A stretch of 64,000 bases of DNA from Alistipes sp. (GTDB lineage Bacteria; Bacteroidota; Bacteroidia; Bacteroidales; Rikenellaceae): positions 1 to 64,000 of the forward strand of contig JAGBVG010000053.1 in NCBI GenBank assembly GCA_017630455.1. The letters run 5' to 3'. The position numbers and the translations under genes were made by a program. A model generated the notes under the pieces. It ran no database searches. It was not told where the DNA came from and was given only the letters and a program-made list of their open reading frames with translations. Below are positions 1 to 64,000 of this stretch, piece after piece (within the stretch, counting starts at the first letter, position 1; the number at the start of each line of letters is the position of its first letter).

Positions 1-85
1 GAAGAAGCGTAGAACAGGTTATCAGAAGTGTAACGGTCACCGTCAGTATCTGACACAGGTTCTCGTTGAGGAGATTAATTGTTAA
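1..85 (+). CDS. rplU: 50S ribosomal protein L21, C-terminal fragment
   Basis: Reading frame 2 is open from the window edge to a TAA at 83-85 and encodes 27 residues ending in VEEINC. The piece is rich in Lys and Arg near its start (KKRRTGYQKCNGHRQYLT), which matches the conserved C-terminal end of ribosomal protein L21. L21 binds 23S rRNA in the large subunit. The gene lies 21 nt before rpmA, the near-universal rplU-rpmA pairing, and this order supports the call more than the short fragment does. The 5' part is outside the window. Confidence 0.85.
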   Translation, partial: KKRRTGYQKCNGHRQYLTQVLVEEINC

Positions 86-106
86 ACCCTAAAAACGTAG
101 TAAGAA

Positions 107-367
107 ATGGCACACAAAAAAGGTGTTGGTAGTTCTAAGAACGGCCGTGAGTCAGAGAGCAAGCGACTCGGTGTAAAGCTTTTCGGTGGTCAGTACGCTA
201 AGGCGGGTAACATTATCGTTCGTCAGCGAGGCACAGTACACAACCCAGGTGAGAACGTGGGTATGGGTAAGGACCACACACTTTTTGCATTGGTTGACGG
301 TACTGTTAGCTTCTGCAAGAAGACATCTGGTAAGTCTTACGTAAGCGTTGTTCCAGTAGTGGAGTAA
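107..367 (+). CDS. rpmA: 50S ribosomal protein L27
   Basis: The product is 86 residues, the normal length for L27, and opens with [16 protein letters not shown], the glycine- and lysine-rich N-terminal tail that reaches towards the peptidyl-transferase centre. The core contains the family signature [21 protein letters not shown]27 is a large-subunit protein that helps position tRNA. It follows rplU by 21 nt and is followed at once by a strong intrinsic terminator, so it is the last gene of the rplU-rpmA unit. There is no N-terminal extension of the kind that needs proteolytic removal in Firmicutes. Confidence 0.98.
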
Positions 368-387
368 TCGCAGACTTGTACAGAGAA

Positions 388-417
388 AAAAAGAGAGCTT
401 CGGCTCTCTTTTTTTTG
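388..417 (+). terminator. Intrinsic terminator after rpmA
   Basis: A GC-containing stem (AAGAGAGC, loop TTCG, GCTCTCTT) is followed by an uninterrupted T run. It lies about 20 nt after the rpmA stop codon. Confidence 0.9.
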
Positions 418-558
418 TTTATATTGCACACTAACAGATCCCTGCAGCACAACCTAATAGCGCAGGTAAAGCACGCCGCCGACACCAACAACAAAGCAAA
501 AAAGGGCCTGCACGACACTTGTCGAACAGACCCAAACCTGCGAGAGTGACCTATGATC

Positions 559-2265
559 CTACTTCTCGAGAGCCTGAGAGATATTGATGATGAAGTCACC
601 CATACGCTCCACCTCCGAAATTGTGTCGAGGTAGTAGACGCTCGAATGATAATTCGCACCGTCGCTCTCGAGCTGATGCACCTCCTCCTCGCGGATGGTG
701 TTACGAAGGTCGTTGATCTCTATCTCGCAATCTGTAGCCATACGCAAGCCGATAGGCTCCAACTTCTCAGCCTTGAGGTTGTCGATCATCACACCATACG
801 CCTTGTCTACCGCTACAAGAAGCTTCTCGAGCTTCGCTTTCTGCTCCTCGGTAAACACCTTCTCGTGGCTGTTGCGACGCATAAGGATACGTCCAATAGA
901 CTCACCCGAATCACCAAGGCTCTCCAACTCACCGATAATCTTATACATACGCTTAGCCTCAGTGCGTGTCTCCTCAGAGATGCTATCCTCAGGCAGCGCA
1001 TTCAGGAACTGCGCAATCTCATACTCGATACGATCCGAGATCTCCTCATACTTCACGAGCTTCTGGCGGTTATCCTCAAACTCCTTGTCGCTCTTGGCAT
1101 TCACAGCGCGACGAATAAACTCTACAATGCGGCGTGAGATCTCAGCAAAGTGAACCACCTCGTTACGTGCCTGACCGATTGCCAACTCAGCTGTTGAGAG
1201 TGGACCGGCGTCGATAAACTTCAACTTAACGCTATCCTCCTCCGCACTCTTCTTATCCTTGATAACAGTGTTCACAATCTTCACAATGACATTCACAAAC
1301 CAGATAAGAATAAGCGTGTTGAAGATGTTAAAGAGCGAGTGGAGCATCGAGATACCATAGAGTGTCGACATACCCTCATCAGCCGTCATATCCATAGTAT
1401 GATTAATTTCCAGCGGGTTTGGAAGACCCAACCAGGTGATGGTAGTACCCACAAGCGCAAGGAATGGGCGGAAGAGAACCAAGGCCCAGCACACGCCAAA
1501 TACGTTGAAGAGCGTATGTGCGAGAGCCGCACGACGAGCATTAGCATTACCTACCGCAGCAGCTATATTTGCGGTGATGGTAGTACCGATGTTCTCACCC
1601 AACACCATCGCAGCACCCATCTCGAATGGAATCCAGCCCATATTCACCATAATGAGTGTAAGAGCCATAGTTGCCGACGAAGACTGCAGCACAAGAGTAA
1701 GCACAGTACCGAAGAGCAAGAAGATAAGCACCGAGCCGAAGCCATAGCTTGTCCAGTTTTGGATAAATGCCAACACCTCAGGTGTCTCGCGCAAATCGGG
1801 CACCGACTCCTTCATAAGCGAGAGTCCGAGGAACAGAAGCGAGAAACCTACGATAAGCTCGCTGATGTGGCGACGCTTGTCGCTTTTGGCAAGGCTAAGG
1901 ATGAAGCCCACGGCCATAAGAGGCACAGCAAAGAGTGAGATATCGGCCTTGAAACCCAACAACGACACTATCCACGCGGTAACGGTAGTACCGATGTTAG
2001 CACCCATAATCACTCCCACAGACTGTGACAATGTAAGGAGTCCTGCGTTTACGAAACCTACGGTCATAACCGTAGTAGCCGAAGATGACTGAATAACAGA
2101 CGTAATACCCAAACCTGACAACACGCCCTTGAATGGGTTTGACGTCATTGCCGTAAGGAAGCTTCGCATCTTGCTACCTGCCGCCTTCTGCAATCCCGCG
2201 CTCATAAGATTCATTCCGTAGAGGAACATTCCGAGCGCACCTAAAAGTGTTAATGCTTGAATCAT
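559..2265 (-). CDS. Na+/phosphate symporter family protein with C-terminal PhoU-like domain
   Basis: This 568-residue inner-membrane protein belongs to the NptA/PNaS (SLC34-like) family. Residues 1 to about 330 form two inverted halves, each with a QSSSAT motif (near residues 59 and 196) that lines the Na/Pi site, and a GANIGTT / GENIGTT motif. Residues about 350-568 are a charged helical PhoU-like domain. The likely role is sodium-driven phosphate or organic anion transport, with the PhoU part modulating activity. The gene stands alone and has its own promoter upstream. The length and two-part layout are typical for the Bacteroidota version. The transported ion cannot be decided from sequence. 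Confidence 0.9.
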   Translation of the reverse strand: MIQALTLLGALGMFLYGMNLMSAGLQKAAGSKMRSFLTAMTSNPFKGVLSGLGITSVIQSSSATTVMTVGFVNAGLLTLSQSVGVIMGANIGTTVTAWIVSLLGFKADISLFAVPLMAVGFILSLAKSDKRRHISELIVGFSLLFLGLSLMKESVPDLRETPEVLAFIQNWTSYGFGSVLIFLLFGTVLTLVLQSSSATMALTLIMVNMGWIPFEMGAAMVLGENIGTTITANIAAAVGNANARRAALAHTLFNVFGVCWALVLFRPFLALVGTTITWLGLPNPLEINHTMDMTADEGMSTLYGISMLHSLFNIFNTLILIWFVNVIVKIVNTVIKDKKSAEEDSVKLKFIDAGPLSTAELAIGQARNEVVHFAEISRRIVEFIRRAVNAKSDKEFEDNRQKLVKYEEISDRIEYEIAQFLNALPEDSISEETRTEAKRMYKIIGELESLGDSGESIGRILMRRNSHEKVFTEEQKAKLEKLLVAVDKAYGVMIDNLKAEKLEPIGLRMATDCEIEINDLRNTIREEEVHQLESDGANYHSSVYYLDTISEVERMGDFIINISQALEK

Positions 2266-2304
2266 AAATATAATTAAAAAATAAGTTTTTCACATTTTCC
2301 AACG

Positions 2305-2335
2305 CAAAGATATTTGAGCGAAAAATAGTATGCAA
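2305..2335 (-). promoter_or_regulatory. Promoter of the Na/Pi symporter gene
   Basis: On the minus strand TTG is separated by 20 nt from TATCTTTG, the Bacteroidota -33/-7 pattern. It gives a leader of about 35 nt before the ATG at 2265. Confidence 0.65.
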
Positions 2336-2394
2336 GAGCAAAAATAAATTGTAACACAATTTTAACAGATATGAAAAAGTTTTGTTACCTCACA

Positions 2395-2433
2395 CAAAAA
2401 AAAGGCTTGCCCAACCACACGGTTATGCAAGCC
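2395..2433 (-). terminator. Intrinsic terminator after the Bax-inhibitor-1 gene
   Basis: On the minus strand a stem GGCTTGC / GCAAGCC with a 16-nt loop is followed by a run of eight T. It lies 28 nt after the stop of the minus-strand gene at 2461. Confidence 0.85.
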
Positions 2434-2460
2434 AACATTCGTTACGTGGTATCACACGCC

Positions 2461-3156
2461 CTACTTTCTATCACCAAAGATGCGCAACATATAGAGGAAT
2501 AGGTTGACAAAGTCGAGATAGAGGCTCAAAGCTCCGAAGAGTGCTAACTTATAACCCATCTCATCCACCTGACCATACTCCGCAAGCATCTGCTTAATCT
2601 TCTGCGTGTCGTAAGCCGTAAGACCCACAAACACCACGACAGCCACATAGCTGACAATCCAGTAGAGGGTCTCCGAGCCGATGAAGATGTTTACCACCGA
2701 CGCGATGACAACACCTATGAGCGCCATAAAGAGTAGGCTACCGAGACGCGAGAGGTCCATACGTGTGACATATCCGAGGATACTCATTACAAGGAACATT
2801 CCAGCGGTGATGAAAAATACCGATGCGATGGAGCTCATAGTGTAGATCATAAATATCGACGACATCGTAACACCCATCAACGCCGAGTAGAGGATAAACA
2901 GCAACGTCGCCGCGCTCATCGACATACGCATTAGACGTGCCGAGAGCCACACTACAAGACCTATCTGAGCGATAAGGATGATCCAAAGAAGCGAAGTATT
3001 CTCTGCCAACATCATCCAGAACCCCTCGGACTGCGAGAGGAAATATGCCACAAGACCCGTGATAGAGAGCGCAGCAGCCATCTGCATATAGACACTCTTC
3101 AGGAGTGACGAAACAGCAACATCGGCTGCTGTTTGGTGCGATACATAGTTTGCCAT
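2461..3156 (-). CDS. Bax inhibitor-1/YccA family membrane protein
   Basis: The 231-residue product has a short soluble N-terminus (about 20 residues) and then seven hydrophobic segments. The family C-terminal motif is visible as VGLTAYDTQKIK and ALFGALSLYLDFVNLFLYML. Members of this family are pH-sensitive calcium leak channels or modulators of membrane proteases such as FtsH. The role in this organism is unknown. It is monocistronic, with a terminator after it. A -7 box (TATATTTG at 3239-3246, minus strand) gives a leader of about 80 nt. Confidence 0.93.
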   Translation of the reverse strand: MANYVSHQTAADVAVSSLLKSVYMQMAAALSITGLVAYFLSQSEGFWMMLAENTSLLWIILIAQIGLVVWLSARLMRMSMSAATLLFILYSALMGVTMSSIFMIYTMSSIASVFFITAGMFLVMSILGYVTRMDLSRLGSLLFMALIGVVIASVVNIFIGSETLYWIVSYVAVVVFVGLTAYDTQKIKQMLAEYGQVDEMGYKLALFGALSLYLDFVNLFLYMLRIFGDRK

Positions 3157-3238
3157 AATCTATTTTTGTTTTTAGTTATCATCTCCACAACAAACGCCCA
3201 CCTATATATATTTATTACAAGGCGAGTTGCGATCGGCA

Positions 3239-3246
3239 CAAATATA
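3239..3246 (-). promoter_or_regulatory. Candidate -7 element for the Bax-inhibitor-1 gene
   Basis: TATATTTG matches TAnnTTTG on the minus strand. No good -33 TTTG lies at the expected spacing, so this is tentative. Confidence 0.4.
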
Positions 3247-3285
3247 GGACTTTTTTTGTAAATATCACAGGCAAGCGACCAAAAT

Positions 3286-3320
3286 GAGATAAAGACTTGC
3301 CACACACATCGGACAAGTCT
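3286..3320 (-). terminator. Probable terminator of the exported caspase operon
   Basis: A perfect 7-bp stem (AGACTTG / CAAGTCT, 14-nt loop) lies 13 nt after the last stop codon of the operon. On the minus strand it is followed by a broken T-rich stretch, so termination may be moderate. Confidence 0.5.
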
Positions 3321-3333
3321 CTATCGAATCATA

Positions 3334-4902
3334 CTACCTAATGTAATCTATCTCGGGTCTCACGCTCCTGCAATTCTCCATAGCCATACCCGTCACCGCG
3401 CCAATATAGGTAGGATCGGAGATATAGAAATTCTTACCCTGATAGGAGTATCCGTCGCCATTGATCTTCACTCCGAGATTCACAGCCACACTCTCGTGAC
3501 CTGGATAGCGGATAAGGTGATTCTCGACATCCAACACCTCACGAAGAAGATAAGAGTAGAATATCGAGCGATCCTCGCAGTCGCACTTAGGATAGTAGAG
3601 CATCTCCTCGAAGAAGTATGGTTTCTCGAAGCCGTGCTGCGCATCGTCGGTGGCATAGCTGAAGCCTCGCTGCACAAACTGCAGAAGCTTATTAACCGCC
3701 TCGAGCTTTGGCAGCGATGAAATCTGCGCGGCGATCTGCTGTGCCACATCTCTCTCTACGCTCTCCGAAATAACCGACTCGGCGTAGTATTTCACACCCA
3801 TCTGAGGGTAGCGGTAGAGCATCGGCATCAAATTGGCATTTATCTCTCCCTCGATATGTATACCGCCGTATGTAAACGAATAGGAGTGAGCCTTGTAAGG
3901 CACAATAGGCTCCTGGCGAATCACCATATCGAGACTCTTGCCACAATCTACATCCGAAGGGATCTCACAAGTGTAGAACGAGTTTCCAGCCGATCTATTT
4001 GCCGTCAGGTTATCATAGAAGATATAGAACTTCTCGCCATCGACCTTGAGGTAGGCACGCGCAAAGAGATCCTGCTCAATGGCCACCATAAGCAACGGCA
4101 CTCCATCGGTTGTGATACCAATGCGGACATCATAACCTGCGTGAGCCATAAGATAATGCGTCAGCGAGATACGCTGTCCCGCGCTCATAGATCTCATCTC
4201 GCTATCGACATAGCTGCGAACGAGGTCGAAGAAAAACCAATCGTTGAATCGGCAATCTACGGCTGTTTGCTGCAGATATGGCAAAATATCCCTCTCGATA
4301 CCACGAGCAGAGTATGCCTTCCACAACTGAGCAAACTCCTTCTGCGCAACACCCTCTGGCAGATCTCCCCACGACATATAGGGCACCTCATACACGAGGC
4401 TGTGGTACATATACCTCTTATTCAGCACATCACGTCGCGGAGCCTCCGTCTCGGGCATATCCTCGCTTGCTGGAGGTGCTACGACTTCGGGCAGCACATC
4501 GCGCGTTGGCGGTGTCAATGGCGTAGGAGGCGTAGTGGGAGGCAACTGAAGCTCTTTCTCAGACTTTGGAGGCTGATTTTCCGATTGACCACGCTCCCCC
4601 TCGGGCGCAACATCCTGATTCGGCATAGTAAAGCTATCGGGATTAGCGCGATAGTCTACGGGAGCTTTGGGCTGCTCCTGGGGCTTTGGGTCTACGAATT
4701 GTCTATCGTCACGAAACGCATTGTACTGCTTCCAGACACCCTCTAAGAAGTTGGCATAATCTTCGTTTACCCTCTTGCGGAACGACTCGAAGTCGCCGTG
4801 CATCTGCTTGCGAAACTCCTCGAAAGAGTCTTCGCCAGATTGAGCTGTAGCCGGCATAATACCGGCTACAACCATAAACAGTACAAACAAGTATTTTTTC
4901 AT
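3334..4902 (-). CDS. Exported transglutaminase-like protein
   Basis: The 522-residue product has a signal peptide (residues 1-20, cleavage near ATAQ-S). A charged, aromatic-rich segment follows (about 24-66, repeating F-x-x-F/FRK patterns), then a proline- and glutamate-rich linker (about 70-160) and a globular region. Near the C-terminus KCDCEDRS (Cys442) resembles the catalytic Cys of the transglutaminase-like superfamily. His469 (PGHE) and Asp496 (ISDPT) complete a possible Cys-His-Asp triad. It is the last gene of a five-gene operon of exported proteins, 27 nt after the previous one. It could be a cysteine peptidase or crosslinking enzyme of the periplasm. The substrate is unknown and the triad is my alignment by eye. 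Confidence 0.7.
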   Translation of the reverse strand: MKKYLFVLFMVVAGIMPATAQSGEDSFEEFRKQMHGDFESFRKRVNEDYANFLEGVWKQYNAFRDDRQFVDPKPQEQPKAPVDYRANPDSFTMPNQDVAPEGERGQSENQPPKSEKELQLPPTTPPTPLTPPTRDVLPEVVAPPASEDMPETEAPRRDVLNKRYMYHSLVYEVPYMSWGDLPEGVAQKEFAQLWKAYSARGIERDILPYLQQTAVDCRFNDWFFFDLVRSYVDSEMRSMSAGQRISLTHYLMAHAGYDVRIGITTDGVPLLMVAIEQDLFARAYLKVDGEKFYIFYDNLTANRSAGNSFYTCEIPSDVDCGKSLDMVIRQEPIVPYKAHSYSFTYGGIHIEGEINANLMPMLYRYPQMGVKYYAESVISESVERDVAQQIAAQISSLPKLEAVNKLLQFVQRGFSYATDDAQHGFEKPYFFEEMLYYPKCDCEDRSIFYSYLLREVLDVENHLIRYPGHESVAVNLGVKINGDGYSYQGKNFYISDPTYIGAVTGMAMENCRSVRPEIDYIR

Positions 4903-4929
4903 AATACCCTGCGTTATAATGAGATAGGA

Positions 4930-5574
4930 TTACTCCTCATCGAAACCCTCGCGCACGAAATCTGAAACCTTATTTGCGTATATCTGAGCCACCTCAGTCT
5001 CACGTGCTGCATCCTCCATAGCGCGAACACGTGCCTTGCTTGCTGCAGACTCGCTAACGATAAAGTAGGTCTGAATCTCAAACTTACCATCCTTCATCTT
5101 GCGGATTACAGAGTAAGACTCCGACATCTCGCCCTTGATCTCCTTCTCCACCAAACGCTCATAAGCAGCGTAGAAGCGGTTAAACTCTGCCTCATCACGA
5201 TTAGCATCGCCACCCATATCGGCAGTTGTACGACCCTTAACATAGCTACCAGCCTGCTGAGCATACTTTATACAAGCATCGTTGATGGCCCACTGCACAC
5301 CTGTAGCCTTAGCCTCGAAGTTTGCAGCGATACCCACCAACTCACGACCATCCTCACCGAGAGCATTCAACTTCTCGTAGTGGCTGAGTAGTGCCACATC
5401 CAAGCTTCGCGAGCTACCGAAGAGCTCCCAACCGCCCTTGCGATACTCCTTCATCTTCTCCTTATACTCCTTCTTCTGCAACTTCAGAAGCTTCTTGCTC
5501 TGTGCCTCCGCCTCAAACGATGGAACCATCATAACGATGGCAAGCAAAAATAACACTAACTTTTTCATAATCAT
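4930..5574 (-). CDS. Secreted protein of unknown function
   Basis: The 214-residue product has a signal peptide (residues 1-25, cleavage near AEAQ-S) and a very basic stretch after it (KKLLKLQKKEYKEKMKEYRKGG). The remainder is mixed alpha/beta with an Ala-rich segment (AANFEAKATGVQWAINDACIK) followed by a long amphipathic region. The pattern of an Ala-rich helix followed by strands resembles the LPP20/FlgP-type small domain, but only weakly. Two in-frame starts lie close together (MIM); either keeps the signal peptide. It is the fourth gene of the exported caspase operon, 44 nt after the gene at 5619. I do not recognise a specific family. Confidence 0.6.
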   Translation of the reverse strand: MIMKKLVLFLLAIVMMVPSFEAEAQSKKLLKLQKKEYKEKMKEYRKGGWELFGSSRSLDVALLSHYEKLNALGEDGRELVGIAANFEAKATGVQWAINDACIKYAQQAGSYVKGRTTADMGGDANRDEAEFNRFYAAYERLVEKEIKGEMSESYSVIRKMKDGKFEIQTYFIVSESAASKARVRAMEDAARETEVAQIYANKVSDFVREGFDEE

Positions 5575-5618
5575 TTGGTTTTACGTCCCGTAAGTAGGAC
5601 AAGGTTCAACATTTATAT

Positions 5619-6509
5619 TTAATTACTCTTTATCTCCAAATTCAAAACTCTCACACCCATCTCGCTGTCGTGAGCTCGCTGGTGTCCCATCCAGTGGCTG
5701 AAACTCTCGAAGCTCAACTTTCGCGGGATCTTCTCGCCACCATAGTGGTCCACAGCCTTGGTAAATGGGTTCTTTGAGAAGATAACGTAGAGCTTATTAC
5801 GCTCTATCATCTTCGTAGTGCTGAGGAAGTAGGTATCTACCATAGCCCTCTCCTCGGGCGACGTGGCGTGCTCCTCCGAGAAGAATATATACTCCTTGCC
5901 ACCCTTAACCCTGTACTGTCCGTCGCTATCAGCCTGATATGGCAGGAGGCAATATGCCTCTGGCGTCTCATCCACGAGATAAACCGCAACATAGCCATCC
6001 GCCGGAGCCTCGAAGTAGAGATACAGATCCATATCGCTGATGAAGTGTGTCTCGGCATCCTTTAGGTCGGGATGGTTGCGCAGGGTCATAACATCAAACT
6101 CAGCGGTGTTGTTATACTTGCGCGCATAACCCGTTATCGTGCAGGTGATATGCCACTCACCATCTGCCGAGTGATCGACCTCATACTTCGGCTCACTGAG
6201 GTCCTCGATCCACTCACCACGAAGCTCATTCTCGCTGATCTGCGAAAAGTACTGGTGCTCCTCTCCGTCATCATAGGATAATGTCTGCGATGTTGTTTGC
6301 GAGATGAATGTTCCAAACTCCCTGGCTATAGCAGCGCGTCGCGCACCCTCCAAAGCCTTCGCCTTACACTCCACAAACGAGTCGGTGGTCTCGCCGTGGT
6401 AGGTAAACTTTCCCGTAACCCTAACCTTATGCGTATTCTGCGCCGCGGCCGACAGCGGAAGCAACAGCGTAATCAGCAGTACAAATATATAAAATTTTCC
6501 GTTACTCAT
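5619..6509 (-). CDS. Exported protein with DUF4384-like C-terminal region
   Basis: The 296-residue product has a signal peptide (residues 1-23, ending SAAAQ). An N-terminal domain (about 28-130) contains CKAKALEGARRAAIAREFGTF, a pattern seen in LPP20/FlgT-type domains. The C-terminal region (about 165-270) reads DLYLYFEAPADGYVAVYLVD and CLLPYQADSDGQYRVKGG, which resembles DUF4384, a beta domain found beside kinases and caspases in bacterial periplasmic systems. It sits between the caspase gene and a second small secreted protein in one operon, 33 nt after the caspase stop. That context suggests an accessory role to the caspase protein, which is inference. Confidence 0.6.
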   Translation of the reverse strand: MSNGKFYIFVLLITLLLPLSAAAQNTHKVRVTGKFTYHGETTDSFVECKAKALEGARRAAIAREFGTFISQTTSQTLSYDDGEEHQYFSQISENELRGEWIEDLSEPKYEVDHSADGEWHITCTITGYARKYNNTAEFDVMTLRNHPDLKDAETHFISDMDLYLYFEAPADGYVAVYLVDETPEAYCLLPYQADSDGQYRVKGGKEYIFFSEEHATSPEERAMVDTYFLSTTKMIERNKLYVIFSKNPFTKAVDHYGGEKIPRKLSFESFSHWMGHQRAHDSEMGVRVLNLEIKSN

Positions 6510-6542
6510 ATAAAAAATCTCCAGTAAATTTATATAAATAGG

Positions 6543-9140
6543 CTATCGTCCAAAGCTCATACTCTGCCATAATTCATACATCAAAGGCGACGTAGCCACC
6601 GTAGGTGTCTGAGGCTTCTTATTGACTCTCATCGACTTATCGCCGACATTCTTCTTTATGTAGTCGCTAAGCTCCTTATATGTCACATTGCCCTTGGTCT
6701 CCTGGAGTTTCTTGAGGAGGTAGTAGGTAAACAAGCCGTGATACTTCTCCTCGTAAGGCATAGAGGTCTGATCGTCAGATACGGCACTGAAGATCACAAG
6801 GTTGCCAGGAATCTCAACAGCCTTAGGGCGAATACCTACGGCACGAGCCTCAACAATGGTTCTACCATCGCGATCGGCACCACTGAAGCAGGCATCGAGG
6901 AATACGGTTACCGACTTGGTTCTCATATTTGCGAGCTCCTGATAGAGATCTGCGAGACGATAGCAGCCGCGTGTCTGAGTTCCGTTGCCGTGGATAGGGA
7001 GGAGGTAACTCTCCTTGGTCGACTCATCGAGAATACCGTGACCCGCATAGTAGAATATAAGCTCCATATTGCCATCACAGACATTATTCGCATAGTACTC
7101 TATATCGCCCATCGCCTGAAGCATAGTGCCAAATGGCATATCCTTGTAGAGGAATACGTTATCCTTAGGCACTCCGAGGGTCTTCTCGCAATACTCCGCA
7201 AAGGCCTCACCATCGTTGATGGCATACTTAACGTGATGCACGTGGTCGTAATTCTCGTTTGCGATAATGAGTGCATAGCGGTTGGTATTTACCCTGTCAT
7301 TCACTGGAATGTCAACATCCACATCCGACTTAATACCCTCAACCGAGAGGGTTTGCTTCTTAACCTTCGAGCCAGAGCTACTCTTCGACGATGCCACCAA
7401 GTCGTTGGCATCCACCGTGTCGACAGAGATATCCACCACCGTCTCGACATAGTTCAACTCCTTATCGCCATCGTAGCGATATGCCGAGCCTGTAGGGGTA
7501 ACGAACGTTAACGCCGCAAGAAGCATCTGGTCGTTGCTGATGTAGAACTCCGGATCCTTGAGCTGAATACCATTCCAGCTGCTCTCGAATATCTGAGCCT
7601 CGTTTCGTGCGCGTGGCACAGGGAGAATCAACTCGCCAAACTCCGACTCGATGAGGAACACCTCATTATCGGCATCGTAGGGCATAAGTCGCAACTCATC
7701 AATACGCACACGCTTGGAGTAGGTATTAATATAATTCTTCTCTGCCTCAGCAAGCAGTGCCTTCTTCTTAGCCTCCTGCGTAGCCTCCGTAACACGTGCC
7801 TGCCACTCGGCAGTGGTCTCATACTGATCCTTTCTTGCCCAAGCCTTCAGGCGTGTGGTAACATAATCAGCAGCATAAACCGAATACTTCGGAATCTCCG
7901 CACCCTCGACACCTATTTGTGTCTGCTGCGACATCATCTGAAGCACGTTGGACTGCGCCACAGCATCCTTCGATGATGAGGTTGCGCTACGTGACTTAGT
8001 GGTTGTGAGCGTCTTAGCCGAATAGGTAAGTAGCGTAGGGGTAACATTCGCCTCGACGGTGGCGGCGCCTTTCGACGCGAGGGTATGATTCATCCTCTCG
8101 AAATCGCCACTACGTCCCAAGCAGTCATACGACACAGCCAAAGCCTGCATATACTTGATGTCGTTAGGCGAATTTGCCACAATCTGCTCCATATACTTAA
8201 CCGCCGCATCGAAATATGAAGTGGCACGTGTGGTATACATATCGGCGAGATTCTGCGTCTCCTGCAACGAGGCTTTATTGAAGTTCAGAACACCCTGGTT
8301 GTAGTAGTTCAAGGCTATATGCTCCACAGTACTCTTGACATTTGGTTTCAGCGTGTTCATACGAGAGTATACCTCCAACGCACGACTAAACTCCTGATTA
8401 TCCTCATAGAGCTTACCAAGATTCTTGAGCAACTCCATATTATCTGGCTCAACCTCCAACGCACGTACCAAGTACTTCTGGAGATTATCGTTGTCACCCT
8501 GAAGCATACAGCAGTTGATCGACAGTCCCAGCAGCGTCATATTGTTGGGATACTGCGACAAGCCCTCATCCAATACCGTGCGGGCGAGGAGAATATCGTT
8601 AACCTTGATACACGAGTTAGCCATAAGACCATAAACGGTCTCGCGGCTGCGCTGATCGCCAGTACTTATGTATACAGCCATATACTTTATGGCCTTGTCG
8701 TAGTTTTTGGCGTTATATGCGCTATATGCCGCCAAGTATGAGATACTCGACAGAAGCTCCTCGTTTTCAAAATTATGGTCACGATAGGCATCCATCAACA
8801 TCACATCGACATAGGCCTGAGAGAATACTGCAACATTCTGCGCCACACCGCGACTCTGATAGTATGCTGCGGCACGATATAGGTCGGCGTGGATATCCAA
8901 CATACCACCCTTGGCAACATCATAGATCTCGCTGTCGACAGGCATAGTCTGCAGAATAGTCTGATACTCGCCATAACTCTTATAGACCAAGGCATAGATT
9001 TCCGACTCCGCAGCACCGCTCATCTTCATATATTGCAACTCGCGATGATGATCCTGAAGTTGATCGATGGTCTGCGCAGTGACATCACAATATGCCCCAG
9101 CCAACAGAGCCATTAATATCACTAAAAAAAACCTCTTCAT
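6543..9140 (-). CDS. Exported TPR protein with C-terminal caspase (peptidase C14) domain
   Basis: The 865-residue product has a signal peptide (1-23, ending VTAQ). TPR-like helices span about 50-350, then a Ser/Thr-rich linker (about 375-400), a middle domain (about 420-575) and a caspase-fold domain (about 620-865). The caspase dyad is visible as YYAGHG (His701) and FLDACFSG (Cys751), and the domain opens with RYALIIANENY. Prokaryotic caspase homologues are cysteine peptidases, often specific for Arg, Lys or Asp. This one should act in the periplasm or at the cell surface. The middle domain begins with a W-x(6-8)-ET-x(3)-W-x(2)-RV pattern that recurs in the neighbouring propeller protein. 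It is the second gene of the operon, 41 nt after the propeller gene. Target and trigger are unknown. Confidence 0.85.
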   Translation of the reverse strand: MKRFFLVILMALLAGAYCDVTAQTIDQLQDHHRELQYMKMSGAAESEIYALVYKSYGEYQTILQTMPVDSEIYDVAKGGMLDIHADLYRAAAYYQSRGVAQNVAVFSQAYVDVMLMDAYRDHNFENEELLSSISYLAAYSAYNAKNYDKAIKYMAVYISTGDQRSRETVYGLMANSCIKVNDILLARTVLDEGLSQYPNNMTLLGLSINCCMLQGDNDNLQKYLVRALEVEPDNMELLKNLGKLYEDNQEFSRALEVYSRMNTLKPNVKSTVEHIALNYYNQGVLNFNKASLQETQNLADMYTTRATSYFDAAVKYMEQIVANSPNDIKYMQALAVSYDCLGRSGDFERMNHTLASKGAATVEANVTPTLLTYSAKTLTTTKSRSATSSSKDAVAQSNVLQMMSQQTQIGVEGAEIPKYSVYAADYVTTRLKAWARKDQYETTAEWQARVTEATQEAKKKALLAEAEKNYINTYSKRVRIDELRLMPYDADNEVFLIESEFGELILPVPRARNEAQIFESSWNGIQLKDPEFYISNDQMLLAALTFVTPTGSAYRYDGDKELNYVETVVDISVDTVDANDLVASSKSSSGSKVKKQTLSVEGIKSDVDVDIPVNDRVNTNRYALIIANENYDHVHHVKYAINDGEAFAEYCEKTLGVPKDNVFLYKDMPFGTMLQAMGDIEYYANNVCDGNMELIFYYAGHGILDESTKESYLLPIHGNGTQTRGCYRLADLYQELANMRTKSVTVFLDACFSGADRDGRTIVEARAVGIRPKAVEIPGNLVIFSAVSDDQTSMPYEEKYHGLFTYYLLKKLQETKGNVTYKELSDYIKKNVGDKSMRVNKKPQTPTVATSPLMYELWQSMSFGR

Positions 9141-9181
9141 AAAAAACTCTCTAAATCAACAACTCACAAAAATTCAGCGGC

Positions 9182-11269
9182 TTAGAAAGCATCCACAAAT
9201 ACCAACTGCATACTGATGCGTCGATACTCGCCACCCTTACCAGATGTCACCTCGATGTTATATGAGTAGTCCACGTTCATATCCTCCACGCCCTTGATGC
9301 TATTGGCAAAGAAGTGCTTAACGCCCAACGCACGAACAAACGCAAGCTGCTCATTCTGGGTGATACCCTCAGCCTTGGTGAGGGTCAAATTGCTCAAAAT
9401 ATCGCCCTTATAGACTGGCTCACCGACATACTCGCCATAGCAACCATCGTATGCTATGCCGCGATAGATAGGCATCGAATCGGCCATACCGTGAACCTTA
9501 ACCAAAAGTCGCTTGCCACTCTGCATATAGGTAGCAAACTCGCCCTCGAGAGCCTGCTTCACAATCTCCATCATAGACATCGCAGCACCCGAATCCTCGA
9601 CCTTATACTTTCCTGGTCCGAAATCCTCCTGTGCAGAGAAGCCCACCTCCACGGTGTATGAGACATCCACGATGTAGTTCATAATTCGCTCACCATCGGC
9701 ATTTGTCGATGACTCCACATTGGTCTTAACGTTGATATTGGTGTGATCCGAGATTGTATTCTGCTCCTTGGCCATATTCACCACATTATCCTTAATCTCC
9801 TGAAGCACAACCTCCTGGATATTAGACTGCTGAATAACCTCAAGTGGCACAAACTCCTCCTCAAGCTCCAAGAACTCCAACGAGCGTCGCTCAAGGTTGT
9901 TGTAGGTATAAGTCTTACCAGTATTCTTGTTGCGGACATCGGCATAGATAAGCTCAAACTTATCATCGCTGGTAAGGCCATACTTCACATTTACGAACTC
10001 CAAATCATCCACATTGGTAAAGTCAACCACATCCTCCGAAGGCACCTCGAGGAAGATTGGCTCCATACCTCCCAAATTCACAGAGAGCATACTCGACTCT
10101 GGGTTGTAGCTTCCGAGCGACACATCGCCAATCTGCGCCAAGGCATAGTCATCGGCGATACGTGTTGCGATCTCAACCTCAAAGAGTTTCATCTGCTCCA
10201 CACGTGTCTCGTCGTTGACACGCAGGCGATAATCATCCATCGACTCACCTGGCATCTGCTTCATCCAGTCGGTCATCTTATCATCCAACTCATCAGCCAA
10301 GAGCTGTGTGAAGTTTGGCTTTATCTCGCTCATTCTTCTGTAGGTAACGTTCGAAGCTGTATTATAGATAAGGAATGGATTTCCGTGATTATCCGACACA
10401 AAGCGCAAGTCGGTGATACCGCCAAGGTTGTCGTTTATAAATATACGGTCGCTGTCGTCAAGCAGGTTGAGAACCACGATGCGGGTATCGCTGCAGACAA
10501 CTGCCACATACTTGTTATCGCTATTGAAGTCGCAGCTCTGAGCATATCCCAAACCGTCGTAGCTACGATTTTCGAGATAGTTATGAGTGTTATAGAGCGT
10601 GATGGTGCCATTATCGGCAAGCACCGCAAAATACTTACTATCATTCGAGAAGGCGATATCATTAACGCGAGCATCGAGCTTTATCTCCTTGCGAATGCTC
10701 TTGCTCTCCATATTCCACACCACAACACGCTCGCCATCTGTTGCCGCAATATAGTAGTTGTTAGGCGACACAATCAAGTTGCTGGCTGTGATTACATTGG
10801 CAATCGATGACTTAAGCTCCAACGAACGTGCGTCGCATACCAAAATCTCGGCTGGCGTTGCCAAGACAAGATTTCGCGCATCGTCGGTATAGGCAATTGC
10901 CGTAGCATTTTGCACCTTCTTAACTCTACCCATCACCTTATCTGCCTTCCAAAGGTCGTAGAGGGTAACTGCCGTTCCATCGCTCTTTCGTGTGAGCAAC
11001 ACGTATGATGTTCCCGAAGGGTTGACCTTGATATCCCTCACTGTACCAGGGCTGTAGCTCGCCTGATAGCCTCTCAAATTGTAGGTTTTCTGGCCATTAA
11101 AGTAGTAGGTGGCCATCATATAGTTATCGAAACCCTGTGCATACTGACTCTGAGGATATACATAATCTCTCTTCTCAGGCTCCTGCGCATTCGACGCAAC
11201 ACCACCGCACACCGCCATAGCTACTGTCAGCCACAACATAGATGCAAAACGTGTAAAACTCTTTTTCAT
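9182..11269 (-). CDS. Exported beta-propeller (WD40-like) protein, first gene of caspase operon
   Basis: The 695-residue product has a signal peptide (1-29, ending SNAQ). Residues about 70-310 hold repeating blade-like units such as DIAFSNDSKYFAVLADNGTITLYN and NSDNKYVAVVCSDTRIVVLNL, so a WD40-type propeller is likely. Residues about 330-460 resemble the middle domain of the caspase protein (W-x-K-x(2)-PGES-x(3)-YR-x-RV). The last 150 residues (VKVHGMADSMP, then NEQLAFVRALGVKHFF) look faintly OmpA-like, which would allow peptidoglycan contact. It is first in the operon, behind a consensus promoter and a long leader. A scaffold for the caspase is plausible but not shown. Confidence 0.7.
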   Translation of the reverse strand: MKKSFTRFASMLWLTVAMAVCGGVASNAQEPEKRDYVYPQSQYAQGFDNYMMATYYFNGQKTYNLRGYQASYSPGTVRDIKVNPSGTSYVLLTRKSDGTAVTLYDLWKADKVMGRVKKVQNATAIAYTDDARNLVLATPAEILVCDARSLELKSSIANVITASNLIVSPNNYYIAATDGERVVVWNMESKSIRKEIKLDARVNDIAFSNDSKYFAVLADNGTITLYNTHNYLENRSYDGLGYAQSCDFNSDNKYVAVVCSDTRIVVLNLLDDSDRIFINDNLGGITDLRFVSDNHGNPFLIYNTASNVTYRRMSEIKPNFTQLLADELDDKMTDWMKQMPGESMDDYRLRVNDETRVEQMKLFEVEIATRIADDYALAQIGDVSLGSYNPESSMLSVNLGGMEPIFLEVPSEDVVDFTNVDDLEFVNVKYGLTSDDKFELIYADVRNKNTGKTYTYNNLERRSLEFLELEEEFVPLEVIQQSNIQEVVLQEIKDNVVNMAKEQNTISDHTNINVKTNVESSTNADGERIMNYIVDVSYTVEVGFSAQEDFGPGKYKVEDSGAAMSMMEIVKQALEGEFATYMQSGKRLLVKVHGMADSMPIYRGIAYDGCYGEYVGEPVYKGDILSNLTLTKAEGITQNEQLAFVRALGVKHFFANSIKGVEDMNVDYSYNIEVTSGKGGEYRRISMQLVFVDAF

Positions 11270-11851
11270 AGCTCGTTATTTTTTTAATTATTATTTTTTT
11301 CATCTTCCATAGCATATCCGCCACATCTCTATGCAACGCAACACATACCTCACAAGTAGGGCTACAATGCGACAAATCACCAAACACCCTACAACAGAAG
11401 TGTGTGGTATCGACCAATATACTCCTACAACATAATGGAGTAGAAGCTATTACGATTTAATAAAATTGGTTGAAGATTCTGCCGCCAATAATCAACAATC
11501 GTTCACGAATATGAACCTTGTTGAATATCTAAACGCTTTACAAAGTTACGAAATAAAAATAAATTTGCAAATATTATATAGGCTTTATATTACAAATAGT
11601 TAATATTTTCAGCTGGTTGTAATATTTAAACCAATTTCACATTTTTATAAACAGATATAAGCGGTAAAATTGGTTGCTCGCCGACGTATGCACCTTTTAT
11701 GCAACCACGAAGGAATTTTTCAGAAATAAAAGAGTATGCTCGGACTACTGAGTTCATACCTCAACAGCCCGAGCAACTATAAAAATCTCGCCAATTAAAC
11801 CGAATAATAAAGGGCAACATCCTAATATTTAAGAAGTTGTCATTATCATTG
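11270..11851. other. Non-coding gap: long leader of caspase operon and region downstream of tRNA-Arg
   Basis: I find no convincing gene here. The part from 11270 to about 11535 should be the untranslated leader of the minus-strand caspase operon. It holds a small hairpin (TACTCC / GGAGTA, 11420-11442). The part from 11571 to 11851 follows the minus-strand tRNA and contains a larger stem-loop at 11737-11775 (TGCTCGG / CCCGAGCA outside, TGAG / CTCA inside), possibly the 3' end of the tRNA transcript. The region is AT-rich with no long open frame. Confidence 0.5.
11541..11570 (-). promoter_or_regulatory. Promoter of the exported caspase operon
   Basis: On the minus strand TTG, exactly 19 nt, then TAACTTTG matches the Bacteroidota sigma-ABfr consensus. 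It predicts a transcript starting near 11535, with a leader of about 265 nt before the ATG at 11269. Confidence 0.75.
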
Positions 11852-11923
11852 TAGCCCCTCCGGGACTCGAACCCGGATTTAAGGTTTAGGAAACCTTCGT
11901 TCTATCCCTTGAACTAAAGAGCC
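11852..11923 (-). tRNA. tRNA-Arg, anticodon CCU
   Basis: Read on the minus strand all four arms fold. The acceptor is GGCTCTT / AGGGGCT (three G-T wobbles). The D stem is GTTC / GAAC. The anticodon stem is AAGGT / ACCTT around loop TTCCTAA, so the anticodon is CCT. The T stem is CCGGG / CCCGG around TTCGAGT. The discriminator is A, and CCA is not encoded, so it must be added by the CCA enzyme. CCU reads the rare AGG codon. The gene stands alone. Confidence 0.95.
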
Positions 11924-12025
11924 AAAGAGTAAGATTACGCAAAACCACACAAAACCGCCCAAAACAACAGCCACAAACCTTCGTAACATTGCCCTGCGAC
12001 AGCCCTTGATAGTTTATCCGAAACA

Positions 12026-12056
12026 CAAAGATAAGAATATTTTTGAAATTAAACAA
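12026..12056 (-). promoter_or_regulatory. Probable promoter of tRNA-Arg
   Basis: TATCTTTG on the minus strand with a TTG about 20 nt upstream. It lies about 100 nt before the mature tRNA 5' end, so a precursor leader of about 95 nt is expected. Confidence 0.55.
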
Positions 12057-12270
12057 CAAATACCTCAAAAAGTTGCACATAAAAGCCTATTTTTTATCTA
12101 CTCTCCACTCCTCTACTTTCCTTGTAGAAAAATTTAACAGCCTTATTTCCGCCACGACAACACCACTTAGTTCGCTATATATCAAACCATTAACCCCTGC
12201 AACACTAAAAAAATTAAACTACAGAGAGTAGAAAATCAGTTGAAAATTTCTAAACCTAACAAAAAAGTTA

Positions 12271-12278
12271 TATCTTTG
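12271..12278 (+). promoter_or_regulatory. -7 promoter element of the acyl-CoA ligase gene
   Basis: TATCTTTG matches TAnnTTTG exactly. The -33 box is not clear. The predicted leader is about 75 nt. Confidence 0.55.
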
Positions 12279-12358
12279 CAACGATAGTTTGATAAGTGAA
12301 CAACGCCGAGCACGACTAAAAAGCAGTTGTGTAGCGCGTTACAAAACAGAAATATATT

Positions 12359-14062
12359 ATGTTGGAGAAAAACTTAATTAAGCTTTACGAGCAGAGCTTC
12401 CGCAACAACCGCGAAATGGCTGCTTTGACCGACTATTTCAAGGGTGAGACATTCTCATACTACGAAATGGCAAAGGAGATTGCCAAGCTTCACCTTATGT
12501 TCAAGGAGGCTGGCATTGAGAGAGGAGACAAAATCGCCCTTATAGGACGCAACAACACCCGCTGGTGCATAAGCTACATAGCAACAATCACTTATGGAGC
12601 GGTTATCGTGCCTATCCTTCAGGATTTCAACCCAAATGATGTGATCAACATCGTAAACCACTCCGAGAGTAAGCTCCTCTTCCTCGGCGATAACTTCTGG
12701 GATGAGATCGAGGGAGATCAGATTCCAGGCATCGACGCTGTGTTCTCACTCACCGACTACCACGTTATCTACGAGAAGAACGGCGATAAGCTGACATCAT
12801 ATATGAAGAATATCCTCATTAACTACCGCGAGGCATATCCACGCGGCTTCAGTGTCGAGGATATCAAGTATCCTGAGGTTGGCAACGATGAGATATGTCT
12901 TCTCAACTACACATCGGGTACTACAGGCTCTTCGAAGGGTGTTATGCTTACCGTGAACAACCTCACAGGTAACATTACATATGCAATGGAGATTGTGGAT
13001 CCCGACAGCGGCGAGTACTACTTCCGCAAGGGTGGTCGAACACTCTCGTTCCTACCATTGGCACACGCCTACGGCTGTACGTTCGACTTCCTCGCGCCTC
13101 TTGCTTGCGGTGCACACATCACACTCTTGGGCCGTATTCCTTCACCAAAGATCCTTATCGAGGCTATGAAGGTTACACGTCCAAACATCGTATGCTCTGT
13201 GCCGCTGATCCTCGAGAAGGTATATCGCAAGAGCATCCTTCCACTCTTGGAGAAGGGTCCTATGAGTATCGCGATGCGTATTCCGCTTATTAACACAGCC
13301 ATCTACTCGACTATTCGCTCTAAGCTTATGGAGCAGTTTGGCGGCTGCGTGGAGATCTTTATCGTGGGTGGCGCAGCTATCAACCGCGAGACTGAGGAGT
13401 TCCTCCGCACCATCAAGTTCCCACTTACGGTAGGCTACGGTATGACCGAGTGCGCACCTCTTATCAGCTTCGAGGTACCTCAAAAGTTCAAGGCAGGCTC
13501 GTGCGGTCGCATACTTCCTCCACACCTCTTCGAGTCGAAGATCTTGTCGCGCGACCCTGAGAATGTTGCTGGCGAGCTTCTCGTTCGCGGCGAGCACGTG
13601 ATGAAGGGCTACTACAAGAACGAGGAGGCTACAAATGCCGTTTTGGATAAGGATGGATGGTTGCATACAGGCGATATGTGTACTATGGATTCGGATGGCA
13701 CGCTCTACATCCGCGGTCGCTGCAAGACTATGATCCTCTCTGGCTCGGGACAGAACATCTATCCTGAGGAGATCGAGGAGCGCCTGAACAACCTCTACCT
13801 CGTTGGCGAGTCACTCGTAATCGAGAACAATGGTCGTCTCACAGCCCTTGTAGTACCTGACTATGAGCTTGCTACAGCCGAGGGCATCAACCTCGAGAAT
13901 CTTCAGGAGATTATGGATAAGAACCTCCAGGAACTTAACAATATGGTAGCTTCATACGAGAAGGTTTCGAATATCGTCATCCACCGCGAGGAGTTTGTCA
14001 AGACCCCTAAGCGCAGTATCAAACGTTACCTCTATAGCGCCGAGCGTCTCAATCTCAACTAA
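12359..14062 (+). CDS. Long-chain fatty acid--CoA ligase-like AMP-forming enzyme
   Basis: The 567-residue product is an ANL-superfamily adenylating enzyme. Motif A3 (YTSGTTGSSKGVM) lies near residue 183. VGYGMTECAP is the A5 region, HTGDM the aspartate of motif A7, and a closing TPKRSIKR supplies the catalytic lysine region. It should activate a carboxylic acid, probably a long-chain fatty acid, as an acyl-adenylate and then a CoA thioester for phospholipid synthesis or fatty acid recycling. It is monocistronic, with a -7 box upstream and a strong terminator after it. Exact chain length preference cannot be read from sequence. Confidence 0.9.
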   Translation: MLEKNLIKLYEQSFRNNREMAALTDYFKGETFSYYEMAKEIAKLHLMFKEAGIERGDKIALIGRNNTRWCISYIATITYGAVIVPILQDFNPNDVINIVNHSESKLLFLGDNFWDEIEGDQIPGIDAVFSLTDYHVIYEKNGDKLTSYMKNILINYREAYPRGFSVEDIKYPEVGNDEICLLNYTSGTTGSSKGVMLTVNNLTGNITYAMEIVDPDSGEYYFRKGGRTLSFLPLAHAYGCTFDFLAPLACGAHITLLGRIPSPKILIEAMKVTRPNIVCSVPLILEKVYRKSILPLLEKGPMSIAMRIPLINTAIYSTIRSKLMEQFGGCVEIFIVGGAAINRETEEFLRTIKFPLTVGYGMTECAPLISFEVPQKFKAGSCGRILPPHLFESKILSRDPENVAGELLVRGEHVMKGYYKNEEATNAVLDKDGWLHTGDMCTMDSDGTLYIRGRCKTMILSGSGQNIYPEEIEERLNNLYLVGESLVIENNGRLTALVVPDYELATAEGINLENLQEIMDKNLQELNNMVASYEKVSNIVIHREEFVKTPKRSIKRYLYSAERLNLN

Positions 14063-14090
14063 GATTGAGTAACAGGTTTACAAACAAAGT

Positions 14091-14127
14091 AAGGTGTTCA
14101 GCAGTAGCTGAGCACCTTATTTTTTTA
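14091..14127 (+). terminator. Intrinsic terminator after the acyl-CoA ligase
   Basis: A 12-bp stem with one wobble (AAGGTGTTCAGC / GCTGAGCACCTT, loop AGTA) is followed by ATTTTTTT. Confidence 0.9.
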
Positions 14128-14223
14128 CAACTGTGTAAAATAACACACACCACAATATCCTAATTATCAGCAACAATAGATGCTCACGCAAAGAAATTTT
14201 ATACAATTCGCATAAAAATCAAT

Positions 14224-14253
14224 TTGTTTTGATGAATAATTTATGTATTTTTA
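14224..14253 (+). promoter_or_regulatory. Promoter of the DUF4492-cydAB operon
   Basis: TTG, 19 nt, then TATTTTTA (last base differs from TAnnTTTG). Transcription would start near 14260. This places the ATG at 14277 downstream of the start site and excludes in-frame starts at 14229 or 14232. Confidence 0.55.
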
Positions 14254-14276
14254 CATACGAAAACAACGATAAAGTT

Positions 14277-14507
14277 ATGAAAAATGCAATTATTTCAATA
14301 TGGAACTTCTATGTCGAGGGATTCCGCAATATGACTTGGGGCAGGCAGCTATGGTGGCTGATACTCCTCAAGGTGATTATTCTATTTGCCGTGCTGCGCG
14401 CCTTTTTCTTCACCCCTGTCCTCAGCGGCAAGAGCGAGGAGGAGCGTAGCGAGTATGTTGGTGTGCAACTTACGGATAGAGATACAAACAACGAAGCAAC
14501 TAATTAA
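14277..14507 (+). CDS. DUF4492 small membrane protein of the cytochrome bd operon
   Basis: The chosen ATG gives 76 residues beginning MKNAIISIWNFYVEGFRNMT, with one membrane segment (about 25-47, LWWLILLKVIILFAVLRAFF) and a charged C-terminal tail. This matches DUF4492, a small protein encoded just before cydA in Bacteroidota and some Campylobacterota. It is probably a structural or assembly subunit of the oxidase, in the way CydX is in E. coli, which is inference from position. An in-frame extension of 16 codons starts at a TTG but overlaps the predicted promoter, so I reject it. cydA follows 22 nt later. Confidence 0.85.
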   Translation: MKNAIISIWNFYVEGFRNMTWGRQLWWLILLKVIILFAVLRAFFFTPVLSGKSEEERSEYVGVQLTDRDTNNEATN

Positions 14508-14529
14508 TTAACCTAAAAAACTATAAACT

Positions 14530-16017
14530 ATGGTAGAAAGTGCATTAGTAGATTGGTCGAGACTGCAGTTTGCTCTCACGGCTGGTTACCACTGGATTTT
14601 TGTTCCGCTAACCTTGGGTCTCGCGATGATTATGGCAACGATGGAGACCATCTATGTTATCAAGGGCGACGAGTTCTGGAAAAGAACTGCAAAGTTCTGG
14701 ATGAAGCTCTTTGCCATCAACTTTGCCGTCGGCATCGCTACGGGCATCATCCTCGAGTTTGAGTTCGGTACAAACTGGAGCAACTATTCGTGGTTCGTGG
14801 GTGATATCTTCGGAGCACCGCTGGCCATCGAGGGTATCTTTGCATTCTTTATGGAGGCTACGTTCTTCGCCGTGATGTTCTTCGGCTGGGAGAAGGTTGG
14901 CAAACGCTTCCACCTCGCCTCTACGTGGTTTACGGGCATCGGCGCTGCAATATCTGCAGTATGGATTCTCGTTGCCAATTCGTGGATGCAACACCCTGTG
15001 GGTATGGAGTTTAACCCCGACACCGTTCGTCACGAGATGGTCGACTTCTGGGCATTGGTATTGAACCCTGTTGCGGTATCTAAGTTCTTCCACTCGTGGT
15101 TTAGCGGCTGGATGACAGGTGCGATATTCGTTATCGGCATCAGCTGCTGGTATCTCCTTCGTGGCCGCGAGCGACGCTTCGCACTCTCGAGCATCCGCGT
15201 TGCAGCTATCGTGGGTATCATCGGCACACTCGCAGTGATGTTTAGCGGCGACAGCTCGGCGGTTCACGTATCGAAGTATCAGCCAATGAAGCTCGCAGCT
15301 GCCGAGGGTCTTGAGGATGGTGGTACACGCGCGCCATTCTCGATCGTTCCAGGCGTGGAGGTTCCAGGCGTACTCTCCATCCTTGCCACACACGACATCG
15401 ACGGCTATGTTCCGGGCATCAACAATATCCTCGACGGCTATACAACACCAGGTGGCAAGACATACCCGTCGGCAGAGGAAAAGATGGAGCGCGGCAAGAT
15501 GGCTATCGAGGCATTTGGCCAGTATCGCGCACTTAAGGAGAGCGACCCCAAGGCTGCTGCTGAGGCACGTGAGGTACTCGAAGAGAATATCGACTACTTC
15601 GGCTATGGATATATCGACTCACGCGAGGAGCTTGTGCCGAACATCCCGCTCGTATACTGGGCATTCCGCATTATGGTCGGCTTCGGAGGTCTACTTCTGT
15701 TGTTGATGTTCGTAGTTCTCTGGGCAGAGCGCCGCAAGAGATTGGAGGGTATGCGCTGGTTGCAGTGGGCATCGTTGCTCTCTATACCTCTGGTCTACTT
15801 GGCGGGGCAGGCGGGATGGATTGTTGCCGAGGCAGGTCGCCAGCCTTGGGTTATCGAGGGCTTGCTGCCTACTAAGGCTGCTGTGTCGAGCGTCTCGGTG
15901 GGTGCTGTGCAGACCACATTCTTCCTCTTTGTTGCTATCTTCACCCTCTTCCTTGCCATCGAGATCCGCATCCTCATAAAGGCTATCAAGGAGGGTCCAA
16001 AGACCGAAAATGAATAA
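14530..16017 (+). CDS. cydA: Cytochrome bd ubiquinol oxidase subunit I
   Basis: The 495-residue membrane protein carries the heme and quinol sites of cytochrome bd, which reduces oxygen to water with high affinity. His21 (AGYHWIFVPLTLG) is the heme b595 ligand. His188 (KFFHSWFSGWM) is the b558 ligand, with Met in the MRWLQW region as partner. GAPLAIEG holds the conserved Glu of the proton path. The Q-loop contains KYQPMKLAAAEGL and is short, so this is an S-type oxidase. It lies between DUF4492 and cydB in one operon. In an anaerobe it serves oxygen scavenging and nanaerobic respiration. Confidence 0.98.
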   Translation: MVESALVDWSRLQFALTAGYHWIFVPLTLGLAMIMATMETIYVIKGDEFWKRTAKFWMKLFAINFAVGIATGIILEFEFGTNWSNYSWFVGDIFGAPLAIEGIFAFFMEATFFAVMFFGWEKVGKRFHLASTWFTGIGAAISAVWILVANSWMQHPVGMEFNPDTVRHEMVDFWALVLNPVAVSKFFHSWFSGWMTGAIFVIGISCWYLLRGRERRFALSSIRVAAIVGIIGTLAVMFSGDSSAVHVSKYQPMKLAAAEGLEDGGTRAPFSIVPGVEVPGVLSILATHDIDGYVPGINNILDGYTTPGGKTYPSAEEKMERGKMAIEAFGQYRALKESDPKAAAEAREVLEENIDYFGYGYIDSREELVPNIPLVYWAFRIMVGFGGLLLLLMFVVLWAERRKRLEGMRWLQWASLLSIPLVYLAGQAGWIVAEAGRQPWVIEGLLPTKAAVSSVSVGAVQTTFFLFVAIFTLFLAIEIRILIKAIKEGPKTENE

Positions 16018-16036
16018 TGTTCAAAAACTATAGATT

Positions 16037-17179
16037 ATGATAACCTACTCATTTCTACAACAATATTGGTGGCTGCTGATTGCACTCCTCGGCGGACTCC
16101 TCGTTTTCCTACTCTTTGTTCAGGGTGCTAATGCTCTCATATTCCTCGCGGGCAAGAGCGAGTCGGAGCGTCAACTCTTGGTAAACTCCACAGGTCGCAA
16201 ATGGGAGCTGACGTTTACAACTCTCGTAACCTTTGGCGGTGCGTTCTTCGCCTCGTTCCCGCTCTTCTACAGCACCAGCTTTGGCGGCGCATACTGGGTA
16301 TGGATCCTGATCCTCATAACCTTCGTATTCCAAGCTGTATCGTATGAGTTTCAGAGCAAGGCTGGCAACATCCTCGGCAAAAACACTTTCCGCGCATTCC
16401 TTACCGCCAATGGCATCCTCGCGCCGCTGCTCATAGGCACTGCCGTGGGCACCTTCTTCACTGGCTCGGCGTTCACCGTCGATAAGGCTGCTGTGGGCGA
16501 CATAGCATCACCCGTCATCAGCCGTTGGGCAAATGCGTGGCACGGCTTGGAGGCTGTTGCAAATCCTTTTAACGTAGAGTTCGGCGTTATGGTGCTGCTG
16601 CTGGCAATTATCCTCGGCGCACTTTACGCCATCAACAACATCGACAACGAGGCCCTAACCAAGAGACTCCGCCGCAACCTCGCAGTGGGCTTTTTATGCT
16701 TCCTCGTGATGTTCCTCGTTGTAATGTATCAGCTCCTCACTATGGAGGGCTTTGCTGTGGCTGAAGATGGCACTATATATATGGAGGAGTATAAGTATCT
16801 CCACAACCTACTTGCTATGCCTAACGTGCTTGTTATGTTACTCGTAGGTGCGGTGCTTCTTGTTACAGGTGTTGTAGCAACCCTCCTAAAGGCAAACTTC
16901 ACACGCGGAATCTGGCTCGCAGGTCCAGGTACCGTACTTGCGGTTATGGCACTGTTTATGCTCGCTGGATACAACAACACAGCATACTACCCCTCTACAG
17001 CCGATTTGCAGTCGTCACTCACCTTGGCAAACAGTTGCTCGAGCGAGTTTACACTCCGCACTATGGCCATAGTGTCGCTTATCATCCCATTTGTGGTAGC
17101 CTACATCGCCTACTTCTGGCGTCAGATGGATAAGAAATCTCTTACCACCGAGGAGCTTGAGTCAGGAGAGAAGTACTAA
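16037..17179 (+). CDS. cydB: Cytochrome bd ubiquinol oxidase subunit II
   Basis: The 380-residue product has about eight to nine membrane segments and starts 19 nt after cydA. It shows subunit II features: an opening WWLLIALLGGLLVFLLFVQGAN, FGGAYWVWILILITFVFQAVSYEF in the region of helices 2-3, and a final helix before a charged tail. CydB pairs with CydA as the structural second subunit. It closes the operon before a strong bidirectional terminator. Confidence 0.97.
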   Translation: MITYSFLQQYWWLLIALLGGLLVFLLFVQGANALIFLAGKSESERQLLVNSTGRKWELTFTTLVTFGGAFFASFPLFYSTSFGGAYWVWILILITFVFQAVSYEFQSKAGNILGKNTFRAFLTANGILAPLLIGTAVGTFFTGSAFTVDKAAVGDIASPVISRWANAWHGLEAVANPFNVEFGVMVLLLAIILGALYAINNIDNEALTKRLRRNLAVGFLCFLVMFLVVMYQLLTMEGFAVAEDGTIYMEEYKYLHNLLAMPNVLVMLLVGAVLLVTGVVATLLKANFTRGIWLAGPGTVLAVMALFMLAGYNNTAYYPSTADLQSSLTLANSCSSEFTLRTMAIVSLIIPFVVAYIAYFWRQMDKKSLTTEELESGEKY

Positions 17180-17204
17180 TAAACAACTATAGCAATACTT
17201 ACAC

Positions 17205-17240
17205 AAAAAGAGGTTGACGCGCAAACGTCAACCTCTTTTT
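17205..17240. terminator. Bidirectional terminator between cydB and the DUF4988 lipoprotein
   Basis: A 15-bp near-perfect stem (AAAAAGAGGTTGACG / CGTCAACCTCTTTTT) with a six-base loop is flanked by A and T runs, so it works for both convergent genes. Confidence 0.9.
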
Positions 17241-17265
17241 CATTCTATCTCTGATTGTTTCTCAA

Positions 17266-20076
17266 CTACTCGAAGTATGCAGGGAAGTTTGCTGCGTTGA
17301 GCTCCTCCTCCTGACCTGTTGTTGGATCGAAGACAAATGGCTCGTGGAAGTTGCCATCCTCACCTACCCAAGTAACATAGATGCGGTGCTCACCCTTTGT
17401 ACCATAGAAGTATGAGTTGTAAACACCTGGAAGATTGTCGATGCTCTTCTCTACCCACTCGTCGAACTCGATACGACCGTCACCATTGAGGTCCTCCATC
17501 TCCTGCCATACGTATGAGTAACCATCCTCCGAGTAAACACACTTGTGACCGCACTCACGCTGGCCATTGTCGCAACCAGCAACGATGTATGCGATAAGCT
17601 TCTCTGGAGTGTTTACGTTAGTACCATAGTAGTCGCTCTGAAGGTTACCTGGGTGGTCAGCCATAGAGTATGCTACGTAGCCCTTCTGTGGTGTTGTATA
17701 CCAAGAGAAGTTGAAGAACTCAACCTCGGCAGTGTCACCAAGGGTGATTGTAGGCTTACCATCTGCCCAGTTAGCATCTGTGCGCTTAACCATGTTACCG
17801 ATGTTAGCGATAGGCTCGAAATAGCATGTAGCAGGCTTAGATACAACGCCATTCTCATCTACGGCTACACAAACCAAAACATACTCTGTATCGGTATTAA
17901 GGCCCTTAAGGAAGATGTTACCCTCCTCGGTGAGAGCCTCCTCAGTGGTGTTGTGGATATCCGAAGCGTTAGGATTCATAATAATATACTCACCCGCCTT
18001 CTTTGCCGAGCCACCATATACATCCTTCCACTTGCTGTCGCTAAGCGAGCAGAGGATATACTTGAAGTATGATGCGCCCTCGCAAGCAACGTTGATAAGT
18101 GTGTTGTCGATCTTGTAGTCTACGAGTGTAAGGGCTACAGAGAGGTCGTTGTACTCAAAGTCCTTAGTCTTGAACTCACACTTCAATGGAGTACCAATCT
18201 TACCCTCCTTGTCGATAGCAACAGCGAAGAGTGTCACAGCCTCACCAGGCTCTGTACCCTTGTAGTGTGCTGAAACAGCGCCATCGGTGATGGTACGAAC
18301 GCCGTCGTTAAGGAGCATATTCACGATGTAAGAGTCATCAGGATATGCAGTAGCCATATACGAAGGCATTGCGTTGTAGATAAGCATAATGTGCTCGCCG
18401 TTAGAGTTGAGGTCGAGGTAGATATCCTTATACTCAACAACAGGCTCGCCAACGATCTCAACCTCGAGATCACCACCCTCAACGAAGTCTGCGGTTGTGA
18501 ATGACCAGTAGTGGATGTTATCCTCGAGGATCTCGCGGTTCTTGTTCTTAGCGATGTAGTAAACAACATACTCAGTGCCGTTATCGAGCTTCTCTGATGC
18601 CTCCATAAGCTCGAGGAACGAACCTGTGTAGGTTACATCCTCACGTGTAGCGTTGAGGTAGTCGTAGTTCTCGGTGTAGTATGTTGCCAATGCTGCAGCG
18701 TCAAACTCCGCAGCCTTCTTGTAGCCGAGCATATAACCCTCAGAGCCCTTAACCTCGAACTTAACATCTACGTCGAAGAATGATGTAGCTGTTGTAGTGA
18801 AATCTATAGAGCTGTGCTTGTATGTCTCGGTTACAATCTCGCAAGTCTCAACATAGAGGCTGCCATCCTCAGCAGTGCGTGGTGCTACATACCAGAATGT
18901 GTATGAGTCGCCAGCCTTGAGGGGTGCAGAACGAAGTTCGCTGTATTCGATGAATGTAGACTGCTCCTCCATAAATGCAACCTGGTTGATACCGCTAAGT
19001 GTGCTACCATCAGCAAGCACCTTATTACAGTTGTTGGTGATAGTCTGCTCGCTGTAGCTATTTACACCGATGATACCGCAAAGGAGGTAGTTAGTACCAT
19101 AGCCAGCCTCGATATATACGCCGTCGAGTGTGAAGTTAACCTTTGCAGGGGTTGTAGAGAGCTTAATGGATGCGATAGCCGAAGAGCCGTTGTTGAAGAC
19201 AACCATCAACTTAGCAACACCCTCAGCAACAGCCTCGCCAGCCTCCACCTCCTCGAATGTAGGAGCGTAGAAGGTGAGGGTCATAGTACCCTTCTTGGCA
19301 TTGTGCTCGATGTCGCACTCCCAGCCGCGAGGGTTGGTGTTGATGAAATCAGCAACATCGTCGATGTTGATTGCGAAAGGCATCTCCGAGCCGTATGGCA
19401 CGAACATCATATCGTATGGCAATACGAGCTTGCCGTTCTGCATACCCACCTTCACGATAGAGCCATCGGCCATAGTGATCTTGCAGTACAACGCTACAGG
19501 GTTACCCTCAGCATCGGTCTGCCAGTCAGAGTATACAACCTCGATATCCTTGATGATGCTGTCGGCAACAGAGTTGTTGTAACCAGTCTTAATCCAAGTC
19601 TTACCACCATCGAATGACACCTCGATAGCGCCATCAACAACCTGAGTCTGTGGAGCTATCTCCGCTACAGGAACCTTCTGACCATTTACCAAGATAGGCT
19701 GTACGTTACCAACACCGTCGTACATAGCCCAATACATAACGCCACCCTCAGAGACTACAGTCACGATATTCGCTGGCACATCTGCGCTCTTAGGATATAC
19801 GGTAACCTTCGTACCATCAGACAAGACGATAATCTTGCTACCATCTTTCTGCGAGTTTACCTCCTTCACTGTCACCTGACCATTTACCAAGTCCTTGACA
19901 GCGTTGAGTTCGGTCTCAAGCTGGAGGCGCAAATCTGCCAACTCCTGCTTAATGTTCTTAACCTCATTCCAAAGCGCCGAGTCGTCATACTGACACGACA
20001 CTACCGAAGAGGCCATAAGAGCCACAACAGCCATAGAAAGCACTGCGCTCTTAATGCTCATAAAAAATCTTTTCAT
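17266..20076 (-). CDS. Large surface-type lipoprotein with N-terminal DUF4988-like module
   Basis: The 936-residue product has a lipoprotein signal peptide (lipobox SSVVSC, Cys28). A short coiled coil follows (about 32-62, ALWNEVKNIKQELADLRLQLE), then the DUF4988/PL29 N-terminal-like unit with DGSKIIVLSDGTKVTVYP and ISFDGGKTW-type strands. The remainder is beta-rich with repeated immunoglobulin- or fibronectin-like units, for instance LNTDTEYVLVCVAVDENG. Near the C-terminus DLNGDGRIEFDEW looks like a calcium-binding EF-hand or dockerin-type loop. The protein is probably an outer-membrane or surface-exposed lipoprotein. The substrate is unknown and no catalytic domain is evident. It has its own promoter. 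Confidence 0.75.
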   Translation of the reverse strand: MKRFFMSIKSAVLSMAVVALMASSVVSCQYDDSALWNEVKNIKQELADLRLQLETELNAVKDLVNGQVTVKEVNSQKDGSKIIVLSDGTKVTVYPKSADVPANIVTVVSEGGVMYWAMYDGVGNVQPILVNGQKVPVAEIAPQTQVVDGAIEVSFDGGKTWIKTGYNNSVADSIIKDIEVVYSDWQTDAEGNPVALYCKITMADGSIVKVGMQNGKLVLPYDMMFVPYGSEMPFAINIDDVADFINTNPRGWECDIEHNAKKGTMTLTFYAPTFEEVEAGEAVAEGVAKLMVVFNNGSSAIASIKLSTTPAKVNFTLDGVYIEAGYGTNYLLCGIIGVNSYSEQTITNNCNKVLADGSTLSGINQVAFMEEQSTFIEYSELRSAPLKAGDSYTFWYVAPRTAEDGSLYVETCEIVTETYKHSSIDFTTTATSFFDVDVKFEVKGSEGYMLGYKKAAEFDAAALATYYTENYDYLNATREDVTYTGSFLELMEASEKLDNGTEYVVYYIAKNKNREILEDNIHYWSFTTADFVEGGDLEVEIVGEPVVEYKDIYLDLNSNGEHIMLIYNAMPSYMATAYPDDSYIVNMLLNDGVRTITDGAVSAHYKGTEPGEAVTLFAVAIDKEGKIGTPLKCEFKTKDFEYNDLSVALTLVDYKIDNTLINVACEGASYFKYILCSLSDSKWKDVYGGSAKKAGEYIIMNPNASDIHNTTEEALTEEGNIFLKGLNTDTEYVLVCVAVDENGVVSKPATCYFEPIANIGNMVKRTDANWADGKPTITLGDTAEVEFFNFSWYTTPQKGYVAYSMADHPGNLQSDYYGTNVNTPEKLIAYIVAGCDNGQRECGHKCVYSEDGYSYVWQEMEDLNGDGRIEFDEWVEKSIDNLPGVYNSYFYGTKGEHRIYVTWVGEDGNFHEPFVFDPTTGQEEELNAANFPAYFE

Positions 20077-20164
20077 AGTGTTTATTTATTAATAGTTGTT
20101 TTCTGGTTATTCTACAATCGCAAATAGGCAACCCGCTGTAACTTAATAGTTAGGGTTAAGTGTA

Positions 20165-20195
20165 CAAATGTAGCAATATTTATCGGAGGTTGCAA
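20165..20195 (-). promoter_or_regulatory. Promoter of the DUF4988 lipoprotein gene
   Basis: On the minus strand TTG, 20 nt, TACATTTG, giving a leader of about 85 nt. Confidence 0.6.
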
Positions 20196-20245
20196 ATTTA
20201 CACCTCATATTGGTGCATTTTTCTGCATATTTATAGCATATTCAT

Positions 20246-20293
20246 AAAAAACAATTATCCCACTCAGCGGTATCTGCTACCTACCAAGTGGGA
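20246..20293 (-). terminator. Probable terminator of the lpxK-ssb unit
   Basis: On the minus strand nested stems CCCACT / AGTGGG and GGTA / TACC are followed by ATAATTGTTTTTT. It begins about 33 nt after the ssb stop. Confidence 0.6.
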
Positions 20294-20325
20294 TTATCGT
20301 CGCTTTTATGTGTATTCCACCACTC

Positions 20326-20847
20326 TTAGAATGGCATATCATCTGGATCGTCATTAGGAATCACTGGAGCCTGCGGCGGCTGTGCAGGAGTCTGATACTG
20401 CGATGCAGAGTGCTGATAACCACCCTGCTGCTGATAGCTCTGCTGCGACTGCTGATAACCGCCTTGTGACTGATAACCAGCCTGCTGCTGCGGCTGCTGA
20501 TAGCCACCCTGCTGACCCTCAGCGCGACGTCCGAGGAGTTTCATATCATCGGCAACAATCTCGATGCTATAGTGCTTGACGCCATCACGCTCCCACTCGC
20601 GGTTGCGGATACTACCCTCGATATAGAGCTGCGAACCCTTGCGCACATACTTATCCACCACCTCTGCCAAGCCGCGCCACAATGTGATGGTATGCCACTC
20701 GGTATGCTCCGTGGTCTCGTTTGTCTGGCGGTTGAATATACGCTCTGTGGTTGCGAGACGCACACGCGCCACCTTAACACCTGTCTCCAACGTGCGCACC
20801 TCGGGATCAAGACCTACATTTCCTACCAATATTACTTTATTTACCAT
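20326..20847 (-). CDS. ssb: Single-stranded DNA-binding protein
   Basis: The 173-residue protein has an OB fold in residues 1-110 (MVNKVILVGNVGLDPEVR, then FNRQTNETTEHTEWHTITLW and KGSQLYIEGSIRNREWERDG). A Gln/Gly/Tyr-rich linker (about 115-160) follows, and the acidic tip DDPDDMPF recruits repair and replication partners. The tip ends DDMPF rather than DDIPF, a mild variant. It lies 28 nt after lpxK in the same direction. The DUF3127 protein at 32423 ends in a similar tip. Confidence 0.96.
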   Translation of the reverse strand: MVNKVILVGNVGLDPEVRTLETGVKVARVRLATTERIFNRQTNETTEHTEWHTITLWRGLAEVVDKYVRKGSQLYIEGSIRNREWERDGVKHYSIEIVADDMKLLGRRAEGQQGGYQQPQQQAGYQSQGGYQQSQQSYQQQGGYQHSASQYQTPAQPPQAPVIPNDDPDDMPF

Positions 20848-20875
20848 ATCTTTTCCTAATCTTGAATTTATACCA

Positions 20876-21979
20876 TTAAATTACATCTCCCATTGGCTCG
20901 CCCTCCGCGACATCCTGCACAGCCTCCTGCGCCTCCTTCTTCTTTTTTCCGTACTCAATCTCCGCGATAAGGCTACCCACAAAATCCTGATCTGGACCCG
21001 CGATAAAGCGCATAGCGATAGGCTGATAGTACATAGCCCTCATCAGCGACTCGGGGAGTTTAGCACGACGCAGGCGCACCGCATCCTTCTCGGTCATAAG
21101 CACTATAGCTCGTGGATATTTGTTCAGGAGTTTATATATTCGTTTCATATCCTCTGCCGTAAAGCTATGATGATCAGGGAATATCAGCTTCTCGACCACG
21201 CTAAATCGCTTCACAGCCTCTGCAACAAAGGGTCGTGGATTTCCGATTCCTGTGACCAATATCGCCTGACGACCATAATCCACCTCCTCGCGATTCTCAA
21301 AATAATAGAGAGGCTCTACCATAGGATTATGGTGTCGCGAGAAGAATATCTTTTGATACGCCACAGAGCGCAACTTATTGGTCCACAAGCGGCGATCTAT
21401 AGGCGACATAGTTGTCGAACACTTCGTAACGATGAAGATATGCGCCTTCTGCAATCGCGATGGCAGGTCGCGCAGACGACCCAGAGGCAGCATCTTATCC
21501 CCCTCGATAGGACGTGTAGAGTCCACCAAAATAAGGTTTACCTTGGCCCTCACCTTGCGATGCTGGAAGCCGTCGTCCATAACAATAAGGTTGACATCGG
21601 GATGCTCCTTGCGTATACGTTCTATGCCCGCCACCCTATCCTCGCACACCACAACGGGATGATTCGGGAACTTGAGCTTCAGGAGCAATGGCTCATCTCC
21701 AACATCGACATAAGAATCACCAGTTGTAACCTCACGATAACCCTTCGTGCTACGTCCATAGCCACGCGAGAGAATTGCGATATTATATCGCTCACTGAGC
21801 ACCGAGAGCAGATACTCCGCCGTAGGGGTCTTACCCGTGCCACCCACAGTGATGTTTCCTATGCAGACAATCGGGATATCGAAGCTGTAACTCTTGCACA
21901 CACCCCAGTCATAGAGACGATGTCTTATCGCCACTATCAAGGTGTATATCCAAGAAATTATAGCTCTTAAAAATGTCAT
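20876..21979 (-). CDS. lpxK: Tetraacyldisaccharide 4'-kinase
   Basis: The 367-residue protein shows the LpxK Walker A motif GNITVGGTGKTP (near residue 43), followed by SRGYGRSTKGYREV and DDGFQHRKV, both hallmarks of the family. It phosphorylates the 4' position of the lipid A disaccharide at the inner membrane, a late Raetz pathway step. An N-terminal hydrophobic segment anchors it. The C-terminal tail is Lys/Glu-rich (KKKKEAQEAVQD). It has its own promoter and is followed by ssb. Confidence 0.96.
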   Translation of the reverse strand: MTFLRAIISWIYTLIVAIRHRLYDWGVCKSYSFDIPIVCIGNITVGGTGKTPTAEYLLSVLSERYNIAILSRGYGRSTKGYREVTTGDSYVDVGDEPLLLKLKFPNHPVVVCEDRVAGIERIRKEHPDVNLIVMDDGFQHRKVRAKVNLILVDSTRPIEGDKMLPLGRLRDLPSRLQKAHIFIVTKCSTTMSPIDRRLWTNKLRSVAYQKIFFSRHHNPMVEPLYYFENREEVDYGRQAILVTGIGNPRPFVAEAVKRFSVVEKLIFPDHHSFTAEDMKRIYKLLNKYPRAIVLMTEKDAVRLRRAKLPESLMRAMYYQPIAMRFIAGPDQDFVGSLIAEIEYGKKKKEAQEAVQDVAEGEPMGDVI

Positions 21980-22030
21980 TCTTCGGTTGTCGTTTATTGC
22001 GCTGCCCTACGCATAGCCGCACAATTTTGT

Positions 22031-22061
22031 CAAAGATAGCACTTATTTTTGGTTAAAACAA
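22031..22061 (-). promoter_or_regulatory. Promoter of lpxK
   Basis: On the minus strand TTG, 20 nt, TATCTTTG, giving a leader of about 45 nt before the ATG at 21979. Confidence 0.65.
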
Positions 22062-22144
22062 ATAGCTTTAACAAAATTATACAAAATGGAGATATTTATC
22101 AACATAAATCGTCAAAACAGCTGTAAAAAATTGAATTTATTTAG

Positions 22145-22152
22145 TATCTTTG
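22145..22152 (+). promoter_or_regulatory. -7 element abutting the M23 lipoprotein start
   Basis: TATCTTTG ends six bases before the ATG at 22159, so the transcript would start at or next to the start codon. No good -33 box is at the right distance. Confidence 0.5.
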
Positions 22153-22158
22153 TGGGCT

Positions 22159-23493
22159 ATGAGATTTGCAAAAATTTTCACCGCGGCGGCACTGCTTATG
22201 ATGGGTGTTGCGTGCGGCGGAGGCTCTACCGATAATGAGGGCAATATCGACAATACGACAATAGAGAAGATCGAGCCTACACTGCTATATGGTATCGACA
22301 TAGAGGGTTACACCATCGAGAATGACACGGTGCGTATGGGCGAGACCGTGGGCGGAATCCTCGGACGCAGAGGCATATCACCAGTTATGGTCGACCGCCT
22401 CGACAAGGCCTCTAAGGAGGTATTCCCACTGCGACAGATTCGTGCCGACAACGCCTACACCACCTTCACACGCTCCTACACCGACTCACTCGGCGACCAC
22501 AGCGTGGTGGATTACGTTGTATATCATCGCAACGCCATCGACTACGTGGTCTTTGGCTTTGTGGGCGACTCGGTGAGTGTAACGTGTGGCGCACGTCCCG
22601 TAGAGGTGGAACGCAAGAAGTGTCGCGCAACGATCAACTCATCGCTCTGGGGCGTGATTATGGAGCAAAATCTGCCCTACGCCTTGGCTGCGGAGTTTGA
22701 GGATATATATCAGTGGACGGTTGATTTCTTCGGCATTCAGGCTGGAGACTCGTTTGCCGTTGTCTACGACGAGAAGTTTGTGGATGGTAAGTCGGTGGGT
22801 ATTGGCCGCATCTGGGGTGCAGAGTTCAATCACGGCGGCAAACAGTACTACGCCATACCTTATGCCCAGGAGGAGGGTAAGCTCCGCTACTGGGAGGCTA
22901 ATGGCGAGTCACTGCGCAAGCAGTTCCTAAAAGCCCCACTAAAGTATACACGTATCAGCTCTAAATTCTCGAAGTCGCGCTTCCACCCCGTACATAAGGT
23001 ATACCGTCCTCACCACGGCGTTGACTATGCTGCGCCATCGGGCACTCCCGTACACTCTGTAGCAGATGGCACGGTGGTGTTTGCGGGCTGGGATCGTGGT
23101 GGCGGCGGCAACACCCTCAAGATTAAGCACGCTGGCAACCTCGAGACAGGCTACCTCCACCTTAAGAGTTTCGCCAAAGGCATCCGCAAGGGTACTCGCG
23201 TGTCGCAGGGACAGCTGATTGGCTACGTTGGTTCTACGGGTGCGTCAACAGGCCCACACCTCGACTTCCGTATCAAGAAAAACGGCACGCCTATCGACCC
23301 TCTCAAGATGCCACAGGAGCCTGCAGAGCCTATTGCCGCGGCACACAAGGAGCGTTTCGAGGCTATCCGCGACAGAGTTATCGCGGAGCTTAACGGCACC
23401 GAGGTCATTGGCGGAGTAATCACAGACGATGATATCTTCGGCAAGAAGGAGAGCTCGGAGACTACGCCAGCAACCACAACAGAGACAAAGTAA
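22159..23493 (+). CDS. M23 family (LytM) peptidoglycan endopeptidase lipoprotein
   Basis: The 444-residue product has a lipoprotein signal peptide with lipobox MGVAC (Cys near residue 19). Residues about 40-230 are a spacer with LysM/opacity-like architecture. Residues about 285-400 form the M23 zinc peptidase: HHGVDYAAP gives the first His and Asp, and GPHLDFRI gives the HxD-type ligand pair. It should cut peptide crosslinks in the periplasm or at the outer membrane during growth. I chose ATG 22159; an upstream in-frame TTG at 22150 lies within the -7 box. The stop overlaps the next start (TAATG), so translation is coupled. Confidence 0.9.
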   Translation: MRFAKIFTAAALLMMGVACGGGSTDNEGNIDNTTIEKIEPTLLYGIDIEGYTIENDTVRMGETVGGILGRRGISPVMVDRLDKASKEVFPLRQIRADNAYTTFTRSYTDSLGDHSVVDYVVYHRNAIDYVVFGFVGDSVSVTCGARPVEVERKKCRATINSSLWGVIMEQNLPYALAAEFEDIYQWTVDFFGIQAGDSFAVVYDEKFVDGKSVGIGRIWGAEFNHGGKQYYAIPYAQEEGKLRYWEANGESLRKQFLKAPLKYTRISSKFSKSRFHPVHKVYRPHHGVDYAAPSGTPVHSVADGTVVFAGWDRGGGGNTLKIKHAGNLETGYLHLKSFAKGIRKGTRVSQGQLIGYVGSTGASTGPHLDFRIKKNGTPIDPLKMPQEPAEPIAAAHKERFEAIRDRVIAELNGTEVIGGVITDDDIFGKKESSETTPATTTETK

Positions 23494-23909
23494 TGATAGA
23501 CAAGAAGATAACATCATTCGTAAAGAAGCACCACGTGCTTACCCTCGCCACCGTAGGCAAGAGCGGAATGCCATACGTCGCAAACTGCTTCTACGCTTAC
23601 GACAGCCAGCGCAACCTCTTCATTTTCACCTCGGACGTCACAACACGCCACGGCGCGGAGATGCTCGACAACCCCAATGTTGCACTCTCCATTCCGCTCG
23701 AGACACGTGTTGTAGGGCGTGTGCAGGGTATCCAGATTTGTGGCATCGCAGAGCGTGGCGACGACGAGGCGCGCGCGACATACATCAAGCGTTTTCCTTA
23801 CGCTGCCGTAGCACCTCTGACACTATGGGCTGTGCGACCTACGATGATGAAACTTACGGATAACACACTCGGATTTGGCAAGAAGTTGATATGGGAAAGC
23901 GAGGAGTAG
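23493..23909 (+). CDS. Pyridoxamine 5'-phosphate oxidase-like FMN-binding protein
   Basis: The 138-residue product is a split-barrel protein of the PNPOx-like superfamily (YhbP/UPF0306 type). The N-terminal strand LATVGKSGMPYVANCFYAYD and FIFTSDVTTRHGAEMLDNPNVALSI form the FMN-binding region. It probably binds a flavin, but no substrate can be assigned. It overlaps the M23 gene by one base and ispD by 19 bases, so the three genes are one transcript. Confidence 0.8.
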   Translation: MIDKKITSFVKKHHVLTLATVGKSGMPYVANCFYAYDSQRNLFIFTSDVTTRHGAEMLDNPNVALSIPLETRVVGRVQGIQICGIAERGDDEARATYIKRFPYAAVAPLTLWAVRPTMMKLTDNTLGFGKKLIWESEE

Positions 23910-24559
23910 TGATCGTGGCTGGCGGAAGCGGCAAGCGTATGCAATCTTCACTCCCGAAGCAGTTTATGCTCCTGGGTGGTGAGCCTGTTGTGGCACGCAC
24001 CATCAACACCTTCGCAGAGGCTCTGCCAGGTGCTGAGATTGTCGTGGTACTCCCCGAGGAGCATATCGCGATGTGGAAGAACCTCGCAGCACGCTTCGAT
24101 GTTGCGGTACACAAGTGTGTGGCGGGAGGTAGTGAGCGTTTCCACTCTGTGAAGGCTGGCATCGAGGCGCTATGCGAGAATGCCACCTCTATCTTTGTTC
24201 ACGACGGAGTTCGCGCCCTTGTGACCAAGAAGCTAATCATCCGCGCCGCCTTAGCCGTAGAGCAGCACGAGGCGGTAATCCCCGTTATAGATGTCGTAGA
24301 CTCCTACCGCAGAGTTACCGCAGAGGGGTCAGAGATCGTTCCGCGCAGCGAGCTACGCATAGTGCAGACCCCGCAAGTATTTGACAGCAAAACCCTTAGA
24401 GAGGCATACGAGCAGGAGTTTGACGCATCATTTACCGACGATGCTTCGGTAGTGGAGCGACTCGGCATCGCAATAACACTTATCGAGGGCGAGCGCAGCA
24501 ACATCAAACTCACGACACCCGAAGATATGGAGTGGGCCGAGAGCCTGTTATCAAAATAA
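23891..24559 (+). CDS. ispD: 2-C-methyl-D-erythritol 4-phosphate cytidylyltransferase
   Basis: The 222-residue protein carries the nucleotide-binding loop VAGGSGKRMQSSLPKQF. Further family motifs are VHDGVRALV and RIVQTPQVF, with TDDASVVE near the C-terminus. It makes CDP-methylerythritol from CTP and MEP in the non-mevalonate isoprenoid pathway, in the cytoplasm. The start overlaps the preceding gene by 19 nt, so it is the third gene of the M23 operon. No clear terminator follows; the converging minus-strand unit begins 87 nt on. Confidence 0.97.
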   Translation: MGKRGVVIVAGGSGKRMQSSLPKQFMLLGGEPVVARTINTFAEALPGAEIVVVLPEEHIAMWKNLAARFDVAVHKCVAGGSERFHSVKAGIEALCENATSIFVHDGVRALVTKKLIIRAALAVEQHEAVIPVIDVVDSYRRVTAEGSEIVPRSELRIVQTPQVFDSKTLREAYEQEFDASFTDDASVVERLGIAITLIEGERSNIKLTTPEDMEWAESLLSK

Positions 24560-24645
24560 GAAAAAAGGATAGGGGACTACCGAGATGGGGCTACGACAAG
24601 AATTGGCCACATTTTACACCCAAGAAGCAGAGTGCAAGATAACTA

Positions 24646-24936
24646 TTAGCGGACAATTATAGCATTTACCACCCTCGTCTTGGCGCGCTCATTAAGACGC
24701 TGCATAAGCTCGTCGCGGCGGTAAAAGAGCTCCTGACGCACCACACCCGAGGCTATACCTATATATAATATACCGCGCTCGAGGCGAAACTCCCGCGTGA
24801 GCGAAGCCACCTGCTCACCAACAACCTCACGCCAATATTGAGGCAATTTGCCCTCTGCAACCCTCTGCGCAACGTATGGACGCTCGAAAAACTCCTTGAG
24901 AATATCGCCTATTGGCTTTGGCTCGGTACGCTTCAT
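24646..24936 (-). CDS. DUF721 (DciA-like) protein
   Basis: The 96-residue product matches the short DUF721 domain: PIGDILKEFF, then LPQYWREVVGEQVASLT and ELFYRRDELMQRLNE. DUF721 includes DciA, which helps load the replicative helicase DnaB in bacteria lacking DnaC. The start overlaps the recF stop by 4 nt (ATGA), so the genes are translationally coupled. The recF-DUF721 pairing fits a role at replication forks. Confidence 0.85.
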   Translation of the reverse strand: MKRTEPKPIGDILKEFFERPYVAQRVAEGKLPQYWREVVGEQVASLTREFRLERGILYIGIASGVVRQELFYRRDELMQRLNERAKTRVVNAIIVR

Positions 24937-26024
24937 AATGTCACAGCCTTTCCGTCGGATATCGTAAATAACTTATACTCAGCACCCGCCTCGCCCAAGG
25001 TGCGCTCCAGACGATGCTTGTTGCAGTCGGTGATGAATATCTGCCCGAACATCTCACCGCCAACAAGGTGCAAAAGATGTGCTACACGGCGCATATCGAG
25101 CTTATCGAAGAGATCGTCCAACAGAAGCATCGGCTTCTCCTCGCCACACTTAGCAAGAAGCGTATACTCGGCCAACTTCAGAGCTATGAGAAACGACTTC
25201 TGCTGCCCCTGCGAGCCAAACTTACGCAACGGATAATCACCAATCGAGAAGAGTATATCATCGCGATGCACACCGACAGATGTAAACTCATTGACAAAAT
25301 CCCTCTGTCGCGACTGCAACAGAAGCTCCTGCAGCGATGCCGACTGCAACTCCGAGCGATACTCCATAGCGATACTCTCTCGCTCCTCAGCAAGCTCGGC
25401 ATAATACTGCTCGACAAGGGGTTGCATAGCGGCAATGGTCTCGCTTCGACGCGCAAAGATAGTCTCAGCAGCCTGCGCAAGCATAGCATCGTAAATTAGA
25501 AGCATCTCCTCCGAAGGGCTACTCTTTAGAAGCTTATTGCGCTCCTGCAAGGTATTATTGTAGCGTATAAGGGCATTGAGATACCCCCTGTCGGTCTGCG
25601 ATATAAATCTGTTTATATATCTGCGACGCTCCTCAGCCGAGTCACTGATAAGAGCCGTATCGCCCGGCGACACCACAACAATAGGTATCCCCCCCACGTG
25701 ATCCGAGAGCTTGTCATACTCCTTGCCATTTCGCTTCAGGGTCTTGCCACTACGACGCGTATATCCACAAACTATCTGCTCCGCACGCTGGTCATCGCGC
25801 ACAAAACGCCCATCAATTATGAATCCATCTTCGCCGTGACGCACGCTCTGCAGGTCGGTGATCGTGTGCATAGAACGCGCCATAGAGAGGTAATGCACAG
25901 CATCGAGAATATTCGTCTTGCCAGCGCCGTTATCCCCCACAAAGCAATTTATGCCTCGCGACAGATGGAGCTGCTCCTCGCAAATATTCTTAAAATTTAT
26001 TATGGAAAGTTTGTCAAGTATCAT
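24933..26024 (-). CDS. recF: DNA replication and repair protein RecF
   Basis: The 363-residue SMC-like ATPase has Walker A GDNGAGKTN (residues about 30-38), the ABC signature region FGSQGQQKS and Walker B LLLDDLFDKLD. RecF with RecO and RecR loads RecA on gapped DNA. The length is typical. It overlaps the upstream lipoprotein gene by 4 nt (ATGA) and the downstream DUF721 gene by 4 nt, making a tight three-gene unit driven from the promoter at 26565-26593. Confidence 0.97.
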   Translation of the reverse strand: MILDKLSIINFKNICEEQLHLSRGINCFVGDNGAGKTNILDAVHYLSMARSMHTITDLQSVRHGEDGFIIDGRFVRDDQRAEQIVCGYTRRSGKTLKRNGKEYDKLSDHVGGIPIVVVSPGDTALISDSAEERRRYINRFISQTDRGYLNALIRYNNTLQERNKLLKSSPSEEMLLIYDAMLAQAAETIFARRSETIAAMQPLVEQYYAELAEERESIAMEYRSELQSASLQELLLQSRQRDFVNEFTSVGVHRDDILFSIGDYPLRKFGSQGQQKSFLIALKLAEYTLLAKCGEEKPMLLLDDLFDKLDMRRVAHLLHLVGGEMFGQIFITDCNKHRLERTLGEAGAEYKLFTISDGKAVTL

Positions 26025-26560
26025 CGCAATAGTTCCTGATATTTATCAATCATTAGCCTGGCATCTCCGGCGGTATATTCGTATGTCATAAAGAGGATAA
26101 CCCCACTGCCATCGATAAGGTAACATCGTGGCACATACATCGTTGCATATTTATAATAGACCTCCTTCTGAGGGTCGGCAGCCATAGCTATCGTGTAGTT
26201 ATTTTCCGCGCGATAACGAGCAATCTCATCCTCTGTTCCGCCACGCGATATTGCCATAATTGCGGGAAGCTCCTCGTCGCTCTCAACATAGCCCTGCAGC
26301 TCATCAAAGAGCGCCTTGCAATCGGGACAGGTGTGCGAGAAGAGTACGAGAAGCGTTATCTCGGAGTTGGGAATTCGTAGCATCTCGCCACCCAGCGACT
26401 CAATCTCAAACTGCGGCGCGTGGTCACCAACACCCACTACAGACGTCTCTGCGTAGGATGGCAACTCCTCCTCTATGACATTGCACGACACCACCATCGC
26501 AGCACACGCCAAAACCGCGCACCACGCTACGATAGCCCTATGTCGAAAATTAGCAACCAC
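26021..26560 (-). CDS. TlpA/thioredoxin-like lipoprotein
   Basis: With a GTG start at 26560 the product is 179 residues. It has a lipoprotein signal (lipobox VVSC) and a thioredoxin-like fold containing the redox motif HTCPDCKALF and a cis-proline-like VPRCYL. It is probably a periplasmic thiol-disulfide reductase or resilience protein. The longer in-frame version starting at a TTG at 26593 is excluded, because that TTG and the following codons are the -33 and -7 promoter boxes. The mRNA is therefore predicted leaderless. It is the first gene of the unit that continues into recF and DUF721. Confidence 0.75.
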   Translation of the reverse strand: MVANFRHRAIVAWCAVLACAAMVVSCNVIEEELPSYAETSVVGVGDHAPQFEIESLGGEMLRIPNSEITLLVLFSHTCPDCKALFDELQGYVESDEELPAIMAISRGGTEDEIARYRAENNYTIAMAADPQKEVYYKYATMYVPRCYLIDGSGVILFMTYEYTAGDARLMIDKYQELLR

Positions 26561-26564
26561 AACG

Positions 26565-26593
26565 CAAAGATAGTAATTTATAACGAGATTCAA
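26565..26593 (-). promoter_or_regulatory. Promoter of the lipoprotein-recF-DUF721 unit
   Basis: On the minus strand TTG, 18 nt, TATCTTTG. The -7 box ends four bases before the GTG at 26560. Confidence 0.7.
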
Positions 26594-26743
26594 TCACTTG
26601 TAAGGATGGATTTTGTTATAAGCTACTTGTAGTAGGCGCATCTAATGATGCCAAAGATAGCAAAAAACAGAGAACTCTGTCACAGCTGACGAAATTATAA
26701 ATAAAAAATCACCTATTCGTTATGATATTCAAATAATTTATTG

Positions 26744-26751
26744 TACTTTTG
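26744..26751 (+). promoter_or_regulatory. -7 element of the TPR / RibH-like unit
   Basis: TACTTTTG matches TAnnTTTG, giving a leader of about 52 nt. The -33 box is weak. Confidence 0.5.
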
Positions 26752-26808
26752 CAAGTTGATTATTCGGAACACGCGAACAATATAAAATAATTAAATACTT
26801 AACTTATT

Positions 26809-27450
26809 ATGACAAACAAAGTTCAGACCCCTGAGACCGATATTATGGTCGAGACTAAGGGTAAGTTGGAGACATTCTTCGACAACTATGGTAACAAGGT
26901 GCTCAAGGCTCTTGTAGTTATCACATTGGTAGCTGTGGCAATCTTCGTGGTTGTAGGCATTATGAACAACAACACCGAGAAGAAGGAGCACGCTGCACAG
27001 GCTGCTCTCACCGTAGCCCTCACTACCGAGGCTGAGGTTGAGGCATACGTAGCTATTGCAAACGACTATGCTGGCACAAAGGCAGCTAACACCGCTACGT
27101 ATATGGCAGGTGCAGAGTACCTCAAGGCTGGTGACTTGGAGAATGCTAAGACATACCTCGCAAAGTATGAGAACGCTGAGGGTGCTGCAGGTGAGGTTAT
27201 CAACGCTCTCGTACTCACTCTTCGTGGCGACATCGCTGTAGAGGAGAACGACTTGCAGAGCGCAGCAGAGCTTTTCAACGCAGCTATCGCAGCAAGCAAC
27301 GACATCGCTACTTGTGAGACTAACACCCACAAGCTCGCTCTAGTATACCGCGCTATGGGCAACAACGAGAAGGCTACTGAGGCTTACAAGGCTTTGGTAA
27401 AGAACTTCCCAGAGTTGACAACATCTTACGCAAAGTATATCGCTGAGTAA
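26809..27450 (+). CDS. Membrane-anchored TPR protein (YfgM-like layout)
   Basis: The 213-residue product has a cytoplasmic N-terminus, one membrane helix (about 34-53, ALVVITLVAVAIFVVVGIM) and TPR-like repeats in residues about 70-210. The layout resembles YfgM, a SecYEG ancillary protein, and similar TPR proteins found beside ribH and recF in Bacteroidales. A role in envelope protein handling is possible but not shown. It is 20 nt before the RibH-like gene and diverges from the recF unit. Confidence 0.8.
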   Translation: MTNKVQTPETDIMVETKGKLETFFDNYGNKVLKALVVITLVAVAIFVVVGIMNNNTEKKEHAAQAALTVALTTEAEVEAYVAIANDYAGTKAANTATYMAGAEYLKAGDLENAKTYLAKYENAEGAAGEVINALVLTLRGDIAVEENDLQSAAELFNAAIAASNDIATCETNTHKLALVYRAMGNNEKATEAYKALVKNFPELTTSYAKYIAE

Positions 27451-27470
27451 CAGCAACAAATAGATAAATT

Positions 27471-27884
27471 ATGATATCACAGGTGGCATCGAATATGAAG
27501 TTTGGCGTCGTTGTAGTCCGCGAGTTCGAGGAGTATAACGCCCAGAACCTTATGCCACTTGTCGAGAGTCTGCAGATGCTCGGATGCACCGACGAGAATA
27601 TCGTCGTGAAGTTTGTACCCACGGCCCACGATGTGGTTATAGCCACACAGTTTATGGCACAGTACACCGACGTAGACGGCGTGATAATCCTCGCCCCACA
27701 AAATAGAATTATGGGTACTCTGTCGGTTATGAACGGCATCGTTCAGTTGCAGATACAGTGGAATATGGTTGTGGAGATCGGAGGTATGGAGTGCGCCGAG
27801 AATATCGTGGATATGATAGTCCTGCAGAACGAGATGGAGATGGAGGCTCCCGAAAACCGCAATCCCCGCCTCAACCTATCGTAA
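27471..27884 (+). CDS. Degenerate lumazine-synthase-like protein
   Basis: The 137-residue product aligns by eye with 6,7-dimethyl-8-ribityllumazine synthase. KFGVVVVREFEEY matches the first strand, NIVVKFVPTAHDVVIATQFMA the VPGAFE region, DGVIILAP the second nucleotide strand, and MECAENIVDMIVL the last helix. The catalytic residues are absent. The GxVIRGxTxH segment reads LAPQNRIMGTL, so the general base His is lost. About 25-30 residues that normally carry the active-site Arg and Lys are deleted. The gene sits where ribH is often found in Bacteroidales. It is intact, so it is probably a repurposed fold rather than a pseudogene. It forms a unit with the TPR gene and is followed by a terminator. 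Confidence 0.6.
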   Translation: MISQVASNMKFGVVVVREFEEYNAQNLMPLVESLQMLGCTDENIVVKFVPTAHDVVIATQFMAQYTDVDGVIILAPQNRIMGTLSVMNGIVQLQIQWNMVVEIGGMECAENIVDMIVLQNEMEMEAPENRNPRLNLS

Positions 27885-27920
27885 TTTGTCGCAATGAGGT
27901 ATCGAGTACCTCAAACACAC

Positions 27921-27961
27921 AACGCCACCAATGGAGAACGCCATCGGTGGCGTTTGTTTTT
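27921..27961 (+). terminator. Intrinsic terminator after the RibH-like gene
   Basis: A 14-position stem with one mismatch (AACGCCACCAATGG / CCATCGGTGGCGTT, loop AGAACG) is followed by TGTTTTT. Confidence 0.85.
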
Positions 27962-28010
27962 GGCTCATTACATAGAGATAATTCGCCTCATAATTTTAGA
28001 GATAATTCGC

Positions 28011-28039
28011 TTGCTAATCGAGAATTTTTCGTACCTTTG
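28011..28039 (+). promoter_or_regulatory. Promoter of the hydrolase-murF-like-ddl unit
   Basis: TTG, 18 nt, TACCTTTG. The -7 box ends five bases before the ATG at 28045, so the transcript is predicted leaderless. Confidence 0.65.
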
Positions 28040-28044
28040 CATTT

Positions 28045-28806
28045 ATGGATAAGCGTTATACATACAACGGCATCAATCTCACCTACTCTATTGAGGGCGA
28101 GGGAGATGCACTGCTTTTGCTTCACGGCTGGGGTTGCGACAGAAATATCTGGAAGGCTACCGCGGAGCTGCTGAGCCGACACTTTATGGTAGTAGCTGTC
28201 GATTTTGCCGGCTTCGGCCAGAGCGAGGAGCCTCGCGAGGTGTGGAACGTTGAGGAGTATACCCGTTCAATAGAGGCCCTGACAGCGGAGCTACATATCG
28301 CGAATCCTATACTTGTCGGTCACTCATTTGGCGGCCGCGTCTCGATTCTCTACGCATCGCGAAACGAGGTTGCGAAGGTGATACTAACCGATGCCGCAGG
28401 TGTCAAGCCTCGCCGCTCGCTGGGTTACTACCGCAAGGTCTACACCTACAAACTTCTGAAACACGCACTGCCGCTACTTATCGGCAAGAAGAAGGCACAG
28501 ATGCTTCTCGAGCAGCGTCGCAAGGCCTCGGCATCATCGGACTACAACCGCGCCACACCTATGATGCGCGCCATACTCTCGAAATGCGTGAACGAGGATC
28601 TGTGTGCCGTGATGCCTAAGATCAAAGCCCCTGTGCTACTATTCTGGGGCGACAAGGATACCGCAACGCCGCTGTCGGATGCACATAAGATGGAGCGACT
28701 GATTCCCGATGCGGGGCTTGTGATTGCTGAGGGAGCAGGACACTTTGCTATGTTGGAGCAGCCGGAGTTGTGGGCCGCATCGTTGAAGTCGTTTCTTAAA
28801 TTTTAG
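28045..28806 (+). CDS. Alpha/beta hydrolase
   Basis: The 253-residue product has the oxyanion loop LLLHGWGCD, the nucleophile elbow GHSFGG (Ser near residue 94), the acid Asp in FWGDKDTATP and the catalytic His in GAGHFAMLEQP. It lacks a signal peptide and should be cytoplasmic. It is separated by 6 nt from the membrane-anchored MurF-like gene, with ddl after that, so it probably acts in the same cell-wall step. The substrate is not evident. Confidence 0.85.
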   Translation: MDKRYTYNGINLTYSIEGEGDALLLLHGWGCDRNIWKATAELLSRHFMVVAVDFAGFGQSEEPREVWNVEEYTRSIEALTAELHIANPILVGHSFGGRVSILYASRNEVAKVILTDAAGVKPRRSLGYYRKVYTYKLLKHALPLLIGKKKAQMLLEQRRKASASSDYNRATPMMRAILSKCVNEDLCAVMPKIKAPVLLFWGDKDTATPLSDAHKMERLIPDAGLVIAEGAGHFAMLEQPELWAASLKSFLKF

Positions 28807-28812
28807 TAATCG

Positions 28813-30372
28813 ATGACACTAATATCGCATATCTTCATAGCTGTGTGGCTCGTATATCTGTGGGCTACGATGCGCTACTCGGTACAGATGTTTCAGCAGA
28901 ACTCCTACCGCGTGGAGCGTTACAACCGCTGGCTGAAGCAGTCGGGAGAGTGGCGTATGCACCCTAACGTTGTGGCGGTGCTCTCGGCGATACTCTTCAA
29001 GGTGGCGTTGCACGGTGCTACGTTGGCGATATTTGGAGCGTGGATGCTCGTCATCGCCATCGCGGAGTTCTCGATAAAGTATAAGCTCCCCGTAGTCTAT
29101 ACTATGCGTGTAAAGCGCCTTATAGCCACACGCCTACTCCTAAGCTTTGCAATTGTCGCGCTGGTACACATCTACGCCGTGGAGTACACCCTCACGGCTA
29201 TGATGCTCCTCACGTTGGACTACTGGACTATCATTGCCAATGCCATAAACAAGCCCCTCGAGGCGTCTATCACGCGCTGGTACTACAACGACGCTAAGCG
29301 TAAGCTGCGCTCTATGCCCAACCTCAAGATCATAGGCATCACCGGTAGCTTCGGCAAGACCTCGACAAAACACTTCCTATACCGCATCCTCTCGGAGAGG
29401 TATAACGTAGTTATGACACCCGGCAACTTCAACACCACTCTCGGCGTTGTCCGCACCATACGCGAGCACCTGAAGCCCCACCACGAGGTCTTTATCGTGG
29501 AGATGGGTGCTAAGCAGCGCGGCGACATCAAGGAGATCTGCGACCTTGTGAACCCACAGATGGGTATCATTACCTCGGTGGGAGAGATGCACCTCGAGAC
29601 CTTTGGTTCGATAGAGGGTGTGGCGCAGACCAAGTTCGAGCTTATAGAGGCGCTGCCTGCGGATGGCATAGGCGTTGTAAACATCGACTCCGAGGCGGCA
29701 CGACGATATATTTCGGAGAACAACCTGAATGTTATGACATACGGTATTGAGCGTAAAGACGCTCAATATAGAGCCGTGGATGTCACCTACTCCGAGATTG
29801 AGACCCGCTTCGCGGTGGAGCATAACGGAGCGAGGGATGATAACTATGCAACACATATCCTTGGCCGTGGCAACATCCTGAATATCACCGCCGCATTGGC
29901 TATTGCCGAGGCTATGGGCATTGGCGTTGAGGCACGCCGCCGCGCTGTGAGACAGATCGAGCAGGTGGAACATCGTCTCAGTATGCGCCGTCAGGGCGGC
30001 ATCACGGTGCTTGACGACGCCTACAACTCCAACCCTACGGGAGCAAAGATGGCATTAGAGGTGCTGTCGGGTTTCGCAACCGAGGGCGCGCGATATGTCG
30101 TAACTCCAGGCTTCGTGGAGATGGGCGCAAAGCAGTATGAGAACAATCGTGCCTTTGGCGCGGATATCGCAGCGTCGCGAGCCGACAGAGTATATGTTGT
30201 AAACGAGGTAAACCGCACGGCTATCTGCGAGGGACTTCGCGATGGCGGATACCCCGAGGAGAGGATTGCTACCGTGGCTTCATTTGCCGAAGCTATGGCA
30301 GAGCTACAACCACGTCTTAGGACAGGGGATGTGGTGTTGTACGAAAACGACCTGCCCGACTCATTTAAGTAA
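28813..30372 (+). CDS. Membrane-anchored Mur ligase, MurF-like
   Basis: The 519-residue protein starts with about four membrane segments (roughly residues 1-20, 53-85, 105-122, 124-145). These replace the N-terminal UDP-substrate domain of normal MurF. The Mur ligase ATP site GITGSFGKTSTK (about 175-186), FIVEMGAKQRGDI and VLDDAYNSNP follow, then a C-terminal ligase domain. It should join a peptide or amino acid, plausibly D-Ala-D-Ala supplied by the next gene, to a substrate. The missing soluble substrate domain suggests the partner is membrane-bound. It is not the usual dcw-cluster murF. Its function is inferred from domains and neighbours. Confidence 0.75.
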   Translation: MTLISHIFIAVWLVYLWATMRYSVQMFQQNSYRVERYNRWLKQSGEWRMHPNVVAVLSAILFKVALHGATLAIFGAWMLVIAIAEFSIKYKLPVVYTMRVKRLIATRLLLSFAIVALVHIYAVEYTLTAMMLLTLDYWTIIANAINKPLEASITRWYYNDAKRKLRSMPNLKIIGITGSFGKTSTKHFLYRILSERYNVVMTPGNFNTTLGVVRTIREHLKPHHEVFIVEMGAKQRGDIKEICDLVNPQMGIITSVGEMHLETFGSIEGVAQTKFELIEALPADGIGVVNIDSEAARRYISENNLNVMTYGIERKDAQYRAVDVTYSEIETRFAVEHNGARDDNYATHILGRGNILNITAALAIAEAMGIGVEARRRAVRQIEQVEHRLSMRRQGGITVLDDAYNSNPTGAKMALEVLSGFATEGARYVVTPGFVEMGAKQYENNRAFGADIAASRADRVYVVNEVNRTAICEGLRDGGYPEERIATVASFAEAMAELQPRLRTGDVVLYENDLPDSFK

Positions 30373-30394
30373 CTATTAACTAAGCAATATAACG

Positions 30395-31591
30395 ATGAAA
30401 ATCAACGTTGGTGTAATTTTCGGAGGTCGCTCCGTTGAGAATGAGATTTCGGTTATTACCGCAGCACAGACTATGGCTGCAATGAACACAGAGAAGTATA
30501 ACATTGTGCCTATCTTTATCTCTAAGGAGGGACGTTGGTATACCGGCGAGAAGCTCCGTACCACGGATAACTACCGCGATATGAAGGCGCTCCTCGAGAG
30601 CGTGGAGGAGGTATACTTCCGCCCTGTGTATGGCGACAACAACCTCTACCGCGTGCGTAAGCCTCTCTTTGGCAGCAACATCGTAACCACCATAGACGTA
30701 ATCCTACCAGCTCTGCACGGCACATCGGGCGAAGATGGCTCGTTCCAGGGACTTATCGAGATGACAGGCATCCCTTATGCCTGCCCTAACCCTTTGGCTT
30801 CGGCAAACGGAATGGATAAGATCACTATGAAGATGATTCTCAAGGAGAGCGGCATACCAGTTGTTGACTACGCTTGGTTCTCGGATAAGGAGTGGCTTTC
30901 GGAGCGTGAGGCGTGCATCGCACGTTCCGAGGCGTTGAACTACCCACTTATCGTGAAGCCCGCGAACCTCGGCTCGAGTGTCGGTATCAAGGCTGTGCAT
31001 AACCGCGAGGAGCTTATCGAGGCTACGGATAACGCCATCAAATACTCGAAGCGCATCATCGTTGAGACCCTCATCGAGCGCCTCAAGGAGATTAACTGCT
31101 CGGTACTCGGCGACTACTACGACTGCGAGGCTTCGGTGTGCGAGGCTCCTGTGCGTAGTGGCGAGATCCTGAGCTACGAGGATAAGTATCTTGGTGGCGG
31201 CAAGAACAAGCCTTCGGAGGGTATGCACTCTACGGTTCGCGAGATCCCTGCGCGCCTGCCCGAGGATGTAACGGAGTTTATCCGCACCACGGCGTGCAAG
31301 ACCTTCCGCGTGTTGGCGTGTGATGGCGTGTCGCGCATCGACTTTATGATCGACGAGGCCAGTGGCAATGTATATGTCAACGAGATCAACACCATCCCTG
31401 GCTCATTGTCGTTCTACTTGTGGGAGGCTACGGGTGTGAAGTTTGATGAGTTGGTGGATCGCCTTATCGCCATCGCATTCAAGCGCAAGCGCGACTCGGA
31501 GTTCAAGACCGTTAGCTACTCCGATAATATCTTTGCATATCAGGCTAAGCACGGCGCGAAGCTTGGAGGTGCAAAGGGTAGCAAAAACTAA
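30395..31591 (+). CDS. D-alanine--D-alanine ligase family protein
   Basis: The 398-residue ATP-grasp enzyme shows GVIFGGRSVENEISVITA, LPALHGTSGEDGSFQGLIE, IVKPANLGSSVGI and VNEINTIPGS. These are the binding and metal motifs of Ddl. The omega-loop region reads SYEDKYLGG, keeping the Lys-Tyr pair typical of D-Ala-D-Ala enzymes and lacking the His of VanA-type D-Ala-D-Lac ligases. It is longer than E. coli DdlB (306). It is the third gene of the unit, 22 nt after the MurF-like gene. It may be a second copy dedicated to the membrane ligase or the only Ddl; the window cannot tell. Confidence 0.9.
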   Translation: MKINVGVIFGGRSVENEISVITAAQTMAAMNTEKYNIVPIFISKEGRWYTGEKLRTTDNYRDMKALLESVEEVYFRPVYGDNNLYRVRKPLFGSNIVTTIDVILPALHGTSGEDGSFQGLIEMTGIPYACPNPLASANGMDKITMKMILKESGIPVVDYAWFSDKEWLSEREACIARSEALNYPLIVKPANLGSSVGIKAVHNREELIEATDNAIKYSKRIIVETLIERLKEINCSVLGDYYDCEASVCEAPVRSGEILSYEDKYLGGGKNKPSEGMHSTVREIPARLPEDVTEFIRTTACKTFRVLACDGVSRIDFMIDEASGNVYVNEINTIPGSLSFYLWEATGVKFDELVDRLIAIAFKRKRDSEFKTVSYSDNIFAYQAKHGAKLGGAKGSKN

Positions 31592-31627
31592 GGCAATAGT
31601 GCCTAAACCTAAAACAAAAACTAAACA

Positions 31628-32398
31628 ATGACTTCACTTTATAATAATATTATCTTCGGCCCTATACGTTCACGACGTTTGGGCTTATCGTTGGGTGTCA
31701 ATCTTCTGCCTATAGAGAGCAAACTATGCAGTTTCGACTGCATCTACTGCGAGTGTGGCTGGAATGCCGACCACCCTGGCAAGCGACGCTTCAATGCTCG
31801 CGAGGACGTATATAAGATGTTGGACGAGACTCTTGAGAAAATGGTTGGCGAGGGCACGCCACCCGATGTAATCACCTTTGCGGGTAATGGCGAGCCAACG
31901 ATGCACCCCGACTTCGAGAATATCATTGACGACACCATCGCACTGCGTGACAAGCACTGCCCAAATGCCAAGGTCTCTGTGCTTTCGAACGCTACGCAGA
32001 TTCACCGCGAGGATGTACGTCGTGCGCTGCTGCGTGTAGACAACAACATCCTCAAACTCGACTCGGCCTTTGACGAAACGGTGCAGCTGGTGAATAAGCC
32101 ACAGGGCGCATATACCGTGGCGCGCACCGTGGAGTTGCTGAAGGCCTTTAATGGCGAGTTTATCCTGCAGACAATGTTCCTGCGCGGCGAGTACCTCGGC
32201 AAGCTTGTGGACAACACAACGGAGGAGGAGGTAGCAGCGTGGTTGCGCCTTGTGGAGGAGATGCGCCCTAAGCGCGTTATGGTCTACTCACTGGATCGCG
32301 ACACCCCTTGCGAGACCCTCGAGAAGGTTGAGAAGGAGGAGTTGCAGCGTATTGCGGAGCGTGTTGCAGCACTCGGCATAGAGTGTTCAGTAGCGTAA
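31628..32398 (+). CDS. Radical SAM protein
   Basis: The 256-residue product begins FGPIRSRRLGLSLGVNLLP and has the cluster motif CSFDCIYCECG (CX3CX2C) for the [4Fe-4S]-SAM site, then GNGEPTMHPDF, the SAM-binding GGE-like motif. The opening RSRRLG segment is shared with a conserved subgroup of unassigned radical SAM enzymes in bacteria and archaea. No substrate can be named. It follows ddl by 36 nt and precedes the DUF3127 gene. Confidence 0.88.
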   Translation: MTSLYNNIIFGPIRSRRLGLSLGVNLLPIESKLCSFDCIYCECGWNADHPGKRRFNAREDVYKMLDETLEKMVGEGTPPDVITFAGNGEPTMHPDFENIIDDTIALRDKHCPNAKVSVLSNATQIHREDVRRALLRVDNNILKLDSAFDETVQLVNKPQGAYTVARTVELLKAFNGEFILQTMFLRGEYLGKLVDNTTEEEVAAWLRLVEEMRPKRVMVYSLDRDTPCETLEKVEKEELQRIAERVAALGIECSVA

Positions 32399-32422
32399 AA
32401 ACAACTAAACTTAATATATAAT

Positions 32423-32791
32423 ATGGAATTTGTAGGTAAAGTATTGGAGATTCTCCCTGCGGTGTCGGGTCAGTCGGCACGTGGCACGTGGGAGCGTCAG
32501 ACCGTAGTCTTCGAGCAGGCCAACAAGCAGTTTGGCAAGGAGATAGCTGTGACGTTTATGAACAAGGCGCAGGATGTCGCTATGCTGCGTGTGGGTGAGA
32601 GCTATACCGTGTCGTTTGACATCGAGTCGCGTAAGTATATGGATAAGTGGTACACCGATGTTCGCGCTTGGCGTGTGCAGCCACAGCAGCCACAGGCGCA
32701 GCCTCCTATGCAGGATATGCCGCCATTTATGGAGGAGCCACAGCCACAATACTCTGCGGGTGCTGGCGTGGTGGACGACATACCATTTTAA
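32423..32791 (+). CDS. DUF3127 protein with SSB-like acidic C-terminal tip
   Basis: The 122-residue product has a compact beta-rich domain in residues 1-90 (MEFVGKVLEILPAVSGQSARG, then TVVFEQANKQFGKEIAVTF), characteristic of DUF3127. A Pro/Gln-rich linker (about 90-112) and the ending GVVDDIPF follow. The final DDIPF is the canonical tip that SSB proteins use to bind partners, and the genuine SSB at 20326 ends DDMPF. The overall plan of OB-like domain, Q/P-rich linker and acidic tip copies SSB. It has no signal peptide and should act in the cytoplasm. Function unknown. Confidence 0.85.
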   Translation: MEFVGKVLEILPAVSGQSARGTWERQTVVFEQANKQFGKEIAVTFMNKAQDVAMLRVGESYTVSFDIESRKYMDKWYTDVRAWRVQPQQPQAQPPMQDMPPFMEEPQPQYSAGAGVVDDIPF

Positions 32792-32825
32792 TGTCGGTCA
32801 CTCTCTAATGTCGGTCAGACAAAAC

Positions 32826-32857
32826 AAAACTCCTCGGTGAATCGCCGAGGAGTTTTT
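32826..32857. terminator. Bidirectional terminator between the DUF3127 and DUF4923 genes
   Basis: Stem AACTCCTCGGTGA / TCGCCGAGGAGTT with T and A runs on the two sides. It lies between converging genes. Confidence 0.85.
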
Positions 32858-32875
32858 GTTTTGCACTATTCTCGC

Positions 32876-33511
32876 CTATCGCACGAAGAGCGCACTGAGG
32901 TAGATATCGCTCAAACTCTGCAATATACCCTTGGCAGTCAGGAAGGTCTGATCTCCAGACAACTCTGGCGAGGATTTCTCGATAAGGTTTAAGGCATCGC
33001 GAGCATCTATCATCACGACAAGATTCTCGTTCACAATGCGAAGATAGCCCTTAGCCTTATAGACAACATCTCCCACAACTGTCGAGACGTTAACCACAGC
33101 CGTTTCGTCGTTGTAGAGAAACTCCGCATCCTGCAACGTATCGCGTGTGGCGAGCACAGCAAGGCCATTACGGCGCAACGTGAGGGAGCAACACCCCTCC
33201 ACAACACCGCGATTCTTAAGCTCCGAGAGTCCGAAACCCTCGAGCTGCTTGATAGCCGCAGAAGCAAGAGGGTTATCGCCGAGATACTCCAACGTTGCTG
33301 TCTTATACTGCCACGTGCCAAGAATCTTGCTCCTGGCAGGTGCTCCAGCAACAATAGCATCGTATGGCGACACCTTTGGCACGGCACTACTCTCGGTTTG
33401 CTGCTCGAGCAACTTACCAAGAGCCTTACCAAGATCGAACTGCGCCGATGCCACATCGGGCAACATAGCGGCAGCAATGACAACTAAAAAGATTCGCAAA
33501 AATCGCTTCAT
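32876..33511 (-). CDS. DUF4923-like exported protein
   Basis: The 211-residue product starts at ATG 33511 (MKRFLRIFLVVIAAAMLPDV) and has a signal peptide cleaved near ASAQ. ILGTWQYKTATLEYLGDNPLASA near residue 65 is the DUF4923 hallmark, and the remainder is beta-rich. A longer in-frame version beginning at 33643 overlaps the nadE C-terminus and would bury the signal peptide, so I reject it. The gene lies 13 nt after nadE. The function of DUF4923 is unknown. Confidence 0.8.
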   Translation of the reverse strand: MKRFLRIFLVVIAAAMLPDVASAQFDLGKALGKLLEQQTESSAVPKVSPYDAIVAGAPARSKILGTWQYKTATLEYLGDNPLASAAIKQLEGFGLSELKNRGVVEGCCSLTLRRNGLAVLATRDTLQDAEFLYNDETAVVNVSTVVGDVVYKAKGYLRIVNENLVVMIDARDALNLIEKSSPELSGDQTFLTAKGILQSLSDIYLSALFVR

Positions 33512-33524
33512 AACCACTGCGCTA

Positions 33525-35465
33525 CTACTCCAACTCCTGCTCCAATTCCTCGATCTCCTGCAACCACGCACGCACCTGAGCATCCGAAGGCATATGCAAG
33601 TCACCGCGTGGCGAGAGACCCACAGCACCAACCTTAGGGCCATCAGGCATTGCTGAACGCTTGAACTGCTGCGAGAAGAAGCGGCGGAAGAAGACCTTTA
33701 ACCACTTGAGAATATCGGCCTTAGAGTATACATCCTCAAAGGCTATATACGCCAACATAGCGATCTTCGATGGAGCATAGCGACGACGCAACGCACAGTA
33801 GAGGAAGAAGTCGTGGAGTTCGTATGGACCTACCACATCCTCGGTCTTCTGAGCAATCTCGCCACTCTCAGATGGAGGCAACAGCTCTGGGCTTACCGGC
33901 GTAGCCACAACATCCAACAACGCCTCGCGCAATACGCCCTCAGCACGGTTATTGGCATACCACTCAACCATATACTTCACGAGCGTCTTTGGCACTGAAG
34001 AGTTGATACCATACATCGACATCTGGTCGCCGTTATATGTAGCCCAGCCGAGAGCCAACTCACTCATATCGCCAGTGCCGATAACAATACCGCCACACAT
34101 ATTTGCCACATCCATCAAGATCTGAGTACGCTCGCGAGCCTGAGAGTTCTCATATGCTACCGAGCACTGCGACTTGTCGAGACCGATATCCTTGAAGTGC
34201 TGCTCGCAGGCATCCTTGATAGATATCTCGCGAAGCGTGCAACCCAACTCCTTGATCATAGTGAGAGCGTTCTGATATGTACGGTCTGTAGTTCCGAAGC
34301 CCGGCATTGTCACAGCTACAATATTCTTACGGTCGAGGCCCAACAAGTCGTAGGTGTCGCATACGGCCAAGAGCGCGAGCGTAGAGTCCAAGCCGCCCGA
34401 GATACCCATAACCACAGTGTCGCACGACGTATGCTCGAGACGCTGTGCGAGACCTGCGCTCTGGATGGCAAATACCTCCTTGCAGTGTGCAGCGCGTGCC
34501 TCCTCGTTCTCAGGAACGAAGTAGATAGGCTCGATGTGACGGCGCAAATCACCCTGGTGGCAAATCTCGTCGACGTCAATCTCCACAACACGCATCTCTG
34601 GAGCCTCAGGATAGTAGAACGTATTACGTGCAGCACGGCGTGTGGAGATATACTCCACATCGATATCGGAGATTACCATACGGTCGTTGCGCACGAAACG
34701 CTCGCTCACGCCCAACACCCTACCAAGCTCGGCAACAACGGCATTACCCGCAAAGACAAGGTCGCTCGACGACTCACCGTGACCCGATGAGGCGTAGACA
34801 TACGCCGCCATAGTGCGTGATGACTGCTCGGCGATGAGCGAGATGAGGTAGTCGTGCTTGCGAACACTCTCAGGTGATGCCGAGAGGTTGAAGAGCAACT
34901 TTGCACCCTGCACCGCCTGCATAGATGATGGTGGCACAGGAACCCACATATCCTCGCAAATCTCCACGCCAAACTCCACACCGTGGATGTCGAACATAAG
35001 GTCGCTACCGAAGGCACACTCCTGACCTGCAAAGCGGATCATACGATCCTTGATAGAGTATCCCGACACCCACCAGCGAAGCTCCGAAAACTCACCATAG
35101 TTAGGGATGTAGCTCTTAGGCACGATACCCCACAGCTGTCCCTGGCCGAAGATGGCAGCGCAGTTGTAGAGACGGTCGGCATAGACCACTGGAAGACCCA
35201 CGATACCGATTGTAGGGATGTCGGCAGTCTGCTCCATAAGCCACGCTAGAGCCTTCTCCGAGTCGCTGAGAAGCTTCTTCTGCAACACCATATCGCCACA
35301 GGTGTAACCTACGAGCGACAACTCAGGCATAACAACAATCTCGACGCCCTCGTTAAAGGCATCCTCCATAATCTTGAGAGCACCCTCAGCATTGCTGTGA
35401 GCATCGGCGATATGCACACGTGGCACCGCCGCCGCAACTCTCATATATCCATATTGGTTGTTCAT
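33525..35465 (-). CDS. nadE: Glutamine-dependent NAD+ synthetase
   Basis: The 646-residue two-domain enzyme has an N-terminal nitrilase-fold glutaminase (residues 1 to about 270). Its triad appears as VMPELSLVGYT (Glu), the Lys of the WGIVPKSYIPNYGEF loop and GVEICEDMWVP (Cys). The C-terminal PP-loop synthetase domain has VMGISGGLDSTLALL near residue 355. It converts nicotinic acid adenine dinucleotide to NAD with glutamine as nitrogen donor. It is followed by the DUF4923 gene at 13 nt and preceded by a structured repeat that also touches the pepT stop. Confidence 0.97.
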   Translation of the reverse strand: MNNQYGYMRVAAAVPRVHIADAHSNAEGALKIMEDAFNEGVEIVVMPELSLVGYTCGDMVLQKKLLSDSEKALAWLMEQTADIPTIGIVGLPVVYADRLYNCAAIFGQGQLWGIVPKSYIPNYGEFSELRWWVSGYSIKDRMIRFAGQECAFGSDLMFDIHGVEFGVEICEDMWVPVPPSSMQAVQGAKLLFNLSASPESVRKHDYLISLIAEQSSRTMAAYVYASSGHGESSSDLVFAGNAVVAELGRVLGVSERFVRNDRMVISDIDVEYISTRRAARNTFYYPEAPEMRVVEIDVDEICHQGDLRRHIEPIYFVPENEEARAAHCKEVFAIQSAGLAQRLEHTSCDTVVMGISGGLDSTLALLAVCDTYDLLGLDRKNIVAVTMPGFGTTDRTYQNALTMIKELGCTLREISIKDACEQHFKDIGLDKSQCSVAYENSQARERTQILMDVANMCGGIVIGTGDMSELALGWATYNGDQMSMYGINSSVPKTLVKYMVEWYANNRAEGVLREALLDVVATPVSPELLPPSESGEIAQKTEDVVGPYELHDFFLYCALRRRYAPSKIAMLAYIAFEDVYSKADILKWLKVFFRRFFSQQFKRSAMPDGPKVGAVGLSPRGDLHMPSDAQVRAWLQEIEELEQELE

Positions 35466-35483
35466 AATAGTTAAGTCTATATG

Positions 35484-35597
35484 GTTTGTGATAAGTGTTA
35501 TGGTTAGAGATGGAGAGTTTTCCCCTCTCCCACCCAGAGCGAAGCGGCTTTACCCAGCCTTACTCTTTCGCAGATGCCCCCTTATCACAACAAAATT
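35484..35597 (-). repeat. Structured intergenic repeat, divergent copy F (pepT-nadE gap)
   Basis: This is a shortened member of the repeat family also seen at 36866, 59933, 60532 and 60660. TTGTGATAAG occurs at both ends in inverted orientation (plus strand TTTGTGATAAG at 35485, and CTTATCACAACAAAATT at 35581). The right end keeps GCAGATGCCCCCTTATCACAACAAAATT. The central stem differs (GAGAGTTTTCCCCTCTC is itself a hairpin). The last two bases are part of the pepT stop codon. Confidence 0.6.
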
Positions 35598-36813
35598 ACT
35601 CTGCCCAGATGCGTGCAAGGTTAATGATAGTGTTCATCGCTTTCTGCATCGTTGTGAGCGACGCATACTCATAACGGCCGTGGAAGTTCATACCTCCGGT
35701 GAAGAGGTTTGGACAAGGGAGACCCATAAATGAGAGACGTGAGCCGTCGGTACCACCACGGATAGGCTTAACAAGAGGCTTAACACCAGCCTCAATCATA
35801 GCCTTCTTAGCCTTCTCGATAACCTGTGGGTGTGGCTCAACCATCTTACGCATATTGTAGTACTGGTCGCGCATAGAGAGTGTCAACACCTTCTCGCCAT
35901 ACTTACGCTGGAGGAAGTTGACAACATCCCACATAAGCTGCTTCTTCTGCTCAAACTTCTCAGAGTCGTGGTCGCGGATGATGTAGCTAATCTCAGCCTC
36001 CTCAACAGAGCCCTTGATGCCTACACAGTGGAAGAAACCCTCGTAGTGCTCGGTGAACTGAGGACGCTGGTCTGCAGGGAGCAGTGCATTAAGCTCACAA
36101 GCGATGTCGATGGCGTTAATCATCTTATTCTTAGCCATACCTGGGTGTACGTTACGACCTGCGATGTTGATCTTTGCACCTGCGGCGTTGAAGTTCTCAT
36201 ACTCCAACTCACCCTCCATACCACCATCCATAGTATATGCGAAGTCGGCAGCGAACTTCTTAACATCGAAGTAGTCTACGCCACGACCAATCTCCTCGTC
36301 GGGTGTGAAGCCCACGCGGATCTTGCCGTGCTTAACCTCTGGGTGCGCCACAAGCCACTCCATAGCTGTTACAATCTCCGCAACGCCAGCCTTGTCATCA
36401 GCGCCGAGAAGCGTTGTGCCGTCGGTGTGAATGAGGGTGTGACCCTTGAAGAATGACAACTCTGGGAACTCCTCAACACGCATCCATACGTCGTTACCAA
36501 GCATAATATCGCGACCGTCGTAGTTCTCCAAGACGTGAGGCTTTACATTCGCGCCACTCATATCTGGAGCGGTGTCGACGTGCGAGATAAAGCCGATAAC
36601 AGGGGCATTCTCCATACCCTTAGATGCTGGGAGCGTAGCCATAACATAGCCATACTCATCCATCGTAACCTCCGTAAGGCCGATAGTCTCGAGTTCCTCC
36701 TTCAGGTGGCGAAGCAACACCTTCTGCTTCTCGGTAGAGGGGAACGTTGTGCTTGACTCATCAGCCTGAGTATCAAACGATACGTATTTCAAAAATCTCT
36801 CTTTCAAGTCCAT
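35596..36813 (-). CDS. pepT: Peptidase T (tripeptide aminopeptidase)
   Basis: The 405-residue M20B metallopeptidase shows FISHVDTAPDMSG (zinc His and the catalytic Asp), TLLGADDKAGVAEI (bridging Asp), PDEEIGRG (catalytic Glu and next ligand) and a closing GGTDGSRLSFMGLPCPNLFTGG. It removes the N-terminal residue of tripeptides in the cytoplasm. Its upstream neighbour is an OPT oligopeptide transporter on the same strand, so import and digestion of peptides may be linked. It is bounded by repeat copies on both sides, copy C before its start and copy F at its stop. Confidence 0.97.
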   Translation of the reverse strand: MDLKERFLKYVSFDTQADESSTTFPSTEKQKVLLRHLKEELETIGLTEVTMDEYGYVMATLPASKGMENAPVIGFISHVDTAPDMSGANVKPHVLENYDGRDIMLGNDVWMRVEEFPELSFFKGHTLIHTDGTTLLGADDKAGVAEIVTAMEWLVAHPEVKHGKIRVGFTPDEEIGRGVDYFDVKKFAADFAYTMDGGMEGELEYENFNAAGAKINIAGRNVHPGMAKNKMINAIDIACELNALLPADQRPQFTEHYEGFFHCVGIKGSVEEAEISYIIRDHDSEKFEQKKQLMWDVVNFLQRKYGEKVLTLSMRDQYYNMRKMVEPHPQVIEKAKKAMIEAGVKPLVKPIRGGTDGSRLSFMGLPCPNLFTGGMNFHGRYEYASLTTMQKAMNTIINLARIWAE

Positions 36814-36865
36814 ATTTTATAGTATTTTTAGTTTTTTATTTTTTACGTTTATTAGCAGTTAGACA

Positions 36866-36992
36866 GTTTGTTGTCAGAAGGGGTTAGATACAACGCTCGG
36901 CGAATTTCGAAGCGATGGGCTGTACATTGGCGTACTGCCCATTGCTAAGAATATTCGTTAGCGGCAGTAGATGACCCCTTATCACAACAAAC
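36866..36992 (-). repeat. Structured intergenic repeat, copy C (OPT transporter-pepT gap)
   Basis: A 127-bp copy. Ends are GTTTGTTGT at 36866 and ACAACAAAC at 36992, with a second stem AAGGGGT / ACCCCTT after an internal loop. The core GTTAGATACAACGCTCGGCG and the hairpin CGATGGGCTGTAC / GTACTGCCCATTG are shared with copies A and B. The right end lies 4 nt from the stop codon of the minus-strand OPT gene. Confidence 0.85.
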
Positions 36993-36996
36993 TCAT

Positions 36997-38982
36997 TTAC
37001 TCTTCAATCTTTGCACGTCTCGAGTGCCAGATAAAGTAAGCAATGATCGCTGCATACATAGCAATACCGAGGTAGATAGCACCCATAGAGCCTGCCCAGT
37101 CGGTAAGGACCCAATCGACACCCGCAAACGCAAGGATAGCACTCACAACACCCATCAGCGCACCACCGGCGATGAAGCCCGACGCGATAAGTGTACCACG
37201 GCTATTGTTAGCCTTAGCCTTCTCAGGTGTAGCGTTACGGTTTACTGCCCACGCTACAAGACCACCCACCACCAATGGAGCGTTCAACTCCATAGGGATG
37301 AACATACCGAGTGCGAATGGCAATGCTGGCACCTTCGCAAAGGTAAGGATAAGGGCGATAAGCGCACCAAGACCATACAACGCCCAAGGAGTTGCACCAC
37401 CTGTCATAAGAGGCTTGATAACCGCAGCCATAGCATTTGCCTGTGGTGCTACAAGAGCATTCTCACCCACGAAACCATAGGTATCGTTCATAATGATCAT
37501 AACACCCGCAACGGTAGCTGCCGAAACCGCAGTACCTACGAACTTCCAAGTCTGCTGCTTCTTTGGTGTTGTACCGAGCCAGTAACCCACCTTAAGGTCG
37601 GTGATAAAGCCTCCAGCCATTGAGAGCGCGGTACATACCACACCACCAATTACCAACGCTGCAATCATACCACTTGTACCCTCCAAGCCAATTGACACCA
37701 AAACCAAAGATGAGAGGATAAGTGTCATAAGCGTCATACCCGATACAGGGTTCGAGCCTACGATAGCGATTGCATTAGCAGCAACGGTAGTAAACAAGAA
37801 GGCGATAACGAATACGATAAGCAACGCAATGATAGTCTGGAACCAATTGTGCAACACACCAAACTGGAAGAAGAAGAGTGTTGTAACAAGCACTGCGATG
37901 ATAACTGTCATAATAACCTTCATCGAGATATCGCGCTGTGTACGTGGCTCCTCGACTGCCACCTTCTTACCACCAAGCTCATTCTTTGCCAACGAGAGTG
38001 CCGACTTGATGATACCCGCCTGACGGATGATACCAATAAGACCAGCCATTGCGATACCGCCAATACCGAGTGGACGACCAATCTCGCGGAAGATACCCTC
38101 TGGAGTTGCCAACGCATCGTAGTTGATACCCATAGCAGCGAGTGTATCAGGGAGTGTCGCAGCATCGAACGCTCCGAGGATAGGCGTAACCAAAGGAATA
38201 ACTACAAACCACACAAGAGCCGAGCCGCCGGCGATGATAAGTGCATACTTCAAACCGATGATATAACCGAGACCAAGTACCGCAGCCGAGGTATTGAGAC
38301 CGAATGTCAACTTAGCGTTTGCCGCCAAAGCCTTACCCCAGCCCCACATCTGTGTTGAGAGTGACGACACCCACGCACCAAATGTAGATACGATAAAGTC
38401 GTAGAGACCACCGATAAGACCTGCAGCCACCAAAATCTTAGCCTGCGAGCCACCCTTCTCACCCGACACGAGCACCTCGGTGGTTGCTGTAGCCTCAGGG
38501 AAAGGATACTTGCCGTGCATCTCCTTTACGAAGTACTTGCGGAATGGAATGAGCAACACGATACCGAGGATACCGCCAAGTAGCGACGATAGGAACACCT
38601 GGTAGAACTGTGCGTCGAGACCAAGAATGTAGAGCGCTGGGAGCGTGAAGATAGCACCCGCCACGATAACACCCGACGATGCGCCAATAGACTGAATGAT
38701 AACATTCTGGCCGAGCATATTCTTCTTGCCACGCATCTGGCCAAGACCTACTGCGATAATAGCGATAGGAATAGCAGCCTCGAATACCTGACCTACCTTA
38801 AGTCCGAGGTAAGCCGCAGCAGCCGAGAAGAGAACGGCCATAAGAATACCAATAGACACCGAATAAGGAGTAACCTCCGTAGGAGTCTGCTCTGCACCCA
38901 TAACAGGGTTGTACTGTTCGCCCTCACGAAGCTCGCGATATGCGTTATCGGGGAGCGATGTAATCTGTTGTTTTTCCTGCAT
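36997..38982 (-). CDS. OPT family oligopeptide transporter
   Basis: The 661-residue protein has about 14-16 membrane segments and no signal peptide. It starts with a 35-residue soluble tail ending YNPVMGAEQTPTEVTPYSV, then YLGLKVGQVFEAAIPIAI. HGKYPFPEATATTEVL near residue 155 is a marker of the bacterial OPT/YSL group. It should import peptides or metal-peptide chelates by proton symport. It has a consensus promoter and diverges from valS. pepT follows about 180 nt downstream beyond a repeat copy. Confidence 0.93.
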   Translation of the reverse strand: MQEKQQITSLPDNAYRELREGEQYNPVMGAEQTPTEVTPYSVSIGILMAVLFSAAAAYLGLKVGQVFEAAIPIAIIAVGLGQMRGKKNMLGQNVIIQSIGASSGVIVAGAIFTLPALYILGLDAQFYQVFLSSLLGGILGIVLLIPFRKYFVKEMHGKYPFPEATATTEVLVSGEKGGSQAKILVAAGLIGGLYDFIVSTFGAWVSSLSTQMWGWGKALAANAKLTFGLNTSAAVLGLGYIIGLKYALIIAGGSALVWFVVIPLVTPILGAFDAATLPDTLAAMGINYDALATPEGIFREIGRPLGIGGIAMAGLIGIIRQAGIIKSALSLAKNELGGKKVAVEEPRTQRDISMKVIMTVIIAVLVTTLFFFQFGVLHNWFQTIIALLIVFVIAFLFTTVAANAIAIVGSNPVSGMTLMTLILSSLVLVSIGLEGTSGMIAALVIGGVVCTALSMAGGFITDLKVGYWLGTTPKKQQTWKFVGTAVSAATVAGVMIIMNDTYGFVGENALVAPQANAMAAVIKPLMTGGATPWALYGLGALIALILTFAKVPALPFALGMFIPMELNAPLVVGGLVAWAVNRNATPEKAKANNSRGTLIASGFIAGGALMGVVSAILAFAGVDWVLTDWAGSMGAIYLGIAMYAAIIAYFIWHSRRAKIEE

Positions 38983-39020
38983 AATATTATAGTTTTTAGT
39001 TGTTCGCGCGTATAATCAAA

Positions 39021-39051
39021 CAAAGATAAGTAAAATAATTTAGATTACAAA
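39021..39051 (-). promoter_or_regulatory. Promoter of the OPT transporter gene
   Basis: On the minus strand TTTTG, 19 nt, TATCTTTG, a consensus match with a leader of about 32 nt. Confidence 0.75.
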
Positions 39052-39088
39052 ATTTGAATATAAATGAAGATTTTTTATCTCTTTGCTA

Positions 39089-39119
39089 TTTGTTTTTTTG
39101 TCATTTTTTACTATCTTTG
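39089..39119 (+). promoter_or_regulatory. Promoter of the valS operon
   Basis: TTTG, exactly 19 nt, TATCTTTG: a perfect match to the Bacteroidota consensus. The leader is about 57 nt. Confidence 0.8.
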
Positions 39120-39181
39120 TCCGAATATATACCCAAACAGAGACAACAGAGATTTGACTATAAACTAAAAAACTATATATT

Positions 39182-41806
39182 ATGCAGTTAGCAGACAAAT
39201 ATTCACCAGAACAGATCGAACAAAAGTGGTACGACTTCTGGATCAAAGAGAACCTTTTTCACTCGGAACCTGATGCTCGCGAGCCTTATACAATAGTAAT
39301 CCCACCACCAAACGTAACGGGTATGTTGCATATGGGTCATATGCTCAACAACACGTTGCAGGATGTGCTTATCCGCCGCGCACGTATGCAGGGTAAGAAC
39401 GCTTGCTGGGTACCTGGTACCGACCACGCATCTATCGCTACCGAGGCGAAGGTTGTGGCTAAGCTCAAGGCCGAGGGTATCGACAAGTCGTCACTCACAC
39501 GCGAGGAATTCTTAGCACACGCTTGGGAGTGGAAGGAGAAGCACGGCGGCATCATCCTCCAGCAGTTGCGCAAGCTCGGTGCTTCGTGTGACTGGGAGCG
39601 CACCTGCTTCACAATGGATAAGGAGCGTTCTGAGAGTGTGCTTAAGGTCTTCGTAGACCTCTATAACAAGGGTCGCATCTACCGTGGCGTGCGTATGGTA
39701 AACTGGGATCCATCGGCACAGACAGCTCTCTCGGACGAGGAGGTAATCTACAAGGAGTCTAACGGTAAGTTGTACTACTTGCGCTATAAGATCGAGGGCT
39801 CGGAGGAGTATATCGTGGTGGCTACCACACGTCCTGAGACCATCCTCGGCGATACTGCTCTCTGCGTCAACCCTAACGACGAGCGTTATCAGCATCTTCC
39901 AGCAGATGCACGCGTTATCGTACCATTGGTAGGCCGCTCTATTCCTATCATCCGCGACGAGTATGTAGACTTGGAGTTTGGTACAGGTGCGTTGAAGGTA
40001 ACCCCTGCGCACGATGTCAACGACTATATGCTCGGCGAGAAGTATGGCTTGGAGAGCATCGACATCTTCAACGACAACGGCACTATCAACGACAAGGTTG
40101 GCTTGTACGTAGGTATGGAGCGCTTTGAGTGCCGCCGCGTTATCGAGGGCGACCTCACCGAGGCAGGCCTTATGGAGAAGGTAGAGCCATACACCAACAA
40201 CGTAGGTTATTCGGAGCGTACCGGCGTGGCTATCGAGCCTAAGCTCTCTATGCAGTGGTTCTTGTCGATGGAGGAGTTGGCAAAGCCTGCTACGAAGGCT
40301 GTGTTGGAGGATGTCATCAAGTTTGTACCTACAAAGTATAAGAATACATATCGTCACTGGATGGAGAACATCAAGGATTGGTGTATCTCACGTCAGTTGT
40401 GGTGGGGTCACCGCATCCCAGCCTACTACCTCCCTAAGGGTGGCTATGTAGTTGCAGAGACAGCTGAGGAGGCATTGCGCCTTGCACAGCAGAAGGATGC
40501 GTCGCTCACTATGGCCGACTTGCGTCAGGACGAGGATGTTCTCGACACTTGGTTCTCATCGTGGTTGTGGCCTATCTCTGTATTCGATGGCATCAACAAC
40601 CCTGACAATGAGGAGATTAAGTACTACTACCCTACCAACGACCTCGTTACAGGTCCAGATATCATCTTCTTCTGGATTGCACGTATGATTATGGCGGGTT
40701 ATGAGTGGCGCAATGAAAAGCCATTCTCGAACGTATACTTCACAGGTATTGTGCGCGACAAGCTCGGCCGCAAGATGTCGAAGCAGCTCGGCAACTCACC
40801 AGATCCACTTGACCTCATTGCTAAGTATGGCGCGGATGGTATGCGTATTGCGATGCTTATGTCGGCATCGGCAGGTAACGACGTGATGTTCGACGAGGCG
40901 TTGTGTGAGCAGGGTCGTAACTTCTGCAACAAGATTTGGAACGCCTACCGCCTTGTGAATATGTGGGAGGTAGACGAGAATCTCGAGCAGCCAGCATCGG
41001 CACGCCAGGCTATAGAGTGGTTCGACGAGATTATGGCCGAGAGCATCGAGCGCCTCAACCACAATATGGCACAGTATCGTATCTCTGAGGCATTCACAGA
41101 GTTGTATCGTCTCTTCTGGGATGACTTCAGCGGATGGTACTTGGAGATGGTCAAACCAGCATATCAGTCTCCTATCGACATTGCAACACTCTCACGCACA
41201 AAGCACTACTTCGATATGCTTATGCGTCTATTGCATCCATTTATGCCATTCGTAACCGAGGAGATTTGGCAGGACTTGAAGCCTGAGGGCGAGGTATGCT
41301 CTATCGCTATCGCACGTATGCCAGAGGTGGAGAAGCAGGCCGATAAGAAGATCCTCGCTCGCTTTGCGTTGGCCGAGGAGGTTATCACCGCACTTCGCAA
41401 CGTTCGCCGCGAGAAGAACATCGCACAGAAGGAGGCTCTCACGCTCAACTACATCGCTGATGAGAACTATCCAGCGGAGTACGAGGATGTTATCGTGAAG
41501 ATGGGTAACCTCAAGGCTATCAACACCGTAACCGAGAAGGATGCTACAGCTGCAGCGTTCATCGTCAAGACCACGCAGTACTTCGTGCCTATGGAGGGCA
41601 AGATCGACGTGGAGGCGGAGCTTAAGAAGCTCAACGACGACCTCGCATACTACGAGGGATTCCTTGCATCGGTTATGAAGAAGCTCTCGAACGAGCGTTT
41701 CGTATCGTCAGCACCTGAGAAGGTTGTGGCTAACGAGCGTGCAAAGCAGAGCGATGCCGAGGCAAAGATCGCAGCGCTCAAGGAGCAGATTGCAGCCCTC
41801 TCATAA
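39182..41806 (+). CDS. valS: Valine--tRNA ligase
   Basis: The 874-residue class I synthetase has the HIGH-type motif [16 protein letters not shown] (residues about 40-55) and KMSKQLGN (near 535). The editing domain sits between, and a C-terminal coiled coil (about 805-874, [22 protein letters not shown]) is the ValRS tRNA arm. It charges tRNA-Val and edits Thr. The stop overlaps the rnhA start (TAATG). Length and order are standard. Confidence 0.99.
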
Positions 41807-42258
41807 TGGCAGATATTACGATATATACTGATGGCTCATCACGCGGTAATCCAGGGCCAGGAGGTTATGGCGTAGTCCTAATCTCGGGGCCTCACCGCAA
41901 GGAGCTTTCGGCGGGCTACCGCCTCACGACCAACAACCGTATGGAGCTTATGGCCGTGTGCGTGGCACTCGAAGCCCTGAAGTTTGACGGCTCGAACGTC
42001 ACACTCTTCTCCGACTCGAAGTACATTATCGAGGCGGTGAACCAGAAGTGGGTATTTGGCTGGGAGCGTAAGGGGTTTGCGGGGAAAAAAAACCCCGACC
42101 TCTGGATGCGCTTCTTGAGAGTCTATCGCCGACACAACGTGCGCTTCATCTGGGTTAAGGGACACGCCTCGACGGTGGAGAATAATCGTTGCGACGAGCT
42201 TGCCGTGGCAGCAGCTATGGGAGGCAACCTCCTCGAGGACACAGGTTATGATGAATAG
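41806..42258 (+). CDS. rnhA: Ribonuclease HI
   Basis: The 150-residue product has all four catalytic acids: IYTDGSSRGNPGPGGYG (Asp), TTNNRMELMAV (Glu), LFSDSKYII (Asp) and NNRCDELAV (Asp). It degrades RNA in RNA-DNA hybrids. It is translationally coupled to valS by a one-base overlap and is followed 8 nt later by a flavin reductase gene. Confidence 0.97.
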   Translation: MADITIYTDGSSRGNPGPGGYGVVLISGPHRKELSAGYRLTTNNRMELMAVCVALEALKFDGSNVTLFSDSKYIIEAVNQKWVFGWERKGFAGKKNPDLWMRFLRVYRRHNVRFIWVKGHASTVENNRCDELAVAAAMGGNLLEDTGYDE

Positions 42259-42266
42259 AGAATAGT

Positions 42267-42860
42267 ATGGAGAATTTCAAGAAGCAGTCGTGGAAACCCG
42301 GCACACTGATATATCCGCTGCCAGCGGTATTGGTGTCGTGTGGCGCAACACCCGAGGAGTATAACCTTCTGACCATAGCGTGGACAGGTACTATATGCAC
42401 CGACCCACCTATGTGCTACATCTCGGTGCGCAAGGAGCGTCACTCCTACGACATCATACGCCGCACGGGCGAGTTTGCCATAAACCTCACTACCGAGGCT
42501 ATGGCACGCGCTACGGATTGGTGTGGTGTGCGCTCGGGGCGCAACGAGAATAAGTGGGAGGCCACGGGGCTGACACCTATGACCAACGACCACATCTCTG
42601 CCCCCATCATCGCCGAGTCACCACTCTCGATATGCTGCAAGGTGAGGGAGATTAAGGAGCTTGGTTCGCACGATATGTTCATTGCCGATGTAGTTGGCAT
42701 CGAGGCTGACGAGCGATACATAGACCCCGAGACTGGAAAGTTCTCACTCGACAAGGCTTCGCCTATAGTCTACTCGCACGGCGAGTACTACACCCTCGGC
42801 AACCTGATAGGACATTTCGGATGGTCAGTACGTAAGAAAACAACAAAACGAAAGAGATAA
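42267..42860 (+). CDS. Flavin reductase family (FMN-binding) protein
   Basis: The 197-residue product is a split-barrel flavoprotein of the DIM6/NTAB flavin reductase family. Markers are GTLIYPLPAVLVSCG, LTIAWTGTICTDPPMCYISVRKER and GEFAINLTTEAMARATDWCGV. It would reduce flavin or another acceptor using NAD(P)H. The substrate is unresolved. It continues the valS-rnhA unit and is 1 nt before the next gene. Confidence 0.85.
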   Translation: MENFKKQSWKPGTLIYPLPAVLVSCGATPEEYNLLTIAWTGTICTDPPMCYISVRKERHSYDIIRRTGEFAINLTTEAMARATDWCGVRSGRNENKWEATGLTPMTNDHISAPIIAESPLSICCKVREIKELGSHDMFIADVVGIEADERYIDPETGKFSLDKASPIVYSHGEYYTLGNLIGHFGWSVRKKTTKRKR

Positions 42861-42861
42861 T

Positions 42862-43437
42862 ATGACAGAACGACAGCACGAACTACTCAACAGATATGAG
42901 GAGGCTTTGCGCACAGCACTCATAAAGCACGTGACGGAGAAGGGACTCATCGAGGGTCAACTCCTTGAGGTCGAGGAACTGAACGAGAAGTGGCGCGCCG
43001 CAGCACCATCATATATGGCTGATGCCGTACCTGAGATTGCGAAGTATCCACTGGTGACCATTGCGTGGGCTATGTACGAGGGTATGGGCATCGCAGCATT
43101 ATGGGATAAGGAGTGGAAGAGATACGAGGGTGTGGAGGATATCCACAAGATGCTCACCGAGCCTCGCGGCTTCGACTGTATGGATGAGTATATCACCGAG
43201 ATTCTCATAGGCATTCCTCTCCAGAGCGAGGAGGCTGCGAAATTCGAGGATATGGTACGCAGCTGCGCCGAGAGAGCATTGTCGCTTATCCGCAAGGAGC
43301 AGGTTGAGGCGCAGAGCGTTATGGCATTCCACGTCTTTGCTCGTACCACAAAGGTTATGTTTGCATTGGGCGTTGCGGTGCAGCTTCGCCGAATGGGTTA
43401 CAACTACGTCAAGGTTAATGCCGAGGTAGTAAGTTAA
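42862..43437 (+). CDS. Uncharacterised conserved cytoplasmic protein
   Basis: The 191-residue product is mainly helical, with no signal peptide or membrane segment. It opens MTERQHELLNRYEEALRTAL. Features are YPLVTIAWAMYEGMGIAALWDKEW in the middle and VFARTTKVMFALGVAVQLRRMG near the end. I do not recognise a family with a known role. It is the last gene of the valS operon and ends before a strong terminator. Confidence 0.75.
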   Translation: MTERQHELLNRYEEALRTALIKHVTEKGLIEGQLLEVEELNEKWRAAAPSYMADAVPEIAKYPLVTIAWAMYEGMGIAALWDKEWKRYEGVEDIHKMLTEPRGFDCMDEYITEILIGIPLQSEEAAKFEDMVRSCAERALSLIRKEQVEAQSVMAFHVFARTTKVMFALGVAVQLRRMGYNYVKVNAEVVS

Positions 43438-43474
43438 ATAAGCCGTATAACAAGGTTATTTTCTTGTTGCAATA

Positions 43475-43504
43475 AGGGTGTCCGCAGTCGGGCACCCTGT
43501 TTTT
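43475..43504 (+). terminator. Intrinsic terminator of the valS operon
   Basis: A 10-bp stem (AGGGTGTCCG / CGGGCACCCT, loop CAGT, one T-G pair) is followed by GTTTTT. The T run overlaps the stop codon of the converging aldehyde dehydrogenase. Confidence 0.9.
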
Positions 43505-44879
43505 ATAGCAATCGCTTTATGAAGCAGAATAATCGGTATGGCATATAGCGGAATGGGACATCAATCCACGTGGGCGTTGTGATCACTGCGCGACGGTGCG
43601 AGAAGGCATATAGCGAGTCGCGACCGTGATAACGTCCCATACCCGAATTACCAACACCGCCAAAGGGCAAGTGCTCGTTTGCGATGTGCATAATGGTGTC
43701 GTTGATACAAGCTCCACCCGACGAGGTTCGCCCAAGCACTCCACGCATAACATCCTCATCACCAAAGAGATACATCGCCAGAGGCTTCTCCCTATCAAGT
43801 ATAAACTCCACAGCCTCATCTACGCTATCTATGGTTATCATCGGCAACACAGGTCCGAAGATCTCCTCCTGCATCACCGCGCTATTTGCCGCCACATTAT
43901 CCAATAATGTAGGCTCGATATATCGCTCCTCGCCATCGGTCATACCTCCCGCAACAATATCTCCACAATGAAGATATCCCGCTACACGCTCGAACGCCCG
44001 GTCGGAAACCATACGGGCATAATGCCTACTCTGTCGAACATCCTCGCCGTGAAGCTCTACAACAGCGCGACGAAAGGCAAGGACAAACTCCGCCTTAACA
44101 TCCTTGTGTATAAGCAGATAGTCAGGCGCAATGCAGGTCTGCCCAGCGTTGAGCGTTTTGCCCCACGCTATGCGCTTTGCCGCAAGAGAAATATCGGCAC
44201 TTTTATCCACAACCACAGGACTTTTACCACCAAGTTCGAGCACCACAGGCGTAAGGTTTTCCGCTGCAGCACGCATAACAACACGTCCCAAGTCTGGCGA
44301 GCCAGTGAAAAATATTAGGTCGTAACGCTCACGTAGCAATGCTGCGTTGACATCACGATTACCCTGAACAACAGCGACATACTCCGCATCGAATGTCTCA
44401 TCAATAAGACGTTCTATGACCTCCGCAAAGTGTGGCACGTATGGCGAGGGCTTCAGAACGGCGGTACAGCCCGCGGCTATAGCTCCGACAAGCGGATTGA
44501 GGAGCAGCTGCACAGGATAGTTCCACGGCGCGATGATAAGCGTAACACCGAGAGGCTCGGTTAGAACCTTGCTCCGCGACGGAAACATCTTCAGCGGCGT
44601 AGACTTCTTGGATGGAGCCGCCCAACGCTTCAGGTTCTTAAGGAAGTTATCTATCTCGCCGATAACTATGCTTATCTCAGTGAGATATGCCTCCTCGTAG
44701 GACTTATGCAGGTCACTATAGAGTGCATCCGTAAGTTCGCGCTCATACTTCAATATAGCACCTCTAAGGCGGCGAAGCATCGCAAGACGATACTCCAAGT
44801 CGAGCGTCGCGTGGCTGCGAAAAAAGGCGCGCTGCGCAGCAACTATACCCTTAATATTTTCAATAGAAGTTGTAACCAT
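43503..44879 (-). CDS. Aldehyde dehydrogenase
   Basis: With ATG 44879 (MVTTSIENIKGIVAAQR) the product is 458 residues. It has LELGGKSPVVVD (catalytic Glu), LNAGQTCIAPDYLL (catalytic Cys), EEIFGPVLPM and NDTIMHIANEHLPFGGVGNSGMGRYHG. The last motif marks the fatty/aromatic aldehyde group (ALDH3-like). It oxidises an aldehyde to an acid with NAD(P). A basic, hydrophobic C-terminus (FRYMPYRLFCFIKRLL) may attach it to the membrane. A seven-codon extension from a TTG at 44900 lies inside the -7 box and is rejected. It is monocistronic. Confidence 0.93.
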   Translation of the reverse strand: MVTTSIENIKGIVAAQRAFFRSHATLDLEYRLAMLRRLRGAILKYERELTDALYSDLHKSYEEAYLTEISIVIGEIDNFLKNLKRWAAPSKKSTPLKMFPSRSKVLTEPLGVTLIIAPWNYPVQLLLNPLVGAIAAGCTAVLKPSPYVPHFAEVIERLIDETFDAEYVAVVQGNRDVNAALLRERYDLIFFTGSPDLGRVVMRAAAENLTPVVLELGGKSPVVVDKSADISLAAKRIAWGKTLNAGQTCIAPDYLLIHKDVKAEFVLAFRRAVVELHGEDVRQSRHYARMVSDRAFERVAGYLHCGDIVAGGMTDGEERYIEPTLLDNVAANSAVMQEEIFGPVLPMITIDSVDEAVEFILDREKPLAMYLFGDEDVMRGVLGRTSSGGACINDTIMHIANEHLPFGGVGNSGMGRYHGRDSLYAFSHRRAVITTPTWIDVPFRYMPYRLFCFIKRLL

Positions 44880-44897
44880 AGCTCTATGATGTTTCCA

Positions 44898-44905
44898 CAA
44901 AGGTA
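44898..44905 (-). promoter_or_regulatory. -7 element of the aldehyde dehydrogenase gene
   Basis: TACCTTTG on the minus strand, 18 nt before the ATG at 44879. Confidence 0.6.
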
Positions 44906-44941
44906 ATAAATATCAAGATGAGTGCCAAATCTTGGGCGATA

Positions 44942-44983
44942 ATAAAAAAGGGTGTATCCAATGACTTTTTCGGACACACCCTC
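44942..44983 (-). terminator. Intrinsic terminator of the cysteine desulfidase-like gene
   Basis: On the minus strand stem AGGGTGTGTCC / GGATACACCCT (one mismatch) is followed by TTTTTTATT. It begins 30 nt after the stop codon at 45013. Confidence 0.85.
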
Positions 44984-44989
44984 ATTTTG

Positions 44990-45033
44990 AGAATTATGGA
45001 GATCTCAAAATACTATTTTGAGGTCATAATTCT
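44990..45033. repeat. Imperfect inverted repeat around a stop codon
   Basis: AGAATTATG at 44990 pairs with CATAATTCT ending at 45033, and CTCAAAATA pairs with TATTTTGAG inside it. The stop codon of the minus-strand gene (45013-45015) is at the centre. It lies just before the terminator. Confidence 0.6.
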
Positions 45034-46320
45034 AAGAATCATAGCATCAGTATGCACCATCGCATCGCGGCCGATGTCGGTGAGGTTGCGGATAGACTTA
45101 TCCACATCATCGTCGATGATACCCTCAACAGACTTCACGCAGCGGTTGTTCATAGCCATAAGTGCAGATACCACAGCGGTAGATACACCTGATGCACACT
45201 TCATAGCGCACGATGGCTTAGCACCGTCACAAATCATACCCGCGAGGTTGGCAATCATATTCTTAACCGCAAAGGTAACCTCCTCATATCCACCACCCAT
45301 AAGGTATGTGATACCACACGACGAACCTGTAGCAGCAACAACACAGCCACAGAGTGCCGAGAGACGTCCGAGGCTCTGCTTTATATATATAACAGTGAGG
45401 TTCGAGAGGATGAGCGAGCGAATGGTCTGCTCCTCGTTAGCCTTAATCTGCTCGGCATATACCGCAACAGGAACTGTAGAGGTAAGGCCCTGGTTACCGC
45501 TACCCGAATTACTCATAACAGGTATCATAGCACCTGCCATACGCGCATCACACGCCGCGGTTGTCATACCTACAATCTGACAATGGAGCGTATCGCCCAT
45601 AACATTGCGCTCCGACTCCGAGCGGAAGAGCTTTCCGATGGCGTGACCATAGTTACCCTTTAGAGACTCGTGCGCAGCGTTCATATTCAGACGCTTAGCC
45701 TCGAGGATGAAGCTAAGCTCCTCTATAGGAGCAGTCATAGCAAAATCCCACACCTTCTTGAGTGTCAACTCTGGGTCCTTAACCTCAGTAGCTGGAGCAG
45801 CACTACTCTCCGATGTCGCAGCCTCGGCACTGAAGAGCACCTCGCCACAGCGCGACACGTGGATAAAGCGTGTGTGACCACCCGAGATAATTGCCATAGC
45901 ACTTGCACCGCCAGCAAAGACCTCAATCTCGATATATAGCTTCTCGGTGATGTTATACTTAAGATCTACGTCGATACGCTTCTGGTCGATCATCTTCTTA
46001 CCCTCCTCCACAGCTGCAGCATCGGCATCCTTCAAAACCTCAAGCTCGTACTCCGACTTTCCGATCAACGCTCCGAGAGCCATAGCGATAGGCAGACCTG
46101 TCATACCTGTTCCTGGTATACCCACGCCCATAGCATTCTTAAGGACATTGGCACTCAGGCGAGCCTCGATACGCTCGGGACGACATCCGAGGGTCTCGGT
46201 AGCTTTAGCCACACAAAGTGCCACGGCGATAGGCTCGGTACAACCTATAGCAGGGATAATCTCGCGATTCATAAGAGCGATAATCTCCTTACGCTCTTCG
46301 GCGGTAAATGTGTAATTCAT
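45013..46320 (-). CDS. UPF0597 / L-cysteine desulfidase-like protein
   Basis: With ATG 46320 (MNYTFTAEERKEIIALMNRE) the product is 435 residues. It has PAIGCTEPIAVALCVAKA, NSGSGNQGLTSTVPV, GCVVAATGSSCGITYLMGGG and DGAKPSCAMKCASG. These conserved Cys residues are the presumed [4Fe-4S] ligands of the serine-dehydratase-like UPF0597 (YhaM/CyuA) family. CyuA breaks cysteine into pyruvate, ammonia and sulfide in enteric bacteria. A start at 46365 would place the ATG against the -7-like box TATCTTCG; I prefer the internal one. Confidence 0.88.
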   Translation of the reverse strand: MNYTFTAEERKEIIALMNREIIPAIGCTEPIAVALCVAKATETLGCRPERIEARLSANVLKNAMGVGIPGTGMTGLPIAMALGALIGKSEYELEVLKDADAAAVEEGKKMIDQKRIDVDLKYNITEKLYIEIEVFAGGASAMAIISGGHTRFIHVSRCGEVLFSAEAATSESSAAPATEVKDPELTLKKVWDFAMTAPIEELSFILEAKRLNMNAAHESLKGNYGHAIGKLFRSESERNVMGDTLHCQIVGMTTAACDARMAGAMIPVMSNSGSGNQGLTSTVPVAVYAEQIKANEEQTIRSLILSNLTVIYIKQSLGRLSALCGCVVAATGSSCGITYLMGGGYEEVTFAVKNMIANLAGMICDGAKPSCAMKCASGVSTAVVSALMAMNNRCVKSVEGIIDDDVDKSIRNLTDIGRDAMVHTDAMILRIMTSK

Positions 46321-46367
46321 AGTCAGTATAATAGTTACAGTTATAAATTCGTGAAGTTTAATCATAC

Positions 46368-46375
46368 GAAGATAG
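46368..46375 (-). promoter_or_regulatory. Candidate -7 element for the cysteine desulfidase-like gene
   Basis: TATCTTCG on the minus strand, one mismatch to TAnnTTTG. No clear -33 box. Confidence 0.35.
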
Positions 46376-46445
46376 GCAATTTCTTGCTAATTGCAAAATT
46401 GCAGACCCATTTTTTAACCACGTGGCAACTTTTTTGTTCTGTGGT

Positions 46446-46476
46446 TTTGATAATATATATATTATCCGTATCTTTG
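46446..46476 (+). promoter_or_regulatory. Promoter of deoD
   Basis: TTTG, exactly 19 nt, TATCTTTG, a consensus match. The leader is about 36 nt. Confidence 0.8.
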
Positions 46477-46517
46477 AAGGATAGAATTTAATAGTAATTA
46501 ACTAAATATTTTGAATT

Positions 46518-47231
46518 ATGGCAGGAAAAGTACCTACTCCACACATCGGAGCACAATATGGCGAGATTGCCGATAGAGTGATTATGGCGGGTGATCCTTT
46601 GCGCGCCAAGTTTATGGCCGAGAACTTCTTGGAGAACCCCGTGCAGTATAACAACGTTCGCGGTATGCTCGGATACACAGGAACTTACAAGGGCAAGCGC
46701 GTGTCGGTTCAGGGTCACGGTATGGGCATCCCTTCGATCGGCATCTACTCCTACGAGCTCTTCAACTTCTACGACGTGAAGCGCATCATTCGTTGTGGCT
46801 CGGCAGGTGCTTTCGACCCATCGCTGAACCTCGGTGACGTGGTACTCGGTATGGGTTCGTGCACCGACTCGAACTATGGCGCACAGTTCAACCTCCCTGG
46901 CACATTCTCTCCTATTGCCGACTTTGAGCTTCTCCGCGCTGCAGCAGCCAAGGCCGAGGAGTTGGGCATCGACTATAAGGTGGGTAACATCCTCGCCAGT
47001 GACGTATTCTATGGCGACGACGCCGAGAGCTGGAAGCAGTGGCAGAAGATGGGCGTGCTCGCAGTGGAGATGGAGGCTACGGCACTCTATATGAACGCTG
47101 CACGTGCCGGTAAGAGTGCGCTCTGCATCTGCACCATCTCCGACTCTCTCGTTCACCACACAGCCTGCTCGGCCGAGGAGCGTCAGACGTCGTTTACCAA
47201 TATGATGAAGATTGCCTTTGATATAATTTAA
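46518..47231 (+). CDS. deoD: Purine-nucleoside phosphorylase, hexameric type
   Basis: The 237-residue product shows the DeoD pattern: [27 protein letters not shown] (phosphate site), [24 protein letters not shown] and [10 protein letters not shown]. The last Met-Glu pair contacts the ribose. It cleaves purine nucleosides with phosphate for salvage. It is followed 74 nt later by the GH84 gene, with no terminator that I can see. Confidence 0.97.
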
Positions 47232-47305
47232 TTTTCCGAGATAAGATTACATCTGCAACCCTCTATCGAGAAATTGTAAATGTATCAATTAAACGAACAA
47301 ACTTA

Positions 47306-49822
47306 ATGAAAAAAATCATAAGAAACCTATTTATGGCTGTGGCGGCGGTGTTTGCCGTGGCGACTACAGCACAGGCTCAGGATCTCTCGGCGCAGCGTGG
47401 CGAGTCACAGGATCTGAGTGGTCTCTTTGGCGAGAAACTCGACCACGGAGGAGTCATTATCAACCCTACTCCACAGATGATCGATGTGGTGCGCACCGAG
47501 GTGTTGGATATCACAAAGGGTGTAGCACTAAAGGGTGATGCTCAGGCATTTGCCGAGGACATCGACTTTTTGCAGCATAATAAAAAGGGTGCAAAATTGT
47601 CGGTAAAGGTTGACGAAAAGGCAATGGCGGAGTTGTGTGGCGAAAACAATACCAAGAAGGAGGGGACTTATATGCTCTCCATCAGCGAGAAAGGTATAGA
47701 GATTGTTGCAGGCAAGGAGCTCGGCGTGTTCTACGCTTTGCAGACCCTACGACAGGTTGTTGATAGTCCTGCATCAGCGGGTGGCAAACTCCCTTTGCTC
47801 GCCATCCTCGATTGGCCAGACCTGCAGTATCGAGGTGTTGTGGAGGGCTTCTACGGCACTCCGTGGTCTCACGCTACACGCCTCTCGCTTATCGACACCT
47901 ACGGCCGCTACAAGATGAACTACTACATCTATGGCCCTAAGGACGACCCATATCACAGCTCACCATATTGGCGCGAGCCTTATCCTGCGGAGGAGGCACA
48001 GCAGATCAAGGAGCTTGTGGAGGCTTGTAACCGCAACCGCGTACACTTCGTGTGGGCTGTTCACCCAGGCAAGGATATCAAGTGGGAGGAGTCTGATATT
48101 CAGAATCTTCTACGCAAGTTCGATGCTATGTACAACCTCGGCGTGCGTGCCTTTGCGGTGCACTTCGACGATATCGAGGGTAATGGTACAAACCCATACT
48201 ACCAGACCGAGTTGATGAATATCCTCAACGACGACTTTGTGAAGATTAAGGGCGATGTACTACCTTTGATCGTCTGCCCTACGGAGTATACACGTCTTTG
48301 GGCGAACCCTACGGAGCGCGGCAGCCTTATGGTATACGGCAAGGAGCTTGACCCATCGGTAGATGTATTCTGGACTGGCGATGCTGTGTGCAGCAATATG
48401 ACCCCTCGCACTATGGAGTGGATCGCATCTCGCATCCAGCGTCCTGCGCTCTTCTGGTGGAACTTCCCCGTTACGGACTACGCACGCCACATCGTTATGC
48501 AGGGCCCTGTGTATGGACTCTCACCAGTACTCACCGAGAAGGAGACACGCGGTCTTGTGAGCAACCCTATGGAGTATGGCGAGGCATCGAAGTTGGCACT
48601 CTACAGCGTTGCCGACTACACCTGGAACACCGAGGCGTATAACCCTATCGACAGCTGGGAGCGCGCCTTGGAGGCTCTCGCACCAGAGGTATACGAGACA
48701 TACCGTCTCTTTGCCATCCACTCTTGCGACACCGAGACTGGCTACCGCCGCTATGAGTCGTGGGAGACCGAGACCTTCGGCTTCGAGGATTACACCCCTG
48801 AGCTATCGGCAAAACTGATGGAGGAGCTGAAGCGTATCGAGGCTGCTCCAGCACAGATGGAGGCTATGCAGAACAAGGCTCTCCTCGAGGAGTTGCGCCC
48901 TTGGTTAGTGGAGTTTGGTAAGCTTGGCACACGCTGCCGCAAGGCGTTGGAGATGCTCGATAGATATATGCAGAGTCCTGAGGATAAGAAGTTTGAGGGA
49001 TTCTGGGATGCCTATGCCGACAATCTTATGACTCTCAAGGAGATCGAGATGTACGATGCTCACCGCGTAGGAACGATGAAGCTTAAGCCTTTCTACGAGA
49101 GAGTTATGGATGGTCTCGTGGCACGATATTACGAGTACCTCACTGGCGAGAAGTCGTCGACACTCAAGGCTTGCGGAACATACAACTCCCTTCAGGCTCC
49201 GCAGAATAAGTATATGTTCGATAACGACCTTACAACCTACTACCACTCTGGCGAGAGTCAGCGCACCGATCACTTTGTAGGTGCAGATATGGGCATCGTG
49301 CGTGAGGTGCGTGAGATTCGCATCATCCAGGGTCGTAACTCGGTGGATGACGTAGACTACTTCGACCACTGCATTTTGGAGTACTCCGAGGATGGCGAGA
49401 CGTGGACAGCACTTACAGAGCCTATGCAGGGGGTCTACGAGATAGAGTGGAAGGGTAAGCCTTTCGAGGCACGATATGTCGGTATCCGCAAGCTCGAGTC
49501 TCAGAAGCGCAACTGGCTGGCTATCCGCGAGTTTACTATCAACCCTGTGGATCTCAGCGACTTTGGCTGGGACTGCAATCCATTTACCTCTTACTCATCT
49601 GCAGAGGGTATTGTGGTGACAGTTAACGAGTCGGCAACGTCGCTGCACCTGCTTCTCGGCGTGCTTCCTGCAGAGGGCGCATCATACAAGGTACTTCGCG
49701 GCGAGGAGGTTATATCGGAAGGTCGCATCACAGCCGCAGAGCAGATCATCGCACTCGAGAGCGGCGCGACAGCTGTTATCCTCGAGGGCGGCGTAACACT
49801 CTACGAGGCGATTGTTAGATAG
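47306..49822 (+). CDS. GH84 beta-N-acetylglucosaminidase (O-GlcNAcase-like)
   Basis: The 838-residue exported enzyme has a signal peptide (1-25, TAQAQ), an N-terminal GH20b-like domain (about 50-155) and a GH84 TIM barrel (about 170-460). The substrate-assisted catalytic pair is HFDDIEG (Asp288-Asp289). RGVVEGFYGTPWSH is the other family hallmark. A helical region (about 480-620) is followed by a discoidin/CBM32-like domain (about 640-755, FVGADMGIVREVREIRII) and a small beta domain. It removes terminal beta-GlcNAc from host glycans such as mucin. A characterised homologue exists in Bacteroides thetaiotaomicron. Confidence 0.95.
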   Translation: MKKIIRNLFMAVAAVFAVATTAQAQDLSAQRGESQDLSGLFGEKLDHGGVIINPTPQMIDVVRTEVLDITKGVALKGDAQAFAEDIDFLQHNKKGAKLSVKVDEKAMAELCGENNTKKEGTYMLSISEKGIEIVAGKELGVFYALQTLRQVVDSPASAGGKLPLLAILDWPDLQYRGVVEGFYGTPWSHATRLSLIDTYGRYKMNYYIYGPKDDPYHSSPYWREPYPAEEAQQIKELVEACNRNRVHFVWAVHPGKDIKWEESDIQNLLRKFDAMYNLGVRAFAVHFDDIEGNGTNPYYQTELMNILNDDFVKIKGDVLPLIVCPTEYTRLWANPTERGSLMVYGKELDPSVDVFWTGDAVCSNMTPRTMEWIASRIQRPALFWWNFPVTDYARHIVMQGPVYGLSPVLTEKETRGLVSNPMEYGEASKLALYSVADYTWNTEAYNPIDSWERALEALAPEVYETYRLFAIHSCDTETGYRRYESWETETFGFEDYTPELSAKLMEELKRIEAAPAQMEAMQNKALLEELRPWLVEFGKLGTRCRKALEMLDRYMQSPEDKKFEGFWDAYADNLMTLKEIEMYDAHRVGTMKLKPFYERVMDGLVARYYEYLTGEKSSTLKACGTYNSLQAPQNKYMFDNDLTTYYHSGESQRTDHFVGADMGIVREVREIRIIQGRNSVDDVDYFDHCILEYSEDGETWTALTEPMQGVYEIEWKGKPFEARYVGIRKLESQKRNWLAIREFTINPVDLSDFGWDCNPFTSYSSAEGIVVTVNESATSLHLLLGVLPAEGASYKVLRGEEVISEGRITAAEQIIALESGATAVILEGGVTLYEAIVR

Positions 49823-49845
49823 CAGTTGTTCAGACACAAATTGAG

Positions 49846-49877
49846 AGAACAGGGCTCCGGCTCTGTTCTTTTTTTTG
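49846..49877 (+). terminator. Intrinsic terminator after the GH84 gene
   Basis: Stem AGAACAGGGC / GCTCTGTTCT (one wobble, loop TCCG) then eight T. It begins 24 nt after the stop codon. Confidence 0.9.
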
Positions 49878-50055
49878 TGCTGGGCGGCAATTGTAAATGA
49901 ACAGCACATCGCAAGCACCAACCTCTCACTGTTCACTTTACCTCGTACTCCCCTCGGATAAAAAATTAGAGTGGCTCAAATCGCCTAAAAAGCATCATTA
50001 AAACGATATTTCACCCCATAAGCATCTTTCACTGCTCACTTTTTCAGATAAAATC

Positions 50056-50086
50056 TTGGCAAAACCGATTTTTTAAAGTAAATTTG
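50056..50086 (+). promoter_or_regulatory. Promoter of gyrA
   Basis: TTG, 20 nt, TAAATTTG. The leader is about 62 nt. Confidence 0.65.
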
Positions 50087-50153
50087 CACGTCTATACGTA
50101 TATTACATAGGTATAGCCGAGCGGAGAAATTAAGAGTAAAAATATATAGCAAT

Positions 50154-52715
50154 ATGTCAGAAGAGATGAACAACACGGAGGCTACCGGACGTATCGTCAA
50201 GGTCAACCTCGAAGAGCAGATGAAATCGGCATATATCGACTACTCGATGTCGGTAATCGTGTCGCGAGCACTGCCCGATGTACGCGACGGCCTGAAGCCC
50301 GTACATCGCCGTATTTTGTATGATATGGCAGCCGAATTGAACCTCACATCCAACAAGCCTACTCGTAAGAGTGCGCGTATCGTGGGTGATGTTCTCGGTA
50401 AGTTCCACCCTCACGGCGACAGCTCGGTTTACGAGGCTATGGTGCGTATGGCTCAGGAGTGGTCTATGCGCTACCCATTGGTTGAGGGTCAGGGTAACTT
50501 CGGTTCTATGGACGGCGACTCTCCTGCGGCGATGCGTTACACCGAGGCACGTATGCAGAAGATCACCGACGAGGTTATGGCCGACATCGAGAAGGAGACT
50601 ATCGACTGGGGCCTCAACTTCGACGACACAATCAAGGAGCCTACGGTTCTTCCTACAAAGATTCCATTGCTTTTGGTTAACGGTGCCAGCGGTATTGCGG
50701 TAGGTATGGCTACGAATATGGCGCCACATAACCTCTCGGAGGTTGTGGATGCCTGCTGTGCATATATCGACAACCCAGAGTGTGAGTGCGAGGAGCTTCT
50801 GAACTATGTTAAGGGTCCCGACTTCCCTACCGGAGGTATCATCTACGGCTATGAGGGTGTCAAGGAGGCGTTGCTCACTGGTCGTGGTCGTGTGGTTATG
50901 CGCGCCAAGACTGAGATCGAGCACACTGCATCGGGTCGCGAGTGCATCGTAATTACGGAGATTCCATATATGGTCAATAAGGCGGAGATGATTAAGCGCA
51001 TCGCCGACCTTATCAACGAGAAGAAGATTGAGGGTATCTCGTATATCAACGATGAGTCAGACCGTCAGGGTATGCGTATCGTGATCATCCTGAAGCAGGA
51101 TGCTGTAGCAAGCGTAGTTCTCAACACACTCTACAAGAATACACCTCTGCAGTCGTCATTCGCCGTAAACAACATCGCACTTGTGAATGGCCGTCCGCAG
51201 CTTCTCAACCTCAAGGATCTTATCCGCCACTTCGTGGATCATCGCCACGATGTGATCTTGCGTCGCTCACGTTTCGACCTCCAGAAGGCCGAGGAGCGTC
51301 TGCATATCGTGGATGGACTCCTTATTGCTCAGGATAACATCGACGAGGTTGTACACATCATCCGCTCGTCGAAGACCACACAGGATGCTCGCACACGCCT
51401 TCAGGAGCGTTTCGGGCTCTCGGAGTTGCAGACCGCAGCGATCTTGGAGATGCGTCTTCGCCAACTCACAGGACTCCAGCGCGAGGCTCTCGAGCAGGAG
51501 CAGGCCGAGCTTATCAAGACTATCGACTACCTCAAGGCCGTACTTGCTAATGTCGATATGCAAATGCAGATCATCAAGGATGAGCTTCAGGAGATCAAGG
51601 AGAAGTATGGCGATGAGCGTCGCTCGGAGATCATCTACTCTTCGGAGGAGTTCAACCCTGAGGATTTCTATGCCGATGACGATATGGTTATCACCATCTC
51701 GCATATGGGTTACATCAAGCGTACTCCACTCGCCGAGTACCGCACTCAGAACCGTGGCGGCGTAGGTGCTAAGGGTAGCGCAACACGCGACGAGGACTTC
51801 ATCGAGCATATCTACGTTGCTTCGATGCACAACACGATGATGTTCTTCACGGAGATGGGCCGCTGCTACTGGTTGAAGGTTTACCAGATCCCAGAGGGTA
51901 CACGCACCTCGAAGGGTCGCGCCATCCAGAACGTCATCCAGATTGAGCCTGGCGACAAGGTTCGTGCATATATCAACGTCAAGAACCTTGGCGACAAGGA
52001 GTTTGTGGAGAACAACTACCTCGTGATGTGTACCAAGCGCGGTATCATCAAGAAGACAACCCTCGAGGATTACTCACGTCCACGTACTAACGGTGTGAAG
52101 GCTATCGTTATTAGAGAGGAGGATCAGTTGTTGGAGGTTAAGCTCACAAGCGGCAACGCCGAGATTATGATTGCAGCCCGCGAGGGTCGCGCCATCCGCT
52201 TCAACGAGTCTACGGTACGTCCTATGGGTCGTGTAAGTACGGGTGTCCGCGCCATCTCGATAGAGGAGAGCGACGAGGTTATCGGTATGATCGCCATTGA
52301 GCCAGACTCTATGCAGGATGTTTTGGTTCTCTCGGAGAATGGCTACGGTAAGCGCACCGACCTCGATGAGTATCGCATCACCAACCGTGGCGGTAAGGGT
52401 GTCAAGACCATCAACGTTACGGATAAGACGGGTAAACTCATCTCTATCCAGGCGGTTACCGACGATAACGACTTGATGATTATCAACCGTTCGGGTCTCA
52501 CCATCCGCACCTCTGCCGACCAGATTCGCGTTGCGGGTCGTGCGACACAGGGTGTTCGTGTTATCAACCTCCGCGAGGGTGACTCTATCGCTTCGGTTAC
52601 GGCAGTACCTAAGACCGACGAGGAGGAGATTGCCGAGATGGCATCAAATATGGAGAATGCCACAGCTACAGAGGCTGTAGAGATCGCCGATACCACTGAA
52701 AATGCTAACGAATAG
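50154..52715 (+). CDS. gyrA: DNA gyrase subunit A
   Basis: The 853-residue product has [31 protein letters not shown] at its start, the catalytic tyrosine in [12 protein letters not shown] (near residue 126) and [12 protein letters not shown] in the quinolone region. The C-terminal beta-pinwheel (about 520-820) includes the GyrA-box-type motif [10 protein letters not shown], which distinguishes it from ParC. The tail is acidic ([20 protein letters not shown]). It introduces negative supercoils with GyrB. In the resistance-determining region Ser appears at SSVYEAM, the usual wild-type-like residue. A TPR gene follows 30 nt later. Confidence 0.98.
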
Positions 52716-52745
52716 ATATATTAACACATAACAGATTTTCAAATT

Positions 52746-54107
52746 ATGAAGAAGTTTTTGTTTTTCGCTGCTGCGTTGTTGATGTTCGCAGTGCCAGCAG
52801 CAAATGCTCAGAGAGTAAACACTGCCACTGAGCTTAAGAAACTCGAGAAGGTAGACGTTGCAGCTGCAGATGCTAAGAAGAATACCAAGGCTGCAACTTG
52901 GATTGCTCGCGGTAAGGCATACACAGATGCCTATATCGTTCCTACTAAGGAGCTTGGTCGCGGAGTGCCTCTCCAGGTGCTTCAGATGAACGTTGGTCAG
53001 CCTGATGCAATGGTTGAGGGTATGCTTATGGGTACTCCTGTTGTAGTGCTTCAGTATGAGTATGTAGATGTATACGTTAACCCACAGACCTATATGATCG
53101 ACGGCTGGGATCAGAAGAAGGCTGTGAAGGAGAATATCCCACAGACAGCTATTGAGTCTCTCGCAAAGGCTTACGAGCTTGACCCTAAGCAGGAGTCTAA
53201 GATCGCTCCTATTGCTCAGACCCTCGCAAACGCATTGGCTCAGCAGGGCGATGCTCTCAACAGCGTAAATCGCACTGTGGATGCTGCAGATTGCTTCGAG
53301 TTGGCATACCGTGCTCAGAGCGTTGTTCCTATGGTTAAGGCTGATGCCAACAACCTCTACAACGCAGGTATGCTTATGACCGTATACGCATCTAACGCTA
53401 CTGGCGACGATGCTATCGCTGCATACCAGCGCGCTGAGAATATCTTTAACGAGGCTATCGCAACAGGCTATGCAGATGAGTCTGGTAACATCTACTACTA
53501 CCTCTTCCACAGCTACTATGGACAGAAGAGCCTCGATGCTGCGAAGTATCTTCCTCTTGCTAAGGAGGCGCTCTTGACAGGTATCCAGAAGTTCCCTAAG
53601 AACAACACTATCCTCGACGGTCTTATGCAGTTCTACACTGCTGAGGAGGGCGTGGGTGATCCTGCAGAGCTCGTAGCACTTGTTGAGAACTCTTTGAAAG
53701 AGGATCCTACAAACTACGACTTGTGGTTTGGTCGTGGCCGCGTATACAACGCTTTGAAGAACTACGACGAGTGTGTTAAGTCGTTCAAGAAGTGCGTTGA
53801 GTTGCGCCCTACAGAGTTCGAGCCAAACTTCTACACTGGCTACTTCATCGTTGAGAAGGCTAACGCTCAGGTGGAGGCCCTCAATAGCAACACTGCACTC
53901 TCATACGAGGCTTACGATGCAGAGCTTGCTAAGATCAACCTTGTATACGCTGAGGCTATTCCTTGGTTGGAGAAGGCATTTGAGATCAAGCCTACCGATG
54001 CAGGTACTGTTGACTTCCTCAACAAGTTGTGCTTCCGTCTCCGCGATATGGATGGTATGATGGATAAGTACAACAAGTATCACGCGTTGTATCTCCAGAA
54101 CCAGTAA
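52746..54107 (+). CDS. Exported tetratricopeptide repeat protein
   Basis: The 453-residue product has a signal peptide (1-22, ANAQ). After a domain of about 120 residues come TPR units, for example TNYDLWFGRGRVYNALKNYDECVKSFKKCVEL near residues 320-355. It lacks a lipobox, so it should be periplasmic. It follows gyrA directly, an arrangement I know from other Bacteroidales, although no functional link to gyrase is evident. A strong terminator closes the unit. Confidence 0.88.
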   Translation: MKKFLFFAAALLMFAVPAANAQRVNTATELKKLEKVDVAAADAKKNTKAATWIARGKAYTDAYIVPTKELGRGVPLQVLQMNVGQPDAMVEGMLMGTPVVVLQYEYVDVYVNPQTYMIDGWDQKKAVKENIPQTAIESLAKAYELDPKQESKIAPIAQTLANALAQQGDALNSVNRTVDAADCFELAYRAQSVVPMVKADANNLYNAGMLMTVYASNATGDDAIAAYQRAENIFNEAIATGYADESGNIYYYLFHSYYGQKSLDAAKYLPLAKEALLTGIQKFPKNNTILDGLMQFYTAEEGVGDPAELVALVENSLKEDPTNYDLWFGRGRVYNALKNYDECVKSFKKCVELRPTEFEPNFYTGYFIVEKANAQVEALNSNTALSYEAYDAELAKINLVYAEAIPWLEKAFEIKPTDAGTVDFLNKLCFRLRDMDGMMDKYNKYHALYLQNQ

Positions 54108-54125
54108 TCCGGACTACAGATAACG

Positions 54126-54166
54126 AAAATGTCCCAACCTTCTCGGGCTGGGACATTTCTATTTTT
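54126..54166. terminator. Bidirectional terminator between the TPR gene and the luxS unit
   Basis: Stem AAATGTCCCAACC / GGCTGGGACATTT is followed by TCTATTTTTT on the plus strand; the minus side has TTTTC. Confidence 0.8.
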
Positions 54167-54188
54167 TATCGGATTTTAAGCGCACTAA

Positions 54189-54779
54189 CTATAACATCTC
54201 AAGGCGGTTAAGAAGCGGCGTGAAGTCGGAGTGCGCATCGGCAAACTCCTCATACGACTGCTCGGAGTGGCCATCCTCGGGAACATCCGACACATACTTC
54301 ACCGCAACAACTGGGATGTTATCATACAACTCCGCGACCTGACATATCGCCGCAATCTCCATATCGAAGAGACCACACTCAACGCCAAAGCGCGCCTTCA
54401 CCTCGCGGATAATATCACCATTTACGAATGAGTCACCAGTGAACACCGTCTCAGGATCGCCACCACGCAACGTACGCGGATCGGTAATCTCGGGGCAGAA
54501 GTTCTCGGGGATTATGGCATCGTGGTGCAGAGCACGACAAGGCATCACGATATCGCCCTGCTTGCGACCAGTGGCCGAGGCTGCGAAGCCCACAACAGCA
54601 AGCATATCGTATGGTTCTGCGGCGAGTGTGAGAGCACGCGCCACACCTGCCGATGAGAGAGCCTTACCGATACCTACCTCCACAAGGTCGTAGTGATGCT
54701 GCAAACCCGAAGCGTTATCCAACGCATAACGCATAGCACGGTACTCGCGCGACGTAGGCGCACAAATCAACACCCTCAT
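54189..54779 (-). CDS. Nucleosidase of the phosphorylase superfamily, probably MTA/SAH nucleosidase
   Basis: The 196-residue product has the superfamily core: VGIGKALSSAGVARAL near residue 36, VVGFAASATG and the catalytic-region LFDMEIAAICQVAEL (Met-Glu pair). The Asp in VKYVSDVPEDG activates the purine. The gene begins 1 nt after the luxS stop codon. Nucleosidase plus LuxS is the classical two-step route from S-adenosylhomocysteine to homocysteine and DPD. A futalosine hydrolase (MqnB) is the main alternative, since the families are close, but the luxS coupling favours the SAH role. Confidence 0.75.
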   Translation of the reverse strand: MRVLICAPTSREYRAMRYALDNASGLQHHYDLVEVGIGKALSSAGVARALTLAAEPYDMLAVVGFAASATGRKQGDIVMPCRALHHDAIIPENFCPEITDPRTLRGGDPETVFTGDSFVNGDIIREVKARFGVECGLFDMEIAAICQVAELYDNIPVVAVKYVSDVPEDGHSEQSYEEFADAHSDFTPLLNRLEML

Positions 54780-54780
54780 A

Positions 54781-55302
54781 CTACCACCACTTTTCGTATA
54801 CGTTCGAAATGCCTATCTCCGCAGCCTCGTCAGCTGTGAAGAGTGTACGCATATACTCCGCCATAGCAGCGTTTGTAGAGTCTATAGCATACAAACCAGG
54901 GTTGCCGCACTGAATCTCATTGAGACCCACAACGTCGGATGCCGACTTCAGAGGAAATACCCTCTTATAGACACCCGCCAAAGCCATACGCACATCCTCA
55001 GCCTCAACATCCTGCATAGTAGAGAGATAGAAGCCAGTTTTGCAACCCATAGGGCAGAACGACACAATAGACTTTCCGATCTTCTCGTCGAGACGCAAGT
55101 AGTAAGCCATAAGGTGCTCTATGGTATGCACCTCACCCGAGCCGAGGGGTGCGTGAGCCATAGGCGCGCGGAAACGCAAATCCCACGAACGCACCTGATA
55201 TGTATCATTGATGGTATATACTGAACGTAAATACAAACCTGCGTCGAGAGTACGATGGTCAACATCGAAAGATGAAACAATATTCTTTTCCATATCTGTC
55301 AT
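54781..55302 (-). CDS. luxS: S-ribosylhomocysteine lyase
   Basis: The 173-residue protein has the metal site HTIEH (His59, His63) and Cys132 in IQCGNPG. The catalytic Cys lies in FCPMGCKTGFYL (Cys87 is the likely residue). It cleaves S-ribosylhomocysteine to homocysteine and DPD, the precursor of autoinducer-2. Two in-frame starts exist, MTDM; the first matches the promoter spacing. It is the first gene of a two-gene unit with the nucleosidase. Confidence 0.97.
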   Translation of the reverse strand: MTDMEKNIVSSFDVDHRTLDAGLYLRSVYTINDTYQVRSWDLRFRAPMAHAPLGSGEVHTIEHLMAYYLRLDEKIGKSIVSFCPMGCKTGFYLSTMQDVEAEDVRMALAGVYKRVFPLKSASDVVGLNEIQCGNPGLYAIDSTNAAMAEYMRTLFTADEAAEIGISNVYEKWW

Positions 55303-55316
55303 TAATTAATATAGGA

Positions 55317-55324
55317 CAAAGATA
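55317..55324 (-). promoter_or_regulatory. -7 element of luxS
   Basis: TATCTTTG on the minus strand ends 14 nt before the ATG at 55302. The leader would be very short. The -33 box is unclear. Confidence 0.55.
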
Positions 55325-55431
55325 ACTATTTTCTACGAAATTCGTATCTTTGGCATCATAAGATGCGCATTCCACAGGCAAGCAATCACAAAATTGAGCG
55401 ATTCAAGTGCTGAAATCCCAATACAAATTGT

Positions 55432-55439
55432 TATCTTTG
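55432..55439 (+). promoter_or_regulatory. -7 element of the GSCFA gene
   Basis: TATCTTTG on the plus strand with a leader of about 38 nt. Another TATCTTTG on the same strand lies at 55345-55352 and could be a second start. Confidence 0.5.
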
Positions 55440-55482
55440 TATGGGATTATATGGTATGAACAAGAATAAGATATAGCATATT

Positions 55483-56451
55483 ATGAAATTTCGCACCGAG
55501 ATAGAGCCTAAGAGATGGAGCAACCCGATAGAGTACAGCCATAAGATTCTGTGCCTCGGCTCGTGCTTCGCTACAAACATCGGCGAGGAGCTACTGAAAC
55601 GCAAATTCCGCGTCACGATATCCCCTACAGGCATTCTCTTCAACCCAGCATCCATAGCCCACGCGCTGCGCCAGATGACAACAGCAAAGGCGCCAGATAT
55701 AGAGTCGCTATTGGAGGTGGAGGATAGGTATCTCCATTACGATTTCCACTCCTCGATTACTGGCAGTACACCCCAGGAGGCCATATCCACAATGCACGAG
55801 GCTCTGCAGCGCGGTAACGAGGCTCTGCAGCACGCTGACCTGACAATTGTTACGCTCGGCACAGCGTGGGTATATCGCCTGAGGGAGAGCGGCGAGGTGG
55901 TGGTAAATTGTCATAAACAGCCTCACCAACTATTTAGCCGTGAGCTACTTACTACAGATCAGTGTATCGAATATTTGGAGGAGATCATATCGCTTGTTCC
56001 AGGGCGCATACTCCTTACCGTAAGCCCTGTGCGCCACATTGGCGAAGGCCTCGAGGATAACTCACTCTCGAAGGCTATACTGCGTGTTGCCATAGATGCC
56101 GTATGCCGCCGCCACGAGGTCAGAGTCGCCTACTTCCCGTCGTACGAAATCCTCATCGATGACCTCCGCGACTACCGCTTCTACGCCGAGGATCTTGTAC
56201 ACCCATCTCGCCAAGCTGTGGAGTACATAACCGAGCAGTTCCTCGATGCGGCACTCTCACTGTCAAGCAAGAGCCTTATGCCTAAGGTCGAAAGCATAGT
56301 CCGCGCCCTGAACCACCGACCCAACAATCCGCGTAGCGAGGCGTACCGCAAGTTCTGCGAGGCGCAGCTGAGGGCTATATCAGAGATTGAAGGTGTAGAT
56401 TTATCCGAAGAAAGAGCCTCGTTCGAGCAATTGTTACAAATAAATTTGTAA
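55483..56451 (+). CDS. GSCFA domain protein
   Basis: The 322-residue product contains the eponymous LCLGSCFATNIGEEL (Gly26-Ala30), followed by SPTGILFNPASIAHAL, VTLGTAWVYR and VSPVRHIGEG. The C-terminal DLVHPSRQAVEYI holds a conserved Asp and His. The family is related to SGNH/GDSL hydrolases, with Cys or Ser as the possible nucleophile, but no activity is established that I know of. There is no signal peptide. It precedes the phosphatase-fold gene by 22 nt. Confidence 0.88.
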   Translation: MKFRTEIEPKRWSNPIEYSHKILCLGSCFATNIGEELLKRKFRVTISPTGILFNPASIAHALRQMTTAKAPDIESLLEVEDRYLHYDFHSSITGSTPQEAISTMHEALQRGNEALQHADLTIVTLGTAWVYRLRESGEVVVNCHKQPHQLFSRELLTTDQCIEYLEEIISLVPGRILLTVSPVRHIGEGLEDNSLSKAILRVAIDAVCRRHEVRVAYFPSYEILIDDLRDYRFYAEDLVHPSRQAVEYITEQFLDAALSLSSKSLMPKVESIVRALNHRPNNPRSEAYRKFCEAQLRAISEIEGVDLSEERASFEQLLQINL

Positions 56452-56456
56452 CTTTG
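56449..56456 (+). promoter_or_regulatory. Possible internal -7 element before the phosphatase-fold gene
   Basis: TAACTTTG overlaps the GSCFA stop codon and lies 17 nt before the next ATG. No -33 partner is clear. Confidence 0.35.
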
Positions 56457-56473
56457 CGGGATATTTTTAGGAT

Positions 56474-58093
56474 ATGACACAAAGTTTCACACGCAGGGTC
56501 ATTACAACCCTAGCTACAATAATCTTCGCTCTCACTGCAGCTATGGCACAAAAGCCACAGCTCGTGGTGAATATCATCATAGGCTCGATGCGCAGCAACG
56601 ACATCGAGCGTTACACCAGTAACCTTTCCGACAACGGCTTCAAGCGTCTTGCAAATGGCGGCGTAGTATACACCAACGCCTGCTACGACTATGCCCTCAC
56701 CTCATCGGCTGCGGGACTCGCTACACTCGCCACAGGAACACAACCCTCAATACACGGCGCGATAGGCGAATATTGGTGGAACTACACCGATGAGTCACGC
56801 GTATCACTTATCGGCGACCCCAAGGCTTGCCCCGTACCATTCAGCACTGGAGCAGGCAGCTACTCCCCACATCGTCTGAGCTGCCCCACGCTCGGCGATA
56901 TGCTCACCGCGGCAAACCCCGAGAGCAAGAGCTTTACAGTAGCCATAGATCCGCTATCGGCGCTACTCCTTACGGGACATAGCGGCGTGGCATACTGGCC
57001 CGAAACCAACAAGACAAACTGGACTACATCATCGGCATATCTCCACGAACTACCTCTGTGGGTAAGGAACTACAACGCCAACCAAACAAACTCGATGTAT
57101 ACACTCAAGAGGTGGACTCCGCTATATGCTGCATCGACATATCTCAATAACGAGGTGGCGGTGATAGAGGACATCAAAAATAAAAGTACTAAGCTCATTA
57201 GTGATGTTAACCTCCAGCTCGCCAACTCGCCAATAGGAGCTATGCGCTACACCCCAGCGGGCAACACTATGCTTTTGGAGTTTGCATCGATGCTCATAGC
57301 TCAGGAGCGACTCGGCTCAGACTCTGCGCCCGACATTCTGAATATATGTCTCGACACATCGCGATATATAGCCTCGACATACGGTCCTGAGTCGATGGAG
57401 TATGAGGATATGCTCTATCGCCTCGACAAGGATATCGAGGAGTTCCTGACATTCCTCTATGCTCAGATCAAAGACCCTCGACATATCGTGGTAGTGGTGA
57501 CCTCCGACCACGGCACATCGCCCTCCTACAACCCTATAGGTAGCACGGCGCGAGAGAGGTTCAACGTTCGCCAGATGGAGGTTATCGTAAATGCCTTTCT
57601 CGGCGCACGCTACGGCTCAGATCACTATGTTATGGGATTTGCCAACAACGCCCTATACCTCAACCACCGCATACTGCTCGAGAAGCATCTGGCAATAGAG
57701 GCCATACGCGAGGAGGTGGCAACATTCCTGCTTCAGATGCGTGGTGTGGCAACGGCAATCTCGGCATCGTCATTGCGTAACACCTCCTTTGCCGATGGTC
57801 GCAGCCGCCTCGTGCAGCAGAGCTTCTACGCCACACGCTCAGGAGATATACTCATAGACTTTATGCCTGGATGGATAATAGAGGATAGCGCTGTGCGCTC
57901 GGCATCCGACGCAGGATACAACTACGACCGCAAGGTGCCTCTGATCATCTACGGCACGGGCATCGCAGGATCATACTCCGAGGAGGTGAGTATGGTGATG
58001 GTGGCACCAACCATCGCCCGACTACTCGGCATCGAGCAGCCTTGGGCCTCGACAGCAACACCGCTCAAGGAGTGCATAACAACAAAACGATAA
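56474..58093 (+). CDS. Exported alkaline-phosphatase-superfamily protein lacking most metal ligands
   Basis: The 539-residue product has a signal peptide (1-25, AMAQ) and the overall sequence plan of PafA-type alkaline phosphatases (GGVVYTNACYDYALT, then TGTQPSIHGAIG). Several key residues are replaced. The first metal Asp is Gly37. The Asp-x(3)-His pair is Arg297/Ser301. The last His is Ser478, and the phosphate-binding Lys/Arg pair is Asp159/Leu161. Only TSDHG (Asp345, His346) and a Ser at the nucleophile position (Ser78) remain. It is therefore probably a non-catalytic binding protein or has a new activity. It heads a unit with sufE, a MIP18-type gene and a DUF2851 gene. Confidence 0.8.
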   Translation: MTQSFTRRVITTLATIIFALTAAMAQKPQLVVNIIIGSMRSNDIERYTSNLSDNGFKRLANGGVVYTNACYDYALTSSAAGLATLATGTQPSIHGAIGEYWWNYTDESRVSLIGDPKACPVPFSTGAGSYSPHRLSCPTLGDMLTAANPESKSFTVAIDPLSALLLTGHSGVAYWPETNKTNWTTSSAYLHELPLWVRNYNANQTNSMYTLKRWTPLYAASTYLNNEVAVIEDIKNKSTKLISDVNLQLANSPIGAMRYTPAGNTMLLEFASMLIAQERLGSDSAPDILNICLDTSRYIASTYGPESMEYEDMLYRLDKDIEEFLTFLYAQIKDPRHIVVVVTSDHGTSPSYNPIGSTARERFNVRQMEVIVNAFLGARYGSDHYVMGFANNALYLNHRILLEKHLAIEAIREEVATFLLQMRGVATAISASSLRNTSFADGRSRLVQQSFYATRSGDILIDFMPGWIIEDSAVRSASDAGYNYDRKVPLIIYGTGIAGSYSEEVSMVMVAPTIARLLGIEQPWASTATPLKECITTKR

Positions 58094-58108
58094 TAAAAAC
58101 CACAAAAT

Positions 58109-58537
58109 ATGAATAACGACAAGATACAAGATGAGATTATCGAGGAGTTCTCGATGTTTGATGACTGGCTCGACAAGTATGACTACCTCATAAGCCTTAG
58201 CGAGTCGCTGCCTATGATCGACCCTCAGAAGCGCACCGAGAAGTACCTCATTGAGGGATGCCAGTCGAGAGTATGGGTGGCCTCGGAGCTTCAGGATGGC
58301 AGGGTTGTATACTCGGCCGATAGCGACGCCATAATCACCAAGGGTATCATAGCCCTCCTTATCAGAGTTATGAGTGGCCGACATCCCGAGGAGCTGACAA
58401 ACATCGACCTCTATTTCATCGACCAGATAGGTCTCAGCGAGAATCTGTCACCCACACGTAGCAATGGCCTCAGAGCGATGATAGCACAGATGAAGCTCGA
58501 TGCACTTGTATACACTCAGCAACAAAACAACAAGTAA
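58109..58537 (+). CDS. sufE: Cysteine desulfuration protein SufE
   Basis: The 142-residue product carries LIEGCQSRVWVASEL, with the sulfur-accepting Cys, and the family IIEEFSMFDDWLDKYDYLI at its start. SufE takes persulfide from SufS for Fe-S cluster assembly. It lies 15 nt after the phosphatase-fold gene and 2 nt before the MIP18-type gene, so two Fe-S genes sit together without the SufBCDS core. Confidence 0.96.
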   Translation: MNNDKIQDEIIEEFSMFDDWLDKYDYLISLSESLPMIDPQKRTEKYLIEGCQSRVWVASELQDGRVVYSADSDAIITKGIIALLIRVMSGRHPEELTNIDLYFIDQIGLSENLSPTRSNGLRAMIAQMKLDALVYTQQQNNK

Positions 58538-58539
58538 CT

Positions 58540-58860
58540 ATGACACCAGAGGAGATACTAAACATAGAGAAGAACATCGTTCTCACACTCAAGAATATAT
58601 ACGATCCTGAGATCCCTGTAAACATATACGACTTGGGTCTTATATACGAGATCAACTTCGACCCATCGGGTACTGCGGATATCATTATGACCCTCACAGC
58701 TCCCAACTGCCCTATGGCTGATATGCTCCTGCAGGATATACACCGCGAGGTAAGCAAGGTAGATGGCGTTGAGAAGGTGAATATCACCCTGACATTCGAG
58801 CCACAGTGGGATAAGTCGATGATGACGGAGGAGGCACTCATAGAGCTAAACCTCCTCTAA
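58540..58860 (+). CDS. MIP18/DUF59 family Fe-S assembly protein (SufT-like)
   Basis: The 106-residue product matches the DUF59 domain: LKNIYDPEIPVNIYDLGLIYEI and LTAPNCPMADMLLQDIHREV, where the Cys is conserved. Members (SufT, PaaD, human CIAO2) help mature Fe-S proteins. It follows sufE by 2 nt and its last base is the first base of the next start codon, so all three genes are coupled. Confidence 0.93.
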   Translation: MTPEEILNIEKNIVLTLKNIYDPEIPVNIYDLGLIYEINFDPSGTADIIMTLTAPNCPMADMLLQDIHREVSKVDGVEKVNITLTFEPQWDKSMMTEEALIELNLL

Positions 58861-59819
58861 TGGCTATGGAGAGGATGGAGGATTTAAGTCTCGAGAGGCT
58901 TGTCGCGGGGTGTAACACAGGGCTTTGCTGGCAACTTATAGCAGACCTCGATAGCGAGGATGTTAGGAGTATGCTCACGCAACTGACGATGGAGCGTCTG
59001 AGGCGCAAGAGCTTCGAGATTAGCCAAACCCTCGACAACACCGAGAGCAGCTGGTTGCAAACGGCATACACCTATATCCTCTACTACCTCCTTGGCAAGC
59101 AAAACCGTAATGCGGCAAAGCGGCTCGCAAAGGCGGTTAGCTACAATATCCTGATGCGCGAAAATAGCGCGCTATACAAGATCGAGGCACTGCTTTTGGG
59201 TGGTGCAGGACTCCTCGAAATCTATAACGATGGCGTGGTGGCAAAGCTCCAGCAGGAGTTCCAGCACCTCCGCGCCAAGTATAATATCATACCTCTCGAA
59301 GCCGAGGCATGGCAGCTCTCGGGCATACGCCTCAACAACCACCCCGTGCTGCGTTTGGCACAACTCGCGGCGTGCATTCACGAGAATCACCTTGCGATGC
59401 AGAACTTCGTAGAGTGCCACAACAACAACGACGTGCGACAGCTCTTCTCGTGCCGAGCCTCGGATTACTGGGTGGATATACTTTCGCGATATAGCAACGA
59501 GAGTAGCATCGCAAATAAGATAGGCAGCACAATGAGTAACATCCTGGCTATCAACGCCATCGTTCCTCTGATGTATACCTACAGCACCTATGTTGACTCG
59601 CAAACCATCCACGATAAGTCGATGGATCTGTTGCGCAAACTAAGTGTCGAGGATAACACCTACACTAGACAATGGCACTACGTGAAGCCTATTGCCACGA
59701 GTGCTTTTGACTCTCAGGCTCTTATCCAGCTCTCGACAGAGTATTGCAAACGAAGATTATGCCACGAGTGTCCTCTAGCAAAACGACTCCTCCATCGCAA
59801 GGGCAGAATTTCAAAGTAG
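58860..59819 (+). CDS. Shortened DUF2851-like protein (C-terminal region only)
   Basis: The 319-residue product matches the C-terminal part of DUF2851 proteins: LYKIEALLLGGAGLLE, LSGIRLNNHPVLRLAQLAACI and AFDSQALIQLSTEYCKRRLCHECPL. Typical members run to about 420 residues. Their N-terminal part, which I recall as holding an acidic and His-rich nuclease-like segment, is absent here. The start overlaps the preceding stop codon by one base. No frameshift remnant lies upstream, so the short form seems settled. Two CxxC-like cysteines near the end are retained. Function unknown. Confidence 0.7.
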   Translation: MAMERMEDLSLERLVAGCNTGLCWQLIADLDSEDVRSMLTQLTMERLRRKSFEISQTLDNTESSWLQTAYTYILYYLLGKQNRNAAKRLAKAVSYNILMRENSALYKIEALLLGGAGLLEIYNDGVVAKLQQEFQHLRAKYNIIPLEAEAWQLSGIRLNNHPVLRLAQLAACIHENHLAMQNFVECHNNNDVRQLFSCRASDYWVDILSRYSNESSIANKIGSTMSNILAINAIVPLMYTYSTYVDSQTIHDKSMDLLRKLSVEDNTYTRQWHYVKPIATSAFDSQALIQLSTEYCKRRLCHECPLAKRLLHRKGRISK

Positions 59820-59841
59820 AAAATTCGCCCGAGCGCATAGC

Positions 59842-59932
59842 AACTTTCTTGTCAAGAGGTAGCAGACTCTCAACGTTCGGAAGCGCGAGAAAAGAGTGGT
59901 TCCGACACAACACTCGAAAGCGGTCGAACCCT
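59842..59932 (-). repeat. Structured repeat remnant, copy E
   Basis: It begins AACTTTCTTGTCAAGAGGTAGCAG, like the left end of copy D, and keeps an AACGTTCGG segment. It lacks the right arm and runs straight into copy D. Confidence 0.45.
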
Positions 59933-60060
59933 AATTTCTTGTCAGAAGGTAGCAGATACAATGCTCGGCAAAAATGCCACCGATGGGTAGTACTTGGGGT
60001 ACGTCCCATTGGTGGCACTTTTTGTTAGCAGCCGTAGATGCTGCCTTATCACAAGAAATT
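59933..60060 (-). repeat. Structured intergenic repeat, copy D (at the dCMP deaminase stop codon)
   Basis: A 128-bp copy with 10-bp ends AATTTCTTGT / ACAAGAAATT and inner stem AAGGTAG / CTGCCTT. The central hairpin is GCCACCGATGGG / CCCATTGGTGGC, longer than in other copies but with paired changes. The last two bases belong to the deaminase stop codon (60059-60061). Confidence 0.85.
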
Positions 60061-60490
60061 ACTCTATGGGAAGGTGAACACACTCGATTCCTACCCTACG
60101 AAGAAGATCGAGACCCTCCTCAAGACGATATGAGTCGCTGTATACCACGCGCTTGATACCCGCCTGGATGATAAGCTTGGCGCACTCTATGCAGGGCGAT
60201 GCGGTGATATAGAGAGTTGAGCCATCACAGTTATTGGCACTCTTGGCAACCTTGGTAATGGCATTAGCCTCAGCGTGGAGGACGTAGGGTTTTGTCTTGC
60301 CCATATCATCCTCACAGATATTCTCGAAGCCCGCAGGGGTGCCGTTGTAGCCGTCGGAGATAATCATATTATCCTTGACAATCAGCGCACCGACCTTGCG
60401 ACGCACACAGTATGAGTTTTCGGCCCACACGCGCGCCATCTGCAAATATCGAGTGTCGAACTGACGCTGCTTCTGCTCCTTGTATCCCAT
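60059..60490 (-). CDS. Deoxycytidylate (dCMP) deaminase
   Basis: The 143-residue zinc enzyme has VLHAEANAITKVA (zinc His and catalytic Glu) and SPCIECAKLIIQAGIKRVVY (two zinc Cys). It converts dCMP to dUMP for thymidylate synthesis. It is close to the ComEB-type deaminases of Firmicutes. secA precedes it on the same strand, with two repeat copies between, and its stop codon is continuous with copy D. Confidence 0.93.
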   Translation of the reverse strand: MGYKEQKQRQFDTRYLQMARVWAENSYCVRRKVGALIVKDNMIISDGYNGTPAGFENICEDDMGKTKPYVLHAEANAITKVAKSANNCDGSTLYITASPCIECAKLIIQAGIKRVVYSDSYRLEEGLDLLRRVGIECVHLPIE

Positions 60491-60531
60491 TTGTCAAATT
60501 CTAATTGTTTACTTTAATCAGCCCTCAGCCA

Positions 60532-60659
60532 AATTTCTTGTTAGAAGTGGTTAGATACAACGCTCGGCGAATTTCGAAGCGATGGGCTGTACTTGGCGTA
60601 CTGCCCATTGCTGAGATAATCCGTTAGCGACAGTAGATGACCACTTATCTCAATGGTCT
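60532..60659 (-). repeat. Structured intergenic repeat, copy A of a tandem pair
   Basis: A 128-bp unit nearly identical to copy B next to it; the visible differences are GCGACA versus GCGGCA and the last 15 bases (CTCAATGGTCT instead of CACAAGAAATT). The loss of the right inverted end suggests a duplication junction. Confidence 0.85.
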
Positions 60660-60787
60660 AATTTCTTGTTAGAAGTGGTTAGATACAACGCTCGGCGAAT
60701 TTCGAAGCGATGGGCTGTACTTGGCGTACTGCCCATTGCTGAGATAATCCGTTAGCGGCAGTAGATGACCACTTATCACAAGAAATT
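60660..60787 (-). repeat. Structured intergenic repeat, copy B (at the secA stop codon)
   Basis: A 128-bp unit with 10-bp ends AATTTCTTGT / ACAAGAAATT and inner stem AAGTGGT / ACCACTT after a 3-by-3 loop. The central hairpin GCGATGGGCTGTAC / GTACTGCCCATTGC has one wobble and one mismatch. Its last two bases are part of the secA stop codon (60786-60788). Confidence 0.9.
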
Positions 60788-63700
60788 ACATCTTGCCGTG
60801 GCAGTGCTTATACTTCTTGCCCGAACCACAAGGACAAGGGTCGTTACGTCCGACACTCTTGTCGACCTTGATAGGCGCAGTCTTGCCACGCTCACCCTGA
60901 CCTGCAGCCGCTGCAGCCGCCATACGTGATGCTTGAAGCTTGTTGACATCGATCTTCGACTTCTGCTCGCGAGCCTGCTCCATACTCTGGCTGCTCTCGC
61001 GGATGTCGAGGTATACTTTATTCAAGAGAGCCAAGACATCGCGGTTGATATCCTCAAGCATCTTTGAGAAGAGCTGGAACGACTCGAGCTTGTAGATAAG
61101 GAGTGGGTCCTTCTGCTCGTATGTAGCATTCTGAACGCTCTGACGGAGGTCATCCATCTCGCGGAGGTGCTCACGCCAAGCATCGTCGATAGTGGTGAAC
61201 AACGCCACCTTGGCAAATACGCGGTATACCTCCATACAGTCGGTATCCTTACACTTCTGCATCTCCACAGGGAGCGAGTAACGCAAGCGGCCATCGGTGA
61301 ATGGGAATGCCAAACGTGCCGACATATTATTCTCAAACTGCGCGTAGTAACGCTCCATATTCGGACGAAGGATATCGGCAATAGCCTTAGCCTTACGCTC
61401 GTAGAGGTCTGTGAGATCCTTGACGATAGCCTCGATAAGCTCCTGAGGCTTCATCTTGTTATACTGCTCCTCGATGAGAGTGGTGTCGAGAGTCACCTCG
61501 CGCAACAGGTCTAACTTGAAATCCTCGAACGCGCAACCCTCGTGAGCCTCCACGAACTTGATAGCATAGTCGTAACGGAGGTTGTTGAGATCGATATCGA
61601 TACGCTCGCCATAGAGTGCGTGACGACGACGTGTGTAGATAACCTCACGCTGCGAGTTCATAACATCGTCATACTCCAACAAACGCTTACGAACGCCAAA
61701 GTGGTTCTCCTCCACCTTCTTCTGCGCACGCTCGATAGACTTGGTCATCATACCAGCCTGGATAACCTCACCCTCCTGGATGCCCATCTTATCCATAAGC
61801 GATGCGATGCGGTCCGAGCCAAAGAGGCGCATAAGCTTATCCTCCAACGATACGAAGAACTGTGAAGAACCTGGATCACCCTGACGTCCTGCACGACCAC
61901 GCAACTGACGGTCTACACGACGGCTCTCGTGGCGCTCAGTACCGATGATGGCAAGACCACCCTTCTCCTTAACCTCCTGAGTAAGTTTGATATCCGTACC
62001 ACGTCCCGCCATATTGGTAGCGATGGTAACCTGACCACTGCGACCCGCCTCAGCAACGATCTGCGCCTCGAGCTGGTGCTGCTTAGCGTTCAGCACATTA
62101 TGCTTGATACCGCGAATCTTGAGCATACGGCTGAGCAACTCCGAGATCTCCACCGATGTGGTACCCACCAACACTGGACGACCCTCGGCAACGAGCTTCT
62201 CGATCTCGGCAATCACCGCATTATACTTCTCGCGCTCGGTCTTATATACCAAATCCTCGCGGTCGTCACGGATAACCTTCTTATTTGTAGGGATTACCAC
62301 AACATCGAGCTTGTAGATACTCCAGAACTCCGAAGCCTCGGTTTCTGCTGTACCTGTCATACCCGCCAACTTGTGGTACATACGGAAGTAGTTCTGAAGG
62401 GTAATGGTTGCAAAGGTCTGCGTAGCATCCTCCACCTTCACACTCTCCTTGGCCTCGATAGCCTGGTGCAAACCATCGGAGTAGCGACGGCCCTCCATAA
62501 TACGGCCTGTCTGCTCGTCGACGATCTTAACCTTGTTATCAATAAGCACATACTCCACCTCCTTCTCGAACATAAAGTATGCCTTGAGGAGCTGGTTCAT
62601 AGTGTGCACACGCTCCGCCTTTACAGAGTACTCCGAGAGTAGCTCATCCTTCTTCTGCGCGCGCTCCTCGTGCGAAAGCTCCTTATTCTGCTCGAGCTCG
62701 GCAATACGCGCGCCGATATCTGGAAGCACGAAGAAACCCTCCTCACCAAAACGCTTCGAAGCCACCTCGTGACCCTTATCGGTAAGGATCAAAGAGTTCA
62801 TCTTCTCGTCGTGAACAACAAAGTTGTCGTCGGTAATCTCTGGCATACGGCGCTCGTTGTCCTGCATATAGATATTCTCGATCTTCTGCAAGAGAACCTT
62901 AACACCTGGCTCAGAGAGGAACTTGATGAGAGCCTTGTACTTTGGCATAGCCTTGTGAGCGCGGAGCAACAGTTTACCTGCCTCCTCCATCTGACCCTCG
63001 TTGTAGAGACGCTTAGCCTCGGCAACATCCGACGACGACATCTTGCTCTGAAGGTCGTAGATATACTTCGCAGCAGGCTGATACTCGGCAAAGAGCTGGT
63101 CGCCACCCTTTGGCACAGGACCAGAGATGATAAGCGGCGTACGTGCATCGTCAATCAACACCGAGTCGACCTCATCGACAATGGCGTAGTGATGCTTGCG
63201 CTGCACGAGATCCTTTGGCTGCGATGCCATATTGTCACGCAAGTAGTCAAAACCAAACTCGTTGTTTGTACCGAAGGTAATATCAGACATATATGCCTTG
63301 CGACGCTCTGCAGAGTTAGGGCGAGTGTTGTCGATACAAGCCACCGACAAGCCGTGGAACTGATACATAGGACCCATCCACTCGGCATCACGACGTGCGA
63401 GGTAGTCGTTCACTGTCACCACGTGCACACCCTTATGTGCCAAGGCATTGAGGAATACAGGGAGTGTTGCCACAAGGGTCTTACCCTCACCCGTAGCCAT
63501 CTCGGCAATACGACCCTTATGCAGTGCCACACCACCAAAGAGCTGTACGTCATAGTGTACCATATCCCACTTGATAACATTACCACCGGCAGTCCACTGC
63601 GAGCTATAGATAGCCTTGTCATCCTCAATACGCACCAAATCGCCACGCTCGGCAGCGAGGTTACGGTCGAAGTCATTTGCCGTTACCACCACCTCGTCAT

Positions 63701-64000
63701 TCTCGGCAAAGCGGCGCGCCGTGTCCTTCATAATTGCGAAAGCCTCGGGAAGAATCTCCTCGAGTTTCTGCTCGATCTTCTGATCGATGCGCTTTGTGGT
63801 CTCGTCTATCTCCTTTGAGATACGCTCCTTATCCTTTAGCGAGGTCTCAGGGAGCTCCAGACGCTGCTTATTCTCCACAATGCTCTTCTCGTCCTCGGCG
63901 ATGAAGTCGGCAATAGACTGGCTGAGCGCCTTAGAACGAGCACGCAACTCGTCGTTTGAGAGTGCTGATATCGAAGGGTATACAGCCTTAACTTTCTCGA
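60786..64000 (-). CDS. secA: Preprotein translocase ATPase SecA (N-terminus outside window)
   Basis: The frame stays open to the window edge, giving at least 1071 residues. Motifs include Walker [14 protein letters not shown], the DEAD-type [36 protein letters not shown] and [26 protein letters not shown], and a C-terminal zinc motif [15 protein letters not shown]. SecA drives Sec-dependent export, which the many exported proteins here require. The large size with an insertion between the nucleotide-binding halves (about residues 290-450) is usual for Bacteroidota SecA. The residue at 63947 is a TTG Leu codon inside the gene, not a start. Confidence 0.97.

What the first reader, a model, noticed from the sequence alone, without database searches (positions are those of the whole stretch)
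59842..60787. Family of about 128-bp structured repeats with covarying stems
Copies at 36866-36992, 59933-60060, 60532-60659 and 60660-60787, a divergent one at 35484-35597 and a remnant at 59842-59932 share one plan. They have 9-10 bp inverted ends (AATTTCTTGT), a 3-by-3 internal loop, a 7-bp inner stem, the core GATACAACGCTCGG (or close to it), and a central hairpin. The stems change in a paired way: the inner stem is AAGTGGT/ACCACTT in B, AAGGTAG/CTGCCTT in D and AAGGGGT/ACCCCTT in C. The central hairpin gains GCCACC/GGTGGC in D. That is what selection on a folded RNA or hairpin DNA looks like. I recognise no named family. It could be a MITE or REP-type mobile unit, or a 3'-UTR regulatory or terminator RNA.
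Basis: partly seen in the sequence, partly recalled or inferred. Interest (0 to 1): 0.75.

Follow-up and report, generated by a model that had tools for sequence, protein, structure and literature searches.

The report
Stop-codon-anchored hairpin repeats in Alistipes
Gut bacteria of the genus Alistipes carry dozens of about 128-base DNA hairpins that sit right at the stop codons of ordinary genes, nearly always the same way round, which suggests a mobile element with an unusual way of choosing where to land.

Summary
The repeats are real and belong to a large superfamily. A covariance model from 20 own copies finds 63 places in the own-genome sequence held (host: an Alistipes MAG). It matches 61 of 101 genus genomes but 2 of 198 in the order, own included. 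Covariation is strong: 25 of 46 pairs change on both sides.

One end abuts a gene's stop codon with fixed polarity: 49 of 56 own arrays and 27 of 32 in relative G040, against 8.1% for random intergenic edges; the other end does so in 1 of 56 and 2 of 32. Neighbours include core genes (secA, pepT). Orientation is coherent along contigs, apparently on leading-strand genes. The strand antisense to the gene folds better in 106 of 108 copies, so the gene's mRNA carries the worse folder. Orthologous sites are empty, occupied, or hold other classes.

No target duplication, own-genome Y1 transposase or integron integrase was found. Best reading: a non-autonomous mobile hairpin with a single-stranded intermediate; enzyme and targeting unknown.

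The parts
60660..60787 (+). full element, inner copy of a tandem pair; near (right) end overlaps the secA stop codon TAA (complement of 60786-60788)
60532..60659 (+). outer copy of the tandem pair; its near arm no longer pairs (4 of 10 matches)
59933..60060 (+). full element; near end overlaps the stop codon TAA of the cytidine/deoxycytidylate deaminase-family gene 60059-60490(-)
36866..36992 (+). full element; near end 4 nt after the stop codon of the OPT-transporter gene 36997-38982(-)
35570..35597 (+). near-end remnant of an element at the stop codon of the M20 peptidase (pepT-like) gene 35596-36813(-); intact elements lie here in G021 and five other relatives
47230..47275 (-). 46-nt mini-copy lacking the central part, at the stop codon of the phosphorylase-family gene 46518-47231(+)
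59842..59932 (+). probable remnant of the half far from the gene of an older element, outside the copy at 59933
   Evidence: by eye; not hit by the model
60786..63947 (-). secA, neighbour gene whose stop codon the element abuts
60059..60490 (-). cytidine/deoxycytidylate deaminase-family gene, neighbour
36997..38982 (-). OPT oligopeptide transporter gene, neighbour
35596..36813 (-). M20 peptidase gene (pepT-like), neighbour

Best explanation
A superfamily of non-autonomous mobile hairpins of about 128 bp that become established directly at the stop codons of Alistipes genes, in one polarity, and mostly on genes of one strand per contig (apparently the leading strand). Shown: the shared geometry, covariation, stop-codon anchoring, polarity, strand coherence, better folding of the strand antisense to the gene, and turnover between species. 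Inferred: each copy spreads through a single-stranded intermediate (ssDNA or RNA) of the antisense sequence, folded and recognised by an unidentified factor through the conserved internal loops and the length of the stems; the 10-bp outer stem joins the host's gene end (near arm) to a complementary far arm, so pairing or copying of the target is part of the insertion or of its later repair. Landing just after a stop codon spares the gene, and a minority of classes may also end transcripts. The enzyme, and how a stop codon is found, are unknown.
For: Geometry: 60 of 63 distinct own copies are 123-132 nt (others 46, 64 and 115); 47 of 47 distinct G040 copies are 120-132 nt; six divergent copies refolded with z -9.5 to -13.2. 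Covariation. Single-strand selection: G.T 249 against A.C 32 cells over 63 own rows; antisense strand more stable in 59 of 61 own and 47 of 47 G040 copies with RNA parameters, 60 of 61 and 47 of 47 with DNA parameters. Anchoring: near edge within 16 nt of a stop in 49 of 56 own arrays (35 of 56 within 1 nt) and 27 of 32 G040 arrays; far edge 1 of 56 and 2 of 32; null 585 of 7200 (35 of 7200 within 1 nt). TAA, TAG and TGA are all used. Strand coherence: 45 of 49 own arrays on 14 contigs, 63 of 69 G040 arrays; G040 sample 29 of 32, P 0.0008 given the gene strands. Turnover: secA, 17 loci L029-L045: 7 with a model hit at the stop, 1 broken copy, 1 other hairpin family, 8 empty; pepT, 18 relatives: 6 full copies of differing classes, 2 degenerate, 10 none, by eye; locus L127: different elements at one stop in own, G144, G021 and G143. 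Outer stem: arms match at 79-97% per position inside 10 bp and 19-36% outside, 108 copies; near arm deviates by 2 or more from consensus in 30 of 63 own copies, far arm too in 28 of these. At L024 the near arm AACTTGTAAT is the host's own Asn-Leu-stop, present in four empty relatives as AACTTGTAAT (L161, L173, L253) or AACCTCTAAT (L190), and the far arm is its near-perfect complement.
Against: No mobilising gene was found: Y1 0 of 1 own and 1 of 101; integron integrase over cut-off 0 of 101; RT in 11 of 34 element-rich genomes and 22 of the other 67. No target duplication of 3-7 nt, so insertion is inferred from presence/absence only. Most near arms carry the consensus AATTTSTTGT, so the near arm cannot be host sequence in general. 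Element-provided stops (TGA or TAA in GTGATAAG, offsets 8-14) count as anchored in some arrays: 5 of 49 own, 6 of 27 G040. Some copies have no stop nearby (7 of 56 own, 5 of 32 G040), several in a composite with another hairpin family. In the own genome one copy of translation factor gene tsf bears an element, but in G040 tsf lies on the strand opposite to the element-bearing genes, against the leading-strand reading.
Confidence: 0.5

Rival explanations
1. Functional 3'-end modules: hairpins kept at stop codons because they end or stabilise the gene's mRNA, copied between genes by recombination rather than by transposition.
For: Exact position behind stops; terminator-like hairpin plus T-run in gene sense in 20 of 61 copies against 10 of 61 in the other sense; element-bearing genes have more C-ending codons than other genes on the same strand (0.647 against 0.562, p 4e-5), as highly used genes might; many palindromic candidates in gut Bacteroidetes were predicted as terminators (PMC8040213, section 8).
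Against: The mRNA carries the strand that folds worse in 106 of 108 copies; 41 of 61 copies lack a T-run terminator by the crude scan; at L024 the next start codon lies about 20 nt beyond the far end, so full termination there is doubtful; strand coherence is not predicted.
Confidence: 0.22
2. An attC-like system: hairpin sites recombined as the folded bottom strand by a tyrosine recombinase, so that gene plus hairpin behaves like a cassette.
For: Recalled features of attC: imperfect palindrome just behind a stop codon, fixed orientation to the gene, non-coding strand folded, structure more conserved than sequence. The same features are seen here.
Against: No integron integrase over the curated cut-off in 101 genomes (lower matches are general tyrosine recombinases, present in all 101). 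Hosts looked at are core genes such as secA and pepT at syntenic places, and the hairpin is gained without the gene moving.
Confidence: 0.08
3. mRNA-primed insertion: mRNA ends made at the stop codon of leading-strand genes prime copying of a folded element RNA or ssDNA, for instance after a co-directional collision of replisome and RNA polymerase.
For: Would explain stop codon, polarity and strand at once. Replisomes are thought to use mRNA as primer in co-directional collisions (PMC8464059, abstract in a listing).
Against: No direct evidence; no RT association; the leading-strand assignment rests on skews and one marker disagrees.
Confidence: 0.1
4. REP/RAYT or IS200/IS605-type element moved by a Y1 transposase.
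For: Intergenic palindromes with G.T pairs; REP ends often provide a TAG stop (PMC3733652, passages).
Against: No Y1 domain in the own genome, 1 of 101 in the genus; about 128 nt rather than 20-40; no GTAG/CGTC terminal tag; all three stop codons used.
Confidence: 0.04

Closest known systems
REP elements with RAYT (GTAG- and CGTC-tagged palindromes)
   Same: Many intergenic palindromes per genome, preferentially downstream of genes, G.T pairs in stems, ends sometimes providing a stop codon (PMC3733652, passages)
   Different: About 128 nt with several fixed internal loops; any of the three stop codons; one polarity; no Y1 transposase
ERIC/RU-1 (127 bp) and similar enterobacterial intergenic repeats
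   Same: Size and imperfect palindrome; considered mobile (PMC2759123, abstract start in a listing; rest recalled)
   Different: Not compared by sequence here; fixed polarity at stop codons is not a feature I recall for ERIC
Integron attC sites
   Same: Structure over sequence, behind the stop codon, bottom strand folded (recalled)
   Different: No integron integrase over cut-off in 101 genomes; core genes at syntenic places
MITEs (for example BrickBuilt elements of Porphyromonas, named in PMC5771137, passages)
   Same: Short, non-coding, dispersed, inverted ends
   Different: Inverted ends vary copy by copy in pairs; no target duplication; no parent transposon found
Palindromic candidate structured RNAs of Bacteroidetes such as HMP2_4205 (132 bp)
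   Same: Size, palindrome, Bacteroidetes (PMC8040213, section 8)
   Different: Sequence not available to me (supplements not readable), so identity is untested; there read as terminators

Membership tests
REP/RAYT | Y1 tyrosine transposase in the genome | tested here: not met
   0 of 1 own, 1 of 101 genus genomes; own MAG is about 90% complete
REP/RAYT | 20-40 bp unit with GTAG or CGTC tag at one end | tested here: not met
   units mostly 123-132 nt; ends are AATTTSTTGT-like
DNA-transposon MITE | target-site duplication | tested here: not met
   direct repeats of 3-7 nt at the ends no more frequent than in shuffles, 63 elements
DNA-transposon MITE | constant terminal inverted repeats shared with a parent transposon | tested here: inconclusive
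   end-motif search found no pair of ends around a gene in the own genome, but the motif matches only one arm class; arms vary copy by copy
Integron attC | integron integrase | tested here: not met
   TIGR02249 over cut-off in 0 of 101 genomes
Integron attC | R and L boxes with GTT crossover triplet at the base of the hairpin | not tested
   ends read by eye do not look like GTTRRRY/RYYYAAC (recalled motif)
Rfam families | score above gathering | tested here: not met
   whole window: one tRNA only; 59820-60800 at E<=5: two chance-level matches
Rho-independent terminators | hairpin followed by T-run in gene sense | tested here: inconclusive
   20 of 61 own copies by a crude rule
ERIC | conserved ERIC core sequence | not tested
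   no sequence comparison made

The most novel reading that the evidence does not exclude
A mobile nucleic acid that finds genes by their translation stop codon: a folded antisense strand is installed exactly behind stops of leading-strand genes by a process coupled to translation, transcription or replication (for example mRNA-primed copying), with the far arm of its outer stem written as the complement of the host's gene end. That would be a new targeting principle for mobile DNA and a natural model for how hairpin sites such as attC first became joined to genes.
Probability: 0.2. Interest if true: 0.95.

Novelty: new variant of a known kind. Interest (0 to 1): 0.8.

Why it matters
Known intergenic palindromes sit near genes but are not known to me to be fixed to the stop codon in one polarity and along one strand of each contig. 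If insertion itself is stop-codon directed, mobile DNA can sense reading frames, which needs a link to translation or mRNA. It would also make testable how structured sites become joined to gene ends, an open question for integron cassettes (recalled). The superfamily is abundant (92 places in one 2.1-Mb relative at E<=1e-6) and changes gene 3' ends, once including the last codon of secA.

Tried and rejected
RAYT/IS200, integron integrase and RT association (RT in 11 of 34 genomes with 20 or more matches, 22 of the other 67; match numbers are capped) gave no mobiliser. A pair of end motifs around a gene (autonomous copy) was not found in the own genome: one search gave 52 matches of AATTTSTTGTNA; the ones outside known copies that I read were chance or truncated copies. 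Viral contigs: 3 exact 16-mer matches, all chance by eye. Plasmids: one blastn query, no match. Rfam: nothing. Target motif: the last 15 nt before the stop show excess C at -7 and -4 (third codon positions) and weak differences at -12 and -1, with controls that include doubtful ORFs; I read this as codon usage, not a motif. Ribosomal-type markers for strand assignment gave 2 motif hits that disagree; tRNAs 1 in the window and 2 in 18 stretches, not used. RNA models R2 and R3, structure prediction and fold search were not used: no protein is involved.

Full report
What is there. The window lies in an Alistipes MAG: the best secA relatives among named genomes are Alistipes from ruminant gut, up to 97% identical. 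A covariance model from 20 own copies finds, in 221,318 bases held from the own genome, 113 rows on both strands, which I merged to 63 places. It matches 61 of 101 genus genomes at E<=0.001, 92 merged places in relative G040 at E<=1e-6, and 2 of 198 genomes of the order, own included. The second is G292, of another family, with divergent copies.

Structure. On 20 copies, 96.5% of cells pair and 25 of 46 pairs have changes on both sides; slid controls pair 34-54%. Several sequence classes share one plan: a 10-bp outer stem, a 3x3 loop, a 9-bp stem, a 2x2 loop with AGAU opposite AGAU, variable stems, and an apical hairpin closed by GUAC/GUAC or a like stem. Length is nearly fixed: 60 of 63 distinct own copies are 123-132 nt, the others 46, 64 and 115; 47 of 47 distinct G040 copies are 120-132 nt. 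Two of the short copies are mini-copies that lack the middle (window 47230-47275 and L115).

One strand is selected. With the element drawn so that the neighbouring gene is antisense, G.T pairs outnumber A.C pairs 249 to 32 in 63 own rows. That strand folds better in 59 of 61 own and 47 of 47 G040 copies with RNA parameters, and in 60 of 61 and 47 of 47 with DNA parameters. The model itself was built on that strand, so orientation by score is partly circular; the agreement with gene polarity (next paragraph) is not. The gene's own mRNA therefore carries the weaker folder. This favours a single-stranded antisense intermediate over a 3'-UTR function as the thing selected.

Stop-codon anchoring. 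In 49 of 56 own arrays a gene's stop codon lies within 16 nt of the same ('near') edge, in 35 of 56 within 1 nt; the far edge has one in 1 of 56. In 18 stretches of 20 kb from G040, chosen because one search had hits there, the numbers are 27 of 32 and 2 of 32. Random intergenic edges give 585 of 7200 within 16 nt and 35 of 7200 within 1 nt. TAA dominates, but TAG and TGA are used too, and the first two bases of the near arm are then often those of the stop codon. The element itself can supply a stop (GTGATAAG), which accounts for 5 of the 49 own and 6 of the 27 G040 cases (offsets 8-14) and weakens those. In G292 both copies I examined lie at stops, of dnaJ and of an aspartokinase/homoserine dehydrogenase-like gene, named from their translations by eye.

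Strand coherence. Own arrays on contigs with two or more follow the contig majority in 45 of 49; G040 arrays in 63 of 69. Genes do not: for example G040 contig C13 has 49 plus and 51 minus gene calls but 9 to 0 arrays in the sample. Simulation from gene strands gives P 0.0008 for the G040 sample; for the own arrays P is at most 0.0008 for assumed gene-strand fractions up to 0.70. Other genes on the element-bearing strand have fewer C-ending codons (0.562 against 0.677, p 1e-12), and the strand-wise skews are A-rich on the opposite strand in 7 of 7 contigs and C-rich in 6 of 7, which points to the leading strand. One marker, tsf in G040, disagrees. Element-bearing genes are more C-ending than other genes of their strand (0.647, p 4e-5) but not clearly different from all other genes (p 0.08).

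Turnover. At secA, empty relatives end Lys-(Leu/Met)-(Gly/Ala)-stop, while occupied ones end Lys-(Leu/Met) with a TAA at the element's edge, so the last codon is displaced. Among L029-L045, 7 have a model hit at the stop, 1 a broken copy, 1 another hairpin family and 8 are empty. At pepT, 6 of 18 relatives have full copies of differing classes, 2 degenerate ones and 10 none, by eye. At locus L127 own, G144, G021 and G143 carry different elements at the same stop, and the far half of an older copy is left downstream in own and G143. Tandem arrays keep the inner copy at the stop. This fits repeated insertion; replacement of interiors by gene conversion at old sites is not excluded.

The outer stem spans host and element. 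Arms match inside exactly 10 bp and not beyond (79-97% against 19-36% per position, 108 copies), and unusual near arms have matching far arms (28 of 30). At L024 the near arm is the host gene's own Asn-Leu-stop codons, present in empty relatives L161, L173, L253 and, changed, L190; a partial element stands in L263. So at least there the far arm follows the host. Since most near arms are AATTTSTTGT, this is not a general rule of origin; pairing-based repair or targeting are both possible.

What moves it is unknown. Y1 transposase: none in the own genome, 1 of 101 in the genus. Integron integrase over cut-off: 0 of 101. RT: 11 of 34 element-rich against 22 of 67 other genomes. No target duplication of 3-7 nt. 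Plasmids: no match. Viral contigs: only chance matches of one 16-mer.

Literature. Searches for such repeats in Alistipes or at stop codons listed nothing that describes them; coverage is limited to open-licence papers. Nearest are GTAG REPs, whose ends often give a TAG stop and whose stems have GT pairs (PMC3733652, passages), and palindromic structured-RNA candidates of gut Bacteroidetes, one of 132 bp, read there as terminators (PMC8040213, section 8), whose sequences I could not see.

Verdict. A well-supported new superfamily with a striking and quantified placement rule. Mobility is inferred from comparison; the mechanism is open.

Noticed in passing
L033 (secA stop, just after 4644), L254, L259, L260: A second hairpin family (AAAGTTATCTG ... 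GCTCATTTACG/GTAAACTCCGC ... CATCTAACTTTA) also lies close behind stop codons.
   Followed up: partly
L023, L025, L111 (own); L213-L217, L221, L222 (G040): Composite repeat: a class-A element nested in another hairpin family (GAAGTCGTATAACAAGG ...), about 30-45 nt from the stop where one was found.
   Followed up: partly
L142, L143, L153, L154, L191, L194, L253, L255: Long inverted arrays of short units (such as TTAGGGAGTTTAGGGAG, TTAGTAATTAGTAATG, GGGACGATTGGGACC) downstream of genes at sites without the element.
   Followed up: no
L249 1260-1388, L250 178-302 (G292, another family of the order): Divergent elements at dnaJ and aspartokinase-like stops, one with a host-matching outer stem TTAATATTGAT/ATCAATATTAA; the superfamily may be wider than model R1 can see.
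   Followed up: partly
window 47230-47275; L115 1451-1514: Mini-copies of 46 and 64 nt keep the outer stem and stop anchoring but lack the middle.
   Followed up: no
own genome contig C68:12047-12658: One reverse transcriptase domain in the own genome, not identified further.
   Followed up: no
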